From positions 2,046,001-2,110,000 of the forward strand of contig NZ_CP125854.1 of NCBI RefSeq assembly GCF_030169785.1: 64,000 nt of DNA, in the 5' to 3' direction. Below are positions 1 through 64,000 of the stretch, piece by piece. Source of the stretch: Bdellovibrio sp. 22V (GTDB lineage: Bacteria > Bdellovibrionota > Bdellovibrionia > Bdellovibrionales > Bdellovibrionaceae). The notes below the pieces were generated by a model. It saw only the letters and a list, made by a program, of their open reading frames with translations. It had not been told where the DNA came from and ran no database searches. How positions within the stretch are numbered: the stretch's first letter is position 1; each line of letters starts with the position of its first letter. Position numbers and translations under genes: made by a program.

Positions 1-594
1 GATGACATGTACAATCGTTTGGTCTTTAACGGTGAGGACGTGGCTCCGCACATTCTGCATGTCGCTCCGGATTTGCGCGAGCGCACCGTCGTTGTGAATG
101 GCGGATCGAAAGCCTATTCGATGACGGGATGGCGTATTGGCTGGGCTGCGGGGCCGGAAAAACTCATCACATCAATGGCCGATTATCAAAGTCAGGCGAC
201 GGGATCGCCTTCGAGTATTTCTCAGCACGCGGTGATGGCGGCGATTAAAGAATGCGAACCCGACATCAAAGAAGTGCAAAAGATTCTATCCAGTCGTCGC
301 GATGCCGGTCTTAAAGAGCTCGGCGCGATTTCGGAATTCACGGTCGCTCGTCCTGAAGGCGCATTTTATTTCTGGGTCGACATTCGTTCTTGCTTTGGCA
401 AAACCTATCAAGACCGCTTGATCCGCACATCCAAAGATTTCTGCGACATCTTGCTGGAAAAATTCCACGTCGCAACCGTCCCGGGTGCCGAATGCGGAAC
501 TGAGGGCTTCATGCGATTGAGCTTCGCATGCTCCGAAGACATGATGAAACGAGCGGTCTCTCGAATGAAGGATTTTGTCGGGCAACTCGCTTAG
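1..594 (+). CDS. Class I/II aminotransferase, 3' part only
   Basis: This is the C-terminal 197 residues of a PLP-dependent fold-type I aminotransferase, cut by the left edge of the window. The frame is open from base 1. The SKAYSMTGWRIGW block carries the lysine that forms the Schiff base with PLP, and a downstream RLSFACS-type segment matches the arginine that binds the substrate carboxylate in aspartate/aromatic aminotransferases. Full-length family members are about 390-400 residues, so roughly half is missing. The motif spacing suggests an aspartate or broad-specificity amino acid aminotransferase, but the substrate cannot be set from this fragment. A strong terminator follows about 90 bp downstream. 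Confidence 0.9.
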   Translation, partial: DDMYNRLVFNGEDVAPHILHVAPDLRERTVVVNGGSKAYSMTGWRIGWAAGPEKLITSMADYQSQATGSPSSISQHAVMAAIKECEPDIKEVQKILSSRRDAGLKELGAISEFTVARPEGAFYFWVDIRSCFGKTYQDRLIRTSKDFCDILLEKFHVATVPGAECGTEGFMRLSFACSEDMMKRAVSRMKDFVGQLA

Positions 595-683
595 AGTCTA
601 TTTAGCTGGATGATCATGTCAGTGAATTGATCGCATGTTCCGAACGTAATAGCTCGTGCGAACTTATGTTTTGAGAAAATAAA

Positions 684-716
684 AAAAGGAGAGTGTTGAA
701 CTCTCCTTTTTTATTT
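684..716. terminator. Bidirectional rho-independent terminator
   Basis: An 11-bp stem (AAAAGGAGAGT / ACTCTCCTTTT) with a GTTGA loop is flanked by an A-run on one side and a T-run on the other. It lies between the convergent aminotransferase and VWA lipoprotein genes and can serve both. Confidence 0.9.
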
Positions 717-736
717 TTTTATTTCGATAAAATCTC

Positions 737-1960
737 TTAGAAAAGATTCTTGAAGAAAGAGACGATGCGGGCGAAGAAGCCTTCCTCTTTCAGAGGTGTT
801 GCCGTGCTGATTGAACTTGGGGTGCGGTTCTCTACGCACTGGTATTGAGCGTCGATTGTGTGGCCCGCTGGAACAGGCGTATCAAATACAAGGTTCATAC
901 CTTCCACGCGAGACTGAACAGGACCGATTGTCGGTGTGATTGTCACAGTGATGTTGCCGTTCGCGGGTTCACACTCGAGAGGAATAGAGCTTAATGAGTC
1001 GACGATTCGATCCAAGAAAAGATTTAAGTTTGTGGAGTAATCGGAAGCGCAAATGCTGCCCACGCCACCGCCTGTGAGATCGGACAATTCCTTGTATTTA
1101 AAACCGTAGTGGCTTTTATAGCCGCCGGCATCTTGCGAAGATTTACATGTGGCATCGCCCGGTTGAACGATGATGGAGTTCACGGTAAAGCGACGTGAAG
1201 CACCTAAGATCTGGCGCACAAAGTTGATAAATTCATCAGGCTTGTCTTCTTTCTCCATAGGCTTTAGCTCACCAGAGTAAACCTGTTGAGAAGCGTCGCC
1301 TGCAATACTGCGCTCGTCTTCGTCGGAAATAATGATGTAAGCCACTGCGGAATCATTACGGTAACAACCGTTGTTTCCTGACCAGCTCGGATCTCCGTTC
1401 CACACGTGAGCATAAGCTGCTTTGATCGCGCGCTCATCATCAGATCCTACCCAACCTGCATTGATGTAATTGATCGTCTGAGTGAAGATCGTATTAAGAT
1501 TCGAGGTGCCTTTTTTAAGAACCATTCCCAGTGCTGTCGAAGGGCTTGCGGCGTTGCTTTGCCAATAAATCGAAGCACCCCACGCGGGCTCTCTGCCTGC
1601 GATAGGAAGCGCACGAGTCACCGTCGCACACATTTGCCAGTCGATATTCGAGTTCTGCAACTTCGTTACGAAGCCGGAAAGATTCGCTGCTAATTTTTGG
1701 TTATCAGGAAGCATGGAGTTGGAATCGTCGACGACAAGAATGATATCGAGTTTGTTATCTCGAGCGGTGACTACGTTATTGTAGTGAACATCGCGCAAGT
1801 CGCCAGGAGTTGGAGAAGGAGTCGGGAAGGGATCGACATTGGTGTCATCAACTTTAGAATCGGAAGAGGCAGAAAATTTAACCGGACCGCACGCTGAAAG
1901 AAATACAACCACCAGCAAAGAGGCTACCCACGACACCTCTTTTAAATTTCGTCGAAACAT
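737..1960 (-). CDS. VWA-domain lipoprotein
   Basis: This is a secreted lipoprotein of 407 residues with a von Willebrand factor A domain. The ATG at 1960 is chosen because AAAGGGGAG lies just upstream and because it gives a clean lipoprotein signal (lipobox LSAC, Cys24); an upstream in-frame start would add 17 residues that spoil the signal. After a short Pro/Thr linker (residues 44-52) the VWA fold begins, with the MIDAS metal-binding motif D-D-S-N-S at 78-82. VWA domains usually mediate metal-dependent protein binding, so an adhesive or scaffolding role at the outer membrane or in the periplasm is plausible. The binding partner is unknown. The gene appears monocistronic and ends at a strong terminator. 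Confidence 0.85.
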   Translation of the reverse strand: MFRRNLKEVSWVASLLVVVFLSACGPVKFSASSDSKVDDTNVDPFPTPSPTPGDLRDVHYNNVVTARDNKLDIILVVDDSNSMLPDNQKLAANLSGFVTKLQNSNIDWQMCATVTRALPIAGREPAWGASIYWQSNAASPSTALGMVLKKGTSNLNTIFTQTINYINAGWVGSDDERAIKAAYAHVWNGDPSWSGNNGCYRNDSAVAYIIISDEDERSIAGDASQQVYSGELKPMEKEDKPDEFINFVRQILGASRRFTVNSIIVQPGDATCKSSQDAGGYKSHYGFKYKELSDLTGGGVGSICASDYSTNLNLFLDRIVDSLSSIPLECEPANGNITVTITPTIGPVQSRVEGMNLVFDTPVPAGHTIDAQYQCVENRTPSSISTATPLKEEGFFARIVSFFKNLF

Positions 1961-2061
1961 ACTCCCACTCCCCTTTGTTGCATAATAACACACGGCTTTT
2001 TCTAGTCCCAAAGCGATCAGGGTCCAGGTCCAGCTTTGAGACGCGGCCTTTGGGCGAATTC

Positions 2062-2084
2062 AGACCTAGGTCTCATTGTGAGAC
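2062..2084. repeat. Nested palindromes in a promoter region
   Basis: A perfect 12-bp palindrome AGACCTAGGTCT (2062-2073) overlaps a second hairpin, GTCTCA-TTG-TGAGAC (2070-2084), and another AGACCT follows at 2085-2090. They lie between two divergent genes (starts at 1960 and 2132), where an operator would be expected. The binding factor is unknown. Confidence 0.4.
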
Positions 2085-2131
2085 AGACCTAAGGCAGTTT
2101 AAACTTAATTCATATTGGCGAGGGAGGCCGG

Positions 2132-3046
2132 GTGAGCTTTTGGTTCTTACTTCAAGTACTGATGAATTTGATTTTGTTGTCGGGCGTGATCGGCTTATGG
2201 GTTCGCCTCAATCGTCCTCCCAAAGATGATCCGCGTTTAAGCAAAGGCTTGCAACTTCTGCAAAGTAAAATCGCCGTTCTTGAGGATCTTTCCGATCGCA
2301 CGGAAACCCAAGTCAACCAACTGACGGCGTTGCTTGAACAAAAAGTGAAAGACATTCAAACCAAAATTCAGGCTTCTGATAAGCAGCTCGCGAAGATCGA
2401 ACAAAGCATGCAAAAAAGTTTGGAAGTGGCGAAGATCTTCCAGGATCGTATTCCCCACACGGAAATTCTAGAGCGTCAGAACACAATCAAATATGTCAAA
2501 GCGGCACGTTTGGCGCACCAAGGTTTGTCCGTGGACGAGATCGCTCAACAAGTGGATCTTTCTCGCGGAGAAATCGAATTCATCGCCAAAGTAAATCGCG
2601 ACCAATTGCAATTCTGTGAAGACAGTCTGCCAGAGTGGGTGCAAGAGGAAGCCGGACAGGAAACAACAGCAATGACGACGCAAGACTTAAGCGACGTCGA
2701 CGACATGAGTTTCATGTCACCACTGCAAAGAGAAGCTCCTGACATGAGCAACGTGTTTGAAGTGCCAAGGGCTGACCAAGAAGCTTTGAAAAAACTGGGC
2801 GAGGCTTTTAAAGCCGCCTGCCAAGAAGTCAAAGAACAAGAAGAGGCGGCACAACAAACAGCCAACAACGTTTCGGCTCTGTTCAATGTGACTCAAAGTA
2901 TTGCGCAAAATTTCTTAAGTGAAAAACCGGTACCTGCAGCACCGACTGCGGCGGTCAACACGACAAAACCGATCAATGCGAAAAAAGAGGGCGTCGTACG
3001 TCCCGTCGAATTCCGTCGTATTGATATGGCGAAAGATTTAGGTTAG
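2132..3046 (+). CDS. DUF2802-like membrane-anchored coiled-coil protein
   Basis: The 304-residue product has one N-terminal membrane segment (about 5-25), a long coiled coil (about 38-100) and a helix-turn-helix-like block at about 119-156 (ARLAHQGLSVDEIA..VDLSRGEIEFI), which matches the DUF2802 pattern. The rest is low-complexity and acidic, with a second short helical stretch near 215-240. It starts at GTG 2132, supported by AGGGAGG four bases upstream. DUF2802 proteins are often found beside flagellar or motility genes in other Proteobacteria, but no such genes are visible here. The next gene starts three bases after its stop, so the two are probably co-transcribed. Function unknown. Confidence 0.75.
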   Translation: MSFWFLLQVLMNLILLSGVIGLWVRLNRPPKDDPRLSKGLQLLQSKIAVLEDLSDRTETQVNQLTALLEQKVKDIQTKIQASDKQLAKIEQSMQKSLEVAKIFQDRIPHTEILERQNTIKYVKAARLAHQGLSVDEIAQQVDLSRGEIEFIAKVNRDQLQFCEDSLPEWVQEEAGQETTAMTTQDLSDVDDMSFMSPLQREAPDMSNVFEVPRADQEALKKLGEAFKAACQEVKEQEEAAQQTANNVSALFNVTQSIAQNFLSEKPVPAAPTAAVNTTKPINAKKEGVVRPVEFRRIDMAKDLG

Positions 3047-3049
3047 TTC

Positions 3050-3292
3050 GTGGCTTCTCGGAGTTTTTTAAGATCTCTCGAGAAAGGCCAAATTCTTAAT
3101 GCGCTTGTCGAAGAAGTGACGAGTGATCGCGAAGCTCTCTGCAATTTTCAAGGAGAGCTTCTTCTTATCTCCAATCAGACTGGGAAAAAATTAAAAAAAG
3201 GCGACCCTGTGCGTTTGCAGGTCCTTTCGTTGCATCCTTTGCAGTTTCAAATCTTTGATGGCCGCGGTTCGCAATTTAAAAGAGTGATTTAA
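3050..3292 (+). CDS. Small hypothetical protein
   Basis: An 80-residue basic protein with no signal peptide or membrane segment. It starts at GTG 3050, three bases after the stop of the DUF2802-like gene, so translation is probably coupled. The middle (a QGELLLISNQTGKKLKKGDPVRLQV-like stretch) reads as alternating beta strands and could be a small OB- or SH3-like barrel, but I do not recognise a family. The close linkage suggests it works with, or is regulated with, its upstream neighbour. Confidence 0.6.
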   Translation: MASRSFLRSLEKGQILNALVEEVTSDREALCNFQGELLLISNQTGKKLKKGDPVRLQVLSLHPLQFQIFDGRGSQFKRVI

Positions 3293-3294
3293 CC

Positions 3295-4158
3295 TTAACC
3301 GCCGCCGTTATCATCAGAACAAGCGACGATATTGATGGAATAACTTTGTCCATCGGCCTGCTTGATAGAGATATTTCCGCATCCATTACGGCGAATTTCC
3401 GTCACACTGCTGCCACCGGCTGCAGGAGCACAACGGCCTGTCGAACCATTCCAGCTTCCGCCCATGGAGGCGCATACTTCTTGTTTGATCGCGGTCATGT
3501 TTGGTTGTGGCAGCGTGCAACTTCCGGCGACATAGGATCCTCCGAGAGAAGAACACATTTCGCGTTTCAAATTGTCCGTGTCATTGTTTGAAAGCGCATT
3601 AGAGTCATAAACGGAACAACTCGTGATAGTTTGAATGGGCCCTGCGTTTGTGACTTCGAGCATGATAGGCAGACTTCGGTTGATATGCCGAGCCCCTGTC
3701 ACGGTTCCTGAACCTGAAGCATCTTTGTCCAAAGTGAAAATCAAATCCCCTTTATAAGAGGTATTAGGAACAACCTCAATCACATTTGCCAGACGCATGT
3801 TCACACGGGTATTCGGCTTATTAGGAAGAGCCTGATTGTTCACCACGACCGGCGTCGCAGCCCCCGTCGTAATGCGATTAAGAACGATATTCACGGACGA
3901 TAAGTTGTTGCGATCAAAACTCGTCATCGAAAAGTTAGAAATATTCGCCGTGCACACCGCAGTCTTACTCAGGTTCATACGAACTTCCGTGATTGTGTTT
4001 TGCAGATCGTCGGCAAGCACTATGCTCTTTTGCGTTTTCATGGAGTTGTTGAGCATCGACATCGTTCCCATGCCGATGATGCCCATAATGGCGAGAGTCA
4101 CCAAAGTTTGCACCAAAGAGAAGCCGGACTGATCAAGACGAGCAAGGGGTGTTTTCAT
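3295..4158 (-). CDS. Type IV pilin-like (pseudopilin) protein
   Basis: The protein of about 287 residues has a prepilin-type N-terminus: a short basic leader, a G12/F13 processing site (QSGFSLVQTLV) and a hydrophobic helix to about residue 35. Mature position +5, normally glutamate in type IV pilins, is glutamine here. The rest is a secreted domain with six or more cysteines and repeated SLGGSYV/SMGGSWN-type blocks near the C-terminus. The start at 4158 is chosen to place the leader; its ribosome binding site is weak and an upstream start at 4245 cannot be excluded. No secretion or pilus assembly genes are adjacent, so it may be a minor pilin or competence-type pseudopilin. Confidence 0.7.
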   Translation of the reverse strand: MKTPLARLDQSGFSLVQTLVTLAIMGIIGMGTMSMLNNSMKTQKSIVLADDLQNTITEVRMNLSKTAVCTANISNFSMTSFDRNNLSSVNIVLNRITTGAATPVVVNNQALPNKPNTRVNMRLANVIEVVPNTSYKGDLIFTLDKDASGSGTVTGARHINRSLPIMLEVTNAGPIQTITSCSVYDSNALSNNDTDNLKREMCSSLGGSYVAGSCTLPQPNMTAIKQEVCASMGGSWNGSTGRCAPAAGGSSVTEIRRNGCGNISIKQADGQSYSINIVACSDDNGGG

Positions 4159-4250
4159 GGAAGCTTTATCGGCGTTCCTCTGCAACACGATAAGGTGCTC
4201 TCTCAAAATGAGACGGGCTTTGTTGGAAATTTGTTCCAAGTACAAAAAGA

Positions 4251-4271
4251 AAAAGGCCCCGAGGGGCCTTT
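4251..4271 (-). terminator. Rho-independent terminator
   Basis: A 9-bp GC-rich stem (AAAGGCCCC / GGGGCCTTT) with a two-base centre is followed on the minus strand by a T-rich tail. It lies two bases after the stop of the gene ending at 4273. Confidence 0.85.
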
Positions 4272-4272
4272 C

Positions 4273-4785
4273 TTATTTCGAGCTCTCTTTGATAAAGAGC
4301 GTGAGGTAGTGGCGAACCATGTATTCGAGTTTCACTGGCAAACCTTGATAAGTCCAAACCAGTTCTCCGAACGCGCCCCATTTCGCTTCAACAATATGCT
4401 CGTCCATAACATTGGTCGCTGTTTGTTGCGCCTCTGTCGAACCTGGAGTCGGAATGTAATTCGTACCGATAAAGTTAAAGCGGATGCTGATTTGTCCCGG
4501 AGCTTTCAAAGAGAAAATCATTTTAAAGCCATTACGGAAAAGCATGAAATCAGCATGAGTCTTTGCGATACCGTAAATTTTGATACGGCCCAAAGCGGAA
4601 GGCTTCAATTCATTGAATGAAGTTGAAGCGTCGACAAACTCTGTTTTCAGTTCAAGAAGGAATTGGATCGTTTCGTTGATCAGAATTTTTTCTGAGTCAA
4701 AACCGAAACTCATGTCCACAAGGCCGGACTCTTCCATCTGTTGTTCAGCCTTCACAAGTTCTTTAATCCAGCTGATTTTCTCCAT
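4273..4785 (-). CDS. Conserved hypothetical cytoplasmic protein
   Basis: A 170-residue soluble protein with no signal peptide, membrane helix or recognised motif. The ATG at 4785 is chosen because GGGAGGGG lies eight bases upstream; an in-frame start at 4869 would add 28 residues across that site. The N-terminal half is helical and acidic and the second half is mixed alpha/beta with aromatic residues (FGELVWTYQGLPVKLEYMV). It sits between a pilin-like gene and an outer-membrane protein gene, both on the same strand, and has its own terminator. Function unknown. Confidence 0.7.
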   Translation of the reverse strand: MEKISWIKELVKAEQQMEESGLVDMSFGFDSEKILINETIQFLLELKTEFVDASTSFNELKPSALGRIKIYGIAKTHADFMLFRNGFKMIFSLKAPGQISIRFNFIGTNYIPTPGSTEAQQTATNVMDEHIVEAKWGAFGELVWTYQGLPVKLEYMVRHYLTLFIKESSK

Positions 4786-4899
4786 TAAAACCCCTCCCGT
4801 AACCGCGCAGCTTCCTCGCCGCGAGTTGTCGATATCTTCAATAATTTCGAGGGCCTCCCTCTTTGTCAAGACTAGGCAGTTTGGCTCGCTGCGAAAGGC

Positions 4900-7017
4900 C
4901 TAAAAACCGATGATCTGCAAAGTCGTTCCGACGACGCCTTCAGGACCTTCCGGGGAGTTAAAGGCGACGTAATAGCCGATGACGAAGTTGACGGGCAGGA
5001 CATACCCGAGGGTTGTTTCCAATTTCCCTTCCAAGCCGGCACTCCAAAAAGATCTTTTCATGTCGATAGTCTCGTAAACACGTTTTACGTCATTAACGAA
5101 AAGTCCGTCGGCCGCCGCGCCGTCGGCTACAAGAGCGCCGGTGAAACGACGAAGAAAGATCGGGTCTGTGCCGGAGCCGCTGTAAATATTGTGAATCGGG
5201 AAACGATATTCCAAATTCACGGTTGCTAAGTTTCTGCCAAAAATCTGGCCTCTTTTATAACCGCGCAATATATATTGGGGCAGAGGACTGTCAGGGATGA
5301 ACACAATCGCTTCGGTCGCCGCTCCATACACGGCAGAGACTTTTTCAGGCGTGTAAATCGCATTCGCCCGCACCATGATCGCGTTGTGTTTTGGAAGATA
5401 TTTTGAAAAATAGATTTCCCCGCCGGCAACAAATTGCGAGTGTGAGAGATAATTATCATACGCAATGTAATCGTAAGCGCCAAGGTAACCGCCGACCCCC
5501 GATTCAGGTGAAACTTGCGCGCCGGATTTCGCGTAGTCTTTATAACTGAACATCACATAAGGCCCCGTGCGTTTCGTGTCCGTATGTAAAGTCGAACGCT
5601 CTAAGTATTGCCAACCGACTTGCAGATTGGCGTAAACGGACATCCAGTACATGCTCGGTAACGCTGCCACAGTCGCATTGTAATCGGTGAGCTCGTTCGA
5701 CACGGTTCCCAAGTAAGAGCTGCGCTTATAGGCCAAGACGGCAAATGGCAACGAGGTTGTTTGGTTAAGGTAAGTGCCCGCAAGATTTCCTTTCCCTAAA
5801 CCCGTATCCCATTCGCCCAACAGCGTGTAAGAGTGTTTTTTCAAAGGATCAAAACCCGAAGTCTGCACTTGCAAGACAACGCCGGTTTCGCTGGAAGAGC
5901 CGGCAATAAAAGGAATCCAGTATTGCGGCCACAAATAGCCGTAAGGGGAGTAGTCTTCAATCGTCGACTGTTCGAGAGCGGTCTTCGCGTCGGCTTCTGC
6001 CTGGGTGTTGACGGGAATCTGCGCATAGCGGTCTGCCAGCAAAGGAGAAATCTGCGGAATTTCTTCCGGAGTGTTCTTCCAATCCTGCGGCATCACCGCC
6101 GTCACTTTCAAACCCTGCGCTGTCATCTGTGTTGCGAAAATTTCTTTGCGAAGGGGATCAATGTCGGCGGTAAAGAAGGCGGTTAAAGTATTCGTGATGG
6201 GCTTTGCTGAGCGAAGATCCGCACTTGCCAAATACAAATTCAAAGCGCCGTTTTTGCCGGAAGTGAAAATCAGGCCCTCGCTGGTTTTGCGCGCGAAGCG
6301 GATGTTTTCATAATCGGAAAAAAGAGTTTCCAGCTGTTTCGTGCTGCGAGTGTATTTGTGCAGCCTTTCGCTGCCGTCCACCTTGCGCAAAGAAAACAGA
6401 AGAGTGTCTTGATCCCAAAACAGGGGATAAGAAATACGCTCTTGCAACGGAGCGGAATAAAGAATTTCGATTTCTTGCGGCGTCTCCATTTTCAGTAAGC
6501 CTAAATGGGTTTTTCCACCTTCCACTTTCACGAACGTGACTAGATCTCCTTGTGGCGATACGGAAGGCTCGCGGCCGCGCAGGCCTGTGGTCAGCTGTTT
6601 CGCCTTTTTACTTTTTAAATCATAGATGTGAAGATCGGAATAACGCTGAATGCGATTGATGTAGTCGATCTTGTCATAAATAAGTCTTTGCGAATCAGGA
6701 AACCAGCTGAGGCGCTGAATACTGCCTTTCGGAGGTGCGTCTTGTTGTGAAGCGGGTGTCAGAGCCTCGTTAAACTTTTCAATCGTGTCGGCACTTTTCG
6801 CGTCAAGAAAACTCTGTTCGCCTTCACGGGTGATAATTTTAATAGAGCGCGAGTTGCCGTCGTCTTCCGTAATCACCGCGAGATTCAAACCATCGGGCGA
6901 AATAGCCGGCGCCGTTACAGAAATAAAAGCGTTACGAGGAATCGTGCTGGAAGTGACCGGGGCCTCACGTAAAGTTTTTAATTGTTCTTGCGCCTTAAGC
7001 ACGACTTCGCTTTGCAT
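4900..7017 (-). CDS. Beta-propeller/outer-membrane beta-barrel protein, 5' end probably missing
   Basis: The N-terminal half has TolB-like WD40/PD40 repeats (PAISPDGLNLAVIT, RLSWFPDSQRLIYD, EPSVSPQGDLVTFV). The C-terminal 350 or so residues are alternating aromatic strands ending in phenylalanine, as in D15/BamA-type surface-antigen barrels. The first ATG at 7017 is probably not the real start. The frame stays open to 7041 and there encodes N-Y-T-A-A-Y-A-H, which looks like the end of a signal peptide with an AYA cleavage site, and it then hits a stop at the edge of an abnormal GC-rich stretch. The true start and the rest of the signal peptide seem to be lost. Likely an outer-membrane protein; substrate or partner unknown. 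Confidence 0.75.
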   Translation of the reverse strand: MQSEVVLKAQEQLKTLREAPVTSSTIPRNAFISVTAPAISPDGLNLAVITEDDGNSRSIKIITREGEQSFLDAKSADTIEKFNEALTPASQQDAPPKGSIQRLSWFPDSQRLIYDKIDYINRIQRYSDLHIYDLKSKKAKQLTTGLRGREPSVSPQGDLVTFVKVEGGKTHLGLLKMETPQEIEILYSAPLQERISYPLFWDQDTLLFSLRKVDGSERLHKYTRSTKQLETLFSDYENIRFARKTSEGLIFTSGKNGALNLYLASADLRSAKPITNTLTAFFTADIDPLRKEIFATQMTAQGLKVTAVMPQDWKNTPEEIPQISPLLADRYAQIPVNTQAEADAKTALEQSTIEDYSPYGYLWPQYWIPFIAGSSSETGVVLQVQTSGFDPLKKHSYTLLGEWDTGLGKGNLAGTYLNQTTSLPFAVLAYKRSSYLGTVSNELTDYNATVAALPSMYWMSVYANLQVGWQYLERSTLHTDTKRTGPYVMFSYKDYAKSGAQVSPESGVGGYLGAYDYIAYDNYLSHSQFVAGGEIYFSKYLPKHNAIMVRANAIYTPEKVSAVYGAATEAIVFIPDSPLPQYILRGYKRGQIFGRNLATVNLEYRFPIHNIYSGSGTDPIFLRRFTGALVADGAAADGLFVNDVKRVYETIDMKRSFWSAGLEGKLETTLGYVLPVNFVIGYYVAFNSPEGPEGVVGTTLQIIGF

Positions 7018-7041
7018 GTGCGCGTACGCGGCCGTGTAGTT

Positions 7042-7238
7042 TTAGCCGATCAAGTCGTGGGCGGGGGCGTCAATAAAATAAGGAACACGACCGCCCAGGC
7101 GTTCATTTTTTAACCCCCCCCCCCCGCCCCCCCCCCCTCCTCCGTAGTCGGGGGGGCGCGGTCTTGTTTAACAGACACTTTTTTTGGGGGGCGCTGGGGC
7201 GCGCCCGGGGCCGCGCGGGCGCCCACGGCAAGCACTGG
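7042..7238. other. Aberrant low-complexity GC-rich stretch, probable assembly artefact
   Basis: No gene is seen here. The stretch contains 12 C, one G and 11 C in a row (7114-7137), a run of seven G (7150-7156), T7 then G6 near 7179-7191 and a dense GC block to about 7228. Nothing else in the window resembles it. It removes the 5' end of the outer-membrane protein gene. Together with the hairpin at 7239-7267 and the next 70 bases, it makes up the gap of about 320 bases without a gene between that gene and the tRNA. Confidence 0.7.
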
Positions 7239-7267
7239 TGAATGTTCGGCTCAACGCCGAACATTCA
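7239..7267. repeat. Perfect 12-bp inverted repeat hairpin
   Basis: TGAATGTTCGGC and its exact complement flank the five-base loop TCAAC. No T-run follows on either strand, so it is not a standard terminator. It borders the aberrant GC-rich stretch and lies about 70 bp past the 3' end of the tRNA gene. Confidence 0.6.
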
Positions 7268-7339
7268 GCGTCCCGACAATGCCAGCACAAGAAATCCTTT
7301 AAAAAACAAAACTATCGGCAAGAACAAAGAAGAGGGAAA

Positions 7340-7416
7340 TGGTAGGGGGCGAGGGACTTGAACCCCCGATCCCAGTGTTATGAGCACCGTGCTTTAACCA
7401 ACTAAGCTAGCCCCCC
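7340..7416 (-). tRNA. tRNA with CAU anticodon (Met, or Ile2)
   Basis: A 77-nt cloverleaf on the minus strand: acceptor GGGGGGC pairs with GCCCCCT (one G-U), the D arm is GCTT..AAGC, the anticodon stem CGGTG/CACTG carries loop CTCATAA (anticodon CAU), the T arm contains GGTTCAAGTCC, and the 3' ACCA is encoded. The G1-U72 closing pair argues against initiator tRNA, which normally has an unpaired 1-72. Elongator Met and lysidine-modified Ile2 (CAU) cannot be separated safely by eye. Confidence 0.92.
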
Positions 7417-7496
7417 AAATTCTGAGATGACTTTACCGTACCAAACCTAGCGAACACTATCAACCGCACAGGCTCACAGCGAACATTTAAAAATGA

Positions 7497-7522
7497 AAAA
7501 GGGTCCCGATGGGGACCCTTTT
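7497..7522. terminator. Rho-independent terminator
   Basis: An 11-bp stem (AAAAGGGTCCC / GGGACCCTTTT) with a four-base loop lies about 30 bp after the stop of the secreted-protein gene at 7553. It separates that gene from the tRNA. Confidence 0.85.
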
Positions 7523-7552
7523 GACGCTCTGTAGAGTTAAAACAACGACAAA

Positions 7553-8014
7553 TTAAAACTTCGTGTACGAACACGCCAAAGCAAATCGGCCCGTCTGACC
7601 GGCAACACCCAAATAAACTCCGTTTTTGGCTTTCGAATCTAAATCCAATCGCACAAGGGAGCCTCCGTCATAACAGGTCAACTCAAAGTGAGCACGCCCT
7701 ACAAATGAAGAAGCACGAGAGCGGTACCAAAGTGTTGTACAAGGGACATCACGAATCGTGATCACACGATGCTGAGAACCATTGCCGGTCGTTGCCCAAA
7801 ATTCTTCGCTGTAATTGATAAGCAACGGCTCGTCAGGCGTCGCCCGTTCCGCCTTGAGGTAAACGGTCGCCACCGTGTCATTACCTGTGTACTGAACCAA
7901 ATCAGGTGTTTTTTCGGCGGAACATTCGACGGATTTAATAACTTTGTCAGCGGCATCGATAGCAAAAGCGGAGTGAGACAAAAGCAAAGCAGCTGCGAAA
8001 AGAACTGATTTCAT
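7553..8014 (-). CDS. Small secreted protein, unknown function
   Basis: A 153-residue protein with a clear Sec signal peptide (cleavage near SAFA-ID, residue 18) and a mature domain of about 135 residues with four cysteines, probably forming disulfides in the periplasm. The ATG has GGAGG eight bases upstream. The mature part is beta-rich, with evenly spaced polar and aromatic residues, but I recognise no family. It stands alone between two terminators, so it is probably a single-gene transcript. Bdellovibrio-type genomes carry many such orphan secreted proteins. Confidence 0.8.
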   Translation of the reverse strand: MKSVLFAAALLLSHSAFAIDAADKVIKSVECSAEKTPDLVQYTGNDTVATVYLKAERATPDEPLLINYSEEFWATTGNGSQHRVITIRDVPCTTLWYRSRASSFVGRAHFELTCYDGGSLVRLDLDSKAKNGVYLGVAGQTGRFALACSYTKF

Positions 8015-8106
8015 TTTTAACCTCCAGTTTGAAAATTGGAGGGAGCATACATGAAAATTTCAGAACCATTTGTCAGGATTGCAAGAGATGAAAAAGATTC
8101 TAAAAA

Positions 8107-8134
8107 AAAGGGACCTTCCGAAGAAAGTCCCTTT
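8107..8134 (-). terminator. Terminator of the rpsU-dnaG-rpoD operon
   Basis: An 8-bp stem AAAGGGAC/GTCCCTTT with a shorter inner CTTC..GAAG helix is followed on the minus strand by an eight-base T-run. It lies about 35 bp past the rpoD stop. Confidence 0.85.
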
Positions 8135-8169
8135 GGGAAAAGCTTAAATTAGCTCTCTGAGAGAGCGTT

Positions 8170-9999
8170 TTAGCTGTCAACAAACGCTTTAAGTTTGTTG
8201 CTGCGAGAAGGATGACGAAGCTTACGAAGAGCTTTCGCCTCGATCTGACGAATACGTTCACGAGTGACGTTGAAGTCCTGACCTACCTCTTCAAGAGTGT
8301 GGTCGGATTCTTCACCGATACCGAAACGCATACGAAGAACTTTTTCTTCTCTTGGAGTCAATGTCGCAAGGACACGACGAGTTTGTTCAGCCAAGTTCAA
8401 GTTCACAATCGCTTCTGCAGGATTGATAACCTTTTTGTCTTCGATAAAGTCGCCCAAGTGCGAATCTTCTTCTTCACCCACTGGAGTTTCCAAAGAGATA
8501 GGCTCTTTCGCGATTTTCAAGACCTTACGAACTTTATCAACTGGCATGTCCATTTTCTCTGCGATCTCTTCAGGGGTTGGCTCACGGCCAAGCTCTTGAA
8601 TGAGGTAACGAGACGTACGAACAAGCTTGTTGATCGTTTCGATCATATGCACAGGGATACGGATCGTACGCGCCTGATCGGCAATAGCACGAGTGATCGC
8701 CTGACGGATCCACCAAGTCGCGTAAGTCGAGAATTTGTAACCACGACGGTATTCGAACTTATCAACGGCTTTCATCAAACCGATGTTACCTTCCTGGATC
8801 AAATCCAAGAATTGAAGACCGCGGTTTGTGTACTTCTTCGCGATAGAAACAACGAGACGCAAGTTCGCTTCAACGAGTTCTGACTTCGCTGCATCGGCTT
8901 CGCGCTCCCCTTTCCAAATCGCTGTGTAAGTTTCCTTAACCCAGTTGTGGTTCATCTCTGTTTCAGAGTCCAAGCGGCCGATACGTTTCTCAGCCTCTTG
9001 CGCTTGCAATACGTAAGATTTGAACTTTTGGTAATTCAAGCCAGTATCGCGAGTCATTCTTGTTAATTCTTTTTCGTTCGCATCGATCAACTTCATACGC
9101 TCTGCCATCGCAGCAACGTCTTTAGAGAACGTACGCTCCACACCGTCTTTGATACGACGACGAAGAGTTCCGATACGGCTCACCAAGTTTTTGAACTTGA
9201 TCACGATACGGTTGATTGTCTTACGATTGAAGTTCACGGACTCGAAGTTCGCCATCAACTTGTCGTTCATCGCAACAAGCTCTTTCATGGCAGCCTGACG
9301 AGCTGGCGTGTTTGTTTCTTCTTTACGAAGAACGTCGAAGTACTTCTGAGCCGCTTTTTGGTACTCAGTCACTTTGCCGATAAGTTCATGAATCTTATCG
9401 ATGTACTCCTTTTCATCGTATTGAGTGTCTTCGTCTTCAAGACCACGGAAGATCGATTTAACTTTGATACGGCCTTCATCAAGACGCTTACCAAGTTGAA
9501 TGATCTCGTATGTTCCCAAAGGAGACAAAAGGATCGCACGAACGATTTCACGCTCCCCTTTTTCGATACGACGAGCGATCTCAACCTCACCCTCACGAGT
9601 GAGAAGGGAAACGCTACCCATTTTACGCAAATAAAGACGAACAGGGTCGTTACCCTTAACGTCTTCGCTTTCAGCCAATTCTTCTTCATCAACTTCTTCG
9701 TCTTCAGAATCAGGGCTTTCAAGGAATGAACCCTCGCCCTCTTCTGCTTTCGAAGTTTCAGACAAGTCTGAAATTACTACACCCGCAGTCTCGAGAGCCT
9801 GCATAAACGAGTCCAACACGGACGGCGCGATAATTTCTGGAGGAAGTAGCTCATTGATCTCTTCGATCGTAAGAGCACCCTTCTCCTTCGCAAGCTTCAG
9901 GAATCTTTGGATTTCTTCTTTAATCAAAGACTCTTGTTCTTGCAAAGAAAGCACCTTTACAGGCTCTTTCTCTTGTTTATTTGGTAGGTTCGGTTTCAT
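8170..9999 (-). CDS. rpoD: Primary RNA polymerase sigma factor (sigma-70)
   Basis: This is the housekeeping sigma factor that directs RNA polymerase core to -35/-10 promoters. The 609-residue protein has the full order: an N-terminal region 1.1-like segment, an acidic linker, [14 protein letters not shown] (region 1.2), a long non-conserved insert, [33 protein letters not shown] (region 2.1-2.2, core binding; shown here by position only, near 370-405), region 2.4 with [10 protein letters not shown], region 3, and a C-terminal 4.2 helix-turn-helix ending [18 protein letters not shown]. The ATG at 9999 follows GGCGGGG; a TTG three bases upstream is less likely. It is last in rpsU-yqeY-dnaG-rpoD, 14 bp after dnaG, the classical order of the macromolecular synthesis operon. 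Confidence 0.98.
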
Positions 10000-10013
10000 C
10001 AATACCCCGCCTT

Positions 10014-11873
10014 TTACCCTTTATTCAGAGAGATTCTGTTTCTCTGAATATTCATAATCTGTTCCAACTTTTCCGAACTAGGTTCGTTTTTAAGATCTCG
10101 TGCTAATTGCTTTGCTTGCTCTCTTAGGAAGTTTTCTTTCACGCGCTTAAAGCAATCACGCAAGAGCTTCATCTCTGCTTCTTCGTCAAACCCAGGTTCG
10201 CCCTCGGAGACTGGACCGGCTTGGAATAAATACTCCGGCTGATCGACGTAAGAGACAAGAAGACTGGTCAATTTATCAAACTTATTGAGATCTTGTCCAT
10301 ACACATCCGTCGCTTTTTCAAGGATCTTTTTCACTCCTTCGTGAGCGACACTCTCAAGTAAATTTTCATTCACAAAATGATTAAAATTGGCACGACTTTT
10401 GAGTACCAATCCTAATAGCAGGAGCTCAGCTTTTGAGGCTCCTTTGAGGCTGATTTTGCCTGCCTCTGTAGCTGAAGACACCTGTTCCGCGGGCTTTGGG
10501 TTAGCAGGCGCACTTGGCTGCACCGTCCTACTTATTGCAGGCTTATTTTGTGAATAAACAGGGCCACTGCTTTGCAAACCGACAGCCTGACGCAACCAAG
10601 GAAGGCCCACACCCATTTTTTGAGCGGCCTCGGCAAGATAAAGGTCGCGTAAACGAAGATCAGGTATGACCTCAAACAAAGGCTTGAGCTTATCGGCGAG
10701 CTTCACTTTTTCAGAAGCCTCCCCGCGGTACCCCTCCATCCAACGATCCAAGATCATCACCAAAAGATCAGGTGCACGCTCGAGTTCTACTTTCAGAGCG
10801 TCGGAGCCGTATTTTTTAACGTAATCGTCAGGGTCCATGCTGTTAGGAAGCGTGAGTCCCTTCGGATACAAATCGGCGGCAAGCAAAATCGGAAGACTGC
10901 GTTCGGCCGCTTCCATTCCTGCAGAATCGCCGTCAAAAAGCGCAATCACGTTCTTGGTCATACGCTTTAACATCTTCCCGTGATCAGGCGTTAAAGCCGT
11001 GCCCATAGTCGCAACGACGTTGCGAATGCCCGCTTGATACAAAGACACTAGGTCCATGTATCCCTCAACGATCAAAGCCATATCTTCACTGCGAATATAG
11101 CGCGCCGTTTGCGACAAACCGTAAAGAACTTTCCCCTTGATGAAGACCGGAGTCTCAGGAGAGTTCAGATATTTTGGCTCCGTTTCTTTTTTCTCAAGAT
11201 AACGTCCACCGAACGCAATGGGCTCTCCCATTGCAGAGAAAATCGGGAACATCAAACGGTCTCTGAAAATATCAAAGTAACCGGATTTGTTATTGCGAGC
11301 TTTAACAAGACGAGCTTCCTCTGCCAAAGGCATTGGAACTTGCTTGCTTGCTAAATACTGCTCAAGCCCATCCCATTCCGCGACCGCATAACCGATGCCG
11401 AAAGTGTCGATGACTTCCTGAGAAAGTCCTCGGCCCGCGATGTATTTACGAACTGGATGATCATGAGGAACACGTTTAAGTTGCTCTGAAAAGTAATGAG
11501 CAGCGAGCTTATTTACTTTTAACAACAACTTCTTTTTCTCAGCGACTTGATCGCGAGCTTCGTCATCTTTTTCTGGCGCAGGAATTGGAATGCTGGCGCG
11601 ATTTGCAAGATACTCAACAGCTTCAGGAAAACTCATTCCTTGGTAATCACGCAAAAAAGAAAACAAGTTGCCGCTCTTGTGGCAACCGAAGCAGTGATAG
11701 ACCTGTTTCGTCTCAGAAACGGAGAACGACGCCGTTTTTTCGACGTGATCCGGAAATGGACAGCGGCCCATAAGGCCGCTACCACTAGGTTTTAACTGAG
11801 TGTATTGAGAAATAATGTCGACGAGGTTGTTCGCCTCTGACACTCTCTCGATAAAGTCTTGAGAAAATCTCAT
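10014..11873 (-). CDS. dnaG: DNA primase
   Basis: DnaG makes the RNA primers for lagging-strand DNA synthesis. The 619-residue protein has the CHC2-type N-terminal zinc finger (C38, H43, C61, C64 in CPFPDH..CFGCH), the catalytic core, and a Toprim domain with LIVEGYMD (acidic residue near 267) and DGDSAG near 315, then a C-terminal helicase-interaction region after a Pro/Ala-rich linker near 445-470. The length is normal. It lies between yqeY and rpoD. The ribosome binding site is GGAAGG. A palindromic GGTACC repeat occupies the gap just upstream and may dampen read-through from rpsU-yqeY. Confidence 0.97.
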
Positions 11874-11891
11874 GCACCTTCCAACAAAATG

Positions 11892-11917
11892 GGAAAAAGG
11901 TACCTGGTACCTTTTCC
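11892..11917. repeat. GGTACC-T-GGTACC palindromic element, copy A
   Basis: GGAAAAAGGTACC and GGTACCTTTTCC face each other around a single T. It forms a hairpin with A- and T-rich flanks, so it could terminate or slow transcription in either direction. It lies inside the macromolecular synthesis operon, between yqeY and dnaG. Related copies are at 20933, 46685 and 57614. Confidence 0.85.
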
Positions 11918-11924
11918 ACTTAGT

Positions 11925-12371
11925 TTACGTAAGTTTCGATTTAATAACTTCGCTAACTACTTTGTTGTCTGCGGCGCCACCGGATTTTGCGATGACTTCT
12001 TTCATCACAGGACCCATGTCCTTCACGGTTTTAGCACCCAATGATGCAATAACTTGAGTAACGAGAGCTTCGATTTGTTCACGGCTCATTTGCGCAGGCA
12101 AATAAACTTCAAGAACTTTCAATTCCGCAGTCTCTTGATCCACGAGATCTTGGCGACCTGCTGTTTGGAATTGCTCGATAGATTCTTTTCTTTGCTTAAC
12201 AAGCTTTTTAACTACGCCAAGAACTTCCTCAGAAGTGATGGGGTTCGGGCGCATATCGATTTCACGATTTTTGATCGCAGCTTGGAGCATACGAAGAGCT
12301 CCCAACTTTACTGAATCTTTTGCGATCATCGCAGCTTTAATGTCTGCAGTAACTTGATCTCTGATTTCCAT
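11925..12371 (-). CDS. GatB/YqeY domain protein
   Basis: A 148-residue protein of the YqeY family, related to the tail of the GatB subunit of the tRNA amidotransferase and thought to bind tRNA; its exact role is not settled. The family pattern is visible along its length (LGALRMLQAAIKNREI, EVLGVVKKLVKQRKESI, and a C-terminal KDMGPVMKEVIAKSGGAAD block). The ATG at 12371 is chosen because GGAGG lies five bases upstream; another ATG at 12383 overlaps that ribosome binding site. YqeY commonly lies between rpsU and dnaG in bacteria, as here. Confidence 0.93.
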   Translation of the reverse strand: MEIRDQVTADIKAAMIAKDSVKLGALRMLQAAIKNREIDMRPNPITSEEVLGVVKKLVKQRKESIEQFQTAGRQDLVDQETAELKVLEVYLPAQMSREQIEALVTQVIASLGAKTVKDMGPVMKEVIAKSGGAADNKVVSEVIKSKLT

Positions 12372-12388
12372 AGCAACCTCCATAGAAC

Positions 12389-12413
12389 AGAGGCGACCTT
12401 TCGGGCCGCCTCT
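12389..12413 (-). promoter_or_regulatory. Hairpin between rpsU and yqeY (attenuator-like)
   Basis: AGAGGCG pairs with CGCCTCT, extended inwards by GGCC/AGGT-type pairs around a CGAA loop. It lies just after the rpsU stop. In Escherichia coli the matching rpsU-dnaG gap holds a terminator that lets rpsU be made in excess; this hairpin has only a weak T-tail, so partial termination is an inference. Confidence 0.55.
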
Positions 12414-12437
12414 TTAGAACTTAATTCCGTTAAGGGA

Positions 12438-12647
12438 TTAGTCGTTCCAGCCTTTTCTCGATTTTTTAACAGCGCGCTTACGAGCTGCTAGAGACTTCTT
12501 TTTAAGTCTTACTGAGGGCTTTTCAAAGTGTTCACGTTTTTTAACTTCAGAAAGGATGCCTGCTTTTTCGCAAGACTTCTTGAATTTTCTGAAAGCAGAT
12601 TCAAAAGACTCACCGTCTTTGATCTTAACCATTGCCACGACAATCAC
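12438..12647 (-). CDS. rpsU: 30S ribosomal protein S21
   Basis: Small basic ribosomal protein S21, needed by the 30S subunit for start-site selection. The conserved core [30 protein letters not shown] and a lysine/arginine-rich tail are present. The usual length is 60-71 residues; this call gives 69. The start is uncertain: GTG 12647 has AGAAGG at good spacing and gives MIVVAMVKI, while ATG 12632 (64 residues) has AGGTGAT upstream. It is the first gene of rpsU-yqeY-dnaG-rpoD, so the main promoter should lie at 12648-12745. Confidence 0.92.
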
Positions 12648-12805
12648 CTGCCCTTCTCATGTGGAAAATAGAGAGAAGAGTGTATAACAAAGCAGCACAA
12701 AAGGGGCAAGCCTTGGGGTCCTGACGCGATGAATTATTATTACCCGTGTGCTTTTTATTTGCGCACTCCCTGACGAGAATGAGAGAAATTCATCGAGGGG
12801 TGTTT

Positions 12806-13867
12806 ATGCGTTTTTATATCTATTTGATATTACTGGGTTTATTTTCAACTTCCCAAGCACACGCATGGGAGAATTTTTATTTCTTTAAACCCGGAGAACT
12901 GCAACCCCTTCGACCGCTCAGTCAAACCGTCGAGGCTCCGGCTGCTCCAACCTGCCGTGATAACATCCGCAAAGCCATCTGTGTCGTGAACTCGGCTCAG
13001 GATCCAAGGGGTCCTCGTCACTGTCTTCCGGGTGGTGAAGCCCTGGCGACACCTATCGAAAAAATCTACGATATCGTTCCTGAAAAAGTGCAAAAAGCTT
13101 TTTGCAGCCTGGATGTGATTTACGTTGAAAACGACATGGAATCCTTGGCCTATGCAGGAATCATTCGTTACGACGAAAACGACCAGCCTCTGGGAGCGGT
13201 GATGGGAATTCGCCGCATTCTTCTGGAGCAAGCTTATGACGCTACTTCCGTGTTTGGCTGGAAAGAACAAAAAGCATTCGGGCTTCAAGCTCCTCCGTTT
13301 GTGCATTTGCCGGAAGGACCGCGCGTCGACGTAGCTTTACCAGGATCTCTTTCCGCTCTCCATTATGTTCTTGTGCATGAAATCGGTCATATCTTGGATT
13401 TCAGCAACACGGCGAACTCTTTTATCTGCGGCCCTGGAGAAACTTGCAATTTAGATTCGGGAAGAATGGAAGAGTATCTGAAAATGGTTCCAGCGCCGGC
13501 GTCGTGGGCTTCTTTGAGCTGGAAGTCGACGGGCACTCCGAAGGATGAATACAATTTTCCTCTTTGGAAGAAGCTTTGTTTTTATGGCTGCACCGAGCGT
13601 TTGGAAGTTGCAGACATCGAACCTTTCTATGCGCAGCTTGCGCCAACAAACTTTGTGACGACCTATGCGGCGGTGTCCCCTTTCGAGGATTTTGCTGAAA
13701 GCTTCACGTTCTACATTTTATCTTTGCAAGGTGAATGGACATACCAAATTCAGACTCCGACCACGGCCTATTCTTTAGACAAAAAATGGACAGAGCTTAA
13801 CGACAAAAAAACTTGGATGGACTCCTTTTACAACCGCGATCTGAAGTACCCAAGCCCGATAAATTAG
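12806..13867 (+). CDS. Secreted zinc metallopeptidase-like protein (HEIGH)
   Basis: A 353-residue protein with a Sec signal peptide (cleavage near AHA-WE) and an HEXXH zinc motif, HEIGH, at residues 191-195. A downstream FEDFAESF block near residue 293 could give the third zinc ligand, as in gluzincin-type peptidases. Six or more cysteines suggest disulfides in the periplasm or outside the cell. The ATG at 12806 is chosen because GAGGGG lies just upstream and because the signal peptide starts there; the longer in-frame start at 12746 would bury it. The fold family is not recognised with certainty. Bdellovibrio-like predators secrete many proteases to digest prey, so a degradative role is plausible. 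Confidence 0.8.
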   Translation: MRFYIYLILLGLFSTSQAHAWENFYFFKPGELQPLRPLSQTVEAPAAPTCRDNIRKAICVVNSAQDPRGPRHCLPGGEALATPIEKIYDIVPEKVQKAFCSLDVIYVENDMESLAYAGIIRYDENDQPLGAVMGIRRILLEQAYDATSVFGWKEQKAFGLQAPPFVHLPEGPRVDVALPGSLSALHYVLVHEIGHILDFSNTANSFICGPGETCNLDSGRMEEYLKMVPAPASWASLSWKSTGTPKDEYNFPLWKKLCFYGCTERLEVADIEPFYAQLAPTNFVTTYAAVSPFEDFAESFTFYILSLQGEWTYQIQTPTTAYSLDKKWTELNDKKTWMDSFYNRDLKYPSPIN

Positions 13868-13905
13868 TTTATAAAGATCGAAATGCCTCAAGGAGTTAAC
13901 TTTAT

Positions 13906-14658
13906 ATGATGGAAATGTTATCGAACCCACAAATCTGGATTGCCTTCGCTACGTTGTTCGCTTTGGAACTTGTGCTCGGCATCGACAACATTATTTTTAT
14001 TTCGATCTTGGCGGGAAAGCTTCCCAAAGACCAACAACAAAAAGCACGCATGACAGGTTTAGGTCTTGCGGTCTTCACACGCATCCTGCTGCTTTTGTCA
14101 CTTTCTTGGATCATCGGTCTTACAGCTCCGATCTTTGAAGTTTTCGGGCAGGAAATTTCAGGCCGTGATTTGATTCTGATTCTTGGCGGTCTTTTCCTTA
14201 TCATCAAAAGTACGCTAGAGATTCATCACAAGCTTGAAGGCGTCGAAGGAAGCCAGTCCACAGGCGTCGCGCACTCTTTCAATGCCGTGATCGTGCAAAT
14301 CCTGTTGCTGGATATCGTTTTTTCTTTGGATTCCGTTATTACCGCCGTCGGCATGGTCAATCAGTTGTCGGTGATGATCGCAGCGGTTCTTGCTTCAACT
14401 GTGGTTATGATTTTGTCGGCGAAATCCATCAGCGACTTTGTGGATTCTCATCCTTCATTGAAGATTTTAGCTTTAAGCTTCCTTTTGATGATCGGCTTTA
14501 CTTTGATCGTCGAAGCGCTCGAAGTGCATATCCCGAAAGGCTACGTTTACTTCGCAATGGCGTTCTCTGTCGGCGTTGAAATGCTCAATATCCGCATGAG
14601 AAAGAAACAACATATCACGCCAGTGAAACTTCGCGAGAGAGTGGCTGAGGAAAAATAG
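13906..14658 (+). CDS. TerC-family integral membrane protein
   Basis: A 250-residue inner-membrane protein with about seven hydrophobic helices and the family hallmarks ELVLGIDNIIF (first helix) and DIVFSLDSVITAVGM (later helix), whose aspartates are the likely metal-binding residues. TerC proteins are linked to tellurite resistance and, in recent work on relatives, to manganese export and metal loading of secreted enzymes. AAGGAG lies upstream and either of two adjacent ATGs (13906, 13909) may be used. Its stop overlaps the GTG start of the TadA-Nudix gene by one base, so the two are translationally coupled. Confidence 0.9.
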   Translation: MMEMLSNPQIWIAFATLFALELVLGIDNIIFISILAGKLPKDQQQKARMTGLGLAVFTRILLLLSLSWIIGLTAPIFEVFGQEISGRDLILILGGLFLIIKSTLEIHHKLEGVEGSQSTGVAHSFNAVIVQILLLDIVFSLDSVITAVGMVNQLSVMIAAVLASTVVMILSAKSISDFVDSHPSLKILALSFLLMIGFTLIVEALEVHIPKGYVYFAMAFSVGVEMLNIRMRKKQHITPVKLRERVAEEK

Positions 14659-15590
14659 TGTCTTTCTCCAAGGACGACGAAAAGTGGATGCGCAAGGCTT
14701 TAAGTCTTGCGCGCAAAGCGGGCGAAAAAGGAGAAATCCCCATCGCCGCGCTTCTCGTTGATTCTGAAGGACAGCTTGTTGCTTGGGCCATTAATACGCG
14801 CGAAAGACAGCAAACTCCCCTTGGTCATGCCGAACTTTTTGCTCTTCATAAAGCTTCTCAAAAAAGAAAAAGCTGGCGCCTAAGTGATTGCACTTTGTAC
14901 GTGACTCTTGAGCCGTGCGTGATGTGCGCCGGAGCCATTCAGCAAGCGCGTTTGAAGCGTGTTGTTTATGGCGCCTCGGATCCTAAGGGTGGAGCTGTCG
15001 AAAGTCTTTATTCGGTTCTCAATGATTCCCGCTTGAATCACCAAGTGGAAATTACCAAAGGCGTTTTAGCCGCGGAATGCGGAGAAGTGATTCAAGATTT
15101 TTTTAAGCATCGCCGTGATGAAATAAAGTCTGGAAAAACGCAAAAAGTATTTCGCGATCGCGCCTCTGTGGTCGTTGTTCATAAAAACAAAATTCTTGGT
15201 TTTCATGCCATTGATCCTACTTCAAAAGCTCCGTACTTTTTCATTCCGGGTGGCGCGATTGAAAGCGGTGAATCGGCGGCGGAAACAGCCGCGCGCGAAT
15301 GTTGGGAAGAAACAGGCTACAAGGTTCGCATTCTTGAAGAGACCGCCTTTGAAAGAAAGTACGACTTCCTTTGGGATGGTCGTGTACATGCCTGCCGAAC
15401 GCTCTTTTACGTCGGTGTATTGGATCAAGAGTGGACTCCGCCTCACAAAGTGGAAGATGCCTCTTATCACCGTGGTGTTGAGTGGATTGATGTAAAACAT
15501 GCAGCCAAAGTCTTTAGCTACAATAAGGACATCCTCTGGGCTGTGCAAAAATTGCTTAAAACCGCTCAGAAGAAATCCGCCTTGCGCTAG
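14658..15590 (+). CDS. tRNA adenosine deaminase (TadA) fused to a Nudix hydrolase
   Basis: A 310-residue two-domain protein. Residues 1-155 are a TadA-type deaminase: HAE at 57-59 with the catalytic glutamate and PCVMC at 86-90 giving the zinc cysteines C87 and C90. TadA converts adenosine-34 of tRNA-Arg(ACG) to inosine. Residues 165-305 are a Nudix domain with a full Nudix box (G199, E205, R213-E214, E217-E218, G220), a family that cleaves nucleoside diphosphate-linked compounds. The join falls near 155-165 with no stop or frameshift. It starts at GTG 14658. If this is the only tadA in the genome, the deaminase part is expected to be essential; the Nudix substrate is unknown. Confidence 0.9.
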   Translation: MSFSKDDEKWMRKALSLARKAGEKGEIPIAALLVDSEGQLVAWAINTRERQQTPLGHAELFALHKASQKRKSWRLSDCTLYVTLEPCVMCAGAIQQARLKRVVYGASDPKGGAVESLYSVLNDSRLNHQVEITKGVLAAECGEVIQDFFKHRRDEIKSGKTQKVFRDRASVVVVHKNKILGFHAIDPTSKAPYFFIPGGAIESGESAAETAARECWEETGYKVRILEETAFERKYDFLWDGRVHACRTLFYVGVLDQEWTPPHKVEDASYHRGVEWIDVKHAAKVFSYNKDILWAVQKLLKTAQKKSALR

Positions 15591-15619
15591 CACCCCTCCC
15601 CTGTTACAACGCAAGATTC

Positions 15620-16963
15620 ATGACACAGACAAAATTTACAGACCTCCCTTTAATCGCTCCTCTTCAATTTTCACTAAAAGAAGCAGGTTATGAAACCCCA
15701 ACTCCAATTCAGTTGGCGGCAATCCCTGTTATTCTTGAGGGCAAAGATCTTCTTGGTATTGCACAAACGGGCACAGGCAAGACAGCGGCATTTTCTCTTC
15801 CTATTTTGCAGAACTTGGCAAAACATCAAACACGTCTAGAAGCAAAATGCCCGCGCACTTTGATTCTAACTCCGACACGTGAGTTGGCGATTCAAATTCA
15901 CGAAAACATTCAGGCTTACAGCAAGCACTTAAAACTTAAACACGCCGTGATCTTTGGCGGTGTCGGTCAAACTCCGCAAGTCAAAGCTTTGCAAAGCGGC
16001 GTGGATATCCTTGTGGCGACTCCGGGCCGTCTTATCGATCTTTTCCAACAAAAGTTTTTAAGTCTTCATAAAGTGGAAATTTTCGTTCTCGACGAAGCCG
16101 ATCGCATGCTCGACATGGGATTCATGCAGGACATTAAAAGAATCCTGCCTTTGCTTCCGAAGAAACGTCACAACTTATTTTTCTCTGCAACGATGCCGCC
16201 AGAGATTCAAAAGCTCGCGAATACGATTCTTGTGAATCCGGAAAAAGTTGAGGTGACGCCGACATCTTCGACAGCAGAAAAAGTTGAACAGAGCGTGATG
16301 TATGTCGAAAAGAAAAATAAGCTCGACCTTTTGATTCATCTTCTTAAAGACAACAACCTCTATAAAGTTCTTGTTTTCGTCGCAATGAAACACGGTGCGA
16401 ACCGCGTTGTCGATAAACTTGTGAAGGCAGGCATTTCAGCTGCAGGCATTCACGGTGACAAATCGCAGTCGGCGCGCCAAAGAGCTCTTGAGGATTTCCG
16501 TAACGGCGATGTACGTGTTCTTGTTGCGACGGATATCGCCGCCCGCGGTATTGATATCGAAGGCATCACTCACGTAATCAATCTTGAAATTCCGCATATT
16601 CCTGAAAGCTACGTTCATCGCATCGGGAGAACGGCGCGCGCAGGGGCTTCAGGTGAATCCATTTCTTTCTGTACGGCGGAAGAGCGTTCTTTTATGTATG
16701 CGATTGAAAAAGTCACTCGCCAAAAAGTGACTGTGGTTACCGACCATCCATTCCACTCGGAAGAAATCGCGAAGGCTACCGTGATGAGCGTTGGTAAAGC
16801 CAAAGCGCTTATTGAAAGCCAAAAGCGCGATAATAAAGAAAAACACCGTCCACAAAAGAAAAAACGCTTCTTCGGCCCCAAGGGCAAAGACGGCGGTGGT
16901 GCAGGCAAAGGCCCTTCGAAAGGACCACACAAAAGATTTTCGGGAAACAAAGGTCCTCGTTAA
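15620..16963 (+). CDS. rhlE: DEAD-box RNA helicase, RhlE type
   Basis: A 447-residue ATP-dependent RNA helicase with all family motifs: the Q motif (PTPIQLAAIP), motif I AQTGTGKT, Ia PTRELA, Ib TPGRL, II DEAD (VLDEADRMLDMGF), III SAT, and in the second RecA domain motif V (ATDIAARGIDI) and motif VI (HRIGRTARAG). A Lys/Gly-rich basic tail follows, as in RhlE proteins acting in ribosome assembly or RNA decay. RhlE and related DEAD-box proteins are hard to separate by eye, so the symbol is the best match. The stop overlaps the stop of the convergent gene and sits in the loop of a terminator hairpin. Confidence 0.92.
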   Translation: MTQTKFTDLPLIAPLQFSLKEAGYETPTPIQLAAIPVILEGKDLLGIAQTGTGKTAAFSLPILQNLAKHQTRLEAKCPRTLILTPTRELAIQIHENIQAYSKHLKLKHAVIFGGVGQTPQVKALQSGVDILVATPGRLIDLFQQKFLSLHKVEIFVLDEADRMLDMGFMQDIKRILPLLPKKRHNLFFSATMPPEIQKLANTILVNPEKVEVTPTSSTAEKVEQSVMYVEKKNKLDLLIHLLKDNNLYKVLVFVAMKHGANRVVDKLVKAGISAAGIHGDKSQSARQRALEDFRNGDVRVLVATDIAARGIDIEGITHVINLEIPHIPESYVHRIGRTARAGASGESISFCTAEERSFMYAIEKVTRQKVTVVTDHPFHSEEIAKATVMSVGKAKALIESQKRDNKEKHRPQKKKRFFGPKGKDGGGAGKGPSKGPHKRFSGNKGPR

Positions 16964-16971
16964 GGACCTTT
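16949..16971. terminator. Hairpin overlapping two convergent stop codons
   Basis: AAAGGTCC pairs with GGACCTTT around the loop TCGTTAA. The loop and its edge hold the TAA stop of rhlE (16961-16963) and the stop of the minus-strand gene (16960-16962). Transcripts from both sides would form the hairpin, but it lacks a long T-run, so strength is uncertain. Confidence 0.65.
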
Positions 16972-17241
16972 CACTTCGATGATTTTACGGCTCACGGGTT
17001 CGACCGTGACTTCGATGGCTTTTTGATTCTTCTGACTCGCCTCAAGCTTCTTTAAAATTTCTTTTTGCGAATCCGCCGGCACTTCATAAATTGTCGGCGT
17101 TCTTTTGAATGTGATTAGGGATTTATCCTTCGTCGTCTTTACTTTATGAACGACGTCTAAAAAAGATTGCGGTTTCATTTGCGGACCTTGTGCAAAGCTC
17201 GTGGAACTAACAAAAAGCAAAGCGATGACGAAAAACTTCAT
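16960..17241 (-). CDS. Small periplasmic protein coupled to a glutaminase-like enzyme
   Basis: A 93-residue protein with a Sec signal peptide (cleavage near SFA-QG, residue 18) and a mature part of about 75 residues rich in lysine and valine, with no cysteine and no known motif. Its ATG overlaps the TGA of the upstream glutaminase-like gene by four bases (ATGA), so the two are coupled and probably made together. A role as an inhibitor, chaperone or partner of that enzyme is an inference from position only. The gene ends at the shared hairpin with rhlE. Confidence 0.7.
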   Translation of the reverse strand: MKFFVIALLFVSSTSFAQGPQMKPQSFLDVVHKVKTTKDKSLITFKRTPTIYEVPADSQKEILKKLEASQKNQKAIEVTVEPVSRKIIEVKGP

Positions 17242-18167
17242 ATCTTTTTTCCTTGATTAAACTTACGCCAAGCTTTTTTTTCTTCTGATTCCCACTGACG
17301 CTTTTCTAGTTCTCTTTCGGCCATGACCGTTTCAGCCATGTGCCAGCGGCCTTGGCCCGGATCATTTCTAATCGCGCTCAACTCTTGGCCTCGCAATGGA
17401 TCAAGGACAAAACGGTCTGTCGTGTATATTGAGACTTCTTCTTTCAGTTCTTCGTCAGGAAGCATTTTATCGGTCCACGTCTTTACAGGAACAGGTTTGT
17501 TGAACATCGCCGGATCTAGAATTCTCATCTCAACGCCGGTCTTTGTCTCTACCGCCACCATCGGAGCCACATGATACGACCACACGACATTCTCGCCATT
17601 GCGGGCATTTTTGGTTTCAACAATCAAAGTGCCTTCGATAAACATTTTACCAACACGAATTCCTTTTTTCTCAAGTTCGCGGGCCATGATATGCGCACGA
17701 GCCCAGCAGCCGTCATCAGGCACATCGAAGGCGTACTTGGGGTCTTTTGCAAAGTCGGCGAAGATTTTATTCAGCTCTTCTTCTTTCACCACGGAAATAG
17801 GAATTGTTCCCGCCGCTGTTTTATCGACATTCACAGTCGGATAAGGAATACGGCCGTTTTTATTCGCTTTCGGATCGCACTTTTCACCCCGGTTCAAGGT
17901 GTGAATTGATTCGTTCAAGCTTTCAAAAAAATCAAAGTAAGTATGTGTCTGAGGATAGCCGTCGCGGAATTTTCCCGAGGACGTCGCATTTTTATCAGGC
18001 AAAGCGGATTCTTCGTACTGACCTGCGTAGCTACAGATCTCTTCCATCCCGGCTTTTTCAGAAGAAGAAAGCTCTTCGATAATCGCTTGATCGCAGAGAA
18101 CCCCCGGCGCAATAGCGTATGCCGGAAGAACGATTAAACTGAGAATGAAAAAAAGAAAAATGCGCAT
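17238..18167 (-). CDS. Secreted protein-glutamine glutaminase-like deamidase
   Basis: A 309-residue protein with a Sec signal peptide (AYA-IA, residues 1-18). The pattern matches the protein-glutaminase family, papain-like enzymes that deamidate glutamine side chains in proteins: Cys154 in DDGCWARAHIMA, His199 in VWSYHVAPM, and Asp218 in RILDPAMF give the Cys-His-Asp triad in the right order and spacing. Residues 19-130 may be a propeptide, since known members are made as pre-pro enzymes. The ribosome binding site is weak (AGCAGGT). Its stop overlaps the start of the small periplasmic gene. In a predator it could modify prey proteins; this is inference. Confidence 0.75.
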   Translation of the reverse strand: MRIFLFFILSLIVLPAYAIAPGVLCDQAIIEELSSSEKAGMEEICSYAGQYEESALPDKNATSSGKFRDGYPQTHTYFDFFESLNESIHTLNRGEKCDPKANKNGRIPYPTVNVDKTAAGTIPISVVKEEELNKIFADFAKDPKYAFDVPDDGCWARAHIMARELEKKGIRVGKMFIEGTLIVETKNARNGENVVWSYHVAPMVAVETKTGVEMRILDPAMFNKPVPVKTWTDKMLPDEELKEEVSIYTTDRFVLDPLRGQELSAIRNDPGQGRWHMAETVMAERELEKRQWESEEKKAWRKFNQGKKI

Positions 18168-18251
18168 ACCTGCTTATCGGTGTCTAAGACATTGACCTAA
18201 AGAATTTTCGCTGGACCTTGGTCTATTCCGAAAAAGATCAAAGCGCAGAAA

Positions 18252-18974
18252 CTATTCCTGCGCTTCCAGACGGTATCCCAAAGAAGGAACAGCCACGATA
18301 CGGCCGTTGAACTTGTGAATCTTACGTTTCAAATAGTTGATCTGAGAGTCGACGTTACGTGAAGTCACCTCAGTATCACCCCAAATTTCCGACAAACATT
18401 TTTCGCGCGTCACAAGATTGTTTTTGGCGGCAACAAGCATCTTAAGAATGTCGAATTGTTTCGGCGTGAGATTAACTTCCTCTCCGTCCACGAAGATCTG
18501 ACGAGAAAGAAGATTCATTCGCAGATTAGCCGCTGTCAGTTCGGAAGCCGCTTCCGGTTCTTTATCTGAAAGACGCGCTTTAATACGAAGAATGAGCTCT
18601 TTTACGTGGAAAGGTTTTGAAATGAAATCATCAGCACCCGTTTCGAACGCTTTGATTCTTTCGTCGATAGTCGCAGCACCGGATACAAAAATAATCGGCG
18701 TGTTCTTCGTGGTTTCGCTTTCACGAACCATACGACACACGTCTACTCCCATCACGCCTGGCATCTTATAGTCCAAAAGAATAAGATCCGGCTTCTTTTC
18801 GTTGATAAGACGGAATGCAGAGTTGCTATCAGAAGTGTATGAACACTCGTACGTAGAGCTCAAAATCTCTGCGAGGAGCTTACAGCTCTCTTCGTAGTCG
18901 TCCACAATAACAATCTTTTTAGCAGCCAAGTCCGCACCTCTCAGAGGAGTTGTAATACTTGTAAACATGTTCAT
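18252..18974 (-). CDS. OmpR/PhoB-family response regulator, orphan
   Basis: A 240-residue two-domain regulator. The receiver domain (about 20-135) has the acidic pair D25-D26, the phosphorylated Asp68 in LILLDYKMPG, and the conserved lysine in FISKPF. The C-terminal winged-helix DNA-binding domain (about 148-236) has LTPKQFDILKMLV and VDSQINYLKRKI and ends with GYRLE. Two ATGs (18974, 18968) could be used, both in good distance of AAGGAT. No histidine kinase gene is adjacent, so its partner lies elsewhere; the kinase at 37142 is one unproven candidate. Targets unknown. Confidence 0.93.
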   Translation of the reverse strand: MNMFTSITTPLRGADLAAKKIVIVDDYEESCKLLAEILSSTYECSYTSDSNSAFRLINEKKPDLILLDYKMPGVMGVDVCRMVRESETTKNTPIIFVSGAATIDERIKAFETGADDFISKPFHVKELILRIKARLSDKEPEAASELTAANLRMNLLSRQIFVDGEEVNLTPKQFDILKMLVAAKNNLVTREKCLSEIWGDTEVTSRNVDSQINYLKRKIHKFNGRIVAVPSLGYRLEAQE

Positions 18975-19027
18975 ATTTGAAGGATCACCCGAATGGACGG
19001 AAAATACAAGGCGCGCGGAGTCCAGTT

Positions 19028-19390
19028 TTACATGCCTTTGAATTTGATTCGCTTAGTTTCGAGAATCTTTTTTAATTGGTCTCTTTTGTCGCCTTGAATT
19101 TCAATCATGCCATGCTTTTCGCCAAGGATATGCGTTCCACCAACACCACACTTGGCTTTCAGTTCCTTCGCAAGCGTCTTGATATAGTCTTCGTTGCGAG
19201 GAAATCCATCCATAATCGTCACAGTCTTTCCTCCTCTTCCGCCTTTTTCCAGACGGAAAATGACGGTGAATTGGCCTTCTTGGACAGTTTCTTCAGGACG
19301 GCAGCGGCACTCGGCCTTGAGTTGCTTACATTGAGGACAAACAATGTTGTCCTTGGGATCAGTACTATAAACTAAGCGAGTATTTTTCAT
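19028..19390 (-). CDS. yciH: SUI1/eIF1-like translation factor (YciH)
   Basis: A 120-residue protein with the SUI1 domain in its C-terminal two thirds (GGRGGKTVTIMDGF, LKAKCGVGGTHI, IEIQGDKRDQL). It is the bacterial relative of eukaryotic initiation factor eIF1, which acts in start-codon selection on the small ribosomal subunit. The N-terminus keeps the RLVYST block and has four cysteines (C18, C21, C28, C30) in CPQC..CRC, which could bind zinc; this is not seen in the Escherichia coli protein. Its ATG overlaps the spoVR stop by four bases, so it is coupled to that gene, an unusual link between the stress operon and translation. Confidence 0.9.
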   Translation of the reverse strand: MKNTRLVYSTDPKDNIVCPQCKQLKAECRCRPEETVQEGQFTVIFRLEKGGRGGKTVTIMDGFPRNEDYIKTLAKELKAKCGVGGTHILGEKHGMIEIQGDKRDQLKKILETKRIKFKGM

Positions 19391-20910
19391 GAACCTGCAG
19401 TTTCGTTGGACGGATTCGGACTAGGCTCTTCACCCAGTTTGTGCTGAGTGTACTCTTTCCCGTCGAATCTAAAAAGCTGCGGAGTTTCATCCATAACGGT
19501 CGCTAGGTTTACAGGTCTTTTCCACATTTTAAAGACGTTCTTCAGCGTCTCGCTCATAAAATCGGGTTGCATGTCGATGCCTTCATGCAAGTGAGTTAAC
19601 AACAACTCACCGCGATTTTCGAAGTTTGCATCTTCGATACGAATGATTGGCTGACCGAAGTTTGTCATGTGGAAAAGAAGTTGCGCTTTGATAGCCTTAA
19701 AGTCTTTGGTATCGACCTCAAACTTCTGCGTCTTCTTATTAAACTTATAAACGAAGAGTTTATTGCGAACACAGAAATCTTCCGTCAGGAACTGATCAAT
19801 GAAAGTGACGTCATTGCACACTTTGCGCACTTCAAAGATTTTTTCACGGCCTAAGCGAAGATCTCTGTTCCAGTTTTTGCGTTCGCGAATATCATCACAC
19901 TGTTCCCATTCGCGACCGAACTGACCTTTATTCCAGCGCTCTTCAATATCACGGAAAAGTTCAATCCCCACTTTATAAGGATTGTATCCGTTTGGAGCCA
20001 TTGCCATCGTTCCACTGTGGTGATCGGCAAAGTCGATAATTTCAGAGTCATTGAGAATTTTCGTCGTCATGAGTTTCGAGTGCCAGTAAGACGCCCAACC
20101 CTCATTCATCGTTTTCGTCATTCCTTGCGGAGAGAAGTAATAAGCTTCATCGCGAATGATCGACAACACATCCTGCTGCCAGTCCGTCAACGGAGCGTAG
20201 TGAATAAAGAAGTTCAGGATATCTTTTTCAGGCTCACTCGGGAATCTTTGCGCCTTTTCTTGCGCTTCTTGTTCAGCCTTACGACGTTGTTCTTCAACAA
20301 ACGACGGAGGATTAATGTAGTCGCGCATATAAGAGCGATCGACACGCAAAAGATAATTCGGCTCTTGCGCACGATTTTCTTCCGGCTTAACCACAGACTT
20401 TTCCACATAGGGACTGTAGCGGTCGATCAAATTTTCAAGACTCAAACAGACGTCGATAAAGTTTTCCACAACGTCTTGACCATGACGATCCATATAGCGA
20501 CGAATACGTGTCGCGTGATTCGCCATCTGGTCCATCATTTTGCGATTTGTTTTCGAGAACCAAATATTGTTTTTAAAGAAGTCGCAGTGACCATACACGT
20601 GGGCCATCACAAGCTTCTGATCCATCATCGCGTTACCTTCCATGAGGTACGCGTAACAAGGATCTGTGTTAATCACCATTTCATAAATTTTTGAAAGACC
20701 GTATTCGTAGCTCTTGGAGAGATGCTCATACTCCATACCAAACTTCCAGTGTGGATAACGCACCGGAAATCCGCCGTAAGCAGCGAACTGATTGATTTGA
20801 TCGTAAGTGATCAATTCAAAGATAGTTTCAAAGCAATCCAGACCCGCCTCTTTAGCGATGGCCCAAATTCTTTTTCTTTCTGCTTCAAGTTCGGGAGTTA
20901 AATTTGCCAT
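19387..20910 (-). CDS. spoVR: SpoVR family protein
   Basis: A 507-residue soluble protein of the SpoVR/YcgB family. The conserved blocks are present: FPVRYPHWKFGMEYE near residue 50, the HVYGHCDFFKNN segment near 105, EGWASYWHSK near 270 and YNPYKVGIELF near 300. The family role is poorly defined: it is involved in spore cortex formation in Bacillus and in stress survival in enterobacteria. No spore genes are expected here, so the general stress role is more likely. GGAG lies eight bases before the ATG. It follows yeaH and prkA on the same strand, matching the YeaG-YeaH-YcgB functional group; a GGTACC repeat interrupts the gap after yeaH. Confidence 0.95.
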   Translation of the reverse strand: MANLTPELEAERKRIWAIAKEAGLDCFETIFELITYDQINQFAAYGGFPVRYPHWKFGMEYEHLSKSYEYGLSKIYEMVINTDPCYAYLMEGNAMMDQKLVMAHVYGHCDFFKNNIWFSKTNRKMMDQMANHATRIRRYMDRHGQDVVENFIDVCLSLENLIDRYSPYVEKSVVKPEENRAQEPNYLLRVDRSYMRDYINPPSFVEEQRRKAEQEAQEKAQRFPSEPEKDILNFFIHYAPLTDWQQDVLSIIRDEAYYFSPQGMTKTMNEGWASYWHSKLMTTKILNDSEIIDFADHHSGTMAMAPNGYNPYKVGIELFRDIEERWNKGQFGREWEQCDDIRERKNWNRDLRLGREKIFEVRKVCNDVTFIDQFLTEDFCVRNKLFVYKFNKKTQKFEVDTKDFKAIKAQLLFHMTNFGQPIIRIEDANFENRGELLLTHLHEGIDMQPDFMSETLKNVFKMWKRPVNLATVMDETPQLFRFDGKEYTQHKLGEEPSPNPSNETAGS

Positions 20911-20932
20911 AAGTTTTACTCCAATTTGGCAT

Positions 20933-20959
20933 GGAAAAAGGTACCTGGTACCTTTTTCC
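20933..20959. repeat. GGTACC-T-GGTACC palindromic element, copy B
   Basis: Two perfect 13-base arms (GGAAAAAGGTACC and its complement) flank one central T. The element abuts the yeaH stop codon (20959-20961) and fills the gap before spoVR. On the minus strand it reads as a hairpin followed by TTTTTCC, a possible partial terminator inside the operon. Confidence 0.88.
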
Positions 20960-22056
20960 TATTTGCCCTTCCCAAGGAAGTCTTTGATTGAATCGAGGAT
21001 CTTGTCGCGGTTTTCAATTTGGCTCAGAGTCAGTCTTTCGTCTCCGCCAAATTCTTTTTGCAAATCCTTAAGGAATTGCCCGCTCCCGTACTTACTTTCC
21101 ACCTGTCCGTAACTGAACACATTGCAGTTCGGAAGGAAGAATTCCGTCAGCATCTTCACGCACAGGCGCGTGTCTTCACCAGACCAGTTATCGCCGTCAC
21201 TGAAATGGAACGGATAAATGTTCCACTCGTTCACAGGATAATCTTTTTCGATGATCTCCTGACAAAGTTTATAAGCAGAGCTGATTAAAGTACCGCCCGA
21301 CTCACTTGTTCTAAAAAACGTATCTTCATCAACTTCTTTTGCTGCAGCATCGTGAATGATGAAACGTGTTTCCAGACCCTTATAATGTTTTTTCAACCAG
21401 GTATTGATCCAGAAACTTTCAAGACGAACGATCTCTTTTTGTTCGTCGCCCATTGAGCCTGACACGTCCATCATATAAATCACCACCGCCTGAGTTTGCG
21501 GCTGAGTGACTTTCTTAAAGGATTTGTACTGCATGTCCCGACGAATCGGAATAACCAGCGGTTCTTCCGCATTGTAGGTTCCAGAACCCACAAGACGCTT
21601 CAAAGCCCTTTTATAGGATGATTTGAAATGACGAAGACCTTCGGGCCCAACTGGTGCCAAACCCGTAAATTTCGTCTTAATCGATTCGATGTTTTTCGCG
21701 CCCTTAGGCTCAATGCGCGGAAGCTCGAGTTTTTCGCCAAGAATATCAGCGAGCTCTTCCATGGTTAATTCGACTTCAAGCAAATGCTCGCCGGGAGCCT
21801 CGCCCGCCTGACCTTGACCGCCTTCACCCGGATCGCCCACGTCTTGGCCGGGTTGACCTTCACCCTGACCGACGCCACCTTGCTGTTTCGGGCCGTAACG
21901 GAAGTTGGGGATGTCGATACGAGGAAGCGGAATCTTTACAAATTCATCTTCACGCTTCCCGATCATCTCGCCTTGAGAGACGTACTTGCGCAGGTCCTCT
22001 TTAACCTTCCCTTTTACGATCTCTCTAAATCTATTATGGTCTTCACGTATCGACAT
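20959..22056 (-). CDS. yeaH: DUF444/YeaH family VWA-like protein
   Basis: A 365-residue protein of the YeaH/YhbH family. The N-terminal third is charged, with a Gly/Gln/Glu-rich low-complexity linker near 58-90; the second half is a VWA-like domain with [15 protein letters not shown] (MIDAS DxSxS near 196-200), and a later [13 protein letters not shown] acidic block. In Escherichia coli YeaH works with the kinase YeaG (PrkA) in response to nitrogen starvation and stress. Its ATG shares one base with the prkA stop (TAATG), so the two are translationally coupled. Confidence 0.94.
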
Positions 22057-24131
22057 TATTTATTCTTTACGTCCCCTCGAGCGAAGATACTTGCAACATA
22101 GTGTAGAACGTCCGTCGCAGAGATCTCATCGTACCCGAAGTCCTTGATGAGACGAGTTTTAACGATATCAATTTTCTCTTGAGTGTCTTTATCAGCAACG
22201 TTGCTTACAAGAGTTGTAAGTTTGATGCTGTCTTTCTGATCTTCAAAGAGTTTCAATTCGATCGCTTTATGAAGGCGTTCGTTCATCTTGTAGTTGAACT
22301 TCTTGCCTTCAAGAGCCAAAGCACCGATGTAATTCATGATCTCGCGACGGAAATCGTCTTTGCGGGATTCAGGAATTTCAATTTTCTCTTCGATGGATCT
22401 CATCAAACGCTCGTCCGGTTCTTCATCGTTACCAGTGAACTGGTTACGAACTTTCTCGCGTTGTGTGTACGCTTTTACGTTATCAATGTAGTTCGCACAA
22501 AGTCTTTGCATCGCGCTTTCGTCGGCACTGATCGCTCTTTGCACTTCACCCTTGATGATTTCTTCGTATTCTTGAAGAACAACACCTAAAAGCTCTTTGT
22601 ACTCCGCTTTCAACTCTTCGTTTGAAATCAAAGAGTGATTCTTTAATCCGGATTCAAGTTCTTTGAAGACCATGAATGGATTCACGGACCCCTTGTTGGA
22701 CTGCTGAGCCGCCACCAAGGCATTGGAAAGTTTATCTTGGATATAACGAGCCGAAATACCCTCGAGGCCTTCACGCTGGGCTTCTTTACGAAGCTCCCGT
22801 ACGTTGTCCTCCGTGTAATTCGGAAGCGTTTTACCATTATAAAGTTTGAGTTTTTGCAAGCGCGTAAGGTTGGCTTTCTTCGGCTTTTCCAAGCGAGTCA
22901 GAATAGCCCACATCGCCGCCATTTCAACTGTGTGCGGAGCAATACTGATACCGCGCACCTTTTGCGAGTTGAAATCACGCTTATAGATATTCACTTCATC
23001 TCTCCAGCGAGTGATGTAAGGAATATCGATTTTCACAGTACGGTCACGAAGAGCTTCCATAAATTCGTTGTCTTGAAGGCGACGGTACTCTGGTTCATTC
23101 GTATGACCAATGATCACTTCATCAATATGAGTTTGCGCGAATTTTTTCGGCTTCACTCTATGTTCCTGCGAAGCACCCAAAAGATCGTAAAGGAACGCGA
23201 CATCGAGTTTTAGAACCTCGACGAATTCAATCATCCCGCGATTGGCAACGTTGAACTCCCCGTCGAAGTTGAACGCGCGAGGGTCTGAATCTGATCCGTA
23301 CTCTGCAATCTTACGGTAGTTGATATCACCAGTAAGCTCTGTGGAGTCTTGGTTCTTTTCGTCTTTCGGTTGGAAAGTACCAATACCGATACGATCAGCT
23401 TCCGAAATGAAAAGTCTTCTGACACGAACGTGTGAAAGAACTTTCATCAAGTCACCGTCATATTTTTCCATCAAAGTTTTAAAGATAAAACGCGATGGCG
23501 GGCTGAGTTCTCCATCCACATGCACGCGGTACGTGCCCTCTTGGCCTTTGTTCAAAGACTCATAGATTTGCGGGCGAAGATCTTCAGGAATAAGAAGCAA
23601 TGGCTCTTCATTCATCGGCGACGCGAACACTTTCACGCCTTTACCAAGAAGACCGTCGAGCTCGAGCTTTTCGTCAATCCATTCGAAAGTGTACATCGCG
23701 CCATTCTTTGAGTGAGAGTAGCGCTCTAAACCTTTTTTGAGCATGCGGCAGATTGTCGACTTCGCACTTCCTACCGGACCGTGCAGAAGAATCACACGCT
23801 TTTCCGTTCCGTAACCGAGAGCCGCCGCTTTAAGTACGTTCACAAGTTTCATCAGCTGAACATCGAGACCGAAGACAGCGTCTTTACCGTTGTTATGAAC
23901 GTCGTCGAAAAATTTGTAGCGAACGACTTCTTTTTTGAAATCGAGATATGTTTCAGTGCCTTCTTCAACGATCATGTCATACATGCGCTGATAGGCATTG
24001 CGTGTGATTTTTGGATTTTCTTTTACAAGATCAAGATACTCGGAGAACGTGCCGCTCCAGTGTTCTTTTGCTTGTGCGCTTGAATTCTGCCAGTTGGTGA
24101 CCAACGAATGTAGATCAAACTTAGAGGCCAT
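22056..24131 (-). CDS. prkA: PrkA/YeaG serine protein kinase
   Basis: A 691-residue AAA-type ATPase/serine kinase. The AAA P-loop is [12 protein letters not shown] near residue 113 and a C-terminal PrkA kinase-like domain follows (GHTNEPEYR near 345, then helical repeats to the end). The start at 24131 is chosen for the GGGGGAGA upstream; a start at 24161 would place that site inside the gene. PrkA phosphorylates protein targets in stress and sporulation pathways. It is first in prkA-yeaH-spoVR-yciH; the promoter should lie in the 78-bp gap at 24132-24209 or just inside the upstream gene's 3' end. Confidence 0.95.
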
Positions 24132-24209
24132 ATTCTCTCCCCCAGGTGCTTGGTGACACACACCTACTGAGTTAGATTATGCCTCAATCCTAGACGGTTA
24201 ACGAGGAAT

Positions 24210-24836
24210 TTAATTTATTTGTATTGCTTTGAACCCTGTAGGTTGTTTCAAAGTGAATAGCTCTGGCTTGAACTGGACCTCCGTCTGGGGTGCAGAAAAT
24301 TGCCACTGCATTTCGAATTGCGGGGCCGTAATTACGACTTTCTTTTGGCCCTCGGAACGATTTAACCAGTTTACGCGAATCGCTCTTTGCAGATTCTCAC
24401 ATTGAGAGATTTGGCCTTGGGTATCGAGACTGCACTTCCATCCAGGGCCGCGAACAGGTTCATCGAAGGCAATGTTCGCAAGATTCATCGGATGCAGAGT
24501 GAGATCAATCATGCGACTGAATGCTCGCTCTGAATTCCGCCCATAGAAAAATGCCTTTTGTGGATAAATGATGTACGAGATTTCGCTGGGACTCATCACA
24601 AGACTTGCCACTTGATAGCCCATGATCGCTGTGATTTCCAAACGCGCCCGTTCATTCTTTATCGCGTAAATATCAATATTTAATGACTGCGTTTTATTTT
24701 CTTTTTGGTCCCGAATTAAAGCTTTCGTCTCCCATTGCGCTTTTTGAAACGCACCCTCTTTCACCGTTTTTGTGACACATCCTGAAAGGAAAAGGGTTAA
24801 TCCGATAAATAGAAAATGTTTGCTAGTTGTCATCAT
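24210..24836 (-). CDS. Lipoprotein with LolA/LolB-like fold pattern
   Basis: A 208-residue lipoprotein: signal sequence with lipobox LSGC (Cys20), then a mature domain made of consecutive beta strands (IDIYAIKNERARLEITAI, GYQVASLVMSP, ISYIIYPQKAFFYG) and a late VVITAPQFEMQWQFS block. This layout resembles the LolA/LolB half-barrel that carries lipoproteins to the outer membrane, but the similarity is structural guesswork and no signature is complete. ATG 24836 or 24833 may start; AAGG is better spaced for the second. It is divergent from the membrane protein at 24854, with only 17 bp between starts, so their promoters must overlap the coding regions. Confidence 0.7.
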   Translation of the reverse strand: MMTTSKHFLFIGLTLFLSGCVTKTVKEGAFQKAQWETKALIRDQKENKTQSLNIDIYAIKNERARLEITAIMGYQVASLVMSPSEISYIIYPQKAFFYGRNSERAFSRMIDLTLHPMNLANIAFDEPVRGPGWKCSLDTQGQISQCENLQRAIRVNWLNRSEGQKKVVITAPQFEMQWQFSAPQTEVQFKPELFTLKQPTGFKAIQIN

Positions 24837-24853
24837 TGCCTTAGCATAGAGAA

Positions 24854-25477
24854 ATGAATTCTTTTAAACAAGCCTTGAATCACTTCAAAGGCACTTGGAA
24901 AGACAGTTTGATCTTTGGCCTCTGTGCGACGCTGATTGTTTTTTTAGTGCGTTATATCCCTTACGTCAGCGCCTTTCTGATTTCATTCTGTCTTTTGGCG
25001 CTTCAAGAAATCGCACAATATAAAGTGGAAAAAAACGCCTGGCCGCGAGAGTTGTTTCACAAAAAATCGCTGCCCTCTTATCTCATTACAAGTTTGATCC
25101 TTTTGCCAACCAGCGTGCTTTTAGGTTCCGCGATTGGAATTTTGCAAAGTCCACAAGCGCTGTGGATGACGGCCCCATTGTCGTTAGGCCTATTGATGCT
25201 CGCGGTGTATTTCTATTTCGTGCTTAGCCATTCTTTGCGCTTTCATCTCGAAACCAACGAAAGCTTAGGTAAGGCGATTGATGTTGTCGGCCTTGTTTCT
25301 ATTAAGAGCTTTAAAAATTACTTCGTCCTGAGTTTTTATTTCGCGTTTTTGATTTTGCTTTCGTCTCTTATCGCCGGATTGGGATTGATCGCCGTTTTGC
25401 CGCTTCTATTTTATGTCGGTCATTTCTTTTATTTAGAGATAAAGCCGCTGGTCTTATTAAAGACGCAAAAGGCATAA
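24854..25477 (+). CDS. Integral membrane protein, unknown function
   Basis: A 207-residue inner-membrane protein with about five or six hydrophobic helices (near 20-35, 38-50, 75-95, 105-125, 155-180 and 182-198) and a positively charged C-terminus. No family signature is recognised. It starts at ATG 24854, with only AGAGAA in front, a weak ribosome binding site. It is divergent from the lipoprotein gene and ends at a strong bidirectional terminator that begins at its stop codon. Confidence 0.78.
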   Translation: MNSFKQALNHFKGTWKDSLIFGLCATLIVFLVRYIPYVSAFLISFCLLALQEIAQYKVEKNAWPRELFHKKSLPSYLITSLILLPTSVLLGSAIGILQSPQALWMTAPLSLGLLMLAVYFYFVLSHSLRFHLETNESLGKAIDVVGLVSIKSFKNYFVLSFYFAFLILLSSLIAGLGLIAVLPLLFYVGHFFYLEIKPLVLLKTQKA

Positions 25478-25511
25478 AAAAAGCCGCGGTGATTTCTCAA
25501 CGCGGCTTTTT
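25478..25511. terminator. Bidirectional rho-independent terminator
   Basis: An 11-bp stem (AAAAAGCCGCG / CGCGGCTTTTT) with a 12-base loop lies between the convergent membrane protein and TPR lipoprotein genes. Confidence 0.9.
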
Positions 25512-25532
25512 AAGTCATAACTAATAATTTCT

Positions 25533-27398
25533 TTATTCAGAGTGCTCAGCGATAGGTTTTTCAACCGATGCCGGCAAACGCGGAGTCGAAAGCTCTTGCT
25601 TCTCGATCGCTGTGATCTTGCCACGAATCTCTTCCACTTTGCGTTTATCCGTTTCTAGATCCGCCGCTTTACGGTACATCTTCTTCGCTTTATCCACCAT
25701 GGATTGCTTGTAGTAAGCGTCACCCAAATGCTCAGCAATAATGCTGACTGTGGATTGAGACTTATGAGCGGCTTCTAGGAACTTGATAGACTCTGGGAAT
25801 TTGTTTTGCTTAAACAAAACCCAACCCAAGGTATCCAACACATAGCCATCATGAGGTTCCAACTCAAGAGCACGGCGAGCCAACTTCTCTGCATCCGGAA
25901 GATTGACGTTCATCTCGGCCCAAGTGAAGGCAAGATAGTTCATGCCTTGCACGTGATTTGGATCTAGCTCCAACACTTTCTTCATCTCTGTCACAACCAC
26001 GTCTTTGTTTCCAAGACGATCGTTGATTGTGCCGTAGTAAAAACGCAATTGGGCGTTTTCAGGAAACTTCTCAAGACCTTGCTCCAAAACTTTTGCAGCA
26101 CCTTTATAGTCGTTCTTCTCATCCATCAAGGACGCGTACATCGCAAAAATCTGTGGTTGATCCTGGCGCTCTTTCAAACCTTGCGCCGCCACTTTCAAAG
26201 CCTCCTCCAGTTTGCCCAAACCTTTAAGAAGGTAAGCCGCATGCACTACGGACTCTCCGTAATATGTGCTGGTCACTGGAATCTTGCGGTACTCACGAAC
26301 AGCTTTTTCAGCTTGATGAGTTTCTTCATACACAGCTGCAAGATAAAAACGAACTTTGTCTGAATCCGGAGCGTCCTTCAACACGTCTTCCAATTTCTGA
26401 GAAGCCAGGTCGTAGCGTTTTTGTTCAATCAAGATCAAAGCCATCTTCATGCGAACATTCAAAGGCTCATCTGAATCGCTTTCAAGAACCTCAAGTTGTT
26501 CGTAAGCTTTTTCGTAATCGCCTTTTTCAATGTAAGTCTGAGCAAGAACTTCTGCGATGCGAGGGTTCGGCGTGTTTTCCTTTTGGAACTCACGATACAT
26601 GCTGATCGCTTTCGCCTCTTGCTTCTGCTTTGTGTACATCATGCCCAAAGACAAAACGGCATCCGCAAAATCAGGCTTCAACTGAAGGGATTTTTTGAAC
26701 GATGCTTCCGCAGCCTTTTGATATTTCTCATCACCCTGCTCCATGCGCACGCGTCCGATGTAGTAGTGTGCTAGATAAGGTGTCGAGTATTCAGAGTTCT
26801 TCAGCAAAGTTTCAAAGTACTTCACTGCTTTGTCTGATTGTTTTTGCTCTGAATACAAAGCGCCGATGTACAACGGAGCTTCCGTGTTTGACGGCTGCAG
26901 CTTCATCACCGTGTTGTACTCTGCCAAAGCTTTTGGATAAAGCTTCATAGAAGAATACAAACCACCAAGCAAAAGATGCGCATCGATATTCTTGTTGTCT
27001 TTTTTCACAGCTTCTTCAGCTTGTGCCAAAGATTCTGAAATCAATCCTTGCTTCAAAAACTCCGCCGCCAAACGCATGTTCACCGCAGGAGAATTCTGGT
27101 CATAAACCAAAGTCATCTTGAAGGATTCAATTGCTTTTGCAGTATTCCCATCGAGGCTATAGGCTTCACCCATCGCGAAGTAATAATCCGCTTGAGTGCG
27201 CATGTAGAGAGGATCGAGAGTGGCGCTTCCATCTTGAGCTACGACCGCAGGAGCGAAAGAAGCAGGAGCACGGTTTTTATCGTCGAATGAAGCTTCGTAG
27301 TATGTCGCTTTATCCGAATCTGTGGACGTTAGTGTCGCGCAGGCCGAGAGCAAAAGTACTAAAGGGGCTATCAGCGCGGTCCTAGTGTGTAGAAGCAT
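25533..27398 (-). CDS. TPR-repeat lipoprotein
   Basis: A 621-residue lipoprotein: signal sequence with lipobox LSAC (Cys19), a short linker, then about 13-15 tetratricopeptide repeats from residue 67 to about 585 (for example ALAEYNTVMKLQPSN, AEASFKKSLQLKPDFADAV, DAEKLARRALELEPHDGYV). TPR arrays bind peptide partners and assemble complexes; here the array would sit in the periplasm attached to a membrane. AAGGAGA lies five bases upstream of the ATG. It stands alone between a terminator and a divergent-type gap. The partner is unknown; TPR lipoproteins often belong to secretion, motility or envelope-assembly machines. Confidence 0.9.
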   Translation of the reverse strand: MLLHTRTALIAPLVLLLSACATLTSTDSDKATYYEASFDDKNRAPASFAPAVVAQDGSATLDPLYMRTQADYYFAMGEAYSLDGNTAKAIESFKMTLVYDQNSPAVNMRLAAEFLKQGLISESLAQAEEAVKKDNKNIDAHLLLGGLYSSMKLYPKALAEYNTVMKLQPSNTEAPLYIGALYSEQKQSDKAVKYFETLLKNSEYSTPYLAHYYIGRVRMEQGDEKYQKAAEASFKKSLQLKPDFADAVLSLGMMYTKQKQEAKAISMYREFQKENTPNPRIAEVLAQTYIEKGDYEKAYEQLEVLESDSDEPLNVRMKMALILIEQKRYDLASQKLEDVLKDAPDSDKVRFYLAAVYEETHQAEKAVREYRKIPVTSTYYGESVVHAAYLLKGLGKLEEALKVAAQGLKERQDQPQIFAMYASLMDEKNDYKGAAKVLEQGLEKFPENAQLRFYYGTINDRLGNKDVVVTEMKKVLELDPNHVQGMNYLAFTWAEMNVNLPDAEKLARRALELEPHDGYVLDTLGWVLFKQNKFPESIKFLEAAHKSQSTVSIIAEHLGDAYYKQSMVDKAKKMYRKAADLETDKRKVEEIRGKITAIEKQELSTPRLPASVEKPIAEHSE

Positions 27399-27503
27399 TG
27401 GATCTCCTTGGTCACTATGCTGATCGGCATATTTTGAGAAATTCTTGACGCAATTACATGGCGCCAGGACCTCATCGCGACTAAGGACAAGACTAGAATT
27501 TGT

Positions 27504-27992
27504 CTAATTTTGAGCCATGCTCAGAAGAACGCCTAAATCGTCTCCGGAATAGACCGGTTGTTCAGTGAGGCTCTTGTCCTCATTGTCTAAATCTGCTGTC
27601 TCCACTTTTTTGTTAGGGCCTGTGGACCAAACAAGAATCCGCATCTTGCCGGCCGGACTCGCCGACAGAATTCGATAACGATAGGGCTGACCCCAAGGAT
27701 CCGTACCCATGGTCCCCGTACTACGCAGATTTTCAGCGACTGAGGACTCGCTGACGGAGGCTGGGACACGTTTTCCGGCCTTTTCAGCGGGGCTTTGAGG
27801 TTTTGATGCTTCGCGGTAAATTTGTACAACTTGATAGCCTACGACCTCCGCTTTTTGCCGGGCCGTTTCGACTTTCGAGTCCGCCATTTGACGATTCCAA
27901 GGTGTCGCGATGATCGCGGCTGAAAAGCCAACCAGGCCTAGAAGGGCTAAGACACTAGTGGACTTAAACTCTTGAATTTCTTCATTTTTCAT
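27504..27992 (-). CDS. Membrane-anchored protein with GspG-like C-terminal domain
   Basis: A 162-residue protein with one membrane helix (about 14-33) and a periplasmic part. Residues 95-130 contain GTDPWGQPYRYR..GKMRILVWSTGPNKKVET, which resembles the calcium-binding C-terminal loop of the major pseudopilin GspG of type II secretion. There is no prepilin leader or glutamate +5, so this is not an ordinary pseudopilin. The start at 27992 follows GGGAAGA; a longer in-frame extension (to 28202) lacks coding character. It is an orphan, with no secretion genes nearby. Function unknown. Confidence 0.65.
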   Translation of the reverse strand: MKNEEIQEFKSTSVLALLGLVGFSAAIIATPWNRQMADSKVETARQKAEVVGYQVVQIYREASKPQSPAEKAGKRVPASVSESSVAENLRSTGTMGTDPWGQPYRYRILSASPAGKMRILVWSTGPNKKVETADLDNEDKSLTEQPVYSGDDLGVLLSMAQN

Positions 27993-28256
27993 TAATTTTC
28001 TTCCCGCAAAGAAAGGTCGTATATTTACCTTTCGGAGAGATTTCGAGAAAACTTTAGACAAAGGTCTGTGAAAGTTGAAAAAACGAATAACTATTTGCGA
28101 AAAAAATAACGCCTGGAGTCTTTTCTTTTGATTTGAGGACCCCTTGACAAGGGGTGGCGGCAGGGATAGGTTGCGCCCATCTGCAAGGGGACGCTGAATC
28201 ATCAGGCACTTATATCTCCTTGAGACTTTGGGGAAATTTCAAATTGGGAGGCACTT

Positions 28257-28802
28257 TTGATCAACCAAAACGAAACAATGACATCGAAGCCAAATTCTAA
28301 AGTTAAAATCATCAAGCGCTATCAGAACCGCAAACTCTACGACACACAACAAAGCTGCTACGTGACTCTTGATGATATCGCTAAAATGATCCGCACAAAC
28401 GAAGAAGTAATGGTTATCGATAATAAGTCAAAAAACGATATCACTGCTGCGACTTTGACTCAGATCATTTTCGAAGCTGAAAAGAAAGCATCTCAATACG
28501 CTCCTCTTTTCACACTTCGCGAAATCATCCAAAACGGTAACGGAAGCATTTCTGGTTACTTGGCTAAGCTTGGTGCATTCCCTCAGGATTACATGACTAA
28601 GCAACAAGTTAACACTGTTGTTGAAAACGCTTCTACTGACAGCGTAAAACAAAACTTGGAAAACCGCGTAGCAACTGCTGCTACTCGCTACAACACAGAC
28701 ACTACTGCTAAAGTAGCTGCTGAAAAAGCAACTGTACTTCCTGGTTTGCAACAAGACGACGAAACTCCAAATCTTCCTGGTTCTTCTTTGTTGAACAACT
28801 AA
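28257..28802 (+). CDS. PhaR-type polyhydroxyalkanoate regulator-like protein
   Basis: A 181-residue protein whose first 60 or so residues match the PHB/PHA accumulation regulator DNA-binding domain (KIIKRYQNRKLYDTQQSCYV, then LDDIAKMIR), followed by an ATLTQIIFEAEKK helix and a low-complexity Ala/Thr/Gln-rich tail. PhaR proteins bind DNA and PHA granules and control storage polymer genes; no pha genes are in view. The start is TTG 28257: GGGAGG lies six bases before it, whereas the first ATG (28278) has no ribosome binding site at a sensible distance. A strong terminator follows. Confidence 0.8.
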   Translation: MINQNETMTSKPNSKVKIIKRYQNRKLYDTQQSCYVTLDDIAKMIRTNEEVMVIDNKSKNDITAATLTQIIFEAEKKASQYAPLFTLREIIQNGNGSISGYLAKLGAFPQDYMTKQQVNTVVENASTDSVKQNLENRVATAATRYNTDTTAKVAAEKATVLPGLQQDDETPNLPGSSLLNN

Positions 28803-28834
28803 GATCGATTGAAAAGTTTCAAAGCTTAAATGCT

Positions 28835-28860
28835 AAAAAGGCTCCGTAAGGAGCCTTTTT
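28835..28860. terminator. Bidirectional rho-independent terminator
   Basis: A perfect 11-bp stem (AAAAAGGCTCC / GGAGCCTTTTT) with the loop GTAA lies between the convergent PhaR-like and TPR-lipoprotein genes. Confidence 0.93.
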
Positions 28861-28868
28861 TTATAGGT

Positions 28869-30122
28869 TTATTTCAGCGAGCGCCAGACGATGAATTGTT
28901 TTTGGCCTGGTTTGATAAGAACTTCGCGATTTTCCAGATTTTCTCCTGTCGGAGATCCCGTAAAATCTAAACCTTCAATTTTGAATTTATATTGTCCTGC
29001 TTTAAGCGGAACGCGAATAATTTGAATCGTCTGAGGCAAGGTCGACCACTGGCGCACATCCGCACGATCGGCGATGTTCAGTGCGATAAAGGCTAAGTCG
29101 CCCAGAAGCTGATTTTGCTGGCGAACTTGATCGGACAGAACTGCTTTTGTTGCGATACCTGCTACGCGTTTTGCGACAAGAATTCCTTGGTCTTCGCGCA
29201 AAGTTTCAATCGCCGCTTTTTCTACGTCGTAAACTTCGCGGCTTAAATAAGATGTGTTCGCTTCCGGCAAAAGAGTCAGGCGCGCTTTTTTTGTATCACT
29301 GCTTGCCGCGATGAGAGTGGGAAAACGATACTCATTGCGATCGGGAACTTTGCGAGGGCCCCATCCCTGTTGATAAATAATCACAAGCTCGCCAAGGTTG
29401 CGGTTGTACCAAGATTCTTGCTCTTCCACTTCAGGGAATTGTTTTTTCCACTGAGCGTAAGAATCCATTCGACGCGCCAGTTTCGCAGAGCGGATCAAAT
29501 CCGCGTGAATCGTGGGAATCGTAGGATCGATTTTGTAAGCCTCATTGTAGGCGATGTAAGCGTCGTCGTAACTGCGACTGGCTTCCCAAATAAGAGCCGA
29601 AAGATATTTACTGAATGAATTCAGTTCGAATTTCTTTTTTTCATCTGCACGATACTTCAAATATTTTTCGTTGATACGGCGAGCTTCGACAAGAGCGTCA
29701 TCCAACTGACCCATCTCTAAAAAGTTCATCGCAAGATAAGCATTGATGAAAATCTTTTCGAAAGTGTCGCCTTTGTATTGAACCATTTCTTCACTCAAAG
29801 CCAACGAACCTGCAATACGCGAAACAGATTGATAGTCGACCCTCTCTGCCAGGCGGTCCGCTTTCATGAAAACAGCGTTACTTTCTTTGTACTTTCCCGC
29901 TATTTGTAAAGCGGTTCCGTAATCCAAAAGATAAACAAGTTGATCGTCGCTTTGCTTTTCTGCGAGAGGCTCAAGTTCCTTAAGAGCTTTTTCGTAATCG
30001 CGATGAGAAAGGGCTTCCCGTGCCTGATGAACTTTACTTTGATAAGAGGCACAGCCGGAAAGAATAGTCGTGAAGAAAAAAAGACCCACGACAGGCGTGA
30101 GTCTTTGTAAAATACGATTCAT
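28869..30122 (-). CDS. COG3014-like TPR lipoprotein paired with LpoB
   Basis: A 417-residue lipoprotein: lipobox LSGC (Cys24), several tetratricopeptide-like helical repeats to about residue 230, then a non-repeat C-terminal domain ending in a beta-rich IQIIRVPLKAGQYKFKIEGL block. It starts three bases after the lpoB stop on the same strand. The pairing of an LpoB-family lipoprotein with this kind of TPR lipoprotein recurs in other bacteria, suggesting a joint role in regulating cell-wall synthesis from the outer membrane. That role is inferred from linkage; the protein has no catalytic motif. Confidence 0.82.
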   Translation of the reverse strand: MNRILQRLTPVVGLFFFTTILSGCASYQSKVHQAREALSHRDYEKALKELEPLAEKQSDDQLVYLLDYGTALQIAGKYKESNAVFMKADRLAERVDYQSVSRIAGSLALSEEMVQYKGDTFEKIFINAYLAMNFLEMGQLDDALVEARRINEKYLKYRADEKKKFELNSFSKYLSALIWEASRSYDDAYIAYNEAYKIDPTIPTIHADLIRSAKLARRMDSYAQWKKQFPEVEEQESWYNRNLGELVIIYQQGWGPRKVPDRNEYRFPTLIAASSDTKKARLTLLPEANTSYLSREVYDVEKAAIETLREDQGILVAKRVAGIATKAVLSDQVRQQNQLLGDLAFIALNIADRADVRQWSTLPQTIQIIRVPLKAGQYKFKIEGLDFTGSPTGENLENREVLIKPGQKQFIVWRSLK

Positions 30123-30125
30123 GAA

Positions 30126-30722
30126 TTAAAGGCCAACTGATTTTTTCTTAAATGTCTTACGAATTTGTTTTTGATCAGACCAAGTGATCATGCTTGTTTT
30201 CAAGTTCGTCAAATTCAAAGTCAGTTTGTAGTAGACAGTTTTGTCTTTGCCAACTTCTTGAACGATTGAATCCAAACGTCCATTGATGATGAAGTCCGCG
30301 CCGACTTGGCCGCCAGGACCTTTTTTGCTGTCTCCCGCAACCATGCCTGAATTTTGATAGTTGTATTCATCGGCAATATCTTGGCGCGCCTCTTTATCGA
30401 TGAAACCTACTTTTCCAGATTTCATCAACTCAACGCGAACCATATCCATGATGCTTTGAGTATCGATATGTTCAGATGTTTTATTTTGCAAACCCGTCAC
30501 CATAACGACTGGCAATTTTTTAGAGCCGTTAATCGCAGGTGATTGCATCAAACTGCCAACAAGATCTTGCACAGCTTTCTGCATGTCCGTTTCAGACCAT
30601 TGATCGTTCAAAAGATTTTCACGGTTGACGTCGTCATACTCGCCTTTTGTAAAAGCTTTCGGACCGCAATTCGTCAAAGCCAAAAATGAAAGTGTGAGAG
30701 CTGCCAGAATCAAATTCTTCAT
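30126..30722 (-). CDS. lpoB: LpoB-family penicillin-binding protein activator
   Basis: A 198-residue lipoprotein with lipobox LTNC (Cys19) and a C-terminal LpoB domain: LPVVMVTGLQNKTSEHIDT, then VRVELMKSGKVGFIDKEAR and a GADFIINGRLDSIVQ strand block. LpoB reaches from the outer membrane through the peptidoglycan and activates the bifunctional synthase PBP1b. A flexible linker separates the lipid anchor from the domain. The ATG is preceded by GGAAGG. It is first in a two-gene unit with the TPR lipoprotein. In a predator that remodels its own and prey wall, this pair could matter, but the symbol rests on family likeness only. Confidence 0.85.
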   Translation of the reverse strand: MKNLILAALTLSFLALTNCGPKAFTKGEYDDVNRENLLNDQWSETDMQKAVQDLVGSLMQSPAINGSKKLPVVMVTGLQNKTSEHIDTQSIMDMVRVELMKSGKVGFIDKEARQDIADEYNYQNSGMVAGDSKKGPGGQVGADFIINGRLDSIVQEVGKDKTVYYKLTLNLTNLKTSMITWSDQKQIRKTFKKKSVGL

Positions 30723-30855
30723 AGGTACCTTCCCGTTCTATTGGACACTTCAAAAGTCTATGTCGAATGATATCGGACACGCAAGTCCCAAACCGTCCTT
30801 AAAATTCGCATTATCCTTATATATCAGCACCGTTTATTTTGCAGGCGGAGGGTAT

Positions 30856-31365
30856 ATGAATGAAGTGTCCTCAAGTCTTTTGGCTTATGAATGTCTCCGT
30901 GCGCAAATAAATCCTTTTGCCGAGGAGATTTGGATACTTGCACTAAACTCGCAAATGGAAGTTATAAAAAAGGATTTGATCTTCCGCGGAACTGCGGATC
31001 ACTGTCTCATTCATCCACGCGATATCTTTCGGTCTCTGATTCTTTGTAACGCCTGTTCTTTTATTATGGCGCACAATCATCCCAGCAATCACACGGAACC
31101 TTCAGAACAAGATCTTATTATAACTCGAAAAATTTATCAGGCGAGTTTGCTTTTGCAAATTCCGTTGCATGATCACATCGTGATGACCCCAACACAGTAC
31201 TACAGCATGGCCGACCACGGACACTTCAAAAAATGGCGGAAAAATTTTAAATCGTTATTTATTGAAGAGCGTCTCCGCCAGAACCAAATAGATCCATTCC
31301 ATTCTGACTCGGACTGCGAAGAGGTGTTACGGAAATTACGCGACTCAAGTCATCGCTCAGAATAA
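30856..31365 (+). CDS. Short RadC-like JAB/MPN domain protein
   Basis: A 169-residue protein that is almost only the RadC/JAB1-MPN+ domain. The JAMM zinc motif is complete: H73 and H75 in AHNHPSNHTEPSEQD and D86 ten residues on, with an upstream acidic residue near 23-24. Full RadC (UPF0758) proteins have an additional N-terminal helix-hairpin-helix region that is absent here. The start at 30856 follows GGAGGG; the frame is open further upstream but without a good site. The last 107 bp overlap the convergent gene at 31259. Role unknown; RadC is no longer believed to be a DNA repair factor. Confidence 0.82.
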   Translation: MNEVSSSLLAYECLRAQINPFAEEIWILALNSQMEVIKKDLIFRGTADHCLIHPRDIFRSLILCNACSFIMAHNHPSNHTEPSEQDLIITRKIYQASLLLQIPLHDHIVMTPTQYYSMADHGHFKKWRKNFKSLFIEERLRQNQIDPFHSDSDCEEVLRKLRDSSHRSE

Positions 31366-31861
31366 CTTTGTATCCGCCTCGCCGAGCGTTTTCGATAAAC
31401 TGCCGAGCATATTCTTCTTTGTACGCTTGCGTATACTCCGCCATTTGTTGTGCGTTGAAGAGTTCCCTTTGAACAACATCATGGGGACTCATTGCCTCTT
31501 CTTTGCGAGTGCCACGACCCAGCTCATTCGCCAACTCCTGGGCGCGTGTGTCCGTTGATAAATCTAACGTGTTGTCATTCGTGTAGGCTCGTTGAGCCGA
31601 AGTGGAGTTAAAGTCCGTGTTTAACAGACGAGCGTTTTCCACTTCCATACGCTGTCTTGCCAATTCCATCTTTTCATTCGTGAACATAAGATGACGATTC
31701 ACTGACTTTTCATATTTTTGTGATTTTACGCGCGGATCTTGTTGCGCTACCGGCTTCGGATCTTCACTTCCCAAATAGGCAAAGACCAGTCCCGCCGCTC
31801 CAATAAAAAGCAGCAAGGCCAAAAACATAGAGCTTTCCTTTTGTGACCTCTGGGATGTCAT
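31259..31861 (-). CDS. Membrane-anchored hypothetical protein
   Basis: A 200-residue protein with one N-terminal membrane helix (about 12-30, FLALLLFIGAAGLVFAYLG) and a mostly helical, charged periplasmic part (for example KMELARQRMEVENARLL near 63-80). The ATG at 31861 has AGGA six bases upstream; an extra start at 31915 would add 18 basic residues. No family is recognised. Its 3' end runs 107 bp under the 3' end of the RadC-like gene on the other strand, an unusually deep overlap for this compact genome, so one of the two ends may be tolerated rather than essential. Confidence 0.7.
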   Translation of the reverse strand: MTSQRSQKESSMFLALLLFIGAAGLVFAYLGSEDPKPVAQQDPRVKSQKYEKSVNRHLMFTNEKMELARQRMEVENARLLNTDFNSTSAQRAYTNDNTLDLSTDTRAQELANELGRGTRKEEAMSPHDVVQRELFNAQQMAEYTQAYKEEYARQFIENARRGGYKVILSDDLSRVISVTPLRSPSQNGMDLFGSGGDALQ

Positions 31862-32114
31862 AGAAGTCCTATCGGTCTTGAAAAGGGAAATCTTAAGAAA
31901 AAGAGCCTTTTTCATCTCAGACTGAGTCGCAAGTTTACAAGAATTTGTTCACGCGAAGTGCCCTTAATGCTTCTTTTGCGCTCTTGTTTAATTTTTAAAC
32001 AGTCTTTCAGCATTGTAATGCACCACCGCGGATTTAATGCGTGGCATGCCTCGTGAAGTAAAGATTTGGTGAAGAAATAACCAAGAACCGATCAAATTGA
32101 AAGGGATTCCTCAC

Positions 32115-32600
32115 ATGAAAATTAAACAAATCACAACAACTGTTATGGCAACTCTTGCTTTAGGCAGCACGGCTATGGCGGCTAGCTCTGGCACTCTTTT
32201 GCTTCAAGGAACAGTCAACTCTGTGAACGACATCGTGGTTACAGCCAATGGTACGAACAATACGACGTTGAACATTCTTGCTGGTGAAACTGCGAAGAAC
32301 GTCGGTTCCGCTATTGAAACATCTAATAATCTTGCTGGATATAAAATCGTGATCTCTTCCTCGACAGGTGGCGAGCTTAGACACACAGTGGATGCAACAA
32401 AGAAGACGACATACAAAATTGGTTATGACGGCGCTGCTTCTGTGACGCCAACAGTAGCAGGAGTTATGGTGAAAAACGTAACTTCATTGACGGGTCTTAC
32501 AACAGACACTTCCGTTATCACGGCGGATGTGACGGCGTATGCATCAGCTCCTGCTGGTACTTACGAAGATACATTGACTGTCTCTATCCAAGCTAACTAA
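32115..32600 (+). CDS. Spore coat U/Csu-type fimbrial major subunit
   Basis: A 161-residue secreted protein with a signal peptide (cleavage near AMA-AS) and a beta-sandwich of about 135 residues with alternating Gly, Thr and Val. It ends with APAGTYEDTLTVSIQAN, typical of spore coat protein U/archaic chaperone-usher pilins. No cysteines are seen. The ATG at 32115 follows AAGGGA. It faces the tip, usher and chaperone genes across a terminator and is on the opposite strand from them, so it is made from its own promoter in 31862-32114, as expected for the abundant subunit. Confidence 0.82.
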   Translation: MKIKQITTTVMATLALGSTAMAASSGTLLLQGTVNSVNDIVVTANGTNNTTLNILAGETAKNVGSAIETSNNLAGYKIVISSSTGGELRHTVDATKKTTYKIGYDGAASVTPTVAGVMVKNVTSLTGLTTDTSVITADVTAYASAPAGTYEDTLTVSIQAN

Positions 32601-32628
32601 TAGACTTTCAAAGACAATGAGCTTTAAG

Positions 32629-32654
32629 AAACCCGCTTTTTTACAGGCGGGTTT
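32629..32654. terminator. Bidirectional rho-independent terminator
   Basis: AAACCCGC pairs with GCGGGTTT around a ten-base T-rich loop, and a run of seven T follows. It separates the convergent fimbrial subunit and tip genes. Confidence 0.88.
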
Positions 32655-32656
32655 TT

Positions 32657-33580
32657 TTATTCCGCCGACTGAACGGTCAGAACAATCGTATCTTGATAAG
32701 TGCCGCCCTGGGCACTCGCGGTACTACCGATCGTAGCGGTGACCGGGATTACCAATCCGCTTGCAGGAGATCGTCCCAACTCGCGTGCGACCTGAACAGC
32801 ATTTGTAGAACTGCTTCCTAGATTCACGGGCGTTCCTCGAAACGAAATCGTATATGGAATATAAAGATTCTGAGCCGTGTGTTTCAAACGACTATTGTTC
32901 AAAGAAGACGCGAAGAGAATATAACCCGCATTATATTTAAGAATTATATCCGCCGAACGACTGATTCCTGAAGACATTGAACCGAAATTCAAAGTCTCCG
33001 TCGTGTCGTTAATATTGAAATTTCCGCCCGTTGCAGCGACGGAGATGTCGACTCTTTTAGGAGCGTTATAATTGAAAGTCACGGTTCCTGACTGCGCCAG
33101 AGAATAACTTGAAAGAGTGCCTTTATAAAGAGTGAAAGTAATCGACTCCGTATAGTTTCCATACATGAGCCAGGGATTGGTTTGATTGATCGCCGCCCAG
33201 TAGTTAACGACGACCTGCTGATCGCTGCTTCCGCCGACAAGATAGCCTGTGAGAACATCATTGTTGCCTGAAACGTCTGGAAAGTTCTTAAGAATCTGCG
33301 TCGCAGAAGGGTTTTTCGTCAGCTGAAAAGGCCAACTGTTGCTTCCCATCTTAAGACTTCTATTTGTAAACGTCGTCGAAGATCCGTAATTCACCGTAAT
33401 GAAGAAATCGCACGGTCCTGGGTTTGTGTTCGCCTTTACTATAATTGTGGGGTTGACCGTTGCGCCGGAATTGAAATTTACGTTTGTTTGCGCGATCTGC
33501 AATTGCATGTTTGTGCAAAATGCATCTGCCAGGGAAAACTGCGGAAATAGAATAAATAAAAAAAGAGAAATATATTTCAT
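32657..33580 (-). CDS. Two-domain Csu-type fimbrial tip adhesin
   Basis: A 307-residue secreted protein (signal peptide ending near LA-DA) with two consecutive spore coat U-like beta-sandwich domains, about 20-170 and 175-307. The second ends QGGTYQDTIVLTVQSAE, matching the end of the major subunit. In archaic chaperone-usher pili the two-domain subunit (CsuE) sits at the tip and binds surfaces; domain one carries the adhesive loops. Its ATG shares one base with the usher stop (TGATG), so it is translated with it. A tip role is assigned by length and order. Confidence 0.8.
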   Translation of the reverse strand: MKYISLFLFILFPQFSLADAFCTNMQLQIAQTNVNFNSGATVNPTIIVKANTNPGPCDFFITVNYGSSTTFTNRSLKMGSNSWPFQLTKNPSATQILKNFPDVSGNNDVLTGYLVGGSSDQQVVVNYWAAINQTNPWLMYGNYTESITFTLYKGTLSSYSLAQSGTVTFNYNAPKRVDISVAATGGNFNINDTTETLNFGSMSSGISRSADIILKYNAGYILFASSLNNSRLKHTAQNLYIPYTISFRGTPVNLGSSSTNAVQVARELGRSPASGLVIPVTATIGSTASAQGGTYQDTIVLTVQSAE

Positions 33581-35997
33581 CAGTCACCTCTCTTTTTCAC
33601 AATGATATCACCTAAATTTACTGAAGAGCTTAATTCCTCTTTGACCTCAAAGCTGATTGAAGAAAGCTCAGGATGATCGGTGACAATCGTGTACGATCCC
33701 GGCTCTAAACCTTCAATAAAGAATCCACCCGTTTTATTCGTGAAGAAATTATTATCAACCAGCTGACCTTGTGAATTCAAGATGTCGCCTGCCACGAAGG
33801 ATAAAGGCTCTTTTTCTTCGCTAACGAAGCGACCCTTGACTAAGATTTTTCTTTTTAAGTTCAGGTCAATAAAGATACCGCTGCGATAAGTAGGTTGAGT
33901 GGAATAGTATTCCGTCGCCAAAAGATAACCAACTGGCAACGATGTCGAATCCACGTTAACAAGGTTCTTGTAATAAGAGCTTTGATCGCGCAACACGGTC
34001 GATTTTCGCGGGCCTAACTGAGCATCACCATGTGTTCCGTACGGATTAATAAGAAGCTCTTGCCCCTCTGGCATTTTATCCGTGTGAATAAGCACAAAAC
34101 TGTCGTTGATAGGTTGAGTGAAAGCTCCCCGATTGCCAACCCACGCAAAGCCCGTATTAAGACCGATACCCGTGGTGTTGGAATCAATTCCGTTTTGCCA
34201 ATTGGAGTAGTGATCTAAACGCGCACTGAAAGGTTGCGCTAAATACTCGGCGGAAAGATTGGCAGAGTTACTCCCGTCCGTTTCTGAAAGAGAAGCCATC
34301 CAGCGAGCATCGTCATACTTATGCAGGCTGTTTCTGCTTAAAGTTAAGTTGGAACTTTTCTGAAGCGAATCGTAGTAAGCGCTCGCACTGTATTTTCCTT
34401 GAGGTTCACTCCAATAAAATGAAAACATACCGCGGTCTTCTTCATCTGTTCCAATAAGCTTATTATAACTGAGCTCAATGCGAGTGTGCGGGTTGAGCGG
34501 CACAACCAGATTTGTACGGTAAGTTCTTTGCGTTTCTCCTGCGGCATACTCTAAAGATCCGCCGCCAAATCCCAAAATCCAGGCGGAACCAGAGCGAAAG
34601 TTAATCTGCGCATCGTAACGTCGCAAATAACTAAGAACCCCAAGATCAAAAGGTGATACGGCCACAAAATCAGCATCCCGGTTTTCTGCTTCGACAGTCA
34701 GAATAACCGGAACGTCTTTTCCGAACATACGATCTAAAGTGCGATAGCGCAGACGTTCTGCAAATCCCTCTTTGCGGGAGCTTTGCGTGGAATATCCCCC
34801 TTCAACAGAAAGATAACCCCAGCCGGCGATTCCTGAAAACTCGACGCCCGTTAAAGCTTGCGAAAGATAATTTTGAAAATTCAACCCGAACGTCAATTGA
34901 TCGGAAAGGCCCATACGGTGATACAAACTAAGAACGGCACCTGTATTATCATAAGCGCGATCCGCCCCGGACTCCCGCCAAGGCAGACCCAAAGAATAAG
35001 AGAATTCGTGAACGTCTTTTCTCAAAAGAGTATTTTCAAACAGAACGGAGAAATCATATGTTTCTTCCTGGCCAAGATCGTCCCGAACTTTGATCTTCAC
35101 ATTGTTCTGACCTGTCGCCAAAGGGAAGTCGCGAATATTGAATATCCCCGGGGATAAACGAAGCTGGCTGTAAAGAAATCCATTCACATAAACTTCAACA
35201 AGTGACGGTCTTTTGATAACAATTTCGGTATTGCTCAGTGGACGAAGTGTTTTATAAGGCTGAATCGAAAATTCTCGAACAACAGAAAATCCCGCCACAT
35301 TCGGAGAAATTTGAAAACCCCGGGCGCCTAAAGTTAAATCGCCCAGAGTGTACCGCAACATTTTTTCTTCATCGTCATAGCGAAAGCGCGTGTCTTGTCT
35401 TTTCCATGGATCGTCGGAACTTTCCTGATAATCCGCCATGGATTCAAAAACAACACCGTTCACGTTTTCGACAAAATCAAGATGTCCTGTCAAAGGCAGT
35501 TTCTCGTCTTCAACACCACTTCCGTACTGAAAGGACTGCTGCGTACGCAGATTGATGTAACCACTTTGCAAAGAAGGTCTTAAAACTTTTTCCTCGCCGA
35601 ATTCCGTATAGTTCAGGTTAAGGTCATGACTGCGACGATACTTCAGTGGAAGATCCAGACGCAGCTCAAGTGTTGCCTCGTCGAAGAAGACACTTAATCC
35701 CGCCGACTCTAGATCATGCAGCGTAAGAACACCTTCTGTCGACACCCGGGCTTTTAAATTTTTCAGCAGATCTTCTTTGAGATACATTTGTAGTCCTTCC
35801 ACTAAAGGACTTGCTTCGACGGCAAAACTTTTTCTGCCGTCTCTCGGAAAAACCCAGGCCTCACCAAGAACGTGGCCGTCTAGAATCAAGGGCGCAACAA
35901 GATAAGGCGTCCCAAGTGCAGGACGCGGGCCGTGCGCTTGAGCGAAGACAACACTCGTCATAATACAGAATAAAAAACTAAAAAGAACGATCCTCAA
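33580..35997 (-). CDS. Outer-membrane fimbrial usher
   Basis: An 805-residue usher of the FimD/PapC superfamily, the outer-membrane pore that assembles and secretes pilus subunits. It has a signal peptide (to about residue 19), an N-terminal periplasmic domain, a barrel start near GDLTLGARGFQISPNVAG with the plug-like VEVYVNGFLY..PGIFNIRDFPL segment, alternating aromatic strands through the middle, and a C-terminal beta domain (GLEPGSYTIVTDHPEL). It is a little shorter than Escherichia coli FimD, in line with archaic Csu-type ushers. It overlaps the chaperone stop by four bases (35994-35997). Confidence 0.88.
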   Translation of the reverse strand: MRIVLFSFLFCIMTSVVFAQAHGPRPALGTPYLVAPLILDGHVLGEAWVFPRDGRKSFAVEASPLVEGLQMYLKEDLLKNLKARVSTEGVLTLHDLESAGLSVFFDEATLELRLDLPLKYRRSHDLNLNYTEFGEEKVLRPSLQSGYINLRTQQSFQYGSGVEDEKLPLTGHLDFVENVNGVVFESMADYQESSDDPWKRQDTRFRYDDEEKMLRYTLGDLTLGARGFQISPNVAGFSVVREFSIQPYKTLRPLSNTEIVIKRPSLVEVYVNGFLYSQLRLSPGIFNIRDFPLATGQNNVKIKVRDDLGQEETYDFSVLFENTLLRKDVHEFSYSLGLPWRESGADRAYDNTGAVLSLYHRMGLSDQLTFGLNFQNYLSQALTGVEFSGIAGWGYLSVEGGYSTQSSRKEGFAERLRYRTLDRMFGKDVPVILTVEAENRDADFVAVSPFDLGVLSYLRRYDAQINFRSGSAWILGFGGGSLEYAAGETQRTYRTNLVVPLNPHTRIELSYNKLIGTDEEDRGMFSFYWSEPQGKYSASAYYDSLQKSSNLTLSRNSLHKYDDARWMASLSETDGSNSANLSAEYLAQPFSARLDHYSNWQNGIDSNTTGIGLNTGFAWVGNRGAFTQPINDSFVLIHTDKMPEGQELLINPYGTHGDAQLGPRKSTVLRDQSSYYKNLVNVDSTSLPVGYLLATEYYSTQPTYRSGIFIDLNLKRKILVKGRFVSEEKEPLSFVAGDILNSQGQLVDNNFFTNKTGGFFIEGLEPGSYTIVTDHPELSSISFEVKEELSSSVNLGDIIVKKRGD

Positions 35998-36722
35998 TCG
36001 CCGGACTCCGTAAGTTCTATTTCACCGCGAAGCCCGCTGAGGGGAATAGATTGAGGCGTTTGCAACGTGATCGTTCGCGACTCGCCCGGCAGAAGATTTG
36101 CACTATCGAGTTCCTTGATTTGCGTGAACTCAACCGCTTTCTTTTCACCGGAATAGATCGTCAACTTTTTTAAGCGCAAAACTTTATGAGCCGTGCCTTC
36201 ATTGGCAATCGATACTTGAATATTTTTTCCGTCAGAACTTCGCACGTCTTTGAGCCGTACTTTCGCGACGGCACCCTCGGGTGTGACATAAGCCGACGCC
36301 ACATATTGCAAAAGGAAATTTAGATTTACGCCTGCTTTTTTGGGCTTGGCATTGCGATCCCGAAACTCAACGGGCAATTGAGACGCGACAATACGATAAG
36401 CTTTTTCAGTCGGATCATTGAGATCGCCCGCCCAAGTGATGCGGACGTTTCTTTTTTCATTCGGAAGAAGCACTACCTGCTCTGGATAGATATTGAAGTC
36501 GCCCGTCTTTTCGCGAACCTCTTCGCCTTTTTCATTACTTCTTCTGGCAAATGCTTCGATTTGCACAGGAACTTTTTCGTTTCCCGGATTTTCTAACGTC
36601 AGAACCTGTGTCGTCTTTTTTCCCTCTGGAGAAAAATAAATCACCATAGGTGTTAGACGGAATGCCAACGTAATCGACGGAAATAAAAAGAACAGAACCG
36701 TGAGAACTGATTTTCTAAGCAT
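35994..36722 (-). CDS. PapD-like periplasmic fimbrial chaperone
   Basis: A 242-residue periplasmic chaperone with a signal peptide and two immunoglobulin-like domains. The first has LTPMVIYFSPEGKKTTQVLTL, with the edge strand that complements pilins, and YRIVASQLPVEF (the FG region); the second covers about 140-235. Chaperones of this family fold subunits and hand them to the usher. ATG 36722 gives the signal peptide, but its ribosome binding site is poor; a TTG at 36785 would add 21 residues. First of the chaperone-usher-tip unit. A small TACTCC-GACT-GGAGTA hairpin (36830-36845) lies upstream. Confidence 0.85.
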   Translation of the reverse strand: MLRKSVLTVLFFLFPSITLAFRLTPMVIYFSPEGKKTTQVLTLENPGNEKVPVQIEAFARRSNEKGEEVREKTGDFNIYPEQVVLLPNEKRNVRITWAGDLNDPTEKAYRIVASQLPVEFRDRNAKPKKAGVNLNFLLQYVASAYVTPEGAVAKVRLKDVRSSDGKNIQVSIANEGTAHKVLRLKKLTIYSGEKKAVEFTQIKELDSANLLPGESRTITLQTPQSIPLSGLRGEIELTESGD

Positions 36723-36890
36723 ATTAACTAAGCGTATTCGAGGAATAACTCGTGGAGAATGAGGATTAACAATTAATCTTAACAACTGGTCTTAGGAAAG
36801 TCCTGACAAGAACGCGATTTTCAGAGGAATACTCCGACTGGAGTAGTTTGTATTCACATTCGGGTAAAAGCTTTGCCGAAGATTTCTAGA

Positions 36891-37109
36891 CTATGGAGCA
36901 GTGACCGTAACGACGGAAGCAGGTGAACGCTTTTTTATTTCCACTTTCAAACCTGCGGAACTGTTGGAATGGATTTTGGTTTCTCCATTGACTGACACCA
37001 ACTTAACGTCAGCTTTCATAGGCACTGTCCCTGAAAGCAAAAGTCTTTTGCTTTTCGCCGTGCTCGCCACACTTACAAGAAAGAGAGCTGAAAAAACCAG
37101 AATCTTCAT
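36891..37109 (-). CDS. Small secreted protein resembling a pilin N-terminus
   Basis: A 72-residue protein with a signal peptide (cleavage near STA-KS) followed by LLLSGTVPMKADVKL, which resembles the LLLQGTVNSVNDIVV strand at the start of the fimbrial major subunit at 32115. It is too short for a full beta-sandwich, so it may be a remnant, a minor subunit or an edge-strand regulator. The ribosome binding site is weak (AGAG). It lies 168 bp upstream of the chaperone start and 32 bp after the kinase gene on the same strand. Function unknown. Confidence 0.55.
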   Translation of the reverse strand: MKILVFSALFLVSVASTAKSKRLLLSGTVPMKADVKLVSVNGETKIHSNSSAGLKVEIKKRSPASVVTVTAP

Positions 37110-37141
37110 AGCTCTATTATCGGTGAAACCCGACGAAAGCT

Positions 37142-39103
37142 TTAGGAGAGTTTGGTTTCGCTAAGAACAGGCGGATAAACAGGAATGATAACGATAAATT
37201 CCGTGCCTACGCCAGTTTCGGAACGGGCTTGGATTTCTCCCCCATGGTTTTGAATAATGCCGTAAGAGATACTCAAACCCAAGCCGGTGCCTTGACCGAC
37301 ACCTTTCGTGGTAAAGAACGGATCGAAGATTTTTTCCAAAACTTCTGAAGACATACCTTTACCGCTGTCTTGAATGGAAACCTGAACCCATCCGCGTTTG
37401 TCTTTCGAGCCTTTATAGTCCTTAAGGGCAACTGTAGAAATCCAAATGTGCCCATTGCCTTCGATTGCTTGGACAGCATTCGACAGGATGTTCATAAAGA
37501 CTTGATTGATCTGACTCGCGTAACAATGGATCAAAGGAATCGGCTCGTACTGGCGATGAATCTCAATACGATTTTTAATCTCGCCTTGCAGAAGATTCAA
37601 AGTTGTATCGAGACTTTGGTGAACGTCGATCTCTTGCAACTTGGCCTCTTCCAATCGCGAGAAGTTTCTAAGTCCCAAAACAATGTCGCGTGTACGGCGA
37701 GCACCGTCTTGGCAAGAAGCCACAAGTTTCGGAAGATCCTTAACGATATAGTCGAATTCGTATTCTTCTTTGAGAGCCGGAAGCCTTGCCGGATTTTTTT
37801 CAGCGACATCAGCAAGCTCAATGAGTTTTTCAGAGTACTCTTTAAGATGAACCATGTTGCTGTAGATAAATCCGATCGGATTGTTCAATTCGTGCGCCAC
37901 ACCCGCAACAAGTTGCCCCAGACTGACCATCTTTGCGGAATGTACCAGTTTTGTTTGTGTATCTTTGAGTTCTTTATTGGCGGACTCGAGCTCCGTGATC
38001 TTCTTTCGAAGATCCGAACGCGCTTGCCAAATCTTTTTACTCATCTCATTGAAAGACTCAGTCAGTAGACCGATTTCAGTGTCGTTTTTTACCGGGATTG
38101 TAACGGCTTGTTCTTGGGATTCAAACGACTGCAAAGCTTCGACAAGTTCATAGAGCGGCTTCAACACCCAACTTGAGGTTACAAGAATCGTCAGAATAAG
38201 AAGCACGACAACGGCGCCAACGACAGTGATGAAGGCGTAGTTCACGTTTTTAAGAACGGCTTTAGCTTCGCTTTTCGAAGCCCCTAGAGCGACGTTGAAT
38301 TTCGTGACTCCCCAATTCAGCGGATAGATCAAAAATCCATAGGGATTCGAGCGCACCGTCAAATCAAAGAATGGTTCGCTGCCAGGTCTGAAGTAAGGGC
38401 GAAAGAAATCTTTCTTATAAAGGTAAAAATCCGGATGACTTGCAACGACGACTTGCCCTGAGTCTTTGAAAAAGATCAGTTCAAGTTTCAGACGATTTTT
38501 TAGCCGACCCACAAATGCTTTGTTTAAGTCGACAATTTGCTCAAGATAGCCGACGGTTCTGCCACCGCTGCCGCTCACTTTCGAAATCAGAATCAAATTT
38601 ATTTTTTGATTCTCGCCAAACTCGGCCAATGCAATTTCCTTTTCGTCTTTGACGTGCGCCATGTATTTAGCCGAAAGAAAAACGGCATCTTGAACCGGAA
38701 CAAAACTTCTTACGTTGTCTTTGTCATCTTTAAATACAGAAGCCAACATTCGACCTTCCCGATCGAAAAATGTAAGACTGGAAAGATTGTCCGCTTTAAT
38801 CCAAGGCGAGGAAATCGTGCGCAGAGTCCCACCATCCCCCATTGTCAGGTGATACACAAGACTGGGATCGCGAACGTACTTGTCGCGCTTTTGCTGCATA
38901 CTTGCGCGAAGGTCACTCAAGACAAGATCAATTTCCCGCGCATTGCCGCTAAGACGCTGCGAAAGTTCGTGATCGATCGCTTTTTCGTATTTCAACATGG
39001 AATAGCCCGTGACAAAAGCCAAGGGCACGACAGAAAAAAGGACAAACCAAACTATCAAGATCGTGCGCAAGGATCTTTTTGGTTTCTTCCTTAGAGTTTT
39101 CAC
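37142..39103 (-). CDS. Membrane sensor histidine kinase
   Basis: A 653-residue kinase. Two membrane helices (about 14-35 and 292-313) flank a periplasmic sensor of about 255 residues, long enough for a double Cache domain that would bind a small ligand. A HAMP linker follows, then a coiled coil (about 365-390), the phosphoacceptor VAGVAHELNNPIGF near 405, and the ATPase with N box (QVFMNILSNAVQAI), G1 (DSGKGM), F box (FDPFFTTK) and G2 (GTGLGLS). No response regulator is adjacent. Its ATG overlaps the anti-sigma-like stop by four bases, so it belongs to the mreB-sigma-anti-sigma operon and may sense envelope state. Confidence 0.94.
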   Translation of the reverse strand: MKTLRKKPKRSLRTILIVWFVLFSVVPLAFVTGYSMLKYEKAIDHELSQRLSGNAREIDLVLSDLRASMQQKRDKYVRDPSLVYHLTMGDGGTLRTISSPWIKADNLSSLTFFDREGRMLASVFKDDKDNVRSFVPVQDAVFLSAKYMAHVKDEKEIALAEFGENQKINLILISKVSGSGGRTVGYLEQIVDLNKAFVGRLKNRLKLELIFFKDSGQVVVASHPDFYLYKKDFFRPYFRPGSEPFFDLTVRSNPYGFLIYPLNWGVTKFNVALGASKSEAKAVLKNVNYAFITVVGAVVVLLILTILVTSSWVLKPLYELVEALQSFESQEQAVTIPVKNDTEIGLLTESFNEMSKKIWQARSDLRKKITELESANKELKDTQTKLVHSAKMVSLGQLVAGVAHELNNPIGFIYSNMVHLKEYSEKLIELADVAEKNPARLPALKEEYEFDYIVKDLPKLVASCQDGARRTRDIVLGLRNFSRLEEAKLQEIDVHQSLDTTLNLLQGEIKNRIEIHRQYEPIPLIHCYASQINQVFMNILSNAVQAIEGNGHIWISTVALKDYKGSKDKRGWVQVSIQDSGKGMSSEVLEKIFDPFFTTKGVGQGTGLGLSISYGIIQNHGGEIQARSETGVGTEFIVIIPVYPPVLSETKLS

Positions 39104-40047
39104 TTCTTCGCTTCGTCCACTGTGATGATAAGACGGATGATTCCATCCGGCATGACGCGAGGATGTTTCTCTTTCGTCAGCTTCGCTTTGCCGTATGTGC
39201 CAAGGAAAGTAAGAAGATCCTGATATTTCGCTTCGGGAATCGTGAAGTGGTAGTACATGGAGTTAGTACCCGCTTTGCGCCAACCCAGCTCCACGGAACC
39301 GGCTTTTCTTCCACCGAGGCCCAGAATCTTATCCGTGATCTTGGGACCAACCACATCCACGTTCGTGACTGCAATTTCACCGCGGTAAAGAAAGCCTCCG
39401 CCTGTCGCAGGCGATGCTGTTGTTTCAGCAGCTTTGATTTCTTCCGCTTTCGCCGTCGTCGCCGTCGGAGTAGCGACAGGCTGTGGCTTTTCTGGAGTTT
39501 TCGCAGCGACAGTCGTTGCTGTCGGAGCTGGTGTCGCCTCTTTCACACCTTCATCGACAAACTCCGGCGTTTCCACCACAACTTGCGAAGAACCTGATTT
39601 TGAAACTTCCGCCAAAACGACTTCTTTGGATCCCGTACCTACTCCAAGCTGCATCACCTTTTGCCAAGGTGTCACAGTCAGTAAAGTCACGATGACAAGA
39701 ACAACAACCAAAGCCTCTAAACCCCACTTCAAACCTTGCGGCCACTTATCAAAGTTGGATTTTTGCATAAGCACAGTGAGATAGCTGGAAGGCGCACTGA
39801 TTTGCGCAATGATTGGCTCGGACACAACGGTGTCCGCGAGCTTCTCCGCATAGCTTTGTCCATTTTGGATTTTATTTAAATCGAGCTGGGCATCACGCGA
39901 AAATTTCACGTGATCTTCGACGGCGGCACGACGCTCTTTATCGAGACTTCCGGAAAGATAGTCATAAAGAAGCTCATGACCAATAAAGGGAGAAATCTCC
40001 CTTTTACCTTTTTTTGAGAGTGGTATTTTATCTTCCTGTTGAGCCAT
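39100..40047 (-). CDS. Anti-sigma-like single-pass membrane protein
   Basis: A 315-residue protein with a cytoplasmic N-terminus (residues 20-60) that has the helical pattern LLYDYLSGSLDKERRAAVEDH typical of anti-sigma factors but lacks the zinc cysteines/histidines, one membrane helix at 108-127, a Pro/Thr/Ala-rich linker near 165-215, and a C-terminal periplasmic domain (GSVELGWRKAG..YYHFTIPEAKYQDLLTFL) with a DUF4349-like look. It overlaps the sigma-like gene by 20 bp and the kinase gene by four. Likely holds the sigma-like protein until an envelope signal arrives; this is inference. Confidence 0.72.
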   Translation of the reverse strand: MAQQEDKIPLSKKGKREISPFIGHELLYDYLSGSLDKERRAAVEDHVKFSRDAQLDLNKIQNGQSYAEKLADTVVSEPIIAQISAPSSYLTVLMQKSNFDKWPQGLKWGLEALVVVLVIVTLLTVTPWQKVMQLGVGTGSKEVVLAEVSKSGSSQVVVETPEFVDEGVKEATPAPTATTVAAKTPEKPQPVATPTATTAKAEEIKAAETTASPATGGGFLYRGEIAVTNVDVVGPKITDKILGLGGRKAGSVELGWRKAGTNSMYYHFTIPEAKYQDLLTFLGTYGKAKLTKEKHPRVMPDGIIRLIITVDEAKK

Positions 40048-40498
40048 GCTTTAACTTACTCACACCTTGAGTCATACTTCCGAGTTTGCGAAGAGCTCTG
40101 CCAAGACGATAACGAATCGTCCCTTGAGTGATTCCCAAGCCTTCGGAAATGTCATCATCGTCGATTTTTAAAATCTTTGACCAAATCACAGTCAGAAGTT
40201 CGTCTTCAGAAGCTGATTTTTGAAATTCACGCCACGGACCTAAATCGAGGTCTTCAGGAACCAACCAGCCTGATTCAACGGAAGTATTAGGACGACCGCG
40301 AGCCACGCGGGCCTTGAACTTGTCCCACACCGTCTTTGTCGCCGCCACAAGAGCGACTTTGTTATTCATATCCGGATTTCTTTGTTTGCGAACTCGACAA
40401 AGGGCTAGAGCCTGGGACGAAGCCTCTATCGCTTTTTGATCATCGAGCAAAGCAAAGTAGAAAAATAAAGCGATAGATTGTACGTCCGATTCGGTCAT
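40028..40498 (-). CDS. Degenerate ECF-type sigma factor-like protein
   Basis: A 156-residue protein whose residues 100-140 look like sigma region 4, a helix-turn-helix (ELLTVIWSKIL..ISEGLGITQGTIRYRLGRALRKLG), while the N-terminal half has no clear region 2 for core polymerase or -10 binding. It may be a diverged ECF sigma factor or a transcription regulator derived from one. It is placed directly before the anti-sigma-like gene, the usual order for sigma/anti-sigma pairs, and 11 bp after mreB. Four acidic residues in a row (DDDD, 113-116) sit at the start of the motif. Confidence 0.72.
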   Translation of the reverse strand: MTESDVQSIALFFYFALLDDQKAIEASSQALALCRVRKQRNPDMNNKVALVAATKTVWDKFKARVARGRPNTSVESGWLVPEDLDLGPWREFQKSASEDELLTVIWSKILKIDDDDISEGLGITQGTIRYRLGRALRKLGSMTQGVSKLKHGSTGR

Positions 40499-40509
40499 AT
40501 TCCCTTATC

Positions 40510-41637
<1,128 letters not shown>

Positions 41638-41654
41638 TTAGACAAGTCCCGCCG

Positions 41655-42668
41655 TTATTTTGACGCAGGCGCACAGCTCACATTTAGAGAGGTGCCGGAA
41701 GATCGACCTTGGTAGCGCACTTCCAAACCTTCGTTGAGGGTGCTTTCGGCGCGTAAAGTTTTGTCGATGTCGAGTTCCGCTGCTTCGATCTCGATACGTT
41801 CGTCTTGCCCGCCAGTAGCGGGTTTCAAGCGAACGATCACAGATTCATTCGCGCGATTTCGAAATAATTCTTTCTCTACTAAAGACTGCGCGTTCCACGA
41901 AATCATCTCTTCACGCTGATTCTGTTTGCGTGATCCAAACTTCAGAGAGCAACGCACTTGAGTGACATTCACCTTCGCTCTTTTAAACGAAGTGTCGCTG
42001 ATACAAACAGCCTCTACTTCTTTTTCCATCTGAAAGTTCGTCACAAGCATACGAATTTTCGAACCCAGACCGGAACGAACGGCAAAATAATCGTCGCCTT
42101 TTCTTTGTAAAAGCTGAATTTCACCTTGAGCCGCTTGTCCCGCCGCCGGAGTCAGGTTCAGACGAGCACGGCCATAAGAATCAAGCAGAGAGCCGAGGAT
42201 GTCATAACCCTGATTACGCTTGCCATCCCAAAACATGTCTCTGAAAGTTTGCCGTCTTTGCGGATTGAAAGGATTGAGGTTGTCCAAGAAAGTTCGGTCT
42301 TTGAGATCCATTCCGTTTACCACACAACGAGCCGCGCTCATCGCTGGCAGATTTCCCACATTTGCAACCGGCGTGTTCGTGCAATTGCGATTATAGGTCT
42401 CTACACGCATTTCCCGCGCACAGTTTTGGTTCAAAGAATCATTGAGCAAAGAATCGCAGTAAGCTTTTTTTGAAGAGAAGATTTGTTTCCCAGTCGTGCA
42501 GCCATTGACCTTAAATTCGTAAGTAAAAGTGCCCGACACGTCCACCACCGGAGGCGTCACTACATTTCCAGGGACCACCGGCCCTCCGCCTCCGCCGCCC
42601 CCATTGGAGCAGGCAACGAGAGACAAAGAAAGGATCGTCATCGCAAATGGCAGGTTCAGTTTTTTCAC
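41655..42668 (-). CDS. Cysteine-containing lipoprotein, unknown function
   Basis: A 337-residue lipoprotein: signal sequence with lipobox LVAC (Cys20), a run of seven glycines and a Pro/Val linker, then a domain of about 290 residues with about ten cysteines, probably disulfide bonded (CTTGKQ, CDSLLN, NCAREM, NCTNTP and others). It starts at GTG 42668, with GGAGG eight bases upstream. No family is recognised. It is upstream of mreB on the same strand, with a gap of about 100 bp, so co-transcription is possible but not required. Confidence 0.8.
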   Translation of the reverse strand: MKKLNLPFAMTILSLSLVACSNGGGGGGGPVVPGNVVTPPVVDVSGTFTYEFKVNGCTTGKQIFSSKKAYCDSLLNDSLNQNCAREMRVETYNRNCTNTPVANVGNLPAMSAARCVVNGMDLKDRTFLDNLNPFNPQRRQTFRDMFWDGKRNQGYDILGSLLDSYGRARLNLTPAAGQAAQGEIQLLQRKGDDYFAVRSGLGSKIRMLVTNFQMEKEVEAVCISDTSFKRAKVNVTQVRCSLKFGSRKQNQREEMISWNAQSLVEKELFRNRANESVIVRLKPATGGQDERIEIEAAELDIDKTLRAESTLNEGLEVRYQGRSSGTSLNVSCAPASK

Positions 42669-42787
42669 GGCGGGACCTCCAACTGGTCAACACCGCTAGA
42701 TATTCAAAGAACCTGCCACTCTCAAACTCAGTTTAATCATTTCTGAGTGGTTTTAAATAGTTAGTTAATAGACGCTGCCAATTTTGG

Positions 42788-43240
42788 TCAGCCGCATTCG
42801 TCCCCCCATGCGGCCTTCATTGTACAGCGCGGATTGATGGATGTGCCGCCCGAGCCGTTCTTATTAACACTGCATTTGATCGTGCGTGCCTGCTCGTAAA
42901 CGTGTCCCGCAGCTCCGTCGGGCATCACACCCATTTCCGACATCGCATCGAAAAGGGCCTTGGCTGTTATCTTGCCGACTCCCGAAGGCGTTGAGCATTT
43001 GTAGTCAGGCATCAAGTCAGGAAGAACACCGCGGTTGGTTTGACGACAGACGAGTTTGGAAACAGTCCACGTGACAACATTTCCTGAGGTGCTCTTGTGC
43101 GCGATGGATGAGTTCTTAAGAATATAAGTCATCGTGATGGCTTCATCGCCCAAAAATTCTCTCGTGGATTCATCTCCACATGCTGCCGTTGCGGCGTTGT
43201 GAATTAAGAATGCTGAAAAGAATCCCATCAAATATTTCAT
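42788..43240 (-). CDS. Small secreted protein, unknown function
   Basis: A 150-residue protein with a Sec signal peptide (cleavage near TAA-CG) and seven or so cysteines in the mature part, including a C-terminal CTMKAAWGDECG. TAAGGAGG lies eight bases upstream of the ATG, one of the best ribosome binding sites in the window, so it is likely well translated. Disulfide-rich and secreted; no family recognised. It precedes the Gly-rich lipoprotein gene by 119 bp on the same strand. Confidence 0.78.
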   Translation of the reverse strand: MKYLMGFFSAFLIHNAATAACGDESTREFLGDEAITMTYILKNSSIAHKSTSGNVVTWTVSKLVCRQTNRGVLPDLMPDYKCSTPSGVGKITAKALFDAMSEMGVMPDGAAGHVYEQARTIKCSVNKNGSGGTSINPRCTMKAAWGDECG

Positions 43241-43428
43241 AAAATCCTCCTTATAAAAATGAAGTTTGAATAGTAAGGATTTCTTTTTTCTTCGGTTAGT
43301 TACATCGACGAAACAATGATGTTGCTATTTCACATTCTCCCCGCGTGTATTTTCATCGTCTTTTCTTGCGGCTCTTTATCGCAATGAATGAGTTCACTAT
43401 CTTTACGGATACTGATGTGAGGTAAGCC

Positions 43429-43791
43429 ATGCACAATATCTCTGATTTTTTAAAAGAAAAAAGTCACCCACGAAAACAAGGACTCAGCGATGTAGCTATT
43501 AAAGAATCTTTGTCGGCACTGCACGGTTGGGATCTCGAGGAAGACAGGATCAGCAAAAAATTTCTATTCAATAACTACTACGAGACGATGGCATTTGTGA
43601 ATGCCGTAGCGTATATCGCCCACTTCGAAGATCATCATCCCGAGTTGGTTGTGAATTACAATCACTGCGTAGTGAGATTTAACACTCATTCCGTCAATGG
43701 CGGTAAAGGAGGGATTTCAGAAAATGATTTTATCTGTGCCGCAAAAGTCGACGCCCTTCGCGGCATGCATTTTTCAGCAGCGCCGAACTAG
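43429..43791 (+). CDS. phhB: Pterin-4a-carbinolamine dehydratase
   Basis: A 120-residue enzyme of the PCD/DCoH family that dehydrates 4a-hydroxytetrahydrobiopterin and so recycles the cofactor of aromatic amino acid hydroxylases. The active-site histidine block HFEDHHPELVVNYNH and the GGISENDFICAAKVD segment are conserved. The N-terminus is 15 or so residues longer than the shortest family members. No phenylalanine hydroxylase is adjacent. Its stop shares the palindrome CTAG with the stop of glpD on the other strand, so the genes overlap by four bases with no terminator between them. Confidence 0.93.
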   Translation: MHNISDFLKEKSHPRKQGLSDVAIKESLSALHGWDLEEDRISKKFLFNNYYETMAFVNAVAYIAHFEDHHPELVVNYNHCVVRFNTHSVNGGKGGISENDFICAAKVDALRGMHFSAAPN

Positions 43792-45419
43792 AAATGTTTT
43801 TTCCACTCTACTTCGCGCGCCATATAGGCAGTTAAAAGATGTTTTTCTTCGTCGAGGCGAGCATCGCTCCATCCTAACTTTTCTTGAAAAACAGCGCCGA
43901 CTTCATCGATGACTTTAACGCCATGATTGCGATCAGCAAGGAACAAAGGAACTCGGCGAGCCCAGAAATCACGCATGTGCAGACACATCGTCATATCAAT
44001 GGCCTGAGCGGCTTCTAACTGCCAGTAGCTATAATTTTCAGGATATTTTTCAAGAATCTCCGCGGCCTCTAAACCATAACGTTCGGCAAGATGTTTGACG
44101 TCTTCCAAAGGTCGGCCCGTTTCGGCTGCCCACGCATCGACTTGATTTTGCGCCTGCTGAAAGGCATCGACACTTGTGTACGGGTTCAAAGGCTTCGTTG
44201 TATCAGCTTTTGCGAACTGCACTTTTTCCTCGAAAGAAAAGGCCTCTAAAGCTTTATTCACGGTCTGCTGGCACATCAAACGGTAGGTCGTGTACTTACC
44301 ACCCGCCACGAAAGTAATGCCTCGCGGATCGGCGATAATCGTGTGCTCTCTGCTGGTTTTTCCTTCAGTAGAAGAACCATCGTTCACAAGAGGACGCACT
44401 CCCGCATAACTCGCAATCACATCATGAGCTGTAATTTCAGCGCCTGGAAAATAGTGGCGAGTGATCGACAAAAGATATTTTACATCCTCAGGCGTGGCCA
44501 TGACATCTTCCGGAGATTCCTTGTAATCCGTGTCTGTGGTGCCAATGATGATCATTTCATGGCGAGGAATGCCAAAAACAATACGATCACTTTTTTCGGC
44601 CGCCATCACCACGGCGCTTGTGAGTGGCAGACGATTTTTCGGCAAAGTCAGATGAATCCCTTTTGTCGGACGAAGAATGTTCTTCCAGTCTTTTAAAAGA
44701 GTATGTCCCACTTCATCGGTCCACGGTCCTACGCTGCTAATCACATGACGGGTTTTAATCGAGAACTTTTCTTTGCTGATTTGATCTTCACAAAGAACTT
44801 CAGTAATTTTGTCGTCTTTGAATTTCGCGCCCGTGGCTTTGACATAGTTCGCAGACAACGCGCCATTTTCATTCGCCGAACGCAGTGTTTCGTGCACCAA
44901 ACGGTCATCATCCATATAGGCATCAGAATAAATATAAGAGCCAAGAAGATGGGCGGAACGAATCGCCGGCATTCTTTCCAAAGATTCTTTTGCATTAAGG
45001 CGTTCGTGCATTTCGGGTACTTGGAAAAGGGCCAGGGCATCATAAAGCCACATGCCCAAACCCATTTTCGTCATGCCCACGCGGCTTTCCTCGTATAGAG
45101 GAATCATAAAGCGCAATGGATGCACAAGATGCGGAGCCATTTCAAACAAACGAGTGCGTTCGTTCAACGCTTCAAAAACCAGCTTGAATTCGAGGTTCTC
45201 TAAGTAACGAATACCGCCGTGGATAAGTTTTGAAGATTTCGAAGATGTTCCCGAAGCAAAGTCGCGCGCTTCAATCAAAGCCACTTTCATCCCGCGCGCT
45301 GAAGCATCACGAGCGACCCCTGCTCCGTTAATTCCTCCCCCGATAATCACCAGATCGAATTCCTGGTTTTTCATTTTATTCAAATTCTGAATACGATTTG
45401 CGAAGGAGAAATTTTTCAT
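43788..45419 (-). CDS. glpD: Aerobic glycerol-3-phosphate dehydrogenase
   Basis: A 543-residue flavoenzyme that oxidises sn-glycerol-3-phosphate to dihydroxyacetone phosphate and feeds electrons to the respiratory chain. The FAD-binding Rossmann motif is VIIGGGINGAGVARDAS near 25, followed by SSKSSKLIHGGIRYLE and the FVAGGKYTTYR block near 378. It has the usual bacterial length, with a C-terminal helical domain. An inner in-frame ATG (MKNQEFDLVII, 45 bp on) could also start. It lies six bases after the acetyltransferase-like gene. In a predator it would use glycerol phosphate from prey phospholipid breakdown; that is inference. Confidence 0.95.
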   Translation of the reverse strand: MKNFSFANRIQNLNKMKNQEFDLVIIGGGINGAGVARDASARGMKVALIEARDFASGTSSKSSKLIHGGIRYLENLEFKLVFEALNERTRLFEMAPHLVHPLRFMIPLYEESRVGMTKMGLGMWLYDALALFQVPEMHERLNAKESLERMPAIRSAHLLGSYIYSDAYMDDDRLVHETLRSANENGALSANYVKATGAKFKDDKITEVLCEDQISKEKFSIKTRHVISSVGPWTDEVGHTLLKDWKNILRPTKGIHLTLPKNRLPLTSAVVMAAEKSDRIVFGIPRHEMIIIGTTDTDYKESPEDVMATPEDVKYLLSITRHYFPGAEITAHDVIASYAGVRPLVNDGSSTEGKTSREHTIIADPRGITFVAGGKYTTYRLMCQQTVNKALEAFSFEEKVQFAKADTTKPLNPYTSVDAFQQAQNQVDAWAAETGRPLEDVKHLAERYGLEAAEILEKYPENYSYWQLEAAQAIDMTMCLHMRDFWARRVPLFLADRNHGVKVIDEVGAVFQEKLGWSDARLDEEKHLLTAYMAREVEWKKHF

Positions 45420-45425
45420 CTGAAC

Positions 45426-45881
45426 TTATCCTTTCGTCGTCTTGACGGAAAGTGTTCCTGGTTGCCAGCTTTCTGCCTTGAAAGCTTTGATGGAATTAGG
45501 GACGCCGTTGTCTTGCGGGAAATAAACTCTTTGTAAATGCTTTTCTCTTCCTAATTTGTAGGCGAGCTCACAAAGTTCGTCGCGTGCCTGCAACGAACAA
45601 TGCTGAACGTGTTCCACCCACAAAGATTGCGTGTGACCGTCGAGGAAAAGAAGCGGTTGCGCGATAAAGTAGCCCATGAGTTTGTCGCTCTCTTTATCTC
45701 TGGCAAGGAAACTCCAGCCGAGCGGAATGTAGTGATTCAAAGCTTCCACGCGGAATTTTGAATTCCATCCGGCCATCATTCTTTCCATTTCATCTGGATA
45801 CGCTTCTTGAAGCTTTTTATTCTCGAGGTCGAGAATATCTTGCAAATCGTCTGCCTGAATTACGCGGCAATAAAGGCTCAT
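45426..45881 (-). CDS. N-acetyltransferase-like protein
   Basis: A 151-residue soluble protein with a GNAT-like outline: an N-terminal RVIQADDLQDILDLENKKLQEAY, a central GWSFLARDKESDKLMGYFIAQP strand pair and a VEHVQ..RDELCELAYKLGREKHLQRVYF block where GNATs bind acetyl-CoA. The Q/R-x-x-G-x-G/A loop is not intact, so activity is unsure. The ATG at 45881 has AAGGAGA upstream; an upstream TTG would put that site inside the gene. It is linked to glpD (six-base gap) and divergent from the HAD hydrolase. Confidence 0.68.
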   Translation of the reverse strand: MSLYCRVIQADDLQDILDLENKKLQEAYPDEMERMMAGWNSKFRVEALNHYIPLGWSFLARDKESDKLMGYFIAQPLLFLDGHTQSLWVEHVQHCSLQARDELCELAYKLGREKHLQRVYFPQDNGVPNSIKAFKAESWQPGTLSVKTTKG

Positions 45882-45932
45882 GGCCTGAGGTCTCCTTGTC
45901 AATTTACTCTATCTATTTCATACTAGAAGAAT

Positions 45933-46676
45933 ATGAAATACAAAGACTATTCCACCGAGATTTGGAACCGCATAAATACGACACTAGACCAAGTTTTAAA
46001 AGAAGATTCTTCGCCTGTTGCCGCGTTCGATGCCGACGGAACTTTGTGGGATATCGACTTGGGAGAAACCTTTTTCCACTATCAGATTGATAACAAGCTT
46101 GTGCCTCTTCCGCCACATCCTTGGGAACACTACGAAGACATGAAAGCACTTCATCCTCCCACGGCGTACCTTTGGCTAGCTCAAATTTGTAAAGGTCAAA
46201 GCTTGCAGCAGATCTACAGCTGGGCCAAGGCGGCCGTTATAGAACAAGCTCCCCTGCCCATTTTTCTTGAACAAAAGAAGCTTATCGATTTGTTTTTATC
46301 CCGAGGCGTGCGCGTTTATGTAGTGACCGCGTCTGTGAAGTGGGCCGTTGAGCCCGGAGCCGAAATGCTGGGCCTGCGCAAAGAAGACGTTTTGGGCGTT
46401 GAAACTGTCGTGGAGAAAGATCTTGTCACTGATGTGCAAAAGGGAATGATCACTTACCGTCAGGGTAAAGTGGATGCACTATTGCACGCCACCCAAGGCA
46501 AGAAGCCGTTCTTCTGCTCTGGCAATACAATGGGCGACTTCCAGCTTCTGCAAGCGTCCACACATTTGAGTTTGGCGGTGAGTGCCGCTTCTCGCGACGA
46601 TAAATTATTTAAAACAGAGTATGAATTGCAACAAAACGCCGAAAACTTCCAATGGCTTTCGCATCGTTTTATCTAA
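45933..46676 (+). CDS. HAD-superfamily phosphatase, SerB-like
   Basis: A 247-residue HAD hydrolase of the SerB-like (IB) subclass. Motif I is VAAFDADGTLWDID with the nucleophile aspartate and acid/base aspartate, motif II is VVTAS, motif III lysine falls near RQGKVD, and motif IV is CSGNTMGDFQLL. A cap region of about 90 residues follows motif I. The substrate is unknown; phosphoserine, phosphocholine-type and other small phosphomonoesters are possible. It is divergent from the acetyltransferase-like gene and ends at a GGTACC palindrome shared with pepP. Confidence 0.88.
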   Translation: MKYKDYSTEIWNRINTTLDQVLKEDSSPVAAFDADGTLWDIDLGETFFHYQIDNKLVPLPPHPWEHYEDMKALHPPTAYLWLAQICKGQSLQQIYSWAKAAVIEQAPLPIFLEQKKLIDLFLSRGVRVYVVTASVKWAVEPGAEMLGLRKEDVLGVETVVEKDLVTDVQKGMITYRQGKVDALLHATQGKKPFFCSGNTMGDFQLLQASTHLSLAVSAASRDDKLFKTEYELQQNAENFQWLSHRFI

Positions 46677-46684
46677 ATTGAATT

Positions 46685-46713
46685 GGGAAAAAGGTACCAG
46701 GTACCTTTTTCCC
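46685..46713. repeat. GGTACC-A-GGTACC palindromic element, copy C
   Basis: The longest copy: two perfect 14-base arms (GGGAAAAAGGTACC and its complement) around one A. It lies between the convergent HAD hydrolase and pepP genes, where it could terminate both transcripts. Confidence 0.88.
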
Positions 46714-46723
46714 TTATTTCTTG

Positions 46724-48040
46724 TTATTTACCGACAACTTTTTCGATGTCGGCGATTTCTTTAGGAACGGAAGAGGTCATATTCTCTGAACCGTTTGAAG
46801 TAACGCGGATATTGTCTTCGATACGAATCCCGATACCACGATACTTTTGCGGAGCTGACGTGTCTTCGGCCGGGATATAAAGACCTGGCTCAATCGTGAA
46901 GCACATATTCGCTTCGATCGGACGTGGCTCGCCTTTTTTGAAGTACAAACCGGCATCATGCACATCCATACCCAACCAGTGACCAATGCCATGCGGATAA
47001 TATTTCTTTTGCGCCAAAGCTTGGATCAAATCGTCTTTGCGACCGCTCAAAAGACCTAACTCCAACATAAGATCCGTCAATAATGACGTTCCCATATCGT
47101 GAAGCTCTTTAAAGACAATTCCAGGCTTTACGTAGTCGATGATTTGTTTTTGAACTTTAAGAACGCCTTCGTAAACACGCGCTTGCTCGTCCGTGAACTT
47201 GCCGTTCACTGGATAAGTTCTTGTGATATCACCCGTATAATAGTTGTACTCTGCCCCCGCATCGATCAGAAGCAAGTCGCCATCTTTACAAACTTGGTCG
47301 TTGAAATTGTAGTGCAACGTCGTTGCTGAGTTTCCTGAAGCTACGATAAAGTTGTAACCCTCGCGCGCAGCCCCTTTCATATAGAAATGATGAGCCAAGA
47401 CGCCTTGAACCTGACGTTCAGTCACGCCTGGGCGAGTGAAGCGCATCGCTGCCAAGTGAGCTTGCGCGCTGATTTCGCACGCTTCACGCAATTGTGTCAG
47501 TTCGTATTCGGATTTTACCAAACGCATTTCACCCAACAAAGTGTCAGCATCATGAATGGAGAGCAAACCGTAACCTGTACGACCTTGCATCTGTTTTACC
47601 ATCTCAAGCACACCCTGCATTTGATGATCGACTTCAGGATTTTTATACAAGCGATAATAAACGCGATCGACTTCCTTCAAAAGCTGCGGAGCCACCTTTG
47701 TAAATTCGTCAATGGGATAGGCTTTGTCGATTTTAAATTCACGCTCACAGCCTTCAGGACCGTAGCGGAATCCATCCCACGTTTCTCTTTCAGGATCACG
47801 GCGACGCACGAACATCACTGTTTCTGGTTTTAAACCGGGACGGTAAACCAAGATAGACTCTGGTTCTTCCCAACCCGTTAGATAAAACAAATTAGAATCT
47901 TGGCGATACGGATAGTGCACATCGTGGTTACGAATGTGTTCCGGATGAGAAGCGACAACAAGAGCTCCACCTTGAATTTCTTGTCCTACTTTATTTCTTC
48001 GCTCCGCAAAAATGTTCATATCAAAAGTGGGTTTTCTCAT
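46724..48040 (-). CDS. pepP: Xaa-Pro aminopeptidase
   Basis: A 438-residue metallopeptidase that removes an N-terminal residue before proline. The pita-bread fold C-terminal domain has all five metal ligands in order: LLIDAGAEYNYYTGDITRTYP (two Asp), PHGIGHWLGMDVHD (His), FTIEPGLYI (Glu) and IGIRIEDNI (Glu). The N-terminal creatinase-like domain is also full length. AGGAGA lies upstream of the ATG. It is last in the xseA-xseB-ispA-tlyA-patatin-pepP run, nine bases after the patatin-like gene. The N-terminus has no signal peptide, so it acts in the cytoplasm. Confidence 0.94.
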   Translation of the reverse strand: MRKPTFDMNIFAERRNKVGQEIQGGALVVASHPEHIRNHDVHYPYRQDSNLFYLTGWEEPESILVYRPGLKPETVMFVRRRDPERETWDGFRYGPEGCEREFKIDKAYPIDEFTKVAPQLLKEVDRVYYRLYKNPEVDHQMQGVLEMVKQMQGRTGYGLLSIHDADTLLGEMRLVKSEYELTQLREACEISAQAHLAAMRFTRPGVTERQVQGVLAHHFYMKGAAREGYNFIVASGNSATTLHYNFNDQVCKDGDLLLIDAGAEYNYYTGDITRTYPVNGKFTDEQARVYEGVLKVQKQIIDYVKPGIVFKELHDMGTSLLTDLMLELGLLSGRKDDLIQALAQKKYYPHGIGHWLGMDVHDAGLYFKKGEPRPIEANMCFTIEPGLYIPAEDTSAPQKYRGIGIRIEDNIRVTSNGSENMTSSVPKEIADIEKVVGK

Positions 48041-48049
48041 GCGTTTCTC

Positions 48050-49042
48050 CTACAAGCCCCATTTACGAGTCAGACCTTTGAGTTGGCGAGCGGCTGAATC
48101 CGCCCCTTTGCTCATGATCTCTCGGCGTTTATCAAAATCCATCATACCATAATTTGACGTATCAAGCGAAACGACAACGTCGACGCCTGGCATAGCTTTG
48201 TTATATTGCCCGGCCACTTCGCTCCACAAAATATTGTCAGTGGCCGCAACATCCGCCGTATAAGGCTTAGACCCACCCGGAGTCTGAAGAACATTCACAA
48301 ACACGATATAGTTCGCGCCTTTTTGGCGAAGGTAGTTCGCGAGCGACGTGACATCTCTCACGCCGGCAATACTGCCTTGATAAGACTTAAAGAACGGCGG
48401 GTAAGCCATGCATAGATACATAAGCTGATCTAAAGGACCGCGGTTCATTAGATAAATCTGGTTCTTTTTCAAATTGTAAGAAGGACACGCAAAAGGAATA
48501 CGGAAATCTTCGGCCTTCGCGCGAGAAAATGCAGATCCGATGAAATCCTTTAGAACGGTGACTTCATTATTTTTGCTGACTCCACCTAACAAAGATTTCT
48601 TAAGGACATCCTCTTCTTTCAGTTTGAACATCTGCCACTCGACATCATTCGCCTGCTCTTTATTGGCATACAATGCCGCCATCGGTGCCGCGAATTCAAT
48701 CCCGCCAATAGCGTGTACCGGAACTTTTGCGCGCATTAACTCATGCAAGAACCCAATATGCGCATAGGTCTTCGCTCCTCCGCCGCCAAGAATAATTCCG
48801 ATCTTAGGCATGGAAGGAATCACGGGTGCTGGTGGAGGTGGCGGCGCCTCCGTCACTTCTTCTTCGTCCGTCTCCATCGGCGGAGCTTGCGGCGTCGGCT
48901 GTTGCGGATACGTGACAGGAGGACGAGTTGTCGGTGGAGGCGTTTTACGAATGTCTTCGCGTGTTCTTAACCCTTGGCAACTTGCCAAGAATAAAAAAAG
49001 AGCCAAACAACTAGATCTTCTGAGCAAAGATGAAGAACTCAT
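48050..49042 (-). CDS. Patatin-like lipoprotein lacking catalytic residues
   Basis: A 330-residue lipoprotein: lipobox LASC (Cys22), a Pro-rich linker (34-80), then a patatin fold. The oxyanion-loop glycines are kept (GGGGAK, 86-91), but where active patatins have the Gly-x-Ser-x-Gly nucleophile this protein has GGIEF (114-118, Glu116 in place of Ser), and where they have the DGG aspartate it has AGV (226-228). Both catalytic residues are gone while the fold pattern is intact. The start at 49042 follows AAGGAT; starts at 49051 or 49132 also exist. It overlaps tlyA by 32 bp. Probably a binding or scaffold protein. Confidence 0.78.
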   Translation of the reverse strand: MSSSSLLRRSSCLALFLFLASCQGLRTREDIRKTPPPTTRPPVTYPQQPTPQAPPMETDEEEVTEAPPPPPAPVIPSMPKIGIILGGGGAKTYAHIGFLHELMRAKVPVHAIGGIEFAAPMAALYANKEQANDVEWQMFKLKEEDVLKKSLLGGVSKNNEVTVLKDFIGSAFSRAKAEDFRIPFACPSYNLKKNQIYLMNRGPLDQLMYLCMAYPPFFKSYQGSIAGVRDVTSLANYLRQKGANYIVFVNVLQTPGGSKPYTADVAATDNILWSEVAGQYNKAMPGVDVVVSLDTSNYGMMDFDKRREIMSKGADSAARQLKGLTRKWGL

Positions 49043-49787
49043 TATTTCCATCCTTTCCCTGAATGGGTGAAGAAAAATAATCCAAAACTTTAAGACCCTG
49101 TTCGCGACAAAGATTTTTAATGCGTTCTTCAACGTCCTGATACAGGGAAGTATCCTTGACTATACCCCCCTTGGATAAACCGTCAATGCCCACTTCAAAT
49201 TGCGGCTTAACGAGGCTTAAAAGATGGCCTTCGGTCTTAAGAAATCCCGTCAGCTCAGGAATGATCAACGCGATAGAAATAAACGAAACATCCATCACGA
49301 TAAGGTCGAATTTTTCCGCAGGGGTCGATTTTAAAACCTGCGCCTCTTGCGATAACTGACGTGCGTTGATTCCTTCAATAACTTGAAGGCGTGGATTTTT
49401 AAGAAGACTCTGGTGGACCTGGCCATGACCGACATCGACGCCCAAAACTTGGGCGGCCCCGTTCTGCAGAAGGCAGTCTGCAAATCCGCCCGTTGAAATT
49501 CCCACATCCAAGACTCTGAGGTCTTTCACAGAAAGATTCAGATGAGCCAAAGCTCCTTCCAATTTTAATCCGCCACGGGAAACGAAGCGGTTGGCACTTC
49601 CTTCTTCAATAAAAATTTTGCCCAGAAAGGAGTCGTCCATAGGAAGGCTGGCTTTCTTTAATATTTTTTTCTGAGCGCCTTCTTGAAGATATACTTGCCC
49701 GGCATCGATAAGATCCTGCGCATGGGTGCGAGAAGGAGCGAGCCCCTTTTCTGTCAGCCATACATCCAGTCTTTTCTTATCCGACAT
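49011..49787 (-). CDS. tlyA: TlyA-family rRNA 2'-O-methyltransferase
   Basis: A 258-residue protein with an N-terminal S4 RNA-binding domain (RLDVWLTEKGLAPSRTHAQDLI) and an FtsJ-like methyltransferase domain (SRGGLKLEGAL, RVLDVGISTGGFADCLL as the SAM loop, MDVSFISIALIIPEL). TlyA methylates ribose positions in 16S and 23S rRNA and affects capreomycin sensitivity; old annotations call it hemolysin A. It is in the usual bacterial neighbourhood of ispA and xseB. The downstream patatin-like gene begins inside it. Confidence 0.94.
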   Translation of the reverse strand: MSDKKRLDVWLTEKGLAPSRTHAQDLIDAGQVYLQEGAQKKILKKASLPMDDSFLGKIFIEEGSANRFVSRGGLKLEGALAHLNLSVKDLRVLDVGISTGGFADCLLQNGAAQVLGVDVGHGQVHQSLLKNPRLQVIEGINARQLSQEAQVLKSTPAEKFDLIVMDVSFISIALIIPELTGFLKTEGHLLSLVKPQFEVGIDGLSKGGIVKDTSLYQDVEERIKNLCREQGLKVLDYFSSPIQGKDGNNEFFIFAQKI

Positions 49788-49797
49788 GTATCACCGA

Positions 49798-50667
49798 TTA
49801 GTGCTTGCGAGATTGATTGAAGTTAATGAGATACTCCAGCATCGGAGCATCCGCAGAAACTTTATGAAGTTCCGCCAAAGTTTTCTGACTGACTTCTTGC
49901 AGATACGATTTCGTACCTTCAAGACCCAGAATGCCCGTAAAACTGCGCGCATCCTGATCTTTTTCACCATGATCCAAGACGTCGTCAGCTACTTGGAAAG
50001 CGAGACCTAAACCTTCGCCAAATTTTCTAAGGCTTTCGATTTCGCGCGGTTTGGCGCCTGCAATAACGGCAGCGCCTTCGACAGAAACACGAATCAGTGC
50101 GCCTGTTTTAAGAAGATGTAAGTGCGATAACTCCTCTTGAGTCATTTTTTTATCGCCAGCACGAAGATCGAGGGCTTGACCGCCAACCATCCCACGAATC
50201 CCTGCCGCATCCGAAAGAAGACGACTTAGCTGGCCGACAAGAAAACTTGTGTCGCCATAATTTTCCGCAATAAGCATGAAGGCTTCCGTGAGCAAAGCGT
50301 CGCCTGCAAGAAGCGCGAAGTCTTCGCCAAAAACTTTGTGATTTGTGGGCTTCCCACGTCGCATGTCATCGTTATCCATGCATGGCAGATCGTCGTGAAT
50401 CAAAGAGTACGTATGAATAAACTCGACGGCCGCCGCGAAAGGAAGAACCCTCTCCATTGCACAACCAAAAAGTTCACCCACCAATAGAGACAAAACAGGA
50501 CGGAAACGTTTGCCTCCGTTGGTCGCTGAATAAAGCATGGATTTTCTCAACTCCGCAATCGCTTCGCCTTGAGGCAACTCCATAGACGCTAAATAGTTTT
50601 CCACAAACTGATTCACAGTTTGCGTGCGTTTTGCGATTTCCTGATCGAGTTGAATTGCCAAATCCAA
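49798..50667 (-). CDS. ispA: Short-chain polyprenyl diphosphate synthase
   Basis: A 289-residue trans-prenyltransferase that joins isopentenyl units to make farnesyl (or geranylgeranyl) diphosphate. The first aspartate-rich motif is HDDLPCMDNDDMRRGKPTNH with the two extra residues typical of bacterial FPP synthases, and the second is FQVADDVLD. The chain length cannot be fixed by eye. Two bases separate it from xseB and ten from tlyA, the conserved xseB-ispA-tlyA order; dxs, often next, is absent here. Confidence 0.95.
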   Translation of the reverse strand: MDLAIQLDQEIAKRTQTVNQFVENYLASMELPQGEAIAELRKSMLYSATNGGKRFRPVLSLLVGELFGCAMERVLPFAAAVEFIHTYSLIHDDLPCMDNDDMRRGKPTNHKVFGEDFALLAGDALLTEAFMLIAENYGDTSFLVGQLSRLLSDAAGIRGMVGGQALDLRAGDKKMTQEELSHLHLLKTGALIRVSVEGAAVIAGAKPREIESLRKFGEGLGLAFQVADDVLDHGEKDQDARSFTGILGLEGTKSYLQEVSQKTLAELHKVSADAPMLEYLINFNQSRKH

Positions 50668-50669
50668 GA

Positions 50670-50894
50670 TTAATTTTCCTCTGGAGAAAAATCAGTCACA
50701 ACAGGTTGACCATCAGCTCCGACAGACATCAAAAGCTTCACTTTTGACTCTGCTTCGTTCAAGCGCTGATGACATTCGCGCGACAACTTCACGCCTTCTT
50801 CAAAAAGCTTCAAAGAATCTTCAAGAGCAAGATCGCCTTTTTCCATTTTTTGGACGATCTCTTCAAGGCGTCCTAACTTCTTCTCGAAATCCAT
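50670..50894 (-). CDS. xseB: Exodeoxyribonuclease VII small subunit
   Basis: A 74-residue, helical, acidic protein with the family core LGRLEEIVQKMEKGDLALEDSL and FEEGVKLSRECHQRLNEAE. Several copies bind the large subunit XseA to make exonuclease VII, which degrades single-stranded DNA from both ends. Its start follows the xseA stop with no gap, so the two are translated together. Confidence 0.95.
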   Translation of the reverse strand: MDFEKKLGRLEEIVQKMEKGDLALEDSLKLFEEGVKLSRECHQRLNEAESKVKLLMSVGADGQPVVTDFSPEEN

Positions 50895-52298
50895 CTATTC
50901 CTCCTTCACGCTGTCAACAACAGCGGTCAGTGAACCTTGCGCCAGGCGAATATTCAGAAGGTCCCCCTTCTTTACCTGGCGAGCTGACTTAATAACTTCA
51001 TCTTTTTTCGTAACAATAGAATAGCCTCTTTCAACCACCTTAAGGGGGCTGAGGCTGTCCAGCATCGCCATCAAGCGGAACATCTTGGCACTCTTCTTTT
51101 CGAGTGCCAGCTGCAAAGCTTTCGCCGCATGCGATTTTAAATACTCGAGGTCTTTTCTGTGCTCATCAATCAAGTCCTGCGGATCGCCGAGCTTTTCTGT
51201 CAAAAGTACCACGCGATGCTCACGTTCTGTCAGAAGACGGTTCATCGCAAACTCAAGACGATTCAAAAGATCATCATTACGCAACTCAAGATCCTGCAAG
51301 CGGCGCTGTGGATCTACAAGTCGTTTTGACAGACCTGTCATTTTCTCGCGCAGGTATTTCATCTTTTTCTCGAAAGAAAGAACTAACATTCTGTCGAGCG
51401 ATTTAACTTTGTTTCCGAGTTCACCGGCACTTTTCGAAACAAGTTCTGCCGCTGCTGATGGCGTCGGTGCGCGCAGGTCGGCTACAAAGTCAGCGATTGT
51501 AAAGTCGATCTCATGTCCTACCGCCGAAATTACTGGCACCGGGCTTGCGGCGATCAAACGAGCCAAGGCTTCGTCATTGAAGCACCACATGTCTTCGATG
51601 GAGCCGCCCCCCCTGCCCACGATCACAACATCAACGCCGGGAAGAGCCACCGCTTTTTTGAAAGCTTCACGAATTTGTGGAGCCGCCGCCTCGCCTTGCA
51701 CAATGGTAGGAACAACCGTCACTTGAATGGATTTCGCGCGGCGGGAAAGGACGTTCAGAATATCGCGAATCGCCGCTCCCGTAGGGGACGTCACAATCGC
51801 CACGTGTCTTGGAAACGTGGGAATAGGTTTTTTTCGCGCGGTCTCGAAAAGACCTTCTGCTTTGAGTTTCATTTTGAGTTGCTCAAAGGCTTTTTGTAAA
51901 GCCCCGGCACCTACAGGCTCCATCATCTCGCACATCAACTGATAATTGCCGCGAGGTTCATAGACCGTGATACGTCCACGAACGATCACTTCCATGCCAT
52001 CAACAGGTTTGAATTTTAGCCGCGAGTTGTGCCCGCGAAACATCACCGCTGTGATTTGTGACTTTGCATCTTTTAAACTGAAATAAAAGTGGCCGGAAGA
52101 ATGCGCCTTAAAATTAGAAATCTCTCCCTTGACCCAGACCATGCCTACTTGGCCTTCCAGGAGCTGCTTAATATATATATTTAATTGTTCAATAGAGAGA
52201 ATCGCCGGCTCATTTTTAGTCAAATTTTCCGGAAGCGCAGAGCTTGTCTGCGCTGAAATTTCTGTTTTGCGAAAGGCTTGATTTGGAACATCTGACAT
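50895..52298 (-). CDS. xseA: Exodeoxyribonuclease VII large subunit
   Basis: A 467-residue catalytic subunit of exonuclease VII. The N-terminal OB fold (VWVKGEISNFKAHSSGHFYFSLKD) is followed by the catalytic domain with GRGGGSIEDMWCFNDE and PVISAVGHEIDFTIADFVADLRAPTPSAA (listed by position, near 245-295), then a long coiled coil (about 300-415) and a short C-terminal beta tail. The start at ATG 52298 is chosen over a TTG nine bases upstream, though neither has a clear ribosome binding site. First gene of the xseA-xseB-ispA-tlyA-patatin-pepP operon. Confidence 0.95.
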   Translation of the reverse strand: MSDVPNQAFRKTEISAQTSSALPENLTKNEPAILSIEQLNIYIKQLLEGQVGMVWVKGEISNFKAHSSGHFYFSLKDAKSQITAVMFRGHNSRLKFKPVDGMEVIVRGRITVYEPRGNYQLMCEMMEPVGAGALQKAFEQLKMKLKAEGLFETARKKPIPTFPRHVAIVTSPTGAAIRDILNVLSRRAKSIQVTVVPTIVQGEAAAPQIREAFKKAVALPGVDVVIVGRGGGSIEDMWCFNDEALARLIAASPVPVISAVGHEIDFTIADFVADLRAPTPSAAAELVSKSAGELGNKVKSLDRMLVLSFEKKMKYLREKMTGLSKRLVDPQRRLQDLELRNDDLLNRLEFAMNRLLTEREHRVVLLTEKLGDPQDLIDEHRKDLEYLKSHAAKALQLALEKKSAKMFRLMAMLDSLSPLKVVERGYSIVTKKDEVIKSARQVKKGDLLNIRLAQGSLTAVVDSVKEE

Positions 52299-52353
52299 CG
52301 GCAACAAAGCTAATGCGGGCTCTGTTCCGAGTCAACACATAGGGAGTCATCTC

Positions 52354-52572
52354 TTACAGAGACGAATACCAGACATTTTGTGCGGACCACAATCCGCCAA
52401 CAAAAAAGCAAACCCAGCCCAGCGCTTTATGGCGCGCAAGGTTCTGAAACGCTTGCCCCATGCGCTCTTGGCCGATCCGCACAAGGACGGGGTTTTCCAG
52501 CACAAGAACCATTAAGAGTCCATAGAAAAAAACCACGAAAGGAAAAATAAAATCTAGTTTCTCTGGCGTCAT
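52354..52572 (-). CDS. Small membrane protein
   Basis: A 72-residue protein with two hydrophobic helices (about 10-26 and 50-66) joined by a basic loop with several arginines. No family recognised. No good ribosome binding site is seen before the ATG, which lowers confidence. It lies 55 bp upstream of xseA on the same strand. Confidence 0.5.
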   Translation of the reverse strand: MTPEKLDFIFPFVVFFYGLLMVLVLENPVLVRIGQERMGQAFQNLARHKALGWVCFFVGGLWSAQNVWYSSL

Positions 52573-53028
52573 ATGAAATTTATCGGAGGTTTACGGGAAA
52601 GTAAGAGTCCGGTTTCATTGACGGATGAAAGTTCCGTGATAGAATGAAGTCAGGGTTCGAAGGCGTAAAGCTCATCGAAAATAAACCTTACAAGCATAAT
52701 AAAGGGGACTGTCCCTGACAATGGTGTGCAAGCTCAGCTCGTACTGAGAAGCCTAAAGTTGTTACCATGGTCACCCACCTTAGCTAACATAGGTTTAGTT
52801 TTCAGAGTGGCCGTCGGACCTTTTTTTATTTCTCCTCCTGCTCTCAGCGTCTTCCGCCTTTCTGCTCTCGCTTGATGTCTCAATCTGAATCTAACAGCTT
52901 CGTTTTGTCTCACAGAAATACGTCTCAATTTTCAACGTAAATAACTTCGTCAATTTCTTAGAAGTTTAGAGTGAGAATTGCGTTTAAACGTCGTTCAGCG
53001 ATGCTTTCGCGAGTCCGATAAGTTCAAT
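52573..53028. other. Intergenic region without a gene
   Basis: A 456-base gap with no convincing coding frame; one minus-strand frame (52734-52928) is very basic and unsupported. It holds a GGGAC-T-GTCCC palindrome (52705-52715), a palindromic ACCATGGT core (near 52765-52772) and a run of seven T after GGCCGTCGGACC near 52830. It must carry the promoter of the metalloprotease lipoprotein and could carry a small RNA. Confidence 0.5.
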
Positions 53029-54981
53029 ATGAATTTACGCTGGATTAACGCGGTTGCAATTTGCATCCTGCCACTATTTCTTTCTGCTTGCGGCGGCGGC
53101 TCTTTCCAAGGGAATGACTTTTCTTCTCGTGGACCTGCGTCTGCGGAGCCTACCTATTACGGTAAACCCACTGATATCGCGGACGCGGTGACAGTAACTA
53201 TTCCGGCGAAATTTCTTTATCGTCCCACGTCTTATACACCCAACGGCGGATCTGCGAACGGCCTCGAAGCGGTAGTTTCTACGAGCGGTGCCGTGCCTAT
53301 TCCGTTTGCTGAGTTCCACATCTATGATTCTTCCGGCGCACGCGTACAGCAGGGGGAGACTACAACAAAGGGTGTCGCTGTTTTTGAGATGCCGAAAACT
53401 CAAGGCACATACACTATTAAAGTCTTTTCCCGCGCTTATAACGATTATTACAAAGTCAGTATCCTCGAAGACATCTACTCGAACACTCCTTACTCCATTT
53501 CAACGACATTCACGATCACAAGCTCTGATATTAGCAGCGGAGCAAAAGACCTCACTAGCACTCCTATTTATGCGCAAGCCAGCGAATACTCCTCTGCAAA
53601 AATCGAAGGCGGCGCTTTTAACATCATGTACGATATTCTTCTCGCGAATGAATATATCCGCCGTAACATTGGCAAGAATGGCACAACTCCAGGTGTTCCA
53701 ACTTCAAATCCGGCAACATGGTGGGTCGCTGAAAAAGTGACGGTTTATTGGAAAGCCGGTTTCAATCCGATTACTTATTTTACAAGCTCCGGCTCGCCGC
53801 TTTCTTTTTACTCTCCAGGTGAAAGAAAACTCTATATCTTAGGCGGAGTCAGTGGAGATGTGAGAACCTCTGATACGGATCACTTTGATGATTCCGTCAT
53901 TCTGCACGAGTACGGACACTTCCTAGAAGACGTCTATGGAAATTCGGAATCTCCCGGCGGCTCTCACAACGGAAATTTCGTCATAGATCCACGTCTGGCT
54001 TGGAGTGAAGGTTGGGCGAACTACTTCCAAGGTGCGGTGTTAACAGGAGCGGATGCATTTTCCGAAACTCCATCTGCATCTGAATCCCGCATGCCGGCGA
54101 AGAAGCGCTATCACTATTATGTCGATTCATACGGCTACAAAGGCAGCAGCAAATACGGTATTGGTATCGCGTTCAATCTCGCTGACATTGGAACGAATGC
54201 CAGCATGGATGCCGTTGGCAGCCACCCTCAAGACACCGGTATTTTTAGAGAAGTTTCCATCGCGAGAACTCTTTATAAATCGACACGTGCAACGACGGAG
54301 CGATATCCCGATGCCATCTCGACAAACAAAGGCGGCGGTATCTCTTTCCAAAATATCTGGAAGGTTTTCTCTGGCGACGGCGCTGCAAGTTACAGTCTAA
54401 AAAATACGTCGACATATCCGATTCCTAACGGCGGTCTCTTTAACTGGCTGCTTGTACAAAATGGCGTCGGCAGCACGGAGTGGACAAGCATTCTTACGGA
54501 AGAACGCCAAGCCGTGGATACCAGTGACTACGCTTATTACCTTGATACGGGCACTTGTTCTTATACATTCACGAATGCAGCTGCAGAGAGCACAATGGGT
54601 GTCGGCGACACCATCGAACGCTCTGATCAGCAGATGAATAATGATTTCTTCCTTTATTATCACAACGGCGCCAGCACAACTATCACGATGGACTATTCGA
54701 CAACAGGTACCGCGATGGATTTGGATTTGATTCTTTATTACGGCACTTATGTGTACTTCGAAGATGACTATTGGAATGCGGGTTACAGCTCTCCGTATGT
54801 GGCAAAATACAGTCGCACAGCTTATAGCTCTTCTGAATCTATCAGCCTTAGCGGGTTACCAGCGGGATATTACATGCTCAACGTAAAAGTGAACACTCAT
54901 GGTGCCAACAGCGCTATTAGTGGAACGGCGACATACACTCTTAAAAAGAATGGATCGCAAATATGCGGAAAAGAACGCTAG
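53029..54981 (+). CDS. Secreted zinc metalloprotease-like lipoprotein (HEYGH)
   Basis: A 650-residue lipoprotein: lipobox LSAC (Cys21), a beta-rich region with a transthyretin-like segment (about 75-150), a metallopeptidase core with HEYGH at 293-297 and WSEGWANYF about 40 residues later (the glutamate ligand of gluzincins), and a C-terminal pre-peptidase (PPC)-like beta domain with aspartates in MDLDLILYYG. The start at 53029 gives the lipoprotein signal; a TTG at 52978 would add 17 residues. The ribosome binding site is weak. It overlaps the next gene by 19 bp. A surface protease acting on prey or cell debris is plausible. Confidence 0.8.
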   Translation: MNLRWINAVAICILPLFLSACGGGSFQGNDFSSRGPASAEPTYYGKPTDIADAVTVTIPAKFLYRPTSYTPNGGSANGLEAVVSTSGAVPIPFAEFHIYDSSGARVQQGETTTKGVAVFEMPKTQGTYTIKVFSRAYNDYYKVSILEDIYSNTPYSISTTFTITSSDISSGAKDLTSTPIYAQASEYSSAKIEGGAFNIMYDILLANEYIRRNIGKNGTTPGVPTSNPATWWVAEKVTVYWKAGFNPITYFTSSGSPLSFYSPGERKLYILGGVSGDVRTSDTDHFDDSVILHEYGHFLEDVYGNSESPGGSHNGNFVIDPRLAWSEGWANYFQGAVLTGADAFSETPSASESRMPAKKRYHYYVDSYGYKGSSKYGIGIAFNLADIGTNASMDAVGSHPQDTGIFREVSIARTLYKSTRATTERYPDAISTNKGGGISFQNIWKVFSGDGAASYSLKNTSTYPIPNGGLFNWLLVQNGVGSTEWTSILTEERQAVDTSDYAYYLDTGTCSYTFTNAAAESTMGVGDTIERSDQQMNNDFFLYYHNGASTTITMDYSTTGTAMDLDLILYYGTYVYFEDDYWNAGYSSPYVAKYSRTAYSSSESISLSGLPAGYYMLNVKVNTHGANSAISGTATYTLKKNGSQICGKER

Positions 54982-55523
54982 TCTTCGCGGCCTTAGGGCT
55001 TTCAGTTGGAATTTCAGGGGCCGCTTTTGTGAGTAATCAAAAGGAGCGCGCACCTGCTTCTGTTGTTGGCGGAAAAGTTCCCTGGAGTCCGGCTCCTATT
55101 GGAAAACATTTAGCTTTGATCAAGGTCGAACTAAAAAGTTCAGAGATTCCTGAATCGGGTTCTGACGAAACCACCTTCACAGGTCGTATTCTTGTCACGC
55201 AAGATATCGAAGGTGATTTAAATTACACGTGGAGCATTCCCGACGACGTGACAATCGTTGAAGGTTCCTTAAGCGAAAGTCTTCCCAACGTTAAAAAAGG
55301 CCAGATCGTCGAAGTCACACTAACAGTAAGTGGCTTTAATAAAGAAAAACAACGACTGGTAACATTGCAAGCTTGCAAGATTGGCGGCAGCGCGCGCGTA
55401 TTTGATGGGCAAGAATATTCACTAGTTTTTAAATGGTGCCAGGTCCTGTTTCTTGTTCGAACGCGTCAAGAAACAGGACCTGGCACCTGTCATTTGCGTC
55501 CGTTCTTTTTTATTATGAAGTGA
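54963..55523 (+). CDS. Secreted partner of the metalloprotease; C-terminus altered by an inverted repeat
   Basis: A 186-residue protein with an N-terminal signal/anchor helix (about 4-24) and a beta-sandwich-like domain to about residue 155. It begins 19 bp inside the metalloprotease gene, so the two are coupled. From residue 158 on, the code comes from a 21-bp inverted repeat and its flank: the last 30 residues (starting WCQVLF) are low-complexity, cysteine-containing and unlike the rest. The native protein probably ended near residue 157 (SLVFK). Function unknown; an inhibitor, chaperone or co-receptor of the protease is possible. Confidence 0.68.
   Translation: MRKRTLVFAALGLSVGISGAAFVSNQKERAPASVVGGKVPWSPAPIGKHLALIKVELKSSEIPESGSDETTFTGRILVTQDIEGDLNYTWSIPDDVTIVEGSLSESLPNVKKGQIVEVTLTVSGFNKEKQRLVTLQACKIGGSARVFDGQEYSLVFKWCQVLFLVRTRQETGPGTCHLRPFFFIMK
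55435..55487. repeat. 21-bp perfect inverted repeat (GGTGCCAGGTCC type)
   Basis: Left arm 55435-55455 and right arm 55467-55487 are exact complements over 21 bases (GGTGCCAGGTCCTG..); the loop holds TTCGAA and ACGCGT. It lies inside the 3' end of the preceding reading frame and acts as its new C-terminal code. The GGTGCCAGG start resembles dispersed palindromes seen in related genomes. Confidence 0.88.
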
Positions 55524-56324
55524 ATGGAATATTTTATTTCCTTCGTCAAAATCATCATTGCGGTGGTTCTGCTTCTTGCTGCGGGCATCTTTTTCTTTCA
55601 AGGCCGGATGATATTTTTTCCGGAGACGCTGCCTAAAGATTATTCCTTCGAATTCAAAATTCCCGCCGAAGAAAAATACACATCTCTCGATGGTGAAGTG
55701 ATTCACAGTCTTTATTTTCGCGCGGAAAAACCGAAAGGCGTGATTCTTTATTTTCACGGCAATGCGGGTGCCCTCGATTCTTGGGGAGAGCTCGGCGAAG
55801 AGTTCATTAAAAGCACCGGCTGGAGTTTGTGGATGGTGGATTATCCCGGCTATGGAAAAAGCACGGGCTCCGTCGGTTCGGAAGAAAATCTGCACAAAAT
55901 GGCCTCGGCCGTTTTTATGGAAGTAAAAAAGCTCGAGCCACAACATAAAATCGTCGTCTTAGGTCGGTCGATGGGTTCGGGTTTGGCTTTGCGATTGGCA
56001 TCGGAAAATCCGCTGGCGGGAGTGATTCTTGAAACGCCTTATTACAGCGGAACAGAGCTGGCGAAGACGATGTTTCCTTGGGTGCCGCAACTCTTAGTGC
56101 GCTACAAGTTTCCTTCCAACGAGTGGGCAAAGGAAGTAAGTTGTCCTGTTTTAATAGTGCATGGGACCGAAGATGAAGTGATTCCTCTTGAGCACGGCAA
56201 AAGACTTTTCGAACTTCTTCCAGGAAAGAAAAGAATGACCGTTATTAAAGGCGGCCACCACAACGATCTGACCGAGTACGAAGAGTATTGGCAGGGAATT
56301 CGAGACTTTCTTGCGACACTATAA
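55524..56324 (+). CDS. Membrane-anchored alpha/beta hydrolase
   Basis: A 266-residue alpha/beta hydrolase with an N-terminal membrane helix (about 5-26), like ABHD13/BEM46 proteins. The nucleophile serine is in LGRSMGSG near residue 151, the acid aspartate in VHGTEDEVIPL near 217 and the histidine in KGGHHNDL near 246. The oxyanion HG motif is YFHGNAG. Its ATG directly follows the stop of the preceding gene and has a poor ribosome binding site, so coupling is likely. Substrate unknown; esters or peptides at the membrane are possible. Confidence 0.88.
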   Translation: MEYFISFVKIIIAVVLLLAAGIFFFQGRMIFFPETLPKDYSFEFKIPAEEKYTSLDGEVIHSLYFRAEKPKGVILYFHGNAGALDSWGELGEEFIKSTGWSLWMVDYPGYGKSTGSVGSEENLHKMASAVFMEVKKLEPQHKIVVLGRSMGSGLALRLASENPLAGVILETPYYSGTELAKTMFPWVPQLLVRYKFPSNEWAKEVSCPVLIVHGTEDEVIPLEHGKRLFELLPGKKRMTVIKGGHHNDLTEYEEYWQGIRDFLATL

Positions 56325-56348
56325 AATATCGGGCTATAACTGCGAGGT

Positions 56349-56987
56349 ATGGGAAGCATTTTCATTGAAGGCTTGCTCTTACAAGGCAGTTTGATCTTTG
56401 CTTTAGGAGCGCAGAATATTTTTGTGATGGAGTCGGGCTTACGCAGAGCTCGTCCTGCATTGGTGGCGGCCTTGTGTACGCTATCTGATTTGCTTCTGAT
56501 TTTTCTCGGAGTTCTTGGGGCTGCGACGATCTTTTTGCAGTTTCCGCTCATTAAAATTCTTTTCGGTATTCTCGGCGTTTTATTTCTTGTTTACTATGGA
56601 ATCCAGAAACTGCGTGAAGAGGTCAATCCTCTCGATCTTGCCTCTCACGAAAAAACATCTTTGCCAGGGGAGCGCAAGAAGATCATCTTGCAAGCTCTTG
56701 CGTTCAGTCTTCTTAATCCGCATGTCTACTTAGATACGGTGGTGTTAATCGGCGGCGTCTCTTCGAAGTTTCCTGAAATTTCCAACCGTCTCATTTTTGG
56801 ATTGGGTGCGGGAAGTTTTTCGTGTGTATGGTGTTTCTCTTTAGCTTTCGGCGCCACTCGCTTGCGTCCTTTGTTGATGGACCATCGTCGCTTTCGCGTT
56901 GTGATGATGGCCGCCGGAGTTCTTTTAATACTCATAGCGATCCAGTTGGCATTCACAGTGTGGGAGTGGGTATTTCGAGGGCCGTAA
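56349..56987 (+). CDS. LysE/ArgO-family amino acid exporter
   Basis: A 212-residue inner-membrane exporter with about six helices. The family signature FALGAQNIFVMESGL in the first helix and a conserved SLLNPHVYLDTVVLIGG block (helix 4) match LysE/ArgO exporters of lysine and arginine. It could protect a predator from excess basic amino acids during protein digestion; that is inference. It lies 24 bp after the hydrolase stop and may be co-transcribed. The substrate is not fixed by the sequence. Confidence 0.88.
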   Translation: MGSIFIEGLLLQGSLIFALGAQNIFVMESGLRRARPALVAALCTLSDLLLIFLGVLGAATIFLQFPLIKILFGILGVLFLVYYGIQKLREEVNPLDLASHEKTSLPGERKKIILQALAFSLLNPHVYLDTVVLIGGVSSKFPEISNRLIFGLGAGSFSCVWCFSLAFGATRLRPLLMDHRRFRVVMMAAGVLLILIAIQLAFTVWEWVFRGP

Positions 56988-57183
56988 ATTGTGTCCCATG
57001 TTGATACGAGTGACACTTTGGCGCTTGCCCTTTCTCGGCACTGTCAACGGAACAGACGTTCCTAGCTCGTTCCGTGGTCTGCAAATACTCAGCTAAGTTC
57101 ATGATCCCACTTGGATTTCTTCGCGTTGGCACAGCTTGGCCGACCTCTTGCTCTAGAGATGAGGCATAGAGGGAAATAATTTT

Positions 57184-57615
57184 ATGAAAACAAAAAATAT
57201 GATTCTAAACTTTTTTAAGGCTTTGTTCCTGACTGCGATGACGCTCACTCTTGTGAACTGTAGTAAGGATTCAAATAGTGGAAACACAGTAACGACAGGT
57301 TACTATATGGGTGCAAACGGTATCTGCTACGCACAGAACGGTCAGCAAATGCCAAACACTTCTTATTGCTACAACAACAACGGATACAATACAGGTTACA
57401 CATGGCAAGCTAACGGTACTTGCGTGCAAACTTCAACAGGAATGCAAGTTCCAGTGAACTACTGCCAAACGAACGGTTACAACAACGGTACAGCGACAAT
57501 GGTGTGCCAAGGACCTCACACAGACGGTTATCAATGGGTGCAATGCGGAACGCAATTCAACTGCGCGGGTTACACACTTTATAACCAATCAATGCAAATC
57601 GTTCGCTGCCAATAG
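57184..57615 (+). CDS. Lipoprotein with tandem 32-residue Asn/Tyr/Cys-rich repeats
   Basis: A 143-residue lipoprotein: lipobox LVNC (Cys26), then two tandem repeats of exactly 32 residues, 39-70 and 71-102, with the pattern GY-x3-ANG-x-C-x(8)-M-P-x3-YC-x3-NGYN (each with two cysteines), then a related third part ending in RC. AGAGGG lies upstream of the ATG. The repeats are rich in Asn, Gln and Tyr and look like disulfide-held loops. No family recognised. Its stop codon overlaps a GGTACC palindrome. Likely on the cell surface; the function is unknown. Confidence 0.78.
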   Translation: MKTKNMILNFFKALFLTAMTLTLVNCSKDSNSGNTVTTGYYMGANGICYAQNGQQMPNTSYCYNNNGYNTGYTWQANGTCVQTSTGMQVPVNYCQTNGYNNGTATMVCQGPHTDGYQWVQCGTQFNCAGYTLYNQSMQIVRCQ

Positions 57616-57628
57616 GTACCTGGTACCT
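57614..57628. repeat. GGTACC-T-GGTACC palindromic element, copy D
   Basis: The core AGGTACC-T-GGTACCT without the long A/T arms, overlapping the stop codon of the repeat lipoprotein. A degenerate relative, GTACA-G-TGTAC (57642-57652), follows 14 bp later. Confidence 0.75.
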
Positions 57629-57828
57629 TTCGCGATCGAAGGTACAGTGTACTTTTCATATCAAAACGGAAGCTGGTACCACGGCGCGCCACAGGGTGCG
57701 CCGTTTTCTTTTTGGGGATATGCGTATTCCCTGAGCATTTCTTCTCGCGGCTCGAAACGCGATGCGAAATTCCTCTTTCAAACTCTGCCTAAGTTTTCAG
57801 CGACGGCTGTTCTTTTGTGACGCGGTTG

Positions 57829-57857
57829 TTGACATACTTCCTAACACTCGCGAAATT
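57829..57857 (+). promoter_or_regulatory. Possible sigma-70 promoter of smc
   Basis: A perfect TTGACA at 57829-57834 is followed after 17 bp by GAAATT, a weak -10 match. It lies about 50 bp before the GTG start of smc. Confidence 0.35.
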
Positions 57858-57908
57858 GAAATGGTCTTTGGTCTAGCTAGACCAAGGGCGGTATTGAGGG
57901 GAACTTTC

Positions 57909-60900
57909 GTGAGAATTAAAAAAATTGAACTCGTTGGTTTTAAGTCCTTTAAAGATCGCACCGTCATTCATTTCGATGCCGGCATTACAGGTATCGTAGG
58001 TCCCAACGGTTGCGGTAAATCCAATATCGTCGACGCTTTGATGTGGGTCATGGGTGAGATGTCCGCGAAGGATCTTCGTGGCTCACAAATGACTGACGTT
58101 ATCTTCGGTGGTGCGGAAGGTTATGCTCCATTGGGTATGTGTGAAGTGTCTTTGACACTTGAAAACGATGGCGGCGCTTTCCCTGCGAAATATATTAAAC
58201 ATTCTGAAATCATGGTGACTCGTCGTCTTCACAGAAATGGTGAAGGGGAGTACTTCGTTAATAAAGAACCGTCTCGTTTGAAAGACATCCAAGAGATCTT
58301 CATGGATACGGGCGCGGGCTCTAAAGGTTTCTCGATCATCGCCCAAGGTATGATCGGTAAGATCATCACTGCGAAACCGGAAGACCGTCGTATGCTTATC
58401 GAAGAAGCGGCGGGTATTACGAAGTTCAAAGCGCGTAAAAAAGAATCACAACGTAAATTGATCTCTACAGATCAAAACTTGGTGCGTTTGCAAGACATCA
58501 TCGGCGAGTTGAAACGCCAAATCGATTCTTTGCAAAGACAAGCTCAGCGTGCCGAGCGTTACCGTAACATCAAAAACCAAATCGAAGATTTGGATCTATG
58601 GTTGTCTTCCGCTCAATACATTGAGTTGAAGCGTGCGGCGGACGAAGCTCAAGCGATCTTCGTTGAAGCGCAAAACATGGAAATTGAAGGCGATGCGAAC
58701 CTTTCAACTCTTCAAGGGCAATTGGAAGTTTTGCGCCTGCAAATCCTTGAAAAAGAAAAACTCGTTGAAGAGCATCAATCCCTTTATTTCGACAAACAAA
58801 GCACTGTGCAAAAGAAAGAAATGGAAGTTCAAGAACTTCGTTTCGAAATTGAACAGGCTCGTCGTAACGAGCAAATGACAGGCACGATCTTGCAAGAACA
58901 GCAAGCGCGCCAAGAATTGCTTGCTCGTGACAAGGCTTCTTTGGAAGCTCAGGTGACAGAACTTAAAGAAGAAGCTGAAACACTGACAGCTTCTTTCACA
59001 GAGAAAAACGATATCTTCCAAAACTTCAACTCCCGTATCGGAACAGTTGATGAAGATTTGACGACGAAACGCCGCGAACTTTTCGCCGTTGGTCAGTCCG
59101 AGTCTTCTCTGGATGCTCGTGTGAATTCTTTGTCGGCACAAATCGCTGATTTGACGGATCGTCAAGACAACGAACAGCAAGTGTTGAACGAACTTCGCGA
59201 AAAACAAGTCGAGTTCGAAGCGCGCCGTAAAAAGGTGATGAACGAACTTGATAAAGAACGTCAAATGCAATTGGACTTGGCAAGCGACGTGGATTCTTTC
59301 GAAGCCAACAAAAAGATTCTTTCAGAGTCTTTGGCTGAAAAGAAAATGGAAGTTGAATCCTTCAAAGATTCTTTGAACGAAGTGGCTTCTCGTTTGTACG
59401 GTCTTGAGAATTTGCAGAACAACTTCGAGGGTTTCCAAGAAGGCGTGAAGCAAGTGATGTTGTGGCAAAAGACGCGCACGCAAGAGATGATGGCGGACGG
59501 CTCCGTTGTCACTCACTTCCAACCTGTTTCTGAGGTTGTTGAAGTTCCGGCGGAATACGAAGTAGCTATGGAAGCGGCCTTGGGCTCACGCTTGCAAATG
59601 CTTTTGTCTTCGGATGCTAATATCGCCGTAGACGCTGTTTCTCATTTGAAAGAACAAAAATCCGGACGTTCCAGCTTCATGTCTACGAACGACCAAACTT
59701 TGACTTACAACCGTTCCGAAGCTCCGATCGGTCAAGCTGGCGTTCAAGCTATCTTGAAAGACGTCGTAAAAGCTGCGGATAAATTCCAAAACGCTGTGAC
59801 ATATATGTTGGACGGTGTTGCGATTGTTGATTCTATCCGCACGGCTTTGAATCTTCGCGCGACATACACGGGCTGGACATTCGTGACTCTTGACGGTGAC
59901 ACGTTGACGGCTGACGGTGTTTTGACGGGTGGTTCTTCAGAATCTGCGGATTCAGGAATGCTAAAGCGTCGCCGTGAGATCAAAGAATTGTCCGAGAAAA
60001 AAGACGAATACGCTGGAAAACTTCAATTGGCGCAAATGGCTTTGAAAAAAGTCGAAGAGCAATTGAACAACGTATTGAACGATTTCGAAGGCGCACAAAA
60101 ACGCAAAATGGATCAAGAGATCAAAGTTGCGGAGTTGAGAAAAGACCTTGAACGAGCTGAAAATGAAGTTCAAAACGCACAAGCAGCGGTAGAGCGCCAA
60201 GAACGCGAAGTCAAAAAGTTGACGGAGCAATTGGAAGTTCAAGAACAAAAAATGGAAGAGTTGAATCAAGCCTTGATCGAAGCTCGCGAGAAAAAAGTTA
60301 TTCTCGAGGGTGAAGTTGAGACTTTGAACAGCGAATTGAACTCTGTTCGTTTGGGTTTTGACGGTCTTCAAGCGGAAGTGACGGATCTGCAAGTGAAGTC
60401 AGCTTCTAAAACTCAAGAATACACAGGTGTTCTAAGACAGCTTGAGATGGTTTCCAAGTCTTTGAGTGACCTTGAAGCGCAACTTGCTCGTATGAGTGAG
60501 GAGGCTGAAGGCTACAACTCACAAATGACTGAGAGCCAGATTCTTCTTGAAGAAAAGAAAATCGAATTTGAACGTCTTTTGGATGAAGTTGAGCAATTGA
60601 AACTTCAAGCAGCCCGCACAAAAGACGAATACGAAGTGATGTCTGAGTCGATCCGTGCGATCGAAGAAGAAGCAAGTGCTTCTCAACGTGCACGCAACGA
60701 AAGACAGCACAAAATGAACGACTCTCAATTGAAGCTTGAACAAGCTAAGATGAAAGAGCAGTACTTGATCGATCAAATCCGTGAACGTTACATGTTGAAC
60801 CTTCCGGATGTTGTTGAGAAGTATGCAGGTCGTGAAGGCGACTTCTTGGAAGCGGACGCTCAACTCAAAGATCTTCGCGAGAAATTGGCGAAAATCGGTG

Positions 60901-61496
60901 AAGTGAACTTGTCAGCGATCGAAGAGTACGAAGAGACAGCTCAACGTTATGAGTTCCTCACGAAACAGCACGCGGATTTGACGGAAGCAAAAGAACAGCT
61001 TCGTAAAGTGATCGATCGTATCAACAGAATTTGTTCGAAGCGTTTCAAAGAGACATTTGATTTGGTTAACGACAGATTTACTCGCGTATTCCCAGTGCTC
61101 TTCGGCGGTGGTGAAGCGTGGTTGGAGCTTGTTGAAGAAACAGAGAAGAACGAAGCGGGTATCGAAATCATCGCTCGCCCTCCAGGCAAAAAGACGCAAA
61201 ACGTGTCCTTGATGTCGGGTGGTGAGAAGGCGTTGACTGCGGTGGCGCTTGTATTCTCGATCTTCCTCGTGAAACCTTCTCCGTACTGTTTGCTGGATGA
61301 GGTTGACGCTCCACTTGATGACGCCAACGTGTTCCGTTTCAACGACTTGGTTCGTGAGATGGCGAAGCGTTCACAAATCATCGTTGTTACGCATAATAAA
61401 CACACGATGGAAGTGGCTGGAAAACTTTACGGCGTGACTATGCAGGAGCGCGGTGTTTCCACGATGGTTTCTGTTTCTCTTCAAGACATCAAATAA
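57909..61496 (+). CDS. smc: Chromosome segregation protein SMC
   Basis: A 1195-residue SMC protein that loops and condenses the chromosome. Walker A is GPNGCGKSN at 31-39; long coiled coils run from about 165 to 500 and 680 to 1020 and flank a hinge (about 510-665, with the DGSVVTHFQPVSEVVEVP and LTGGSSESADSG segments at its ends); the C-terminal head has the signature LMSGGEKALTAVAL and Walker B YCLLDEVDAPLDD. The GTG at 57909 is chosen because GAGGGGA lies six bases upstream and it gives the normal MRIKKIEL start; the frame open to 57762 lacks conservation. No scpA or scpB is adjacent. Confidence 0.97.
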   Translation: MRIKKIELVGFKSFKDRTVIHFDAGITGIVGPNGCGKSNIVDALMWVMGEMSAKDLRGSQMTDVIFGGAEGYAPLGMCEVSLTLENDGGAFPAKYIKHSEIMVTRRLHRNGEGEYFVNKEPSRLKDIQEIFMDTGAGSKGFSIIAQGMIGKIITAKPEDRRMLIEEAAGITKFKARKKESQRKLISTDQNLVRLQDIIGELKRQIDSLQRQAQRAERYRNIKNQIEDLDLWLSSAQYIELKRAADEAQAIFVEAQNMEIEGDANLSTLQGQLEVLRLQILEKEKLVEEHQSLYFDKQSTVQKKEMEVQELRFEIEQARRNEQMTGTILQEQQARQELLARDKASLEAQVTELKEEAETLTASFTEKNDIFQNFNSRIGTVDEDLTTKRRELFAVGQSESSLDARVNSLSAQIADLTDRQDNEQQVLNELREKQVEFEARRKKVMNELDKERQMQLDLASDVDSFEANKKILSESLAEKKMEVESFKDSLNEVASRLYGLENLQNNFEGFQEGVKQVMLWQKTRTQEMMADGSVVTHFQPVSEVVEVPAEYEVAMEAALGSRLQMLLSSDANIAVDAVSHLKEQKSGRSSFMSTNDQTLTYNRSEAPIGQAGVQAILKDVVKAADKFQNAVTYMLDGVAIVDSIRTALNLRATYTGWTFVTLDGDTLTADGVLTGGSSESADSGMLKRRREIKELSEKKDEYAGKLQLAQMALKKVEEQLNNVLNDFEGAQKRKMDQEIKVAELRKDLERAENEVQNAQAAVERQEREVKKLTEQLEVQEQKMEELNQALIEAREKKVILEGEVETLNSELNSVRLGFDGLQAEVTDLQVKSASKTQEYTGVLRQLEMVSKSLSDLEAQLARMSEEAEGYNSQMTESQILLEEKKIEFERLLDEVEQLKLQAARTKDEYEVMSESIRAIEEEASASQRARNERQHKMNDSQLKLEQAKMKEQYLIDQIRERYMLNLPDVVEKYAGREGDFLEADAQLKDLREKLAKIGEVNLSAIEEYEETAQRYEFLTKQHADLTEAKEQLRKVIDRINRICSKRFKETFDLVNDRFTRVFPVLFGGGEAWLELVEETEKNEAGIEIIARPPGKKTQNVSLMSGGEKALTAVALVFSIFLVKPSPYCLLDEVDAPLDDANVFRFNDLVREMAKRSQIIVVTHNKHTMEVAGKLYGVTMQERGVSTMVSVSLQDIK

Positions 61497-61521
61497 AGAA
61501 GAGATCGAAGAGAGAATTTTT

Positions 61522-61550
61522 AAAACCCGCAGATGAACTCTGCGGGTTTT
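61522..61550 (+). terminator. smc terminator
   Basis: A perfect 12-bp stem (AAAACCCGCAGA / TCTGCGGGTTTT) with the loop TGAAC and a T-run follows the smc stop by 25 bp. Confidence 0.93.
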
Positions 61551-61590
61551 TTATTTCGAAAGGCTTGTCGTCAGCCTGGCGCAAAAAGAA

Positions 61591-61622
61591 AACCCCGTGT
61601 CGGAGGGACTGAACACGGGGTT
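61591..61622 (-). terminator. Terminator of the nitroreductase gene
   Basis: A 10-bp stem (AACCCCGTGT / ACACGGGGTT) is followed on the minus strand by TTTCTTTTTG. It lies 26 bp past the nitroreductase stop. Confidence 0.88.
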
Positions 61623-61648
61623 ATGCAGGAAAAAATTTAAGAAGGGAT

Positions 61649-62290
61649 CTACTTCACGTACTGAATGATTGCGTCTTCGGCGAAGCGGACTTTTTTGAGA
61701 TTTTGGAAAGAATCTTCAGGATGTCTGTATCCCAAAGCCACTGTGGCAACCGTTTTGTAACCCGATCCTTCAAGTCCTAAGATTTTGTCATAGGCAGATG
61801 GGTCAAGACCTTCCATCGGAGTTGCATCAATTTTAAGTAAAGCTGCGGTTTGCAGCAGGAATCCCATAGCAATGTAAGCTTGGCGCTGTGACCAAACACG
61901 AATTTTTTCTTCGGGAGCTTTCGCCAGATTCTCGACCATCATACTTTTGTATCCGGACAAAGATTCCAACGAAAGACCCCGAACTTCAGCAATACGATCA
62001 ATATACTTTTGGACAAAAGGAACATCGACTTCCTCTTTAAAGAGAAAGACCACGTAATGACTGGCGTCCGTCACTTGGGTTTGATTCCAGGAAACAGCTT
62101 TCAACTTTTCACGCACCTCGGGATTTTCAATCACTAAAAACTTCCAAGGTTGGATGCCGTAAGATGAGGGCGCCAAATGCAATGAATCCGTTAAAAGTTT
62201 CCAGTCATTTTCCGAGATTTTTTTAGTCGCGTCGTAGCGTTTCGTTGCGTATCGCCATTCGAGCGCTTCTTTAATACTTGCGTGAGTCAT
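61649..62290 (-). CDS. Nitroreductase-family NAD(P)H oxidoreductase
   Basis: A 213-residue flavoprotein of the nitroreductase family (NfsB-like, FMN dependent). Family blocks: EWRYATKRYDATKKI at the N-terminus (FMN phosphate contacts), LHLAPSSYGIQPWKFLVIEN, and a C-terminal GYKTVATVALGYRHPED. Such enzymes reduce nitro compounds, quinones or flavins using NAD(P)H. It is divergent from an Rrf2 regulator with 178 bp between starts, a layout that often means control by that regulator. Confidence 0.9.
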   Translation of the reverse strand: MTHASIKEALEWRYATKRYDATKKISENDWKLLTDSLHLAPSSYGIQPWKFLVIENPEVREKLKAVSWNQTQVTDASHYVVFLFKEEVDVPFVQKYIDRIAEVRGLSLESLSGYKSMMVENLAKAPEEKIRVWSQRQAYIAMGFLLQTAALLKIDATPMEGLDPSAYDKILGLEGSGYKTVATVALGYRHPEDSFQNLKKVRFAEDAIIQYVK

Positions 62291-62468
62291 AATTCTCCTT
62301 CACCCGGGAGGGTTTTAATGTAACAGATACAAGCACAATATAAAGACCTCCGGACCTAAATGCAACAGTAAAAAGCACATTTTAAATGAGTTTTGCTTAA
62401 AATCGTTTAAAAGGGGGCCTAAGCTCCCGCCGATTGTTTATTTTTGCATCATGGGGTAGGATGGTCTC

Positions 62469-62882
62469 ATGGTTGATCAACGGTTTTCTGTCTCAGTTCA
62501 TATCATGACGGTCCTTGCTTATCACAAGGATGAGATGATGACGTCGGAGGAGCTCGCTTCGAGCATTCGCACAAATCCGACTGTGATCCGCCGTTTAGTT
62601 TCCAAACTTGTCGATGCGGGCCTGGTTGATTCCTTCAAAGGAAAAGCGGGTGGAGTGCGTTTGGCGGGTTCCGCGAAAGAAATCTCTCTTAAAGATATTT
62701 ACGAAGCGATCTGCGACAAAAAGAAATTGATCGCAACACCTTGTAAAGAGCCCATGAAACAATGTGCAGTCAGTTGCAATATGGGAAAGCTTCTTGAAGA
62801 TGTCGTTGAAGGCATGGAAGAACATTCCATGAATTATCTCTCTAGCATTCGTTTGGCCGATCTCGCTTCTAAAATCAAATAA
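62469..62882 (+). CDS. Rrf2-family transcription regulator
   Basis: A 137-residue winged-helix regulator of the Rrf2 family. The DNA-binding part is SEELASSIRTNPTVIRRLVSKLVDAGLV, followed by a GKAGGVRLA wing. Three cysteines lie in ATPCKEPMKQCAVSC (near 96-109), in the place where IscR, NsrR and RsrR bind an iron-sulfur cluster, but the spacing is not the IscR one, so a redox or nitric oxide role is likely without being certain. Divergent from the nitroreductase, its probable target. Confidence 0.9.
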   Translation: MVDQRFSVSVHIMTVLAYHKDEMMTSEELASSIRTNPTVIRRLVSKLVDAGLVDSFKGKAGGVRLAGSAKEISLKDIYEAICDKKKLIATPCKEPMKQCAVSCNMGKLLEDVVEGMEEHSMNYLSSIRLADLASKIK

Positions 62883-62895
62883 CCAAGGAGTTTCC

Positions 62896-63447
62896 ATGAA
62901 AGCTCTATGGTTGCCTGAGTCTCTGACTGGAGAACGAGTCACGCTTCGCAAACACAATCTCGAACTTGCCGAAACGATGTTTCAATATATCGATCAGGAT
63001 CGCAAGCGGTTGGTGCATCTTCCGTGGGTGGACTTTACTCATGGCGTGCATGACGAACGCGACTATATTGAAATGACTCATCGAGAGTGGGAAGATTTCA
63101 AGATGTTCGACTATGGTCTTTTTCGCAATGAGGGCGACGTCTACATGGGCAATATAGGAGTTCACACCATCGCCTGGGATCATGACCGCTGTGAGCTGGG
63201 ATACTGGATTCTTGGAAATTTTGAGGGGCACGGATATGTTTCTGAAGGCGTACGTCTTTTAGAAAAAACTCTTTTTGATGTTGGCTTTCACCGCATTGAA
63301 ATTCACTGTTCAGGGGCTAATACGCGCTCTGGAGCCGTCGCGGAAAGGTGCGGCTATAAACTCGAAGGCGTCTTGCGCGAACACGCCGTTGAACAAGGTG
63401 CTCGGCGCGACACCCGCGTCTATGCAAAGCTAAAACATGAAAGATAA
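62896..63447 (+). CDS. RimJ/RimL-type GNAT acetyltransferase
   Basis: A 183-residue GNAT enzyme. The pattern is RimJ/RimL-like: GERVTLRKHNLELAETMFQYI at the start, a GNIGVHTIAWDHDRCELGYWI strand pair, the acetyl-CoA loop GNFEGHGYVSEGVRLLEKT and a C-terminal AVAERCGYKLEGVLREH. RimJ/RimL acetylate ribosomal protein N-termini, but relatives acetylate many substrates. AAGGAG lies just before the ATG, 13 bp after the Rrf2 stop, so the genes may be co-transcribed. The next gene starts inside its last 11 bases. Confidence 0.9.
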   Translation: MKALWLPESLTGERVTLRKHNLELAETMFQYIDQDRKRLVHLPWVDFTHGVHDERDYIEMTHREWEDFKMFDYGLFRNEGDVYMGNIGVHTIAWDHDRCELGYWILGNFEGHGYVSEGVRLLEKTLFDVGFHRIEIHCSGANTRSGAVAERCGYKLEGVLREHAVEQGARRDTRVYAKLKHER

Positions 63448-63625
63448 AAAAGAACTCATCGAAGAACTGCATCGTAAAGCTGTCGAGCGGGGAGAAGAAT
63501 CCTACATCGATCCTGAAACAGGCTATCTGGTTTTCACAGAACTCTTCCACAAACGCCGCGGCCACTGCTGCGAATCAGGCTGCCGTCACTGTCCTTACGG
63601 CTTCAAAAAAAAGACCTCTGAATAA
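63437..63625 (+). CDS. DUF5522 small cysteine-rich protein
   Basis: A 62-residue protein with the DUF5522 signature YIDPETGYLVFTE..HCCESGCRHCPY: four cysteines in a CC-x(3)-C-x(2)-C arrangement that could bind zinc or an iron-sulfur cluster. It overlaps the acetyltransferase gene by 11 bp. Function unknown. Confidence 0.85.
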   Translation: MKDKKELIEELHRKAVERGEESYIDPETGYLVFTELFHKRRGHCCESGCRHCPYGFKKKTSE

Positions 63626-63728
63626 CCTTTTCGGGGATGCTGTGTTGTCCTCTTGGAGAACTCTTCTTGGGAGTGGTTCTTGCAAAGTCTCTTTTATAAG
63701 ATCTCAACTCTGAAAAAGAGAGGCTTTG

Positions 63729-64000
63729 ATGGATAAGAAGTTAACACTTGTGACCCTATTTGCCACCTTCGCCCTTTTCAGTGAAGGAGCGTTCGCTAAT
63801 TTCTATACCGTGTATCGTTACCCGGTGGCAGCGGCGGGCTCTTGTATAAAACCCCATGATTCCAGCCCGCGGGAGATTCTGCGCAGAAATGGGATCGGAT
63901 ATCATGGAAATCCTAGCCAGTCCGAGATCGCCGCTTTGGCAAAAGGGGTCGGCCAAGTCGAGCGCCTTTTAGGTGATCCTTTGCCTCATCCATGGCGCCA
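63729..64000 (+). CDS. Secreted protein, 5' part, truncated at the window end
   Basis: The frame is open from ATG 63729 to the right edge (about 90 codons). GAGAGG lies five bases upstream. The first 23 residues are a Sec signal peptide with cleavage near AFA-NF, followed by a mature part with FYTVYRYPVAAAGSC and PREILRRNGIGYHGNPSQ. It is too short to assign a family. Confidence 0.75.
   Translation, partial: MDKKLTLVTLFATFALFSEGAFANFYTVYRYPVAAAGSCIKPHDSSPREILRRNGIGYHGNPSQSEIAALAKGVGQVERLLGDPLPHPWR

Follow-up and report, generated by a model that had tools for sequence, protein, structure and literature searches.

A 27-bp palindrome with the core GGTACC-W-GGTACC recurs in the genome of Bdellovibrio sp. 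22V, nearly always outside genes and often in contact with a stop codon. The palindrome is likely a nonautonomous REP-like element that is dispersed by a RAYT transposase, integrates beside stop codons, and at the same time serves as a compact terminator for both directions of transcription. Our starting point was a window of 64,000 nucleotides (positions 2,046,001 to 2,110,000 of the single 3,601,631-bp contig; this genome is referred to as G000). Genome-wide statements rest on pattern searches and on stretches fetched from the genome.

Within the window, exact matches to GGTACCWGGTACC were located at positions 11899, 20940, 46693, and 57615. When up to two mismatches were allowed, five matches were obtained, compared with 0.15 expected from dinucleotide shuffles. 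Single GGTACC sites occurred at chance level (14 observed versus 13 expected); a plain enrichment of the KpnI site was therefore rejected, and the signal is that of the doublet. Four dispersed copies of the core had been proposed in a sequence-only reading of the window, which the exact matches at all four sites and the excess of the doublet bear out. The same reading had described shared A5/T5 arms and GG/CC ends for three of the copies. These features hold for the first three sites (11892 to 11918, 20933 to 20959, and 46685 to 46713), which are copies of one perfect palindrome of 27 to 29 bp, GGAAAAAGGTACC-W-GGTACCTTTTTCC (also written GGGAAAAAGGTACC-W-GGTACCTTTTTCCC), and not for the fourth, which lacks the arms and forms the left end of a 66-bp element. 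All four sites were extragenic or touched a stop codon, as had been claimed.

The first copy (27 bp; 11892 to 11918) lies between yqeY (11925 to 12383, minus strand) and dnaG (10014 to 11873, minus strand), a junction at which the palindrome is also present in a sister species (G020). As a hairpin upstream of dnaG, this copy could attenuate primase expression. The second copy (20933 to 20959), a perfect 27-mer, is located upstream of a SpoVR gene (19387 to 20910, minus strand), and its last base (20959) is part of the stop codon of a DUF444 gene (20959 to 22056, minus strand); a third species (G019) carries a GGTGCC-type element at this junction instead. The third copy (46685 to 46713), a perfect palindrome of 29 bp that scored as terminator-like on both strands, separates convergent genes for a HAD hydrolase (45933 to 46676, plus strand) and an Xaa-Pro aminopeptidase (46724 to 48040, minus strand). 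The fourth site is a REPIN-type element of 66 bp (57615 to 57680) composed of two inverted REPs, with GGTACCTGGTACC (57615 to 57627) and GGAAGCTGGTACC (57668 to 57680) at its ends. The stop codon of an ORF at 57184 to 57615 (plus strand) shares its final base with the start of this element, which is directly followed by a separate feature, an ordinary intrinsic-terminator-like hairpin (57681 to 57704, plus strand).

The whole genome contains 19 exact cores and 38 copies with up to three mismatches to the 27-mer, and the control (for the cores, the reversed pattern) yielded no match in either search. Within the genus, only G020 was comparable (21 cores and 18 near 27-mers); the other congeners had 0 to 2 copies each. 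Unusual clustering in the window was considered and rejected, as no 64-kb stretch contained more than 4 of the 38 copies, a maximum that was reached by chance in 58% of simulations.

Three Y1_Tnp genes were found in G000. One of these, at about 3,554,250 to 3,554,900 of contig C1, encodes a 212-amino-acid HUH/tyrosine RAYT with NHFH and YKYVYRNPV motifs and is located between a putative oligopeptide-permease gene and a putative arginine-decarboxylase gene (names assigned by eye from the translations). Its best match among solved structures was the Escherichia coli TnpAREP protein (4ER8; E value of 3e-7); it scored above the cutoff for PF01797 and at 65 bits, below the cutoff of 80, for the NCBIfam model REP_Tyr_transpos (NF047646). 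The HUH motif, the catalytic tyrosine with a downstream NPV, and the matches to TnpAREP models place the protein in the RAYT (TnpAREP) family. Inverted GGTACCTGCTTCC elements lie on both sides of the gene, each beginning at the stop codon of the neighboring gene. The sequence-only reading had suggested a search for a Y1 RAYT gene flanked by the motif; the genome does encode a RAYT, and its flanks are the sister REP GGTACCTGCTTCC, no RAYT flanked by the exact palindrome having been found in G000.

Inverted GGTACCTGCTTCC flanks on both sides of the RAYT gene were also present in G008, G018, and G020, and in G019 GGTACCTGCTTCC was found at a wider spacing (100 to 230 bp away) with one extra copy. 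The RAYTs of these five genomes formed one group (99% SH-aLRT) in a quick phylogenetic tree, in which several forks were weak and some branches were long. Six or more copies of GGTACCTGCTTCC were detected in all five genomes with this RAYT, compared with 2 of the 19 others (G001 and G003; P = 0.0005, a value that ignores kinship). Both G001 and G003 have many GGTACCTGCTTCC REPs, and searches of these genomes detected no RAYT from the corresponding clade; the transposase may have been lost there, or it may have been missed in fragmented assemblies. Two further RAYT-like families in Bdellovibrio (L105, L150, and L161; L098, L100, and L145) have inverted flanks of their own, namely, GGGTATCGGTCA and GACCCTCGCCC. 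Loose flank classes in the RAYT tree (e.g., "A1") mostly reflected chance and were left unused.

The GGTACCTGCTTCC elements frequently occur as inverted pairs 14 to 100 bp apart (i.e., REPINs), including the window element at 57615 to 57680, whereas most of the GGTACC-W-GGTACC palindromes are solitary. The two are tied to each other by chimeric copies in G000 and G008 (L030, L034, and L027), which have the form GGTACCTGCTTCC...GAAAAAGGTACCAGGTACCTTTTTCC, and by REPINs with the palindrome as their center, such as the full REPIN of G020, GGTACCTGCTTCC-CATCGTGAT-AAAAAGGTACCAGGTTCCTT-...-GGAAGCAGGTACC. These repeats have the broad hallmarks of REPs and REPINs, being near-identical extragenic palindromes in many copies and, in the GGTACCTGCTTCC form, inverted pairs.

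In G019, the listed members of 36 pattern matches all belonged to a sister palindrome, GGTGCC-W-GGCACC (AAAAGGTGCCWGGCACCTTTT). Two copies of it flank the RAYT gene of this species exactly, one on each side. None of the 22 copies checked was inside a gene, and 13 were between convergent genes. A conserved one-sided tail resembling GCTTCACTCGGCGCATTA accompanies AAAAGGTGCCWGGCACCTTTT in G019 (L328 to L347) and is very similar on both sides of the RAYT gene; AAAAGGTGCCWGGCACCTTTT together with this tail looks like a complete mobile unit. The earlier proposal that the palindromes are REP-like, of a kind that RAYTs can move, gains support from the RAYT with sister-REP flanks, the chimeras, the pairing of RAYT and palindrome in G019, and the junctions at which relatives have no element, from which we infer movement.

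Relatives were compared at 18 junctions, and most of the junctions compared had no REP in the relatives. This observation bears on the possibility that the solitary palindromes are what is left of ancestral full-length REPINs after loss of the outer arms in situ, such that the copy number reflects decay and not amplification. One junction (L008) would fit such a course, with the palindrome in G000, a full 67-bp REPIN in G020, and another REP in G006; three species have no element there, and the stop and start codons overlap (TAATG). The existence of chimeras and the three junctions at which G000 and G020 share the palindrome (L010/L050, L125/L059, and L130/L060, including yqeY-dnaG) would fit as well. 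However, besides the lack of REPs in relatives, decay would not repeatedly yield one and the same 27-bp palindrome, perfect and with GG/CC ends that match, and the palindromic form in G019 was amplified together with its RAYT. We regard decay as an unlikely account of the copies.

At some junctions, the elements of different species differ in type. Palindromes of the GGTACC type in G000 and of the GGTGCC type in G019 occupy the same gene junctions in three cases (L131/L333, L006/L343, and L011/L328), and a few junctions carry different REP-like types across several species. In relatives, the density of REP-like cores of different types at these junctions was about 24 times that of the surrounding sequence (10 per 7,500 bp versus 4 per 70,760 bp), an estimate based on small numbers and on a motif chosen by the analyst. 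This excess suggests that certain gene ends have been repeatedly colonized; in-place turnover of older elements may also have occurred. Because the relatives are only 70 to 93% identical and too diverged for insertion ends to be placed exactly, no clean target-site duplication was evident by eye and no strain-level insertion was seen among them.

By our own codon-usage gene caller, which was trained on the window and is therefore approximate, almost every copy is extragenic; the one apparent exception (L118) runs into the 3' ends of two convergent ORFs. Stop contact, meaning that a stop codon ends between -5 and +3 bp from an element edge, was observed for 20 of the 36 copies examined in G000 and for 19 of 21 in G020. 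The pooled proportion (39 of 57) compares with 7.3% of random intergenic placements (binomial P of ~4e-31), and the enrichment outside genes and at stops that the sequence-only reading had proposed as a check was thus found genome-wide. The first base of the element is often the last base of a TAG or TAA codon (e.g., at 20959 in the window). Among 58 copies with called neighbors, the neighboring genes were convergent for 29, in the same direction for 27, and divergent for 2.

Folded as RNA, the 29-mer forms a 13-bp hairpin with a 3-nt loop (-18.3 kcal/mol). On either strand, a GC stem-loop is followed by a T-run, as in an intrinsic terminator, and a terminator scan scored the copy at 46685 on both strands. 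At five junctions (L006 and L012 in G000; L055, L061, and L065 in G020), the palindrome of the focal genome corresponds in relatives to unrelated canonical terminators. Judged by these features, the palindrome probably doubles as a compact bidirectional terminator. It might even be the favorite intrinsic terminator of this lineage, one that arose in situ under selection for a hairpin acting in both directions and that is not mobile; the positions right after stops, the half of copies between convergent genes, the A and T tracts with terminator scores on both strands, and the substitution for unrelated terminators at several junctions are consistent with that idea. A terminator, however, needs structure and not one exact 27-bp sequence, and the copies share their sequence including the loop and the ends. 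The 38 copies show 48 one-sided stem changes and no compensated pair, and they therefore look young and not kept by pairing alone. An ordinary terminator adjoins 11 of the 36 copies in G000 (e.g., L004 and L014), so that termination cannot be the sole reason for their existence. Copy number also rises from 0 to 2 up to 38 within one genus, and the palindrome is embedded in RAYT-associated REPINs. An origin purely as a terminator is thus quite improbable. A protein-binding site (e.g., of a nucleoid or segregation protein) that selection for regular positions along the chromosome has spread or maintained would explain the perfect dyad symmetry and the dispersal over the chromosome but is highly implausible, given that positions mostly differ between sister species, that copies hug stop codons without unusual clustering, and that most congeners lack the element.

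For the RAYT-dispersed element that we favor, the full form would be a REPIN, GGTACCTGCTTCC - loop - AAAAAGGTACCAGGTNCC - loop - GGAAGCAGGTACC, of which the palindrome would be the center, amplified alone in G000 and one sister species. Dispersal would most likely depend on the 212-amino-acid HUH/tyrosine RAYT, acting on the hairpin in single-stranded form, which it would cleave and religate. Copies are retained almost exclusively at gene 3' ends, in many cases in direct contact with the stop codon. In these positions, A5-GGTACC-W-GGTACC-T5 would fold into a compact intrinsic terminator that can be read on either strand, and at some junctions the palindrome appears to replace the terminator of the relatives.

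The closest known systems are the GTAG-tagged REPs and REPINs with RAYTs (TnpAREP) of gammaproteobacteria (PMC2817692, PMC3116915, and PMC8266576), with which the present system shares short extragenic palindromes, inverted pairs, an HUH/tyrosine RAYT gene flanked by REPs, and a correspondence between RAYT type and REP type. Unlike these REPs, the Bdellovibrio element is perfectly palindromic, has A/T tracts and a loop of 3 nt, occurs in tens and not hundreds of copies tightly at stop codons, and is associated with a divergent RAYT clade. The GTAG/CGTC REP superfamilies are defined by an unpaired tag at one foot of the hairpin (PMC3733652). No conserved GTAG or CGTC tag was found at the hairpin foot in the palindrome copies inspected, and the element was therefore not filed in these superfamilies. 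Group 3 TnpAREP systems (Stenotrophomonas and Marinomonas) similarly combine a perfectly palindromic REP with RAYT recognition, but their REPs carry GTAG 5' of the hairpin (PMC8266576). In TIRtrons (PMC3733652), RAYT-like genes have inverted repeats without GTAG on their flanks, and some of these repeats form small families. They resemble the Bdellovibrio system in these flanks, which are also dispersed as partly self-complementary elements; their published shared motif is GGGGWSAS, in contrast to A4-GGTNCC-W-GGNACC-T4 here, and the present element may overlap an unnamed published TIR. Bidirectional intrinsic terminators share the A-tract, GC stem, and T-tract, readability on both strands, and placement between convergent genes, but they are not one exact sequence repeated and linked to a transposase family. 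Nothing relevant to the core sequence as printed was among the literature matches listed, and Bdellovibrio was not named in the RAYT/REP literature found.

The core also occurs outside Bdellovibrio: when 84,980 species were scanned for AAAAAGGTACCWGGTACCTTTTT, 15 stretches were found in unrelated MAGs, compared with ~0.01 expected from a base-composition estimate. Three Elusimicrobia MAGs contained 13 to 21 copies each, and one Planctomycetota MAG contained 142 (up to three mismatches). RAYT genes directly adjoin such palindromes in Elusimicrobia (L304 and L321), Acidimicrobiales (L303), and Planctomycetota (L311, a GGTTCC variant). The initial description of a REP-like family of this lineage is therefore apt as to the family and too narrow as to the lineage. 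A single clade of GGT-type RAYTs across phyla was not supported, since those of Bdellovibrio and those of Elusimicrobia, Acidimicrobiales, and Planctomycetota fall in different parts of the tree; the core in distant phyla may reflect shared descent, transfer, or convergence. In Elusimicrobia GWA2_51_34 (L286/L321), palindrome arrays spaced ~100 bp apart surround the RAYT gene, with several blocks within 5 kb, and in the Acidimicrobiales MAG at least five GGTACCTGGTACC palindromes, several spaced by ~25 bp, are found at both ends of the RAYT gene (L303).

We tentatively propose that A4-GGTNCC-W-GGNACC-T4 hairpins could constitute a so far undescribed class of REPs that lack a tag and are paired with dedicated RAYTs across several phyla (Bdellovibrionota, Elusimicrobia, an Acidimicrobiales MAG, and a Planctomycetota MAG). 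In Bdellovibrio, the RAYTs might direct insertion to the TA of stop codons, and the element would thereby spread as a ready-made bidirectional terminator that repeatedly recolonizes the same gene ends. The GGTACC, GGTGCC, and GGTTCC hairpins, each of which lies close to a RAYT of its own, provide ready material for studies of DNA recognition by RAYTs. These findings broaden RAYT/REP biology, adding a predatory bacterial lineage and a class of untagged hairpins that are perfectly palindromic and whose core recurs in distant phyla. They also offer a natural case of a mobile hairpin that lands after stop codons and may replace host terminators, in which host benefit can be tested against selfish spread.
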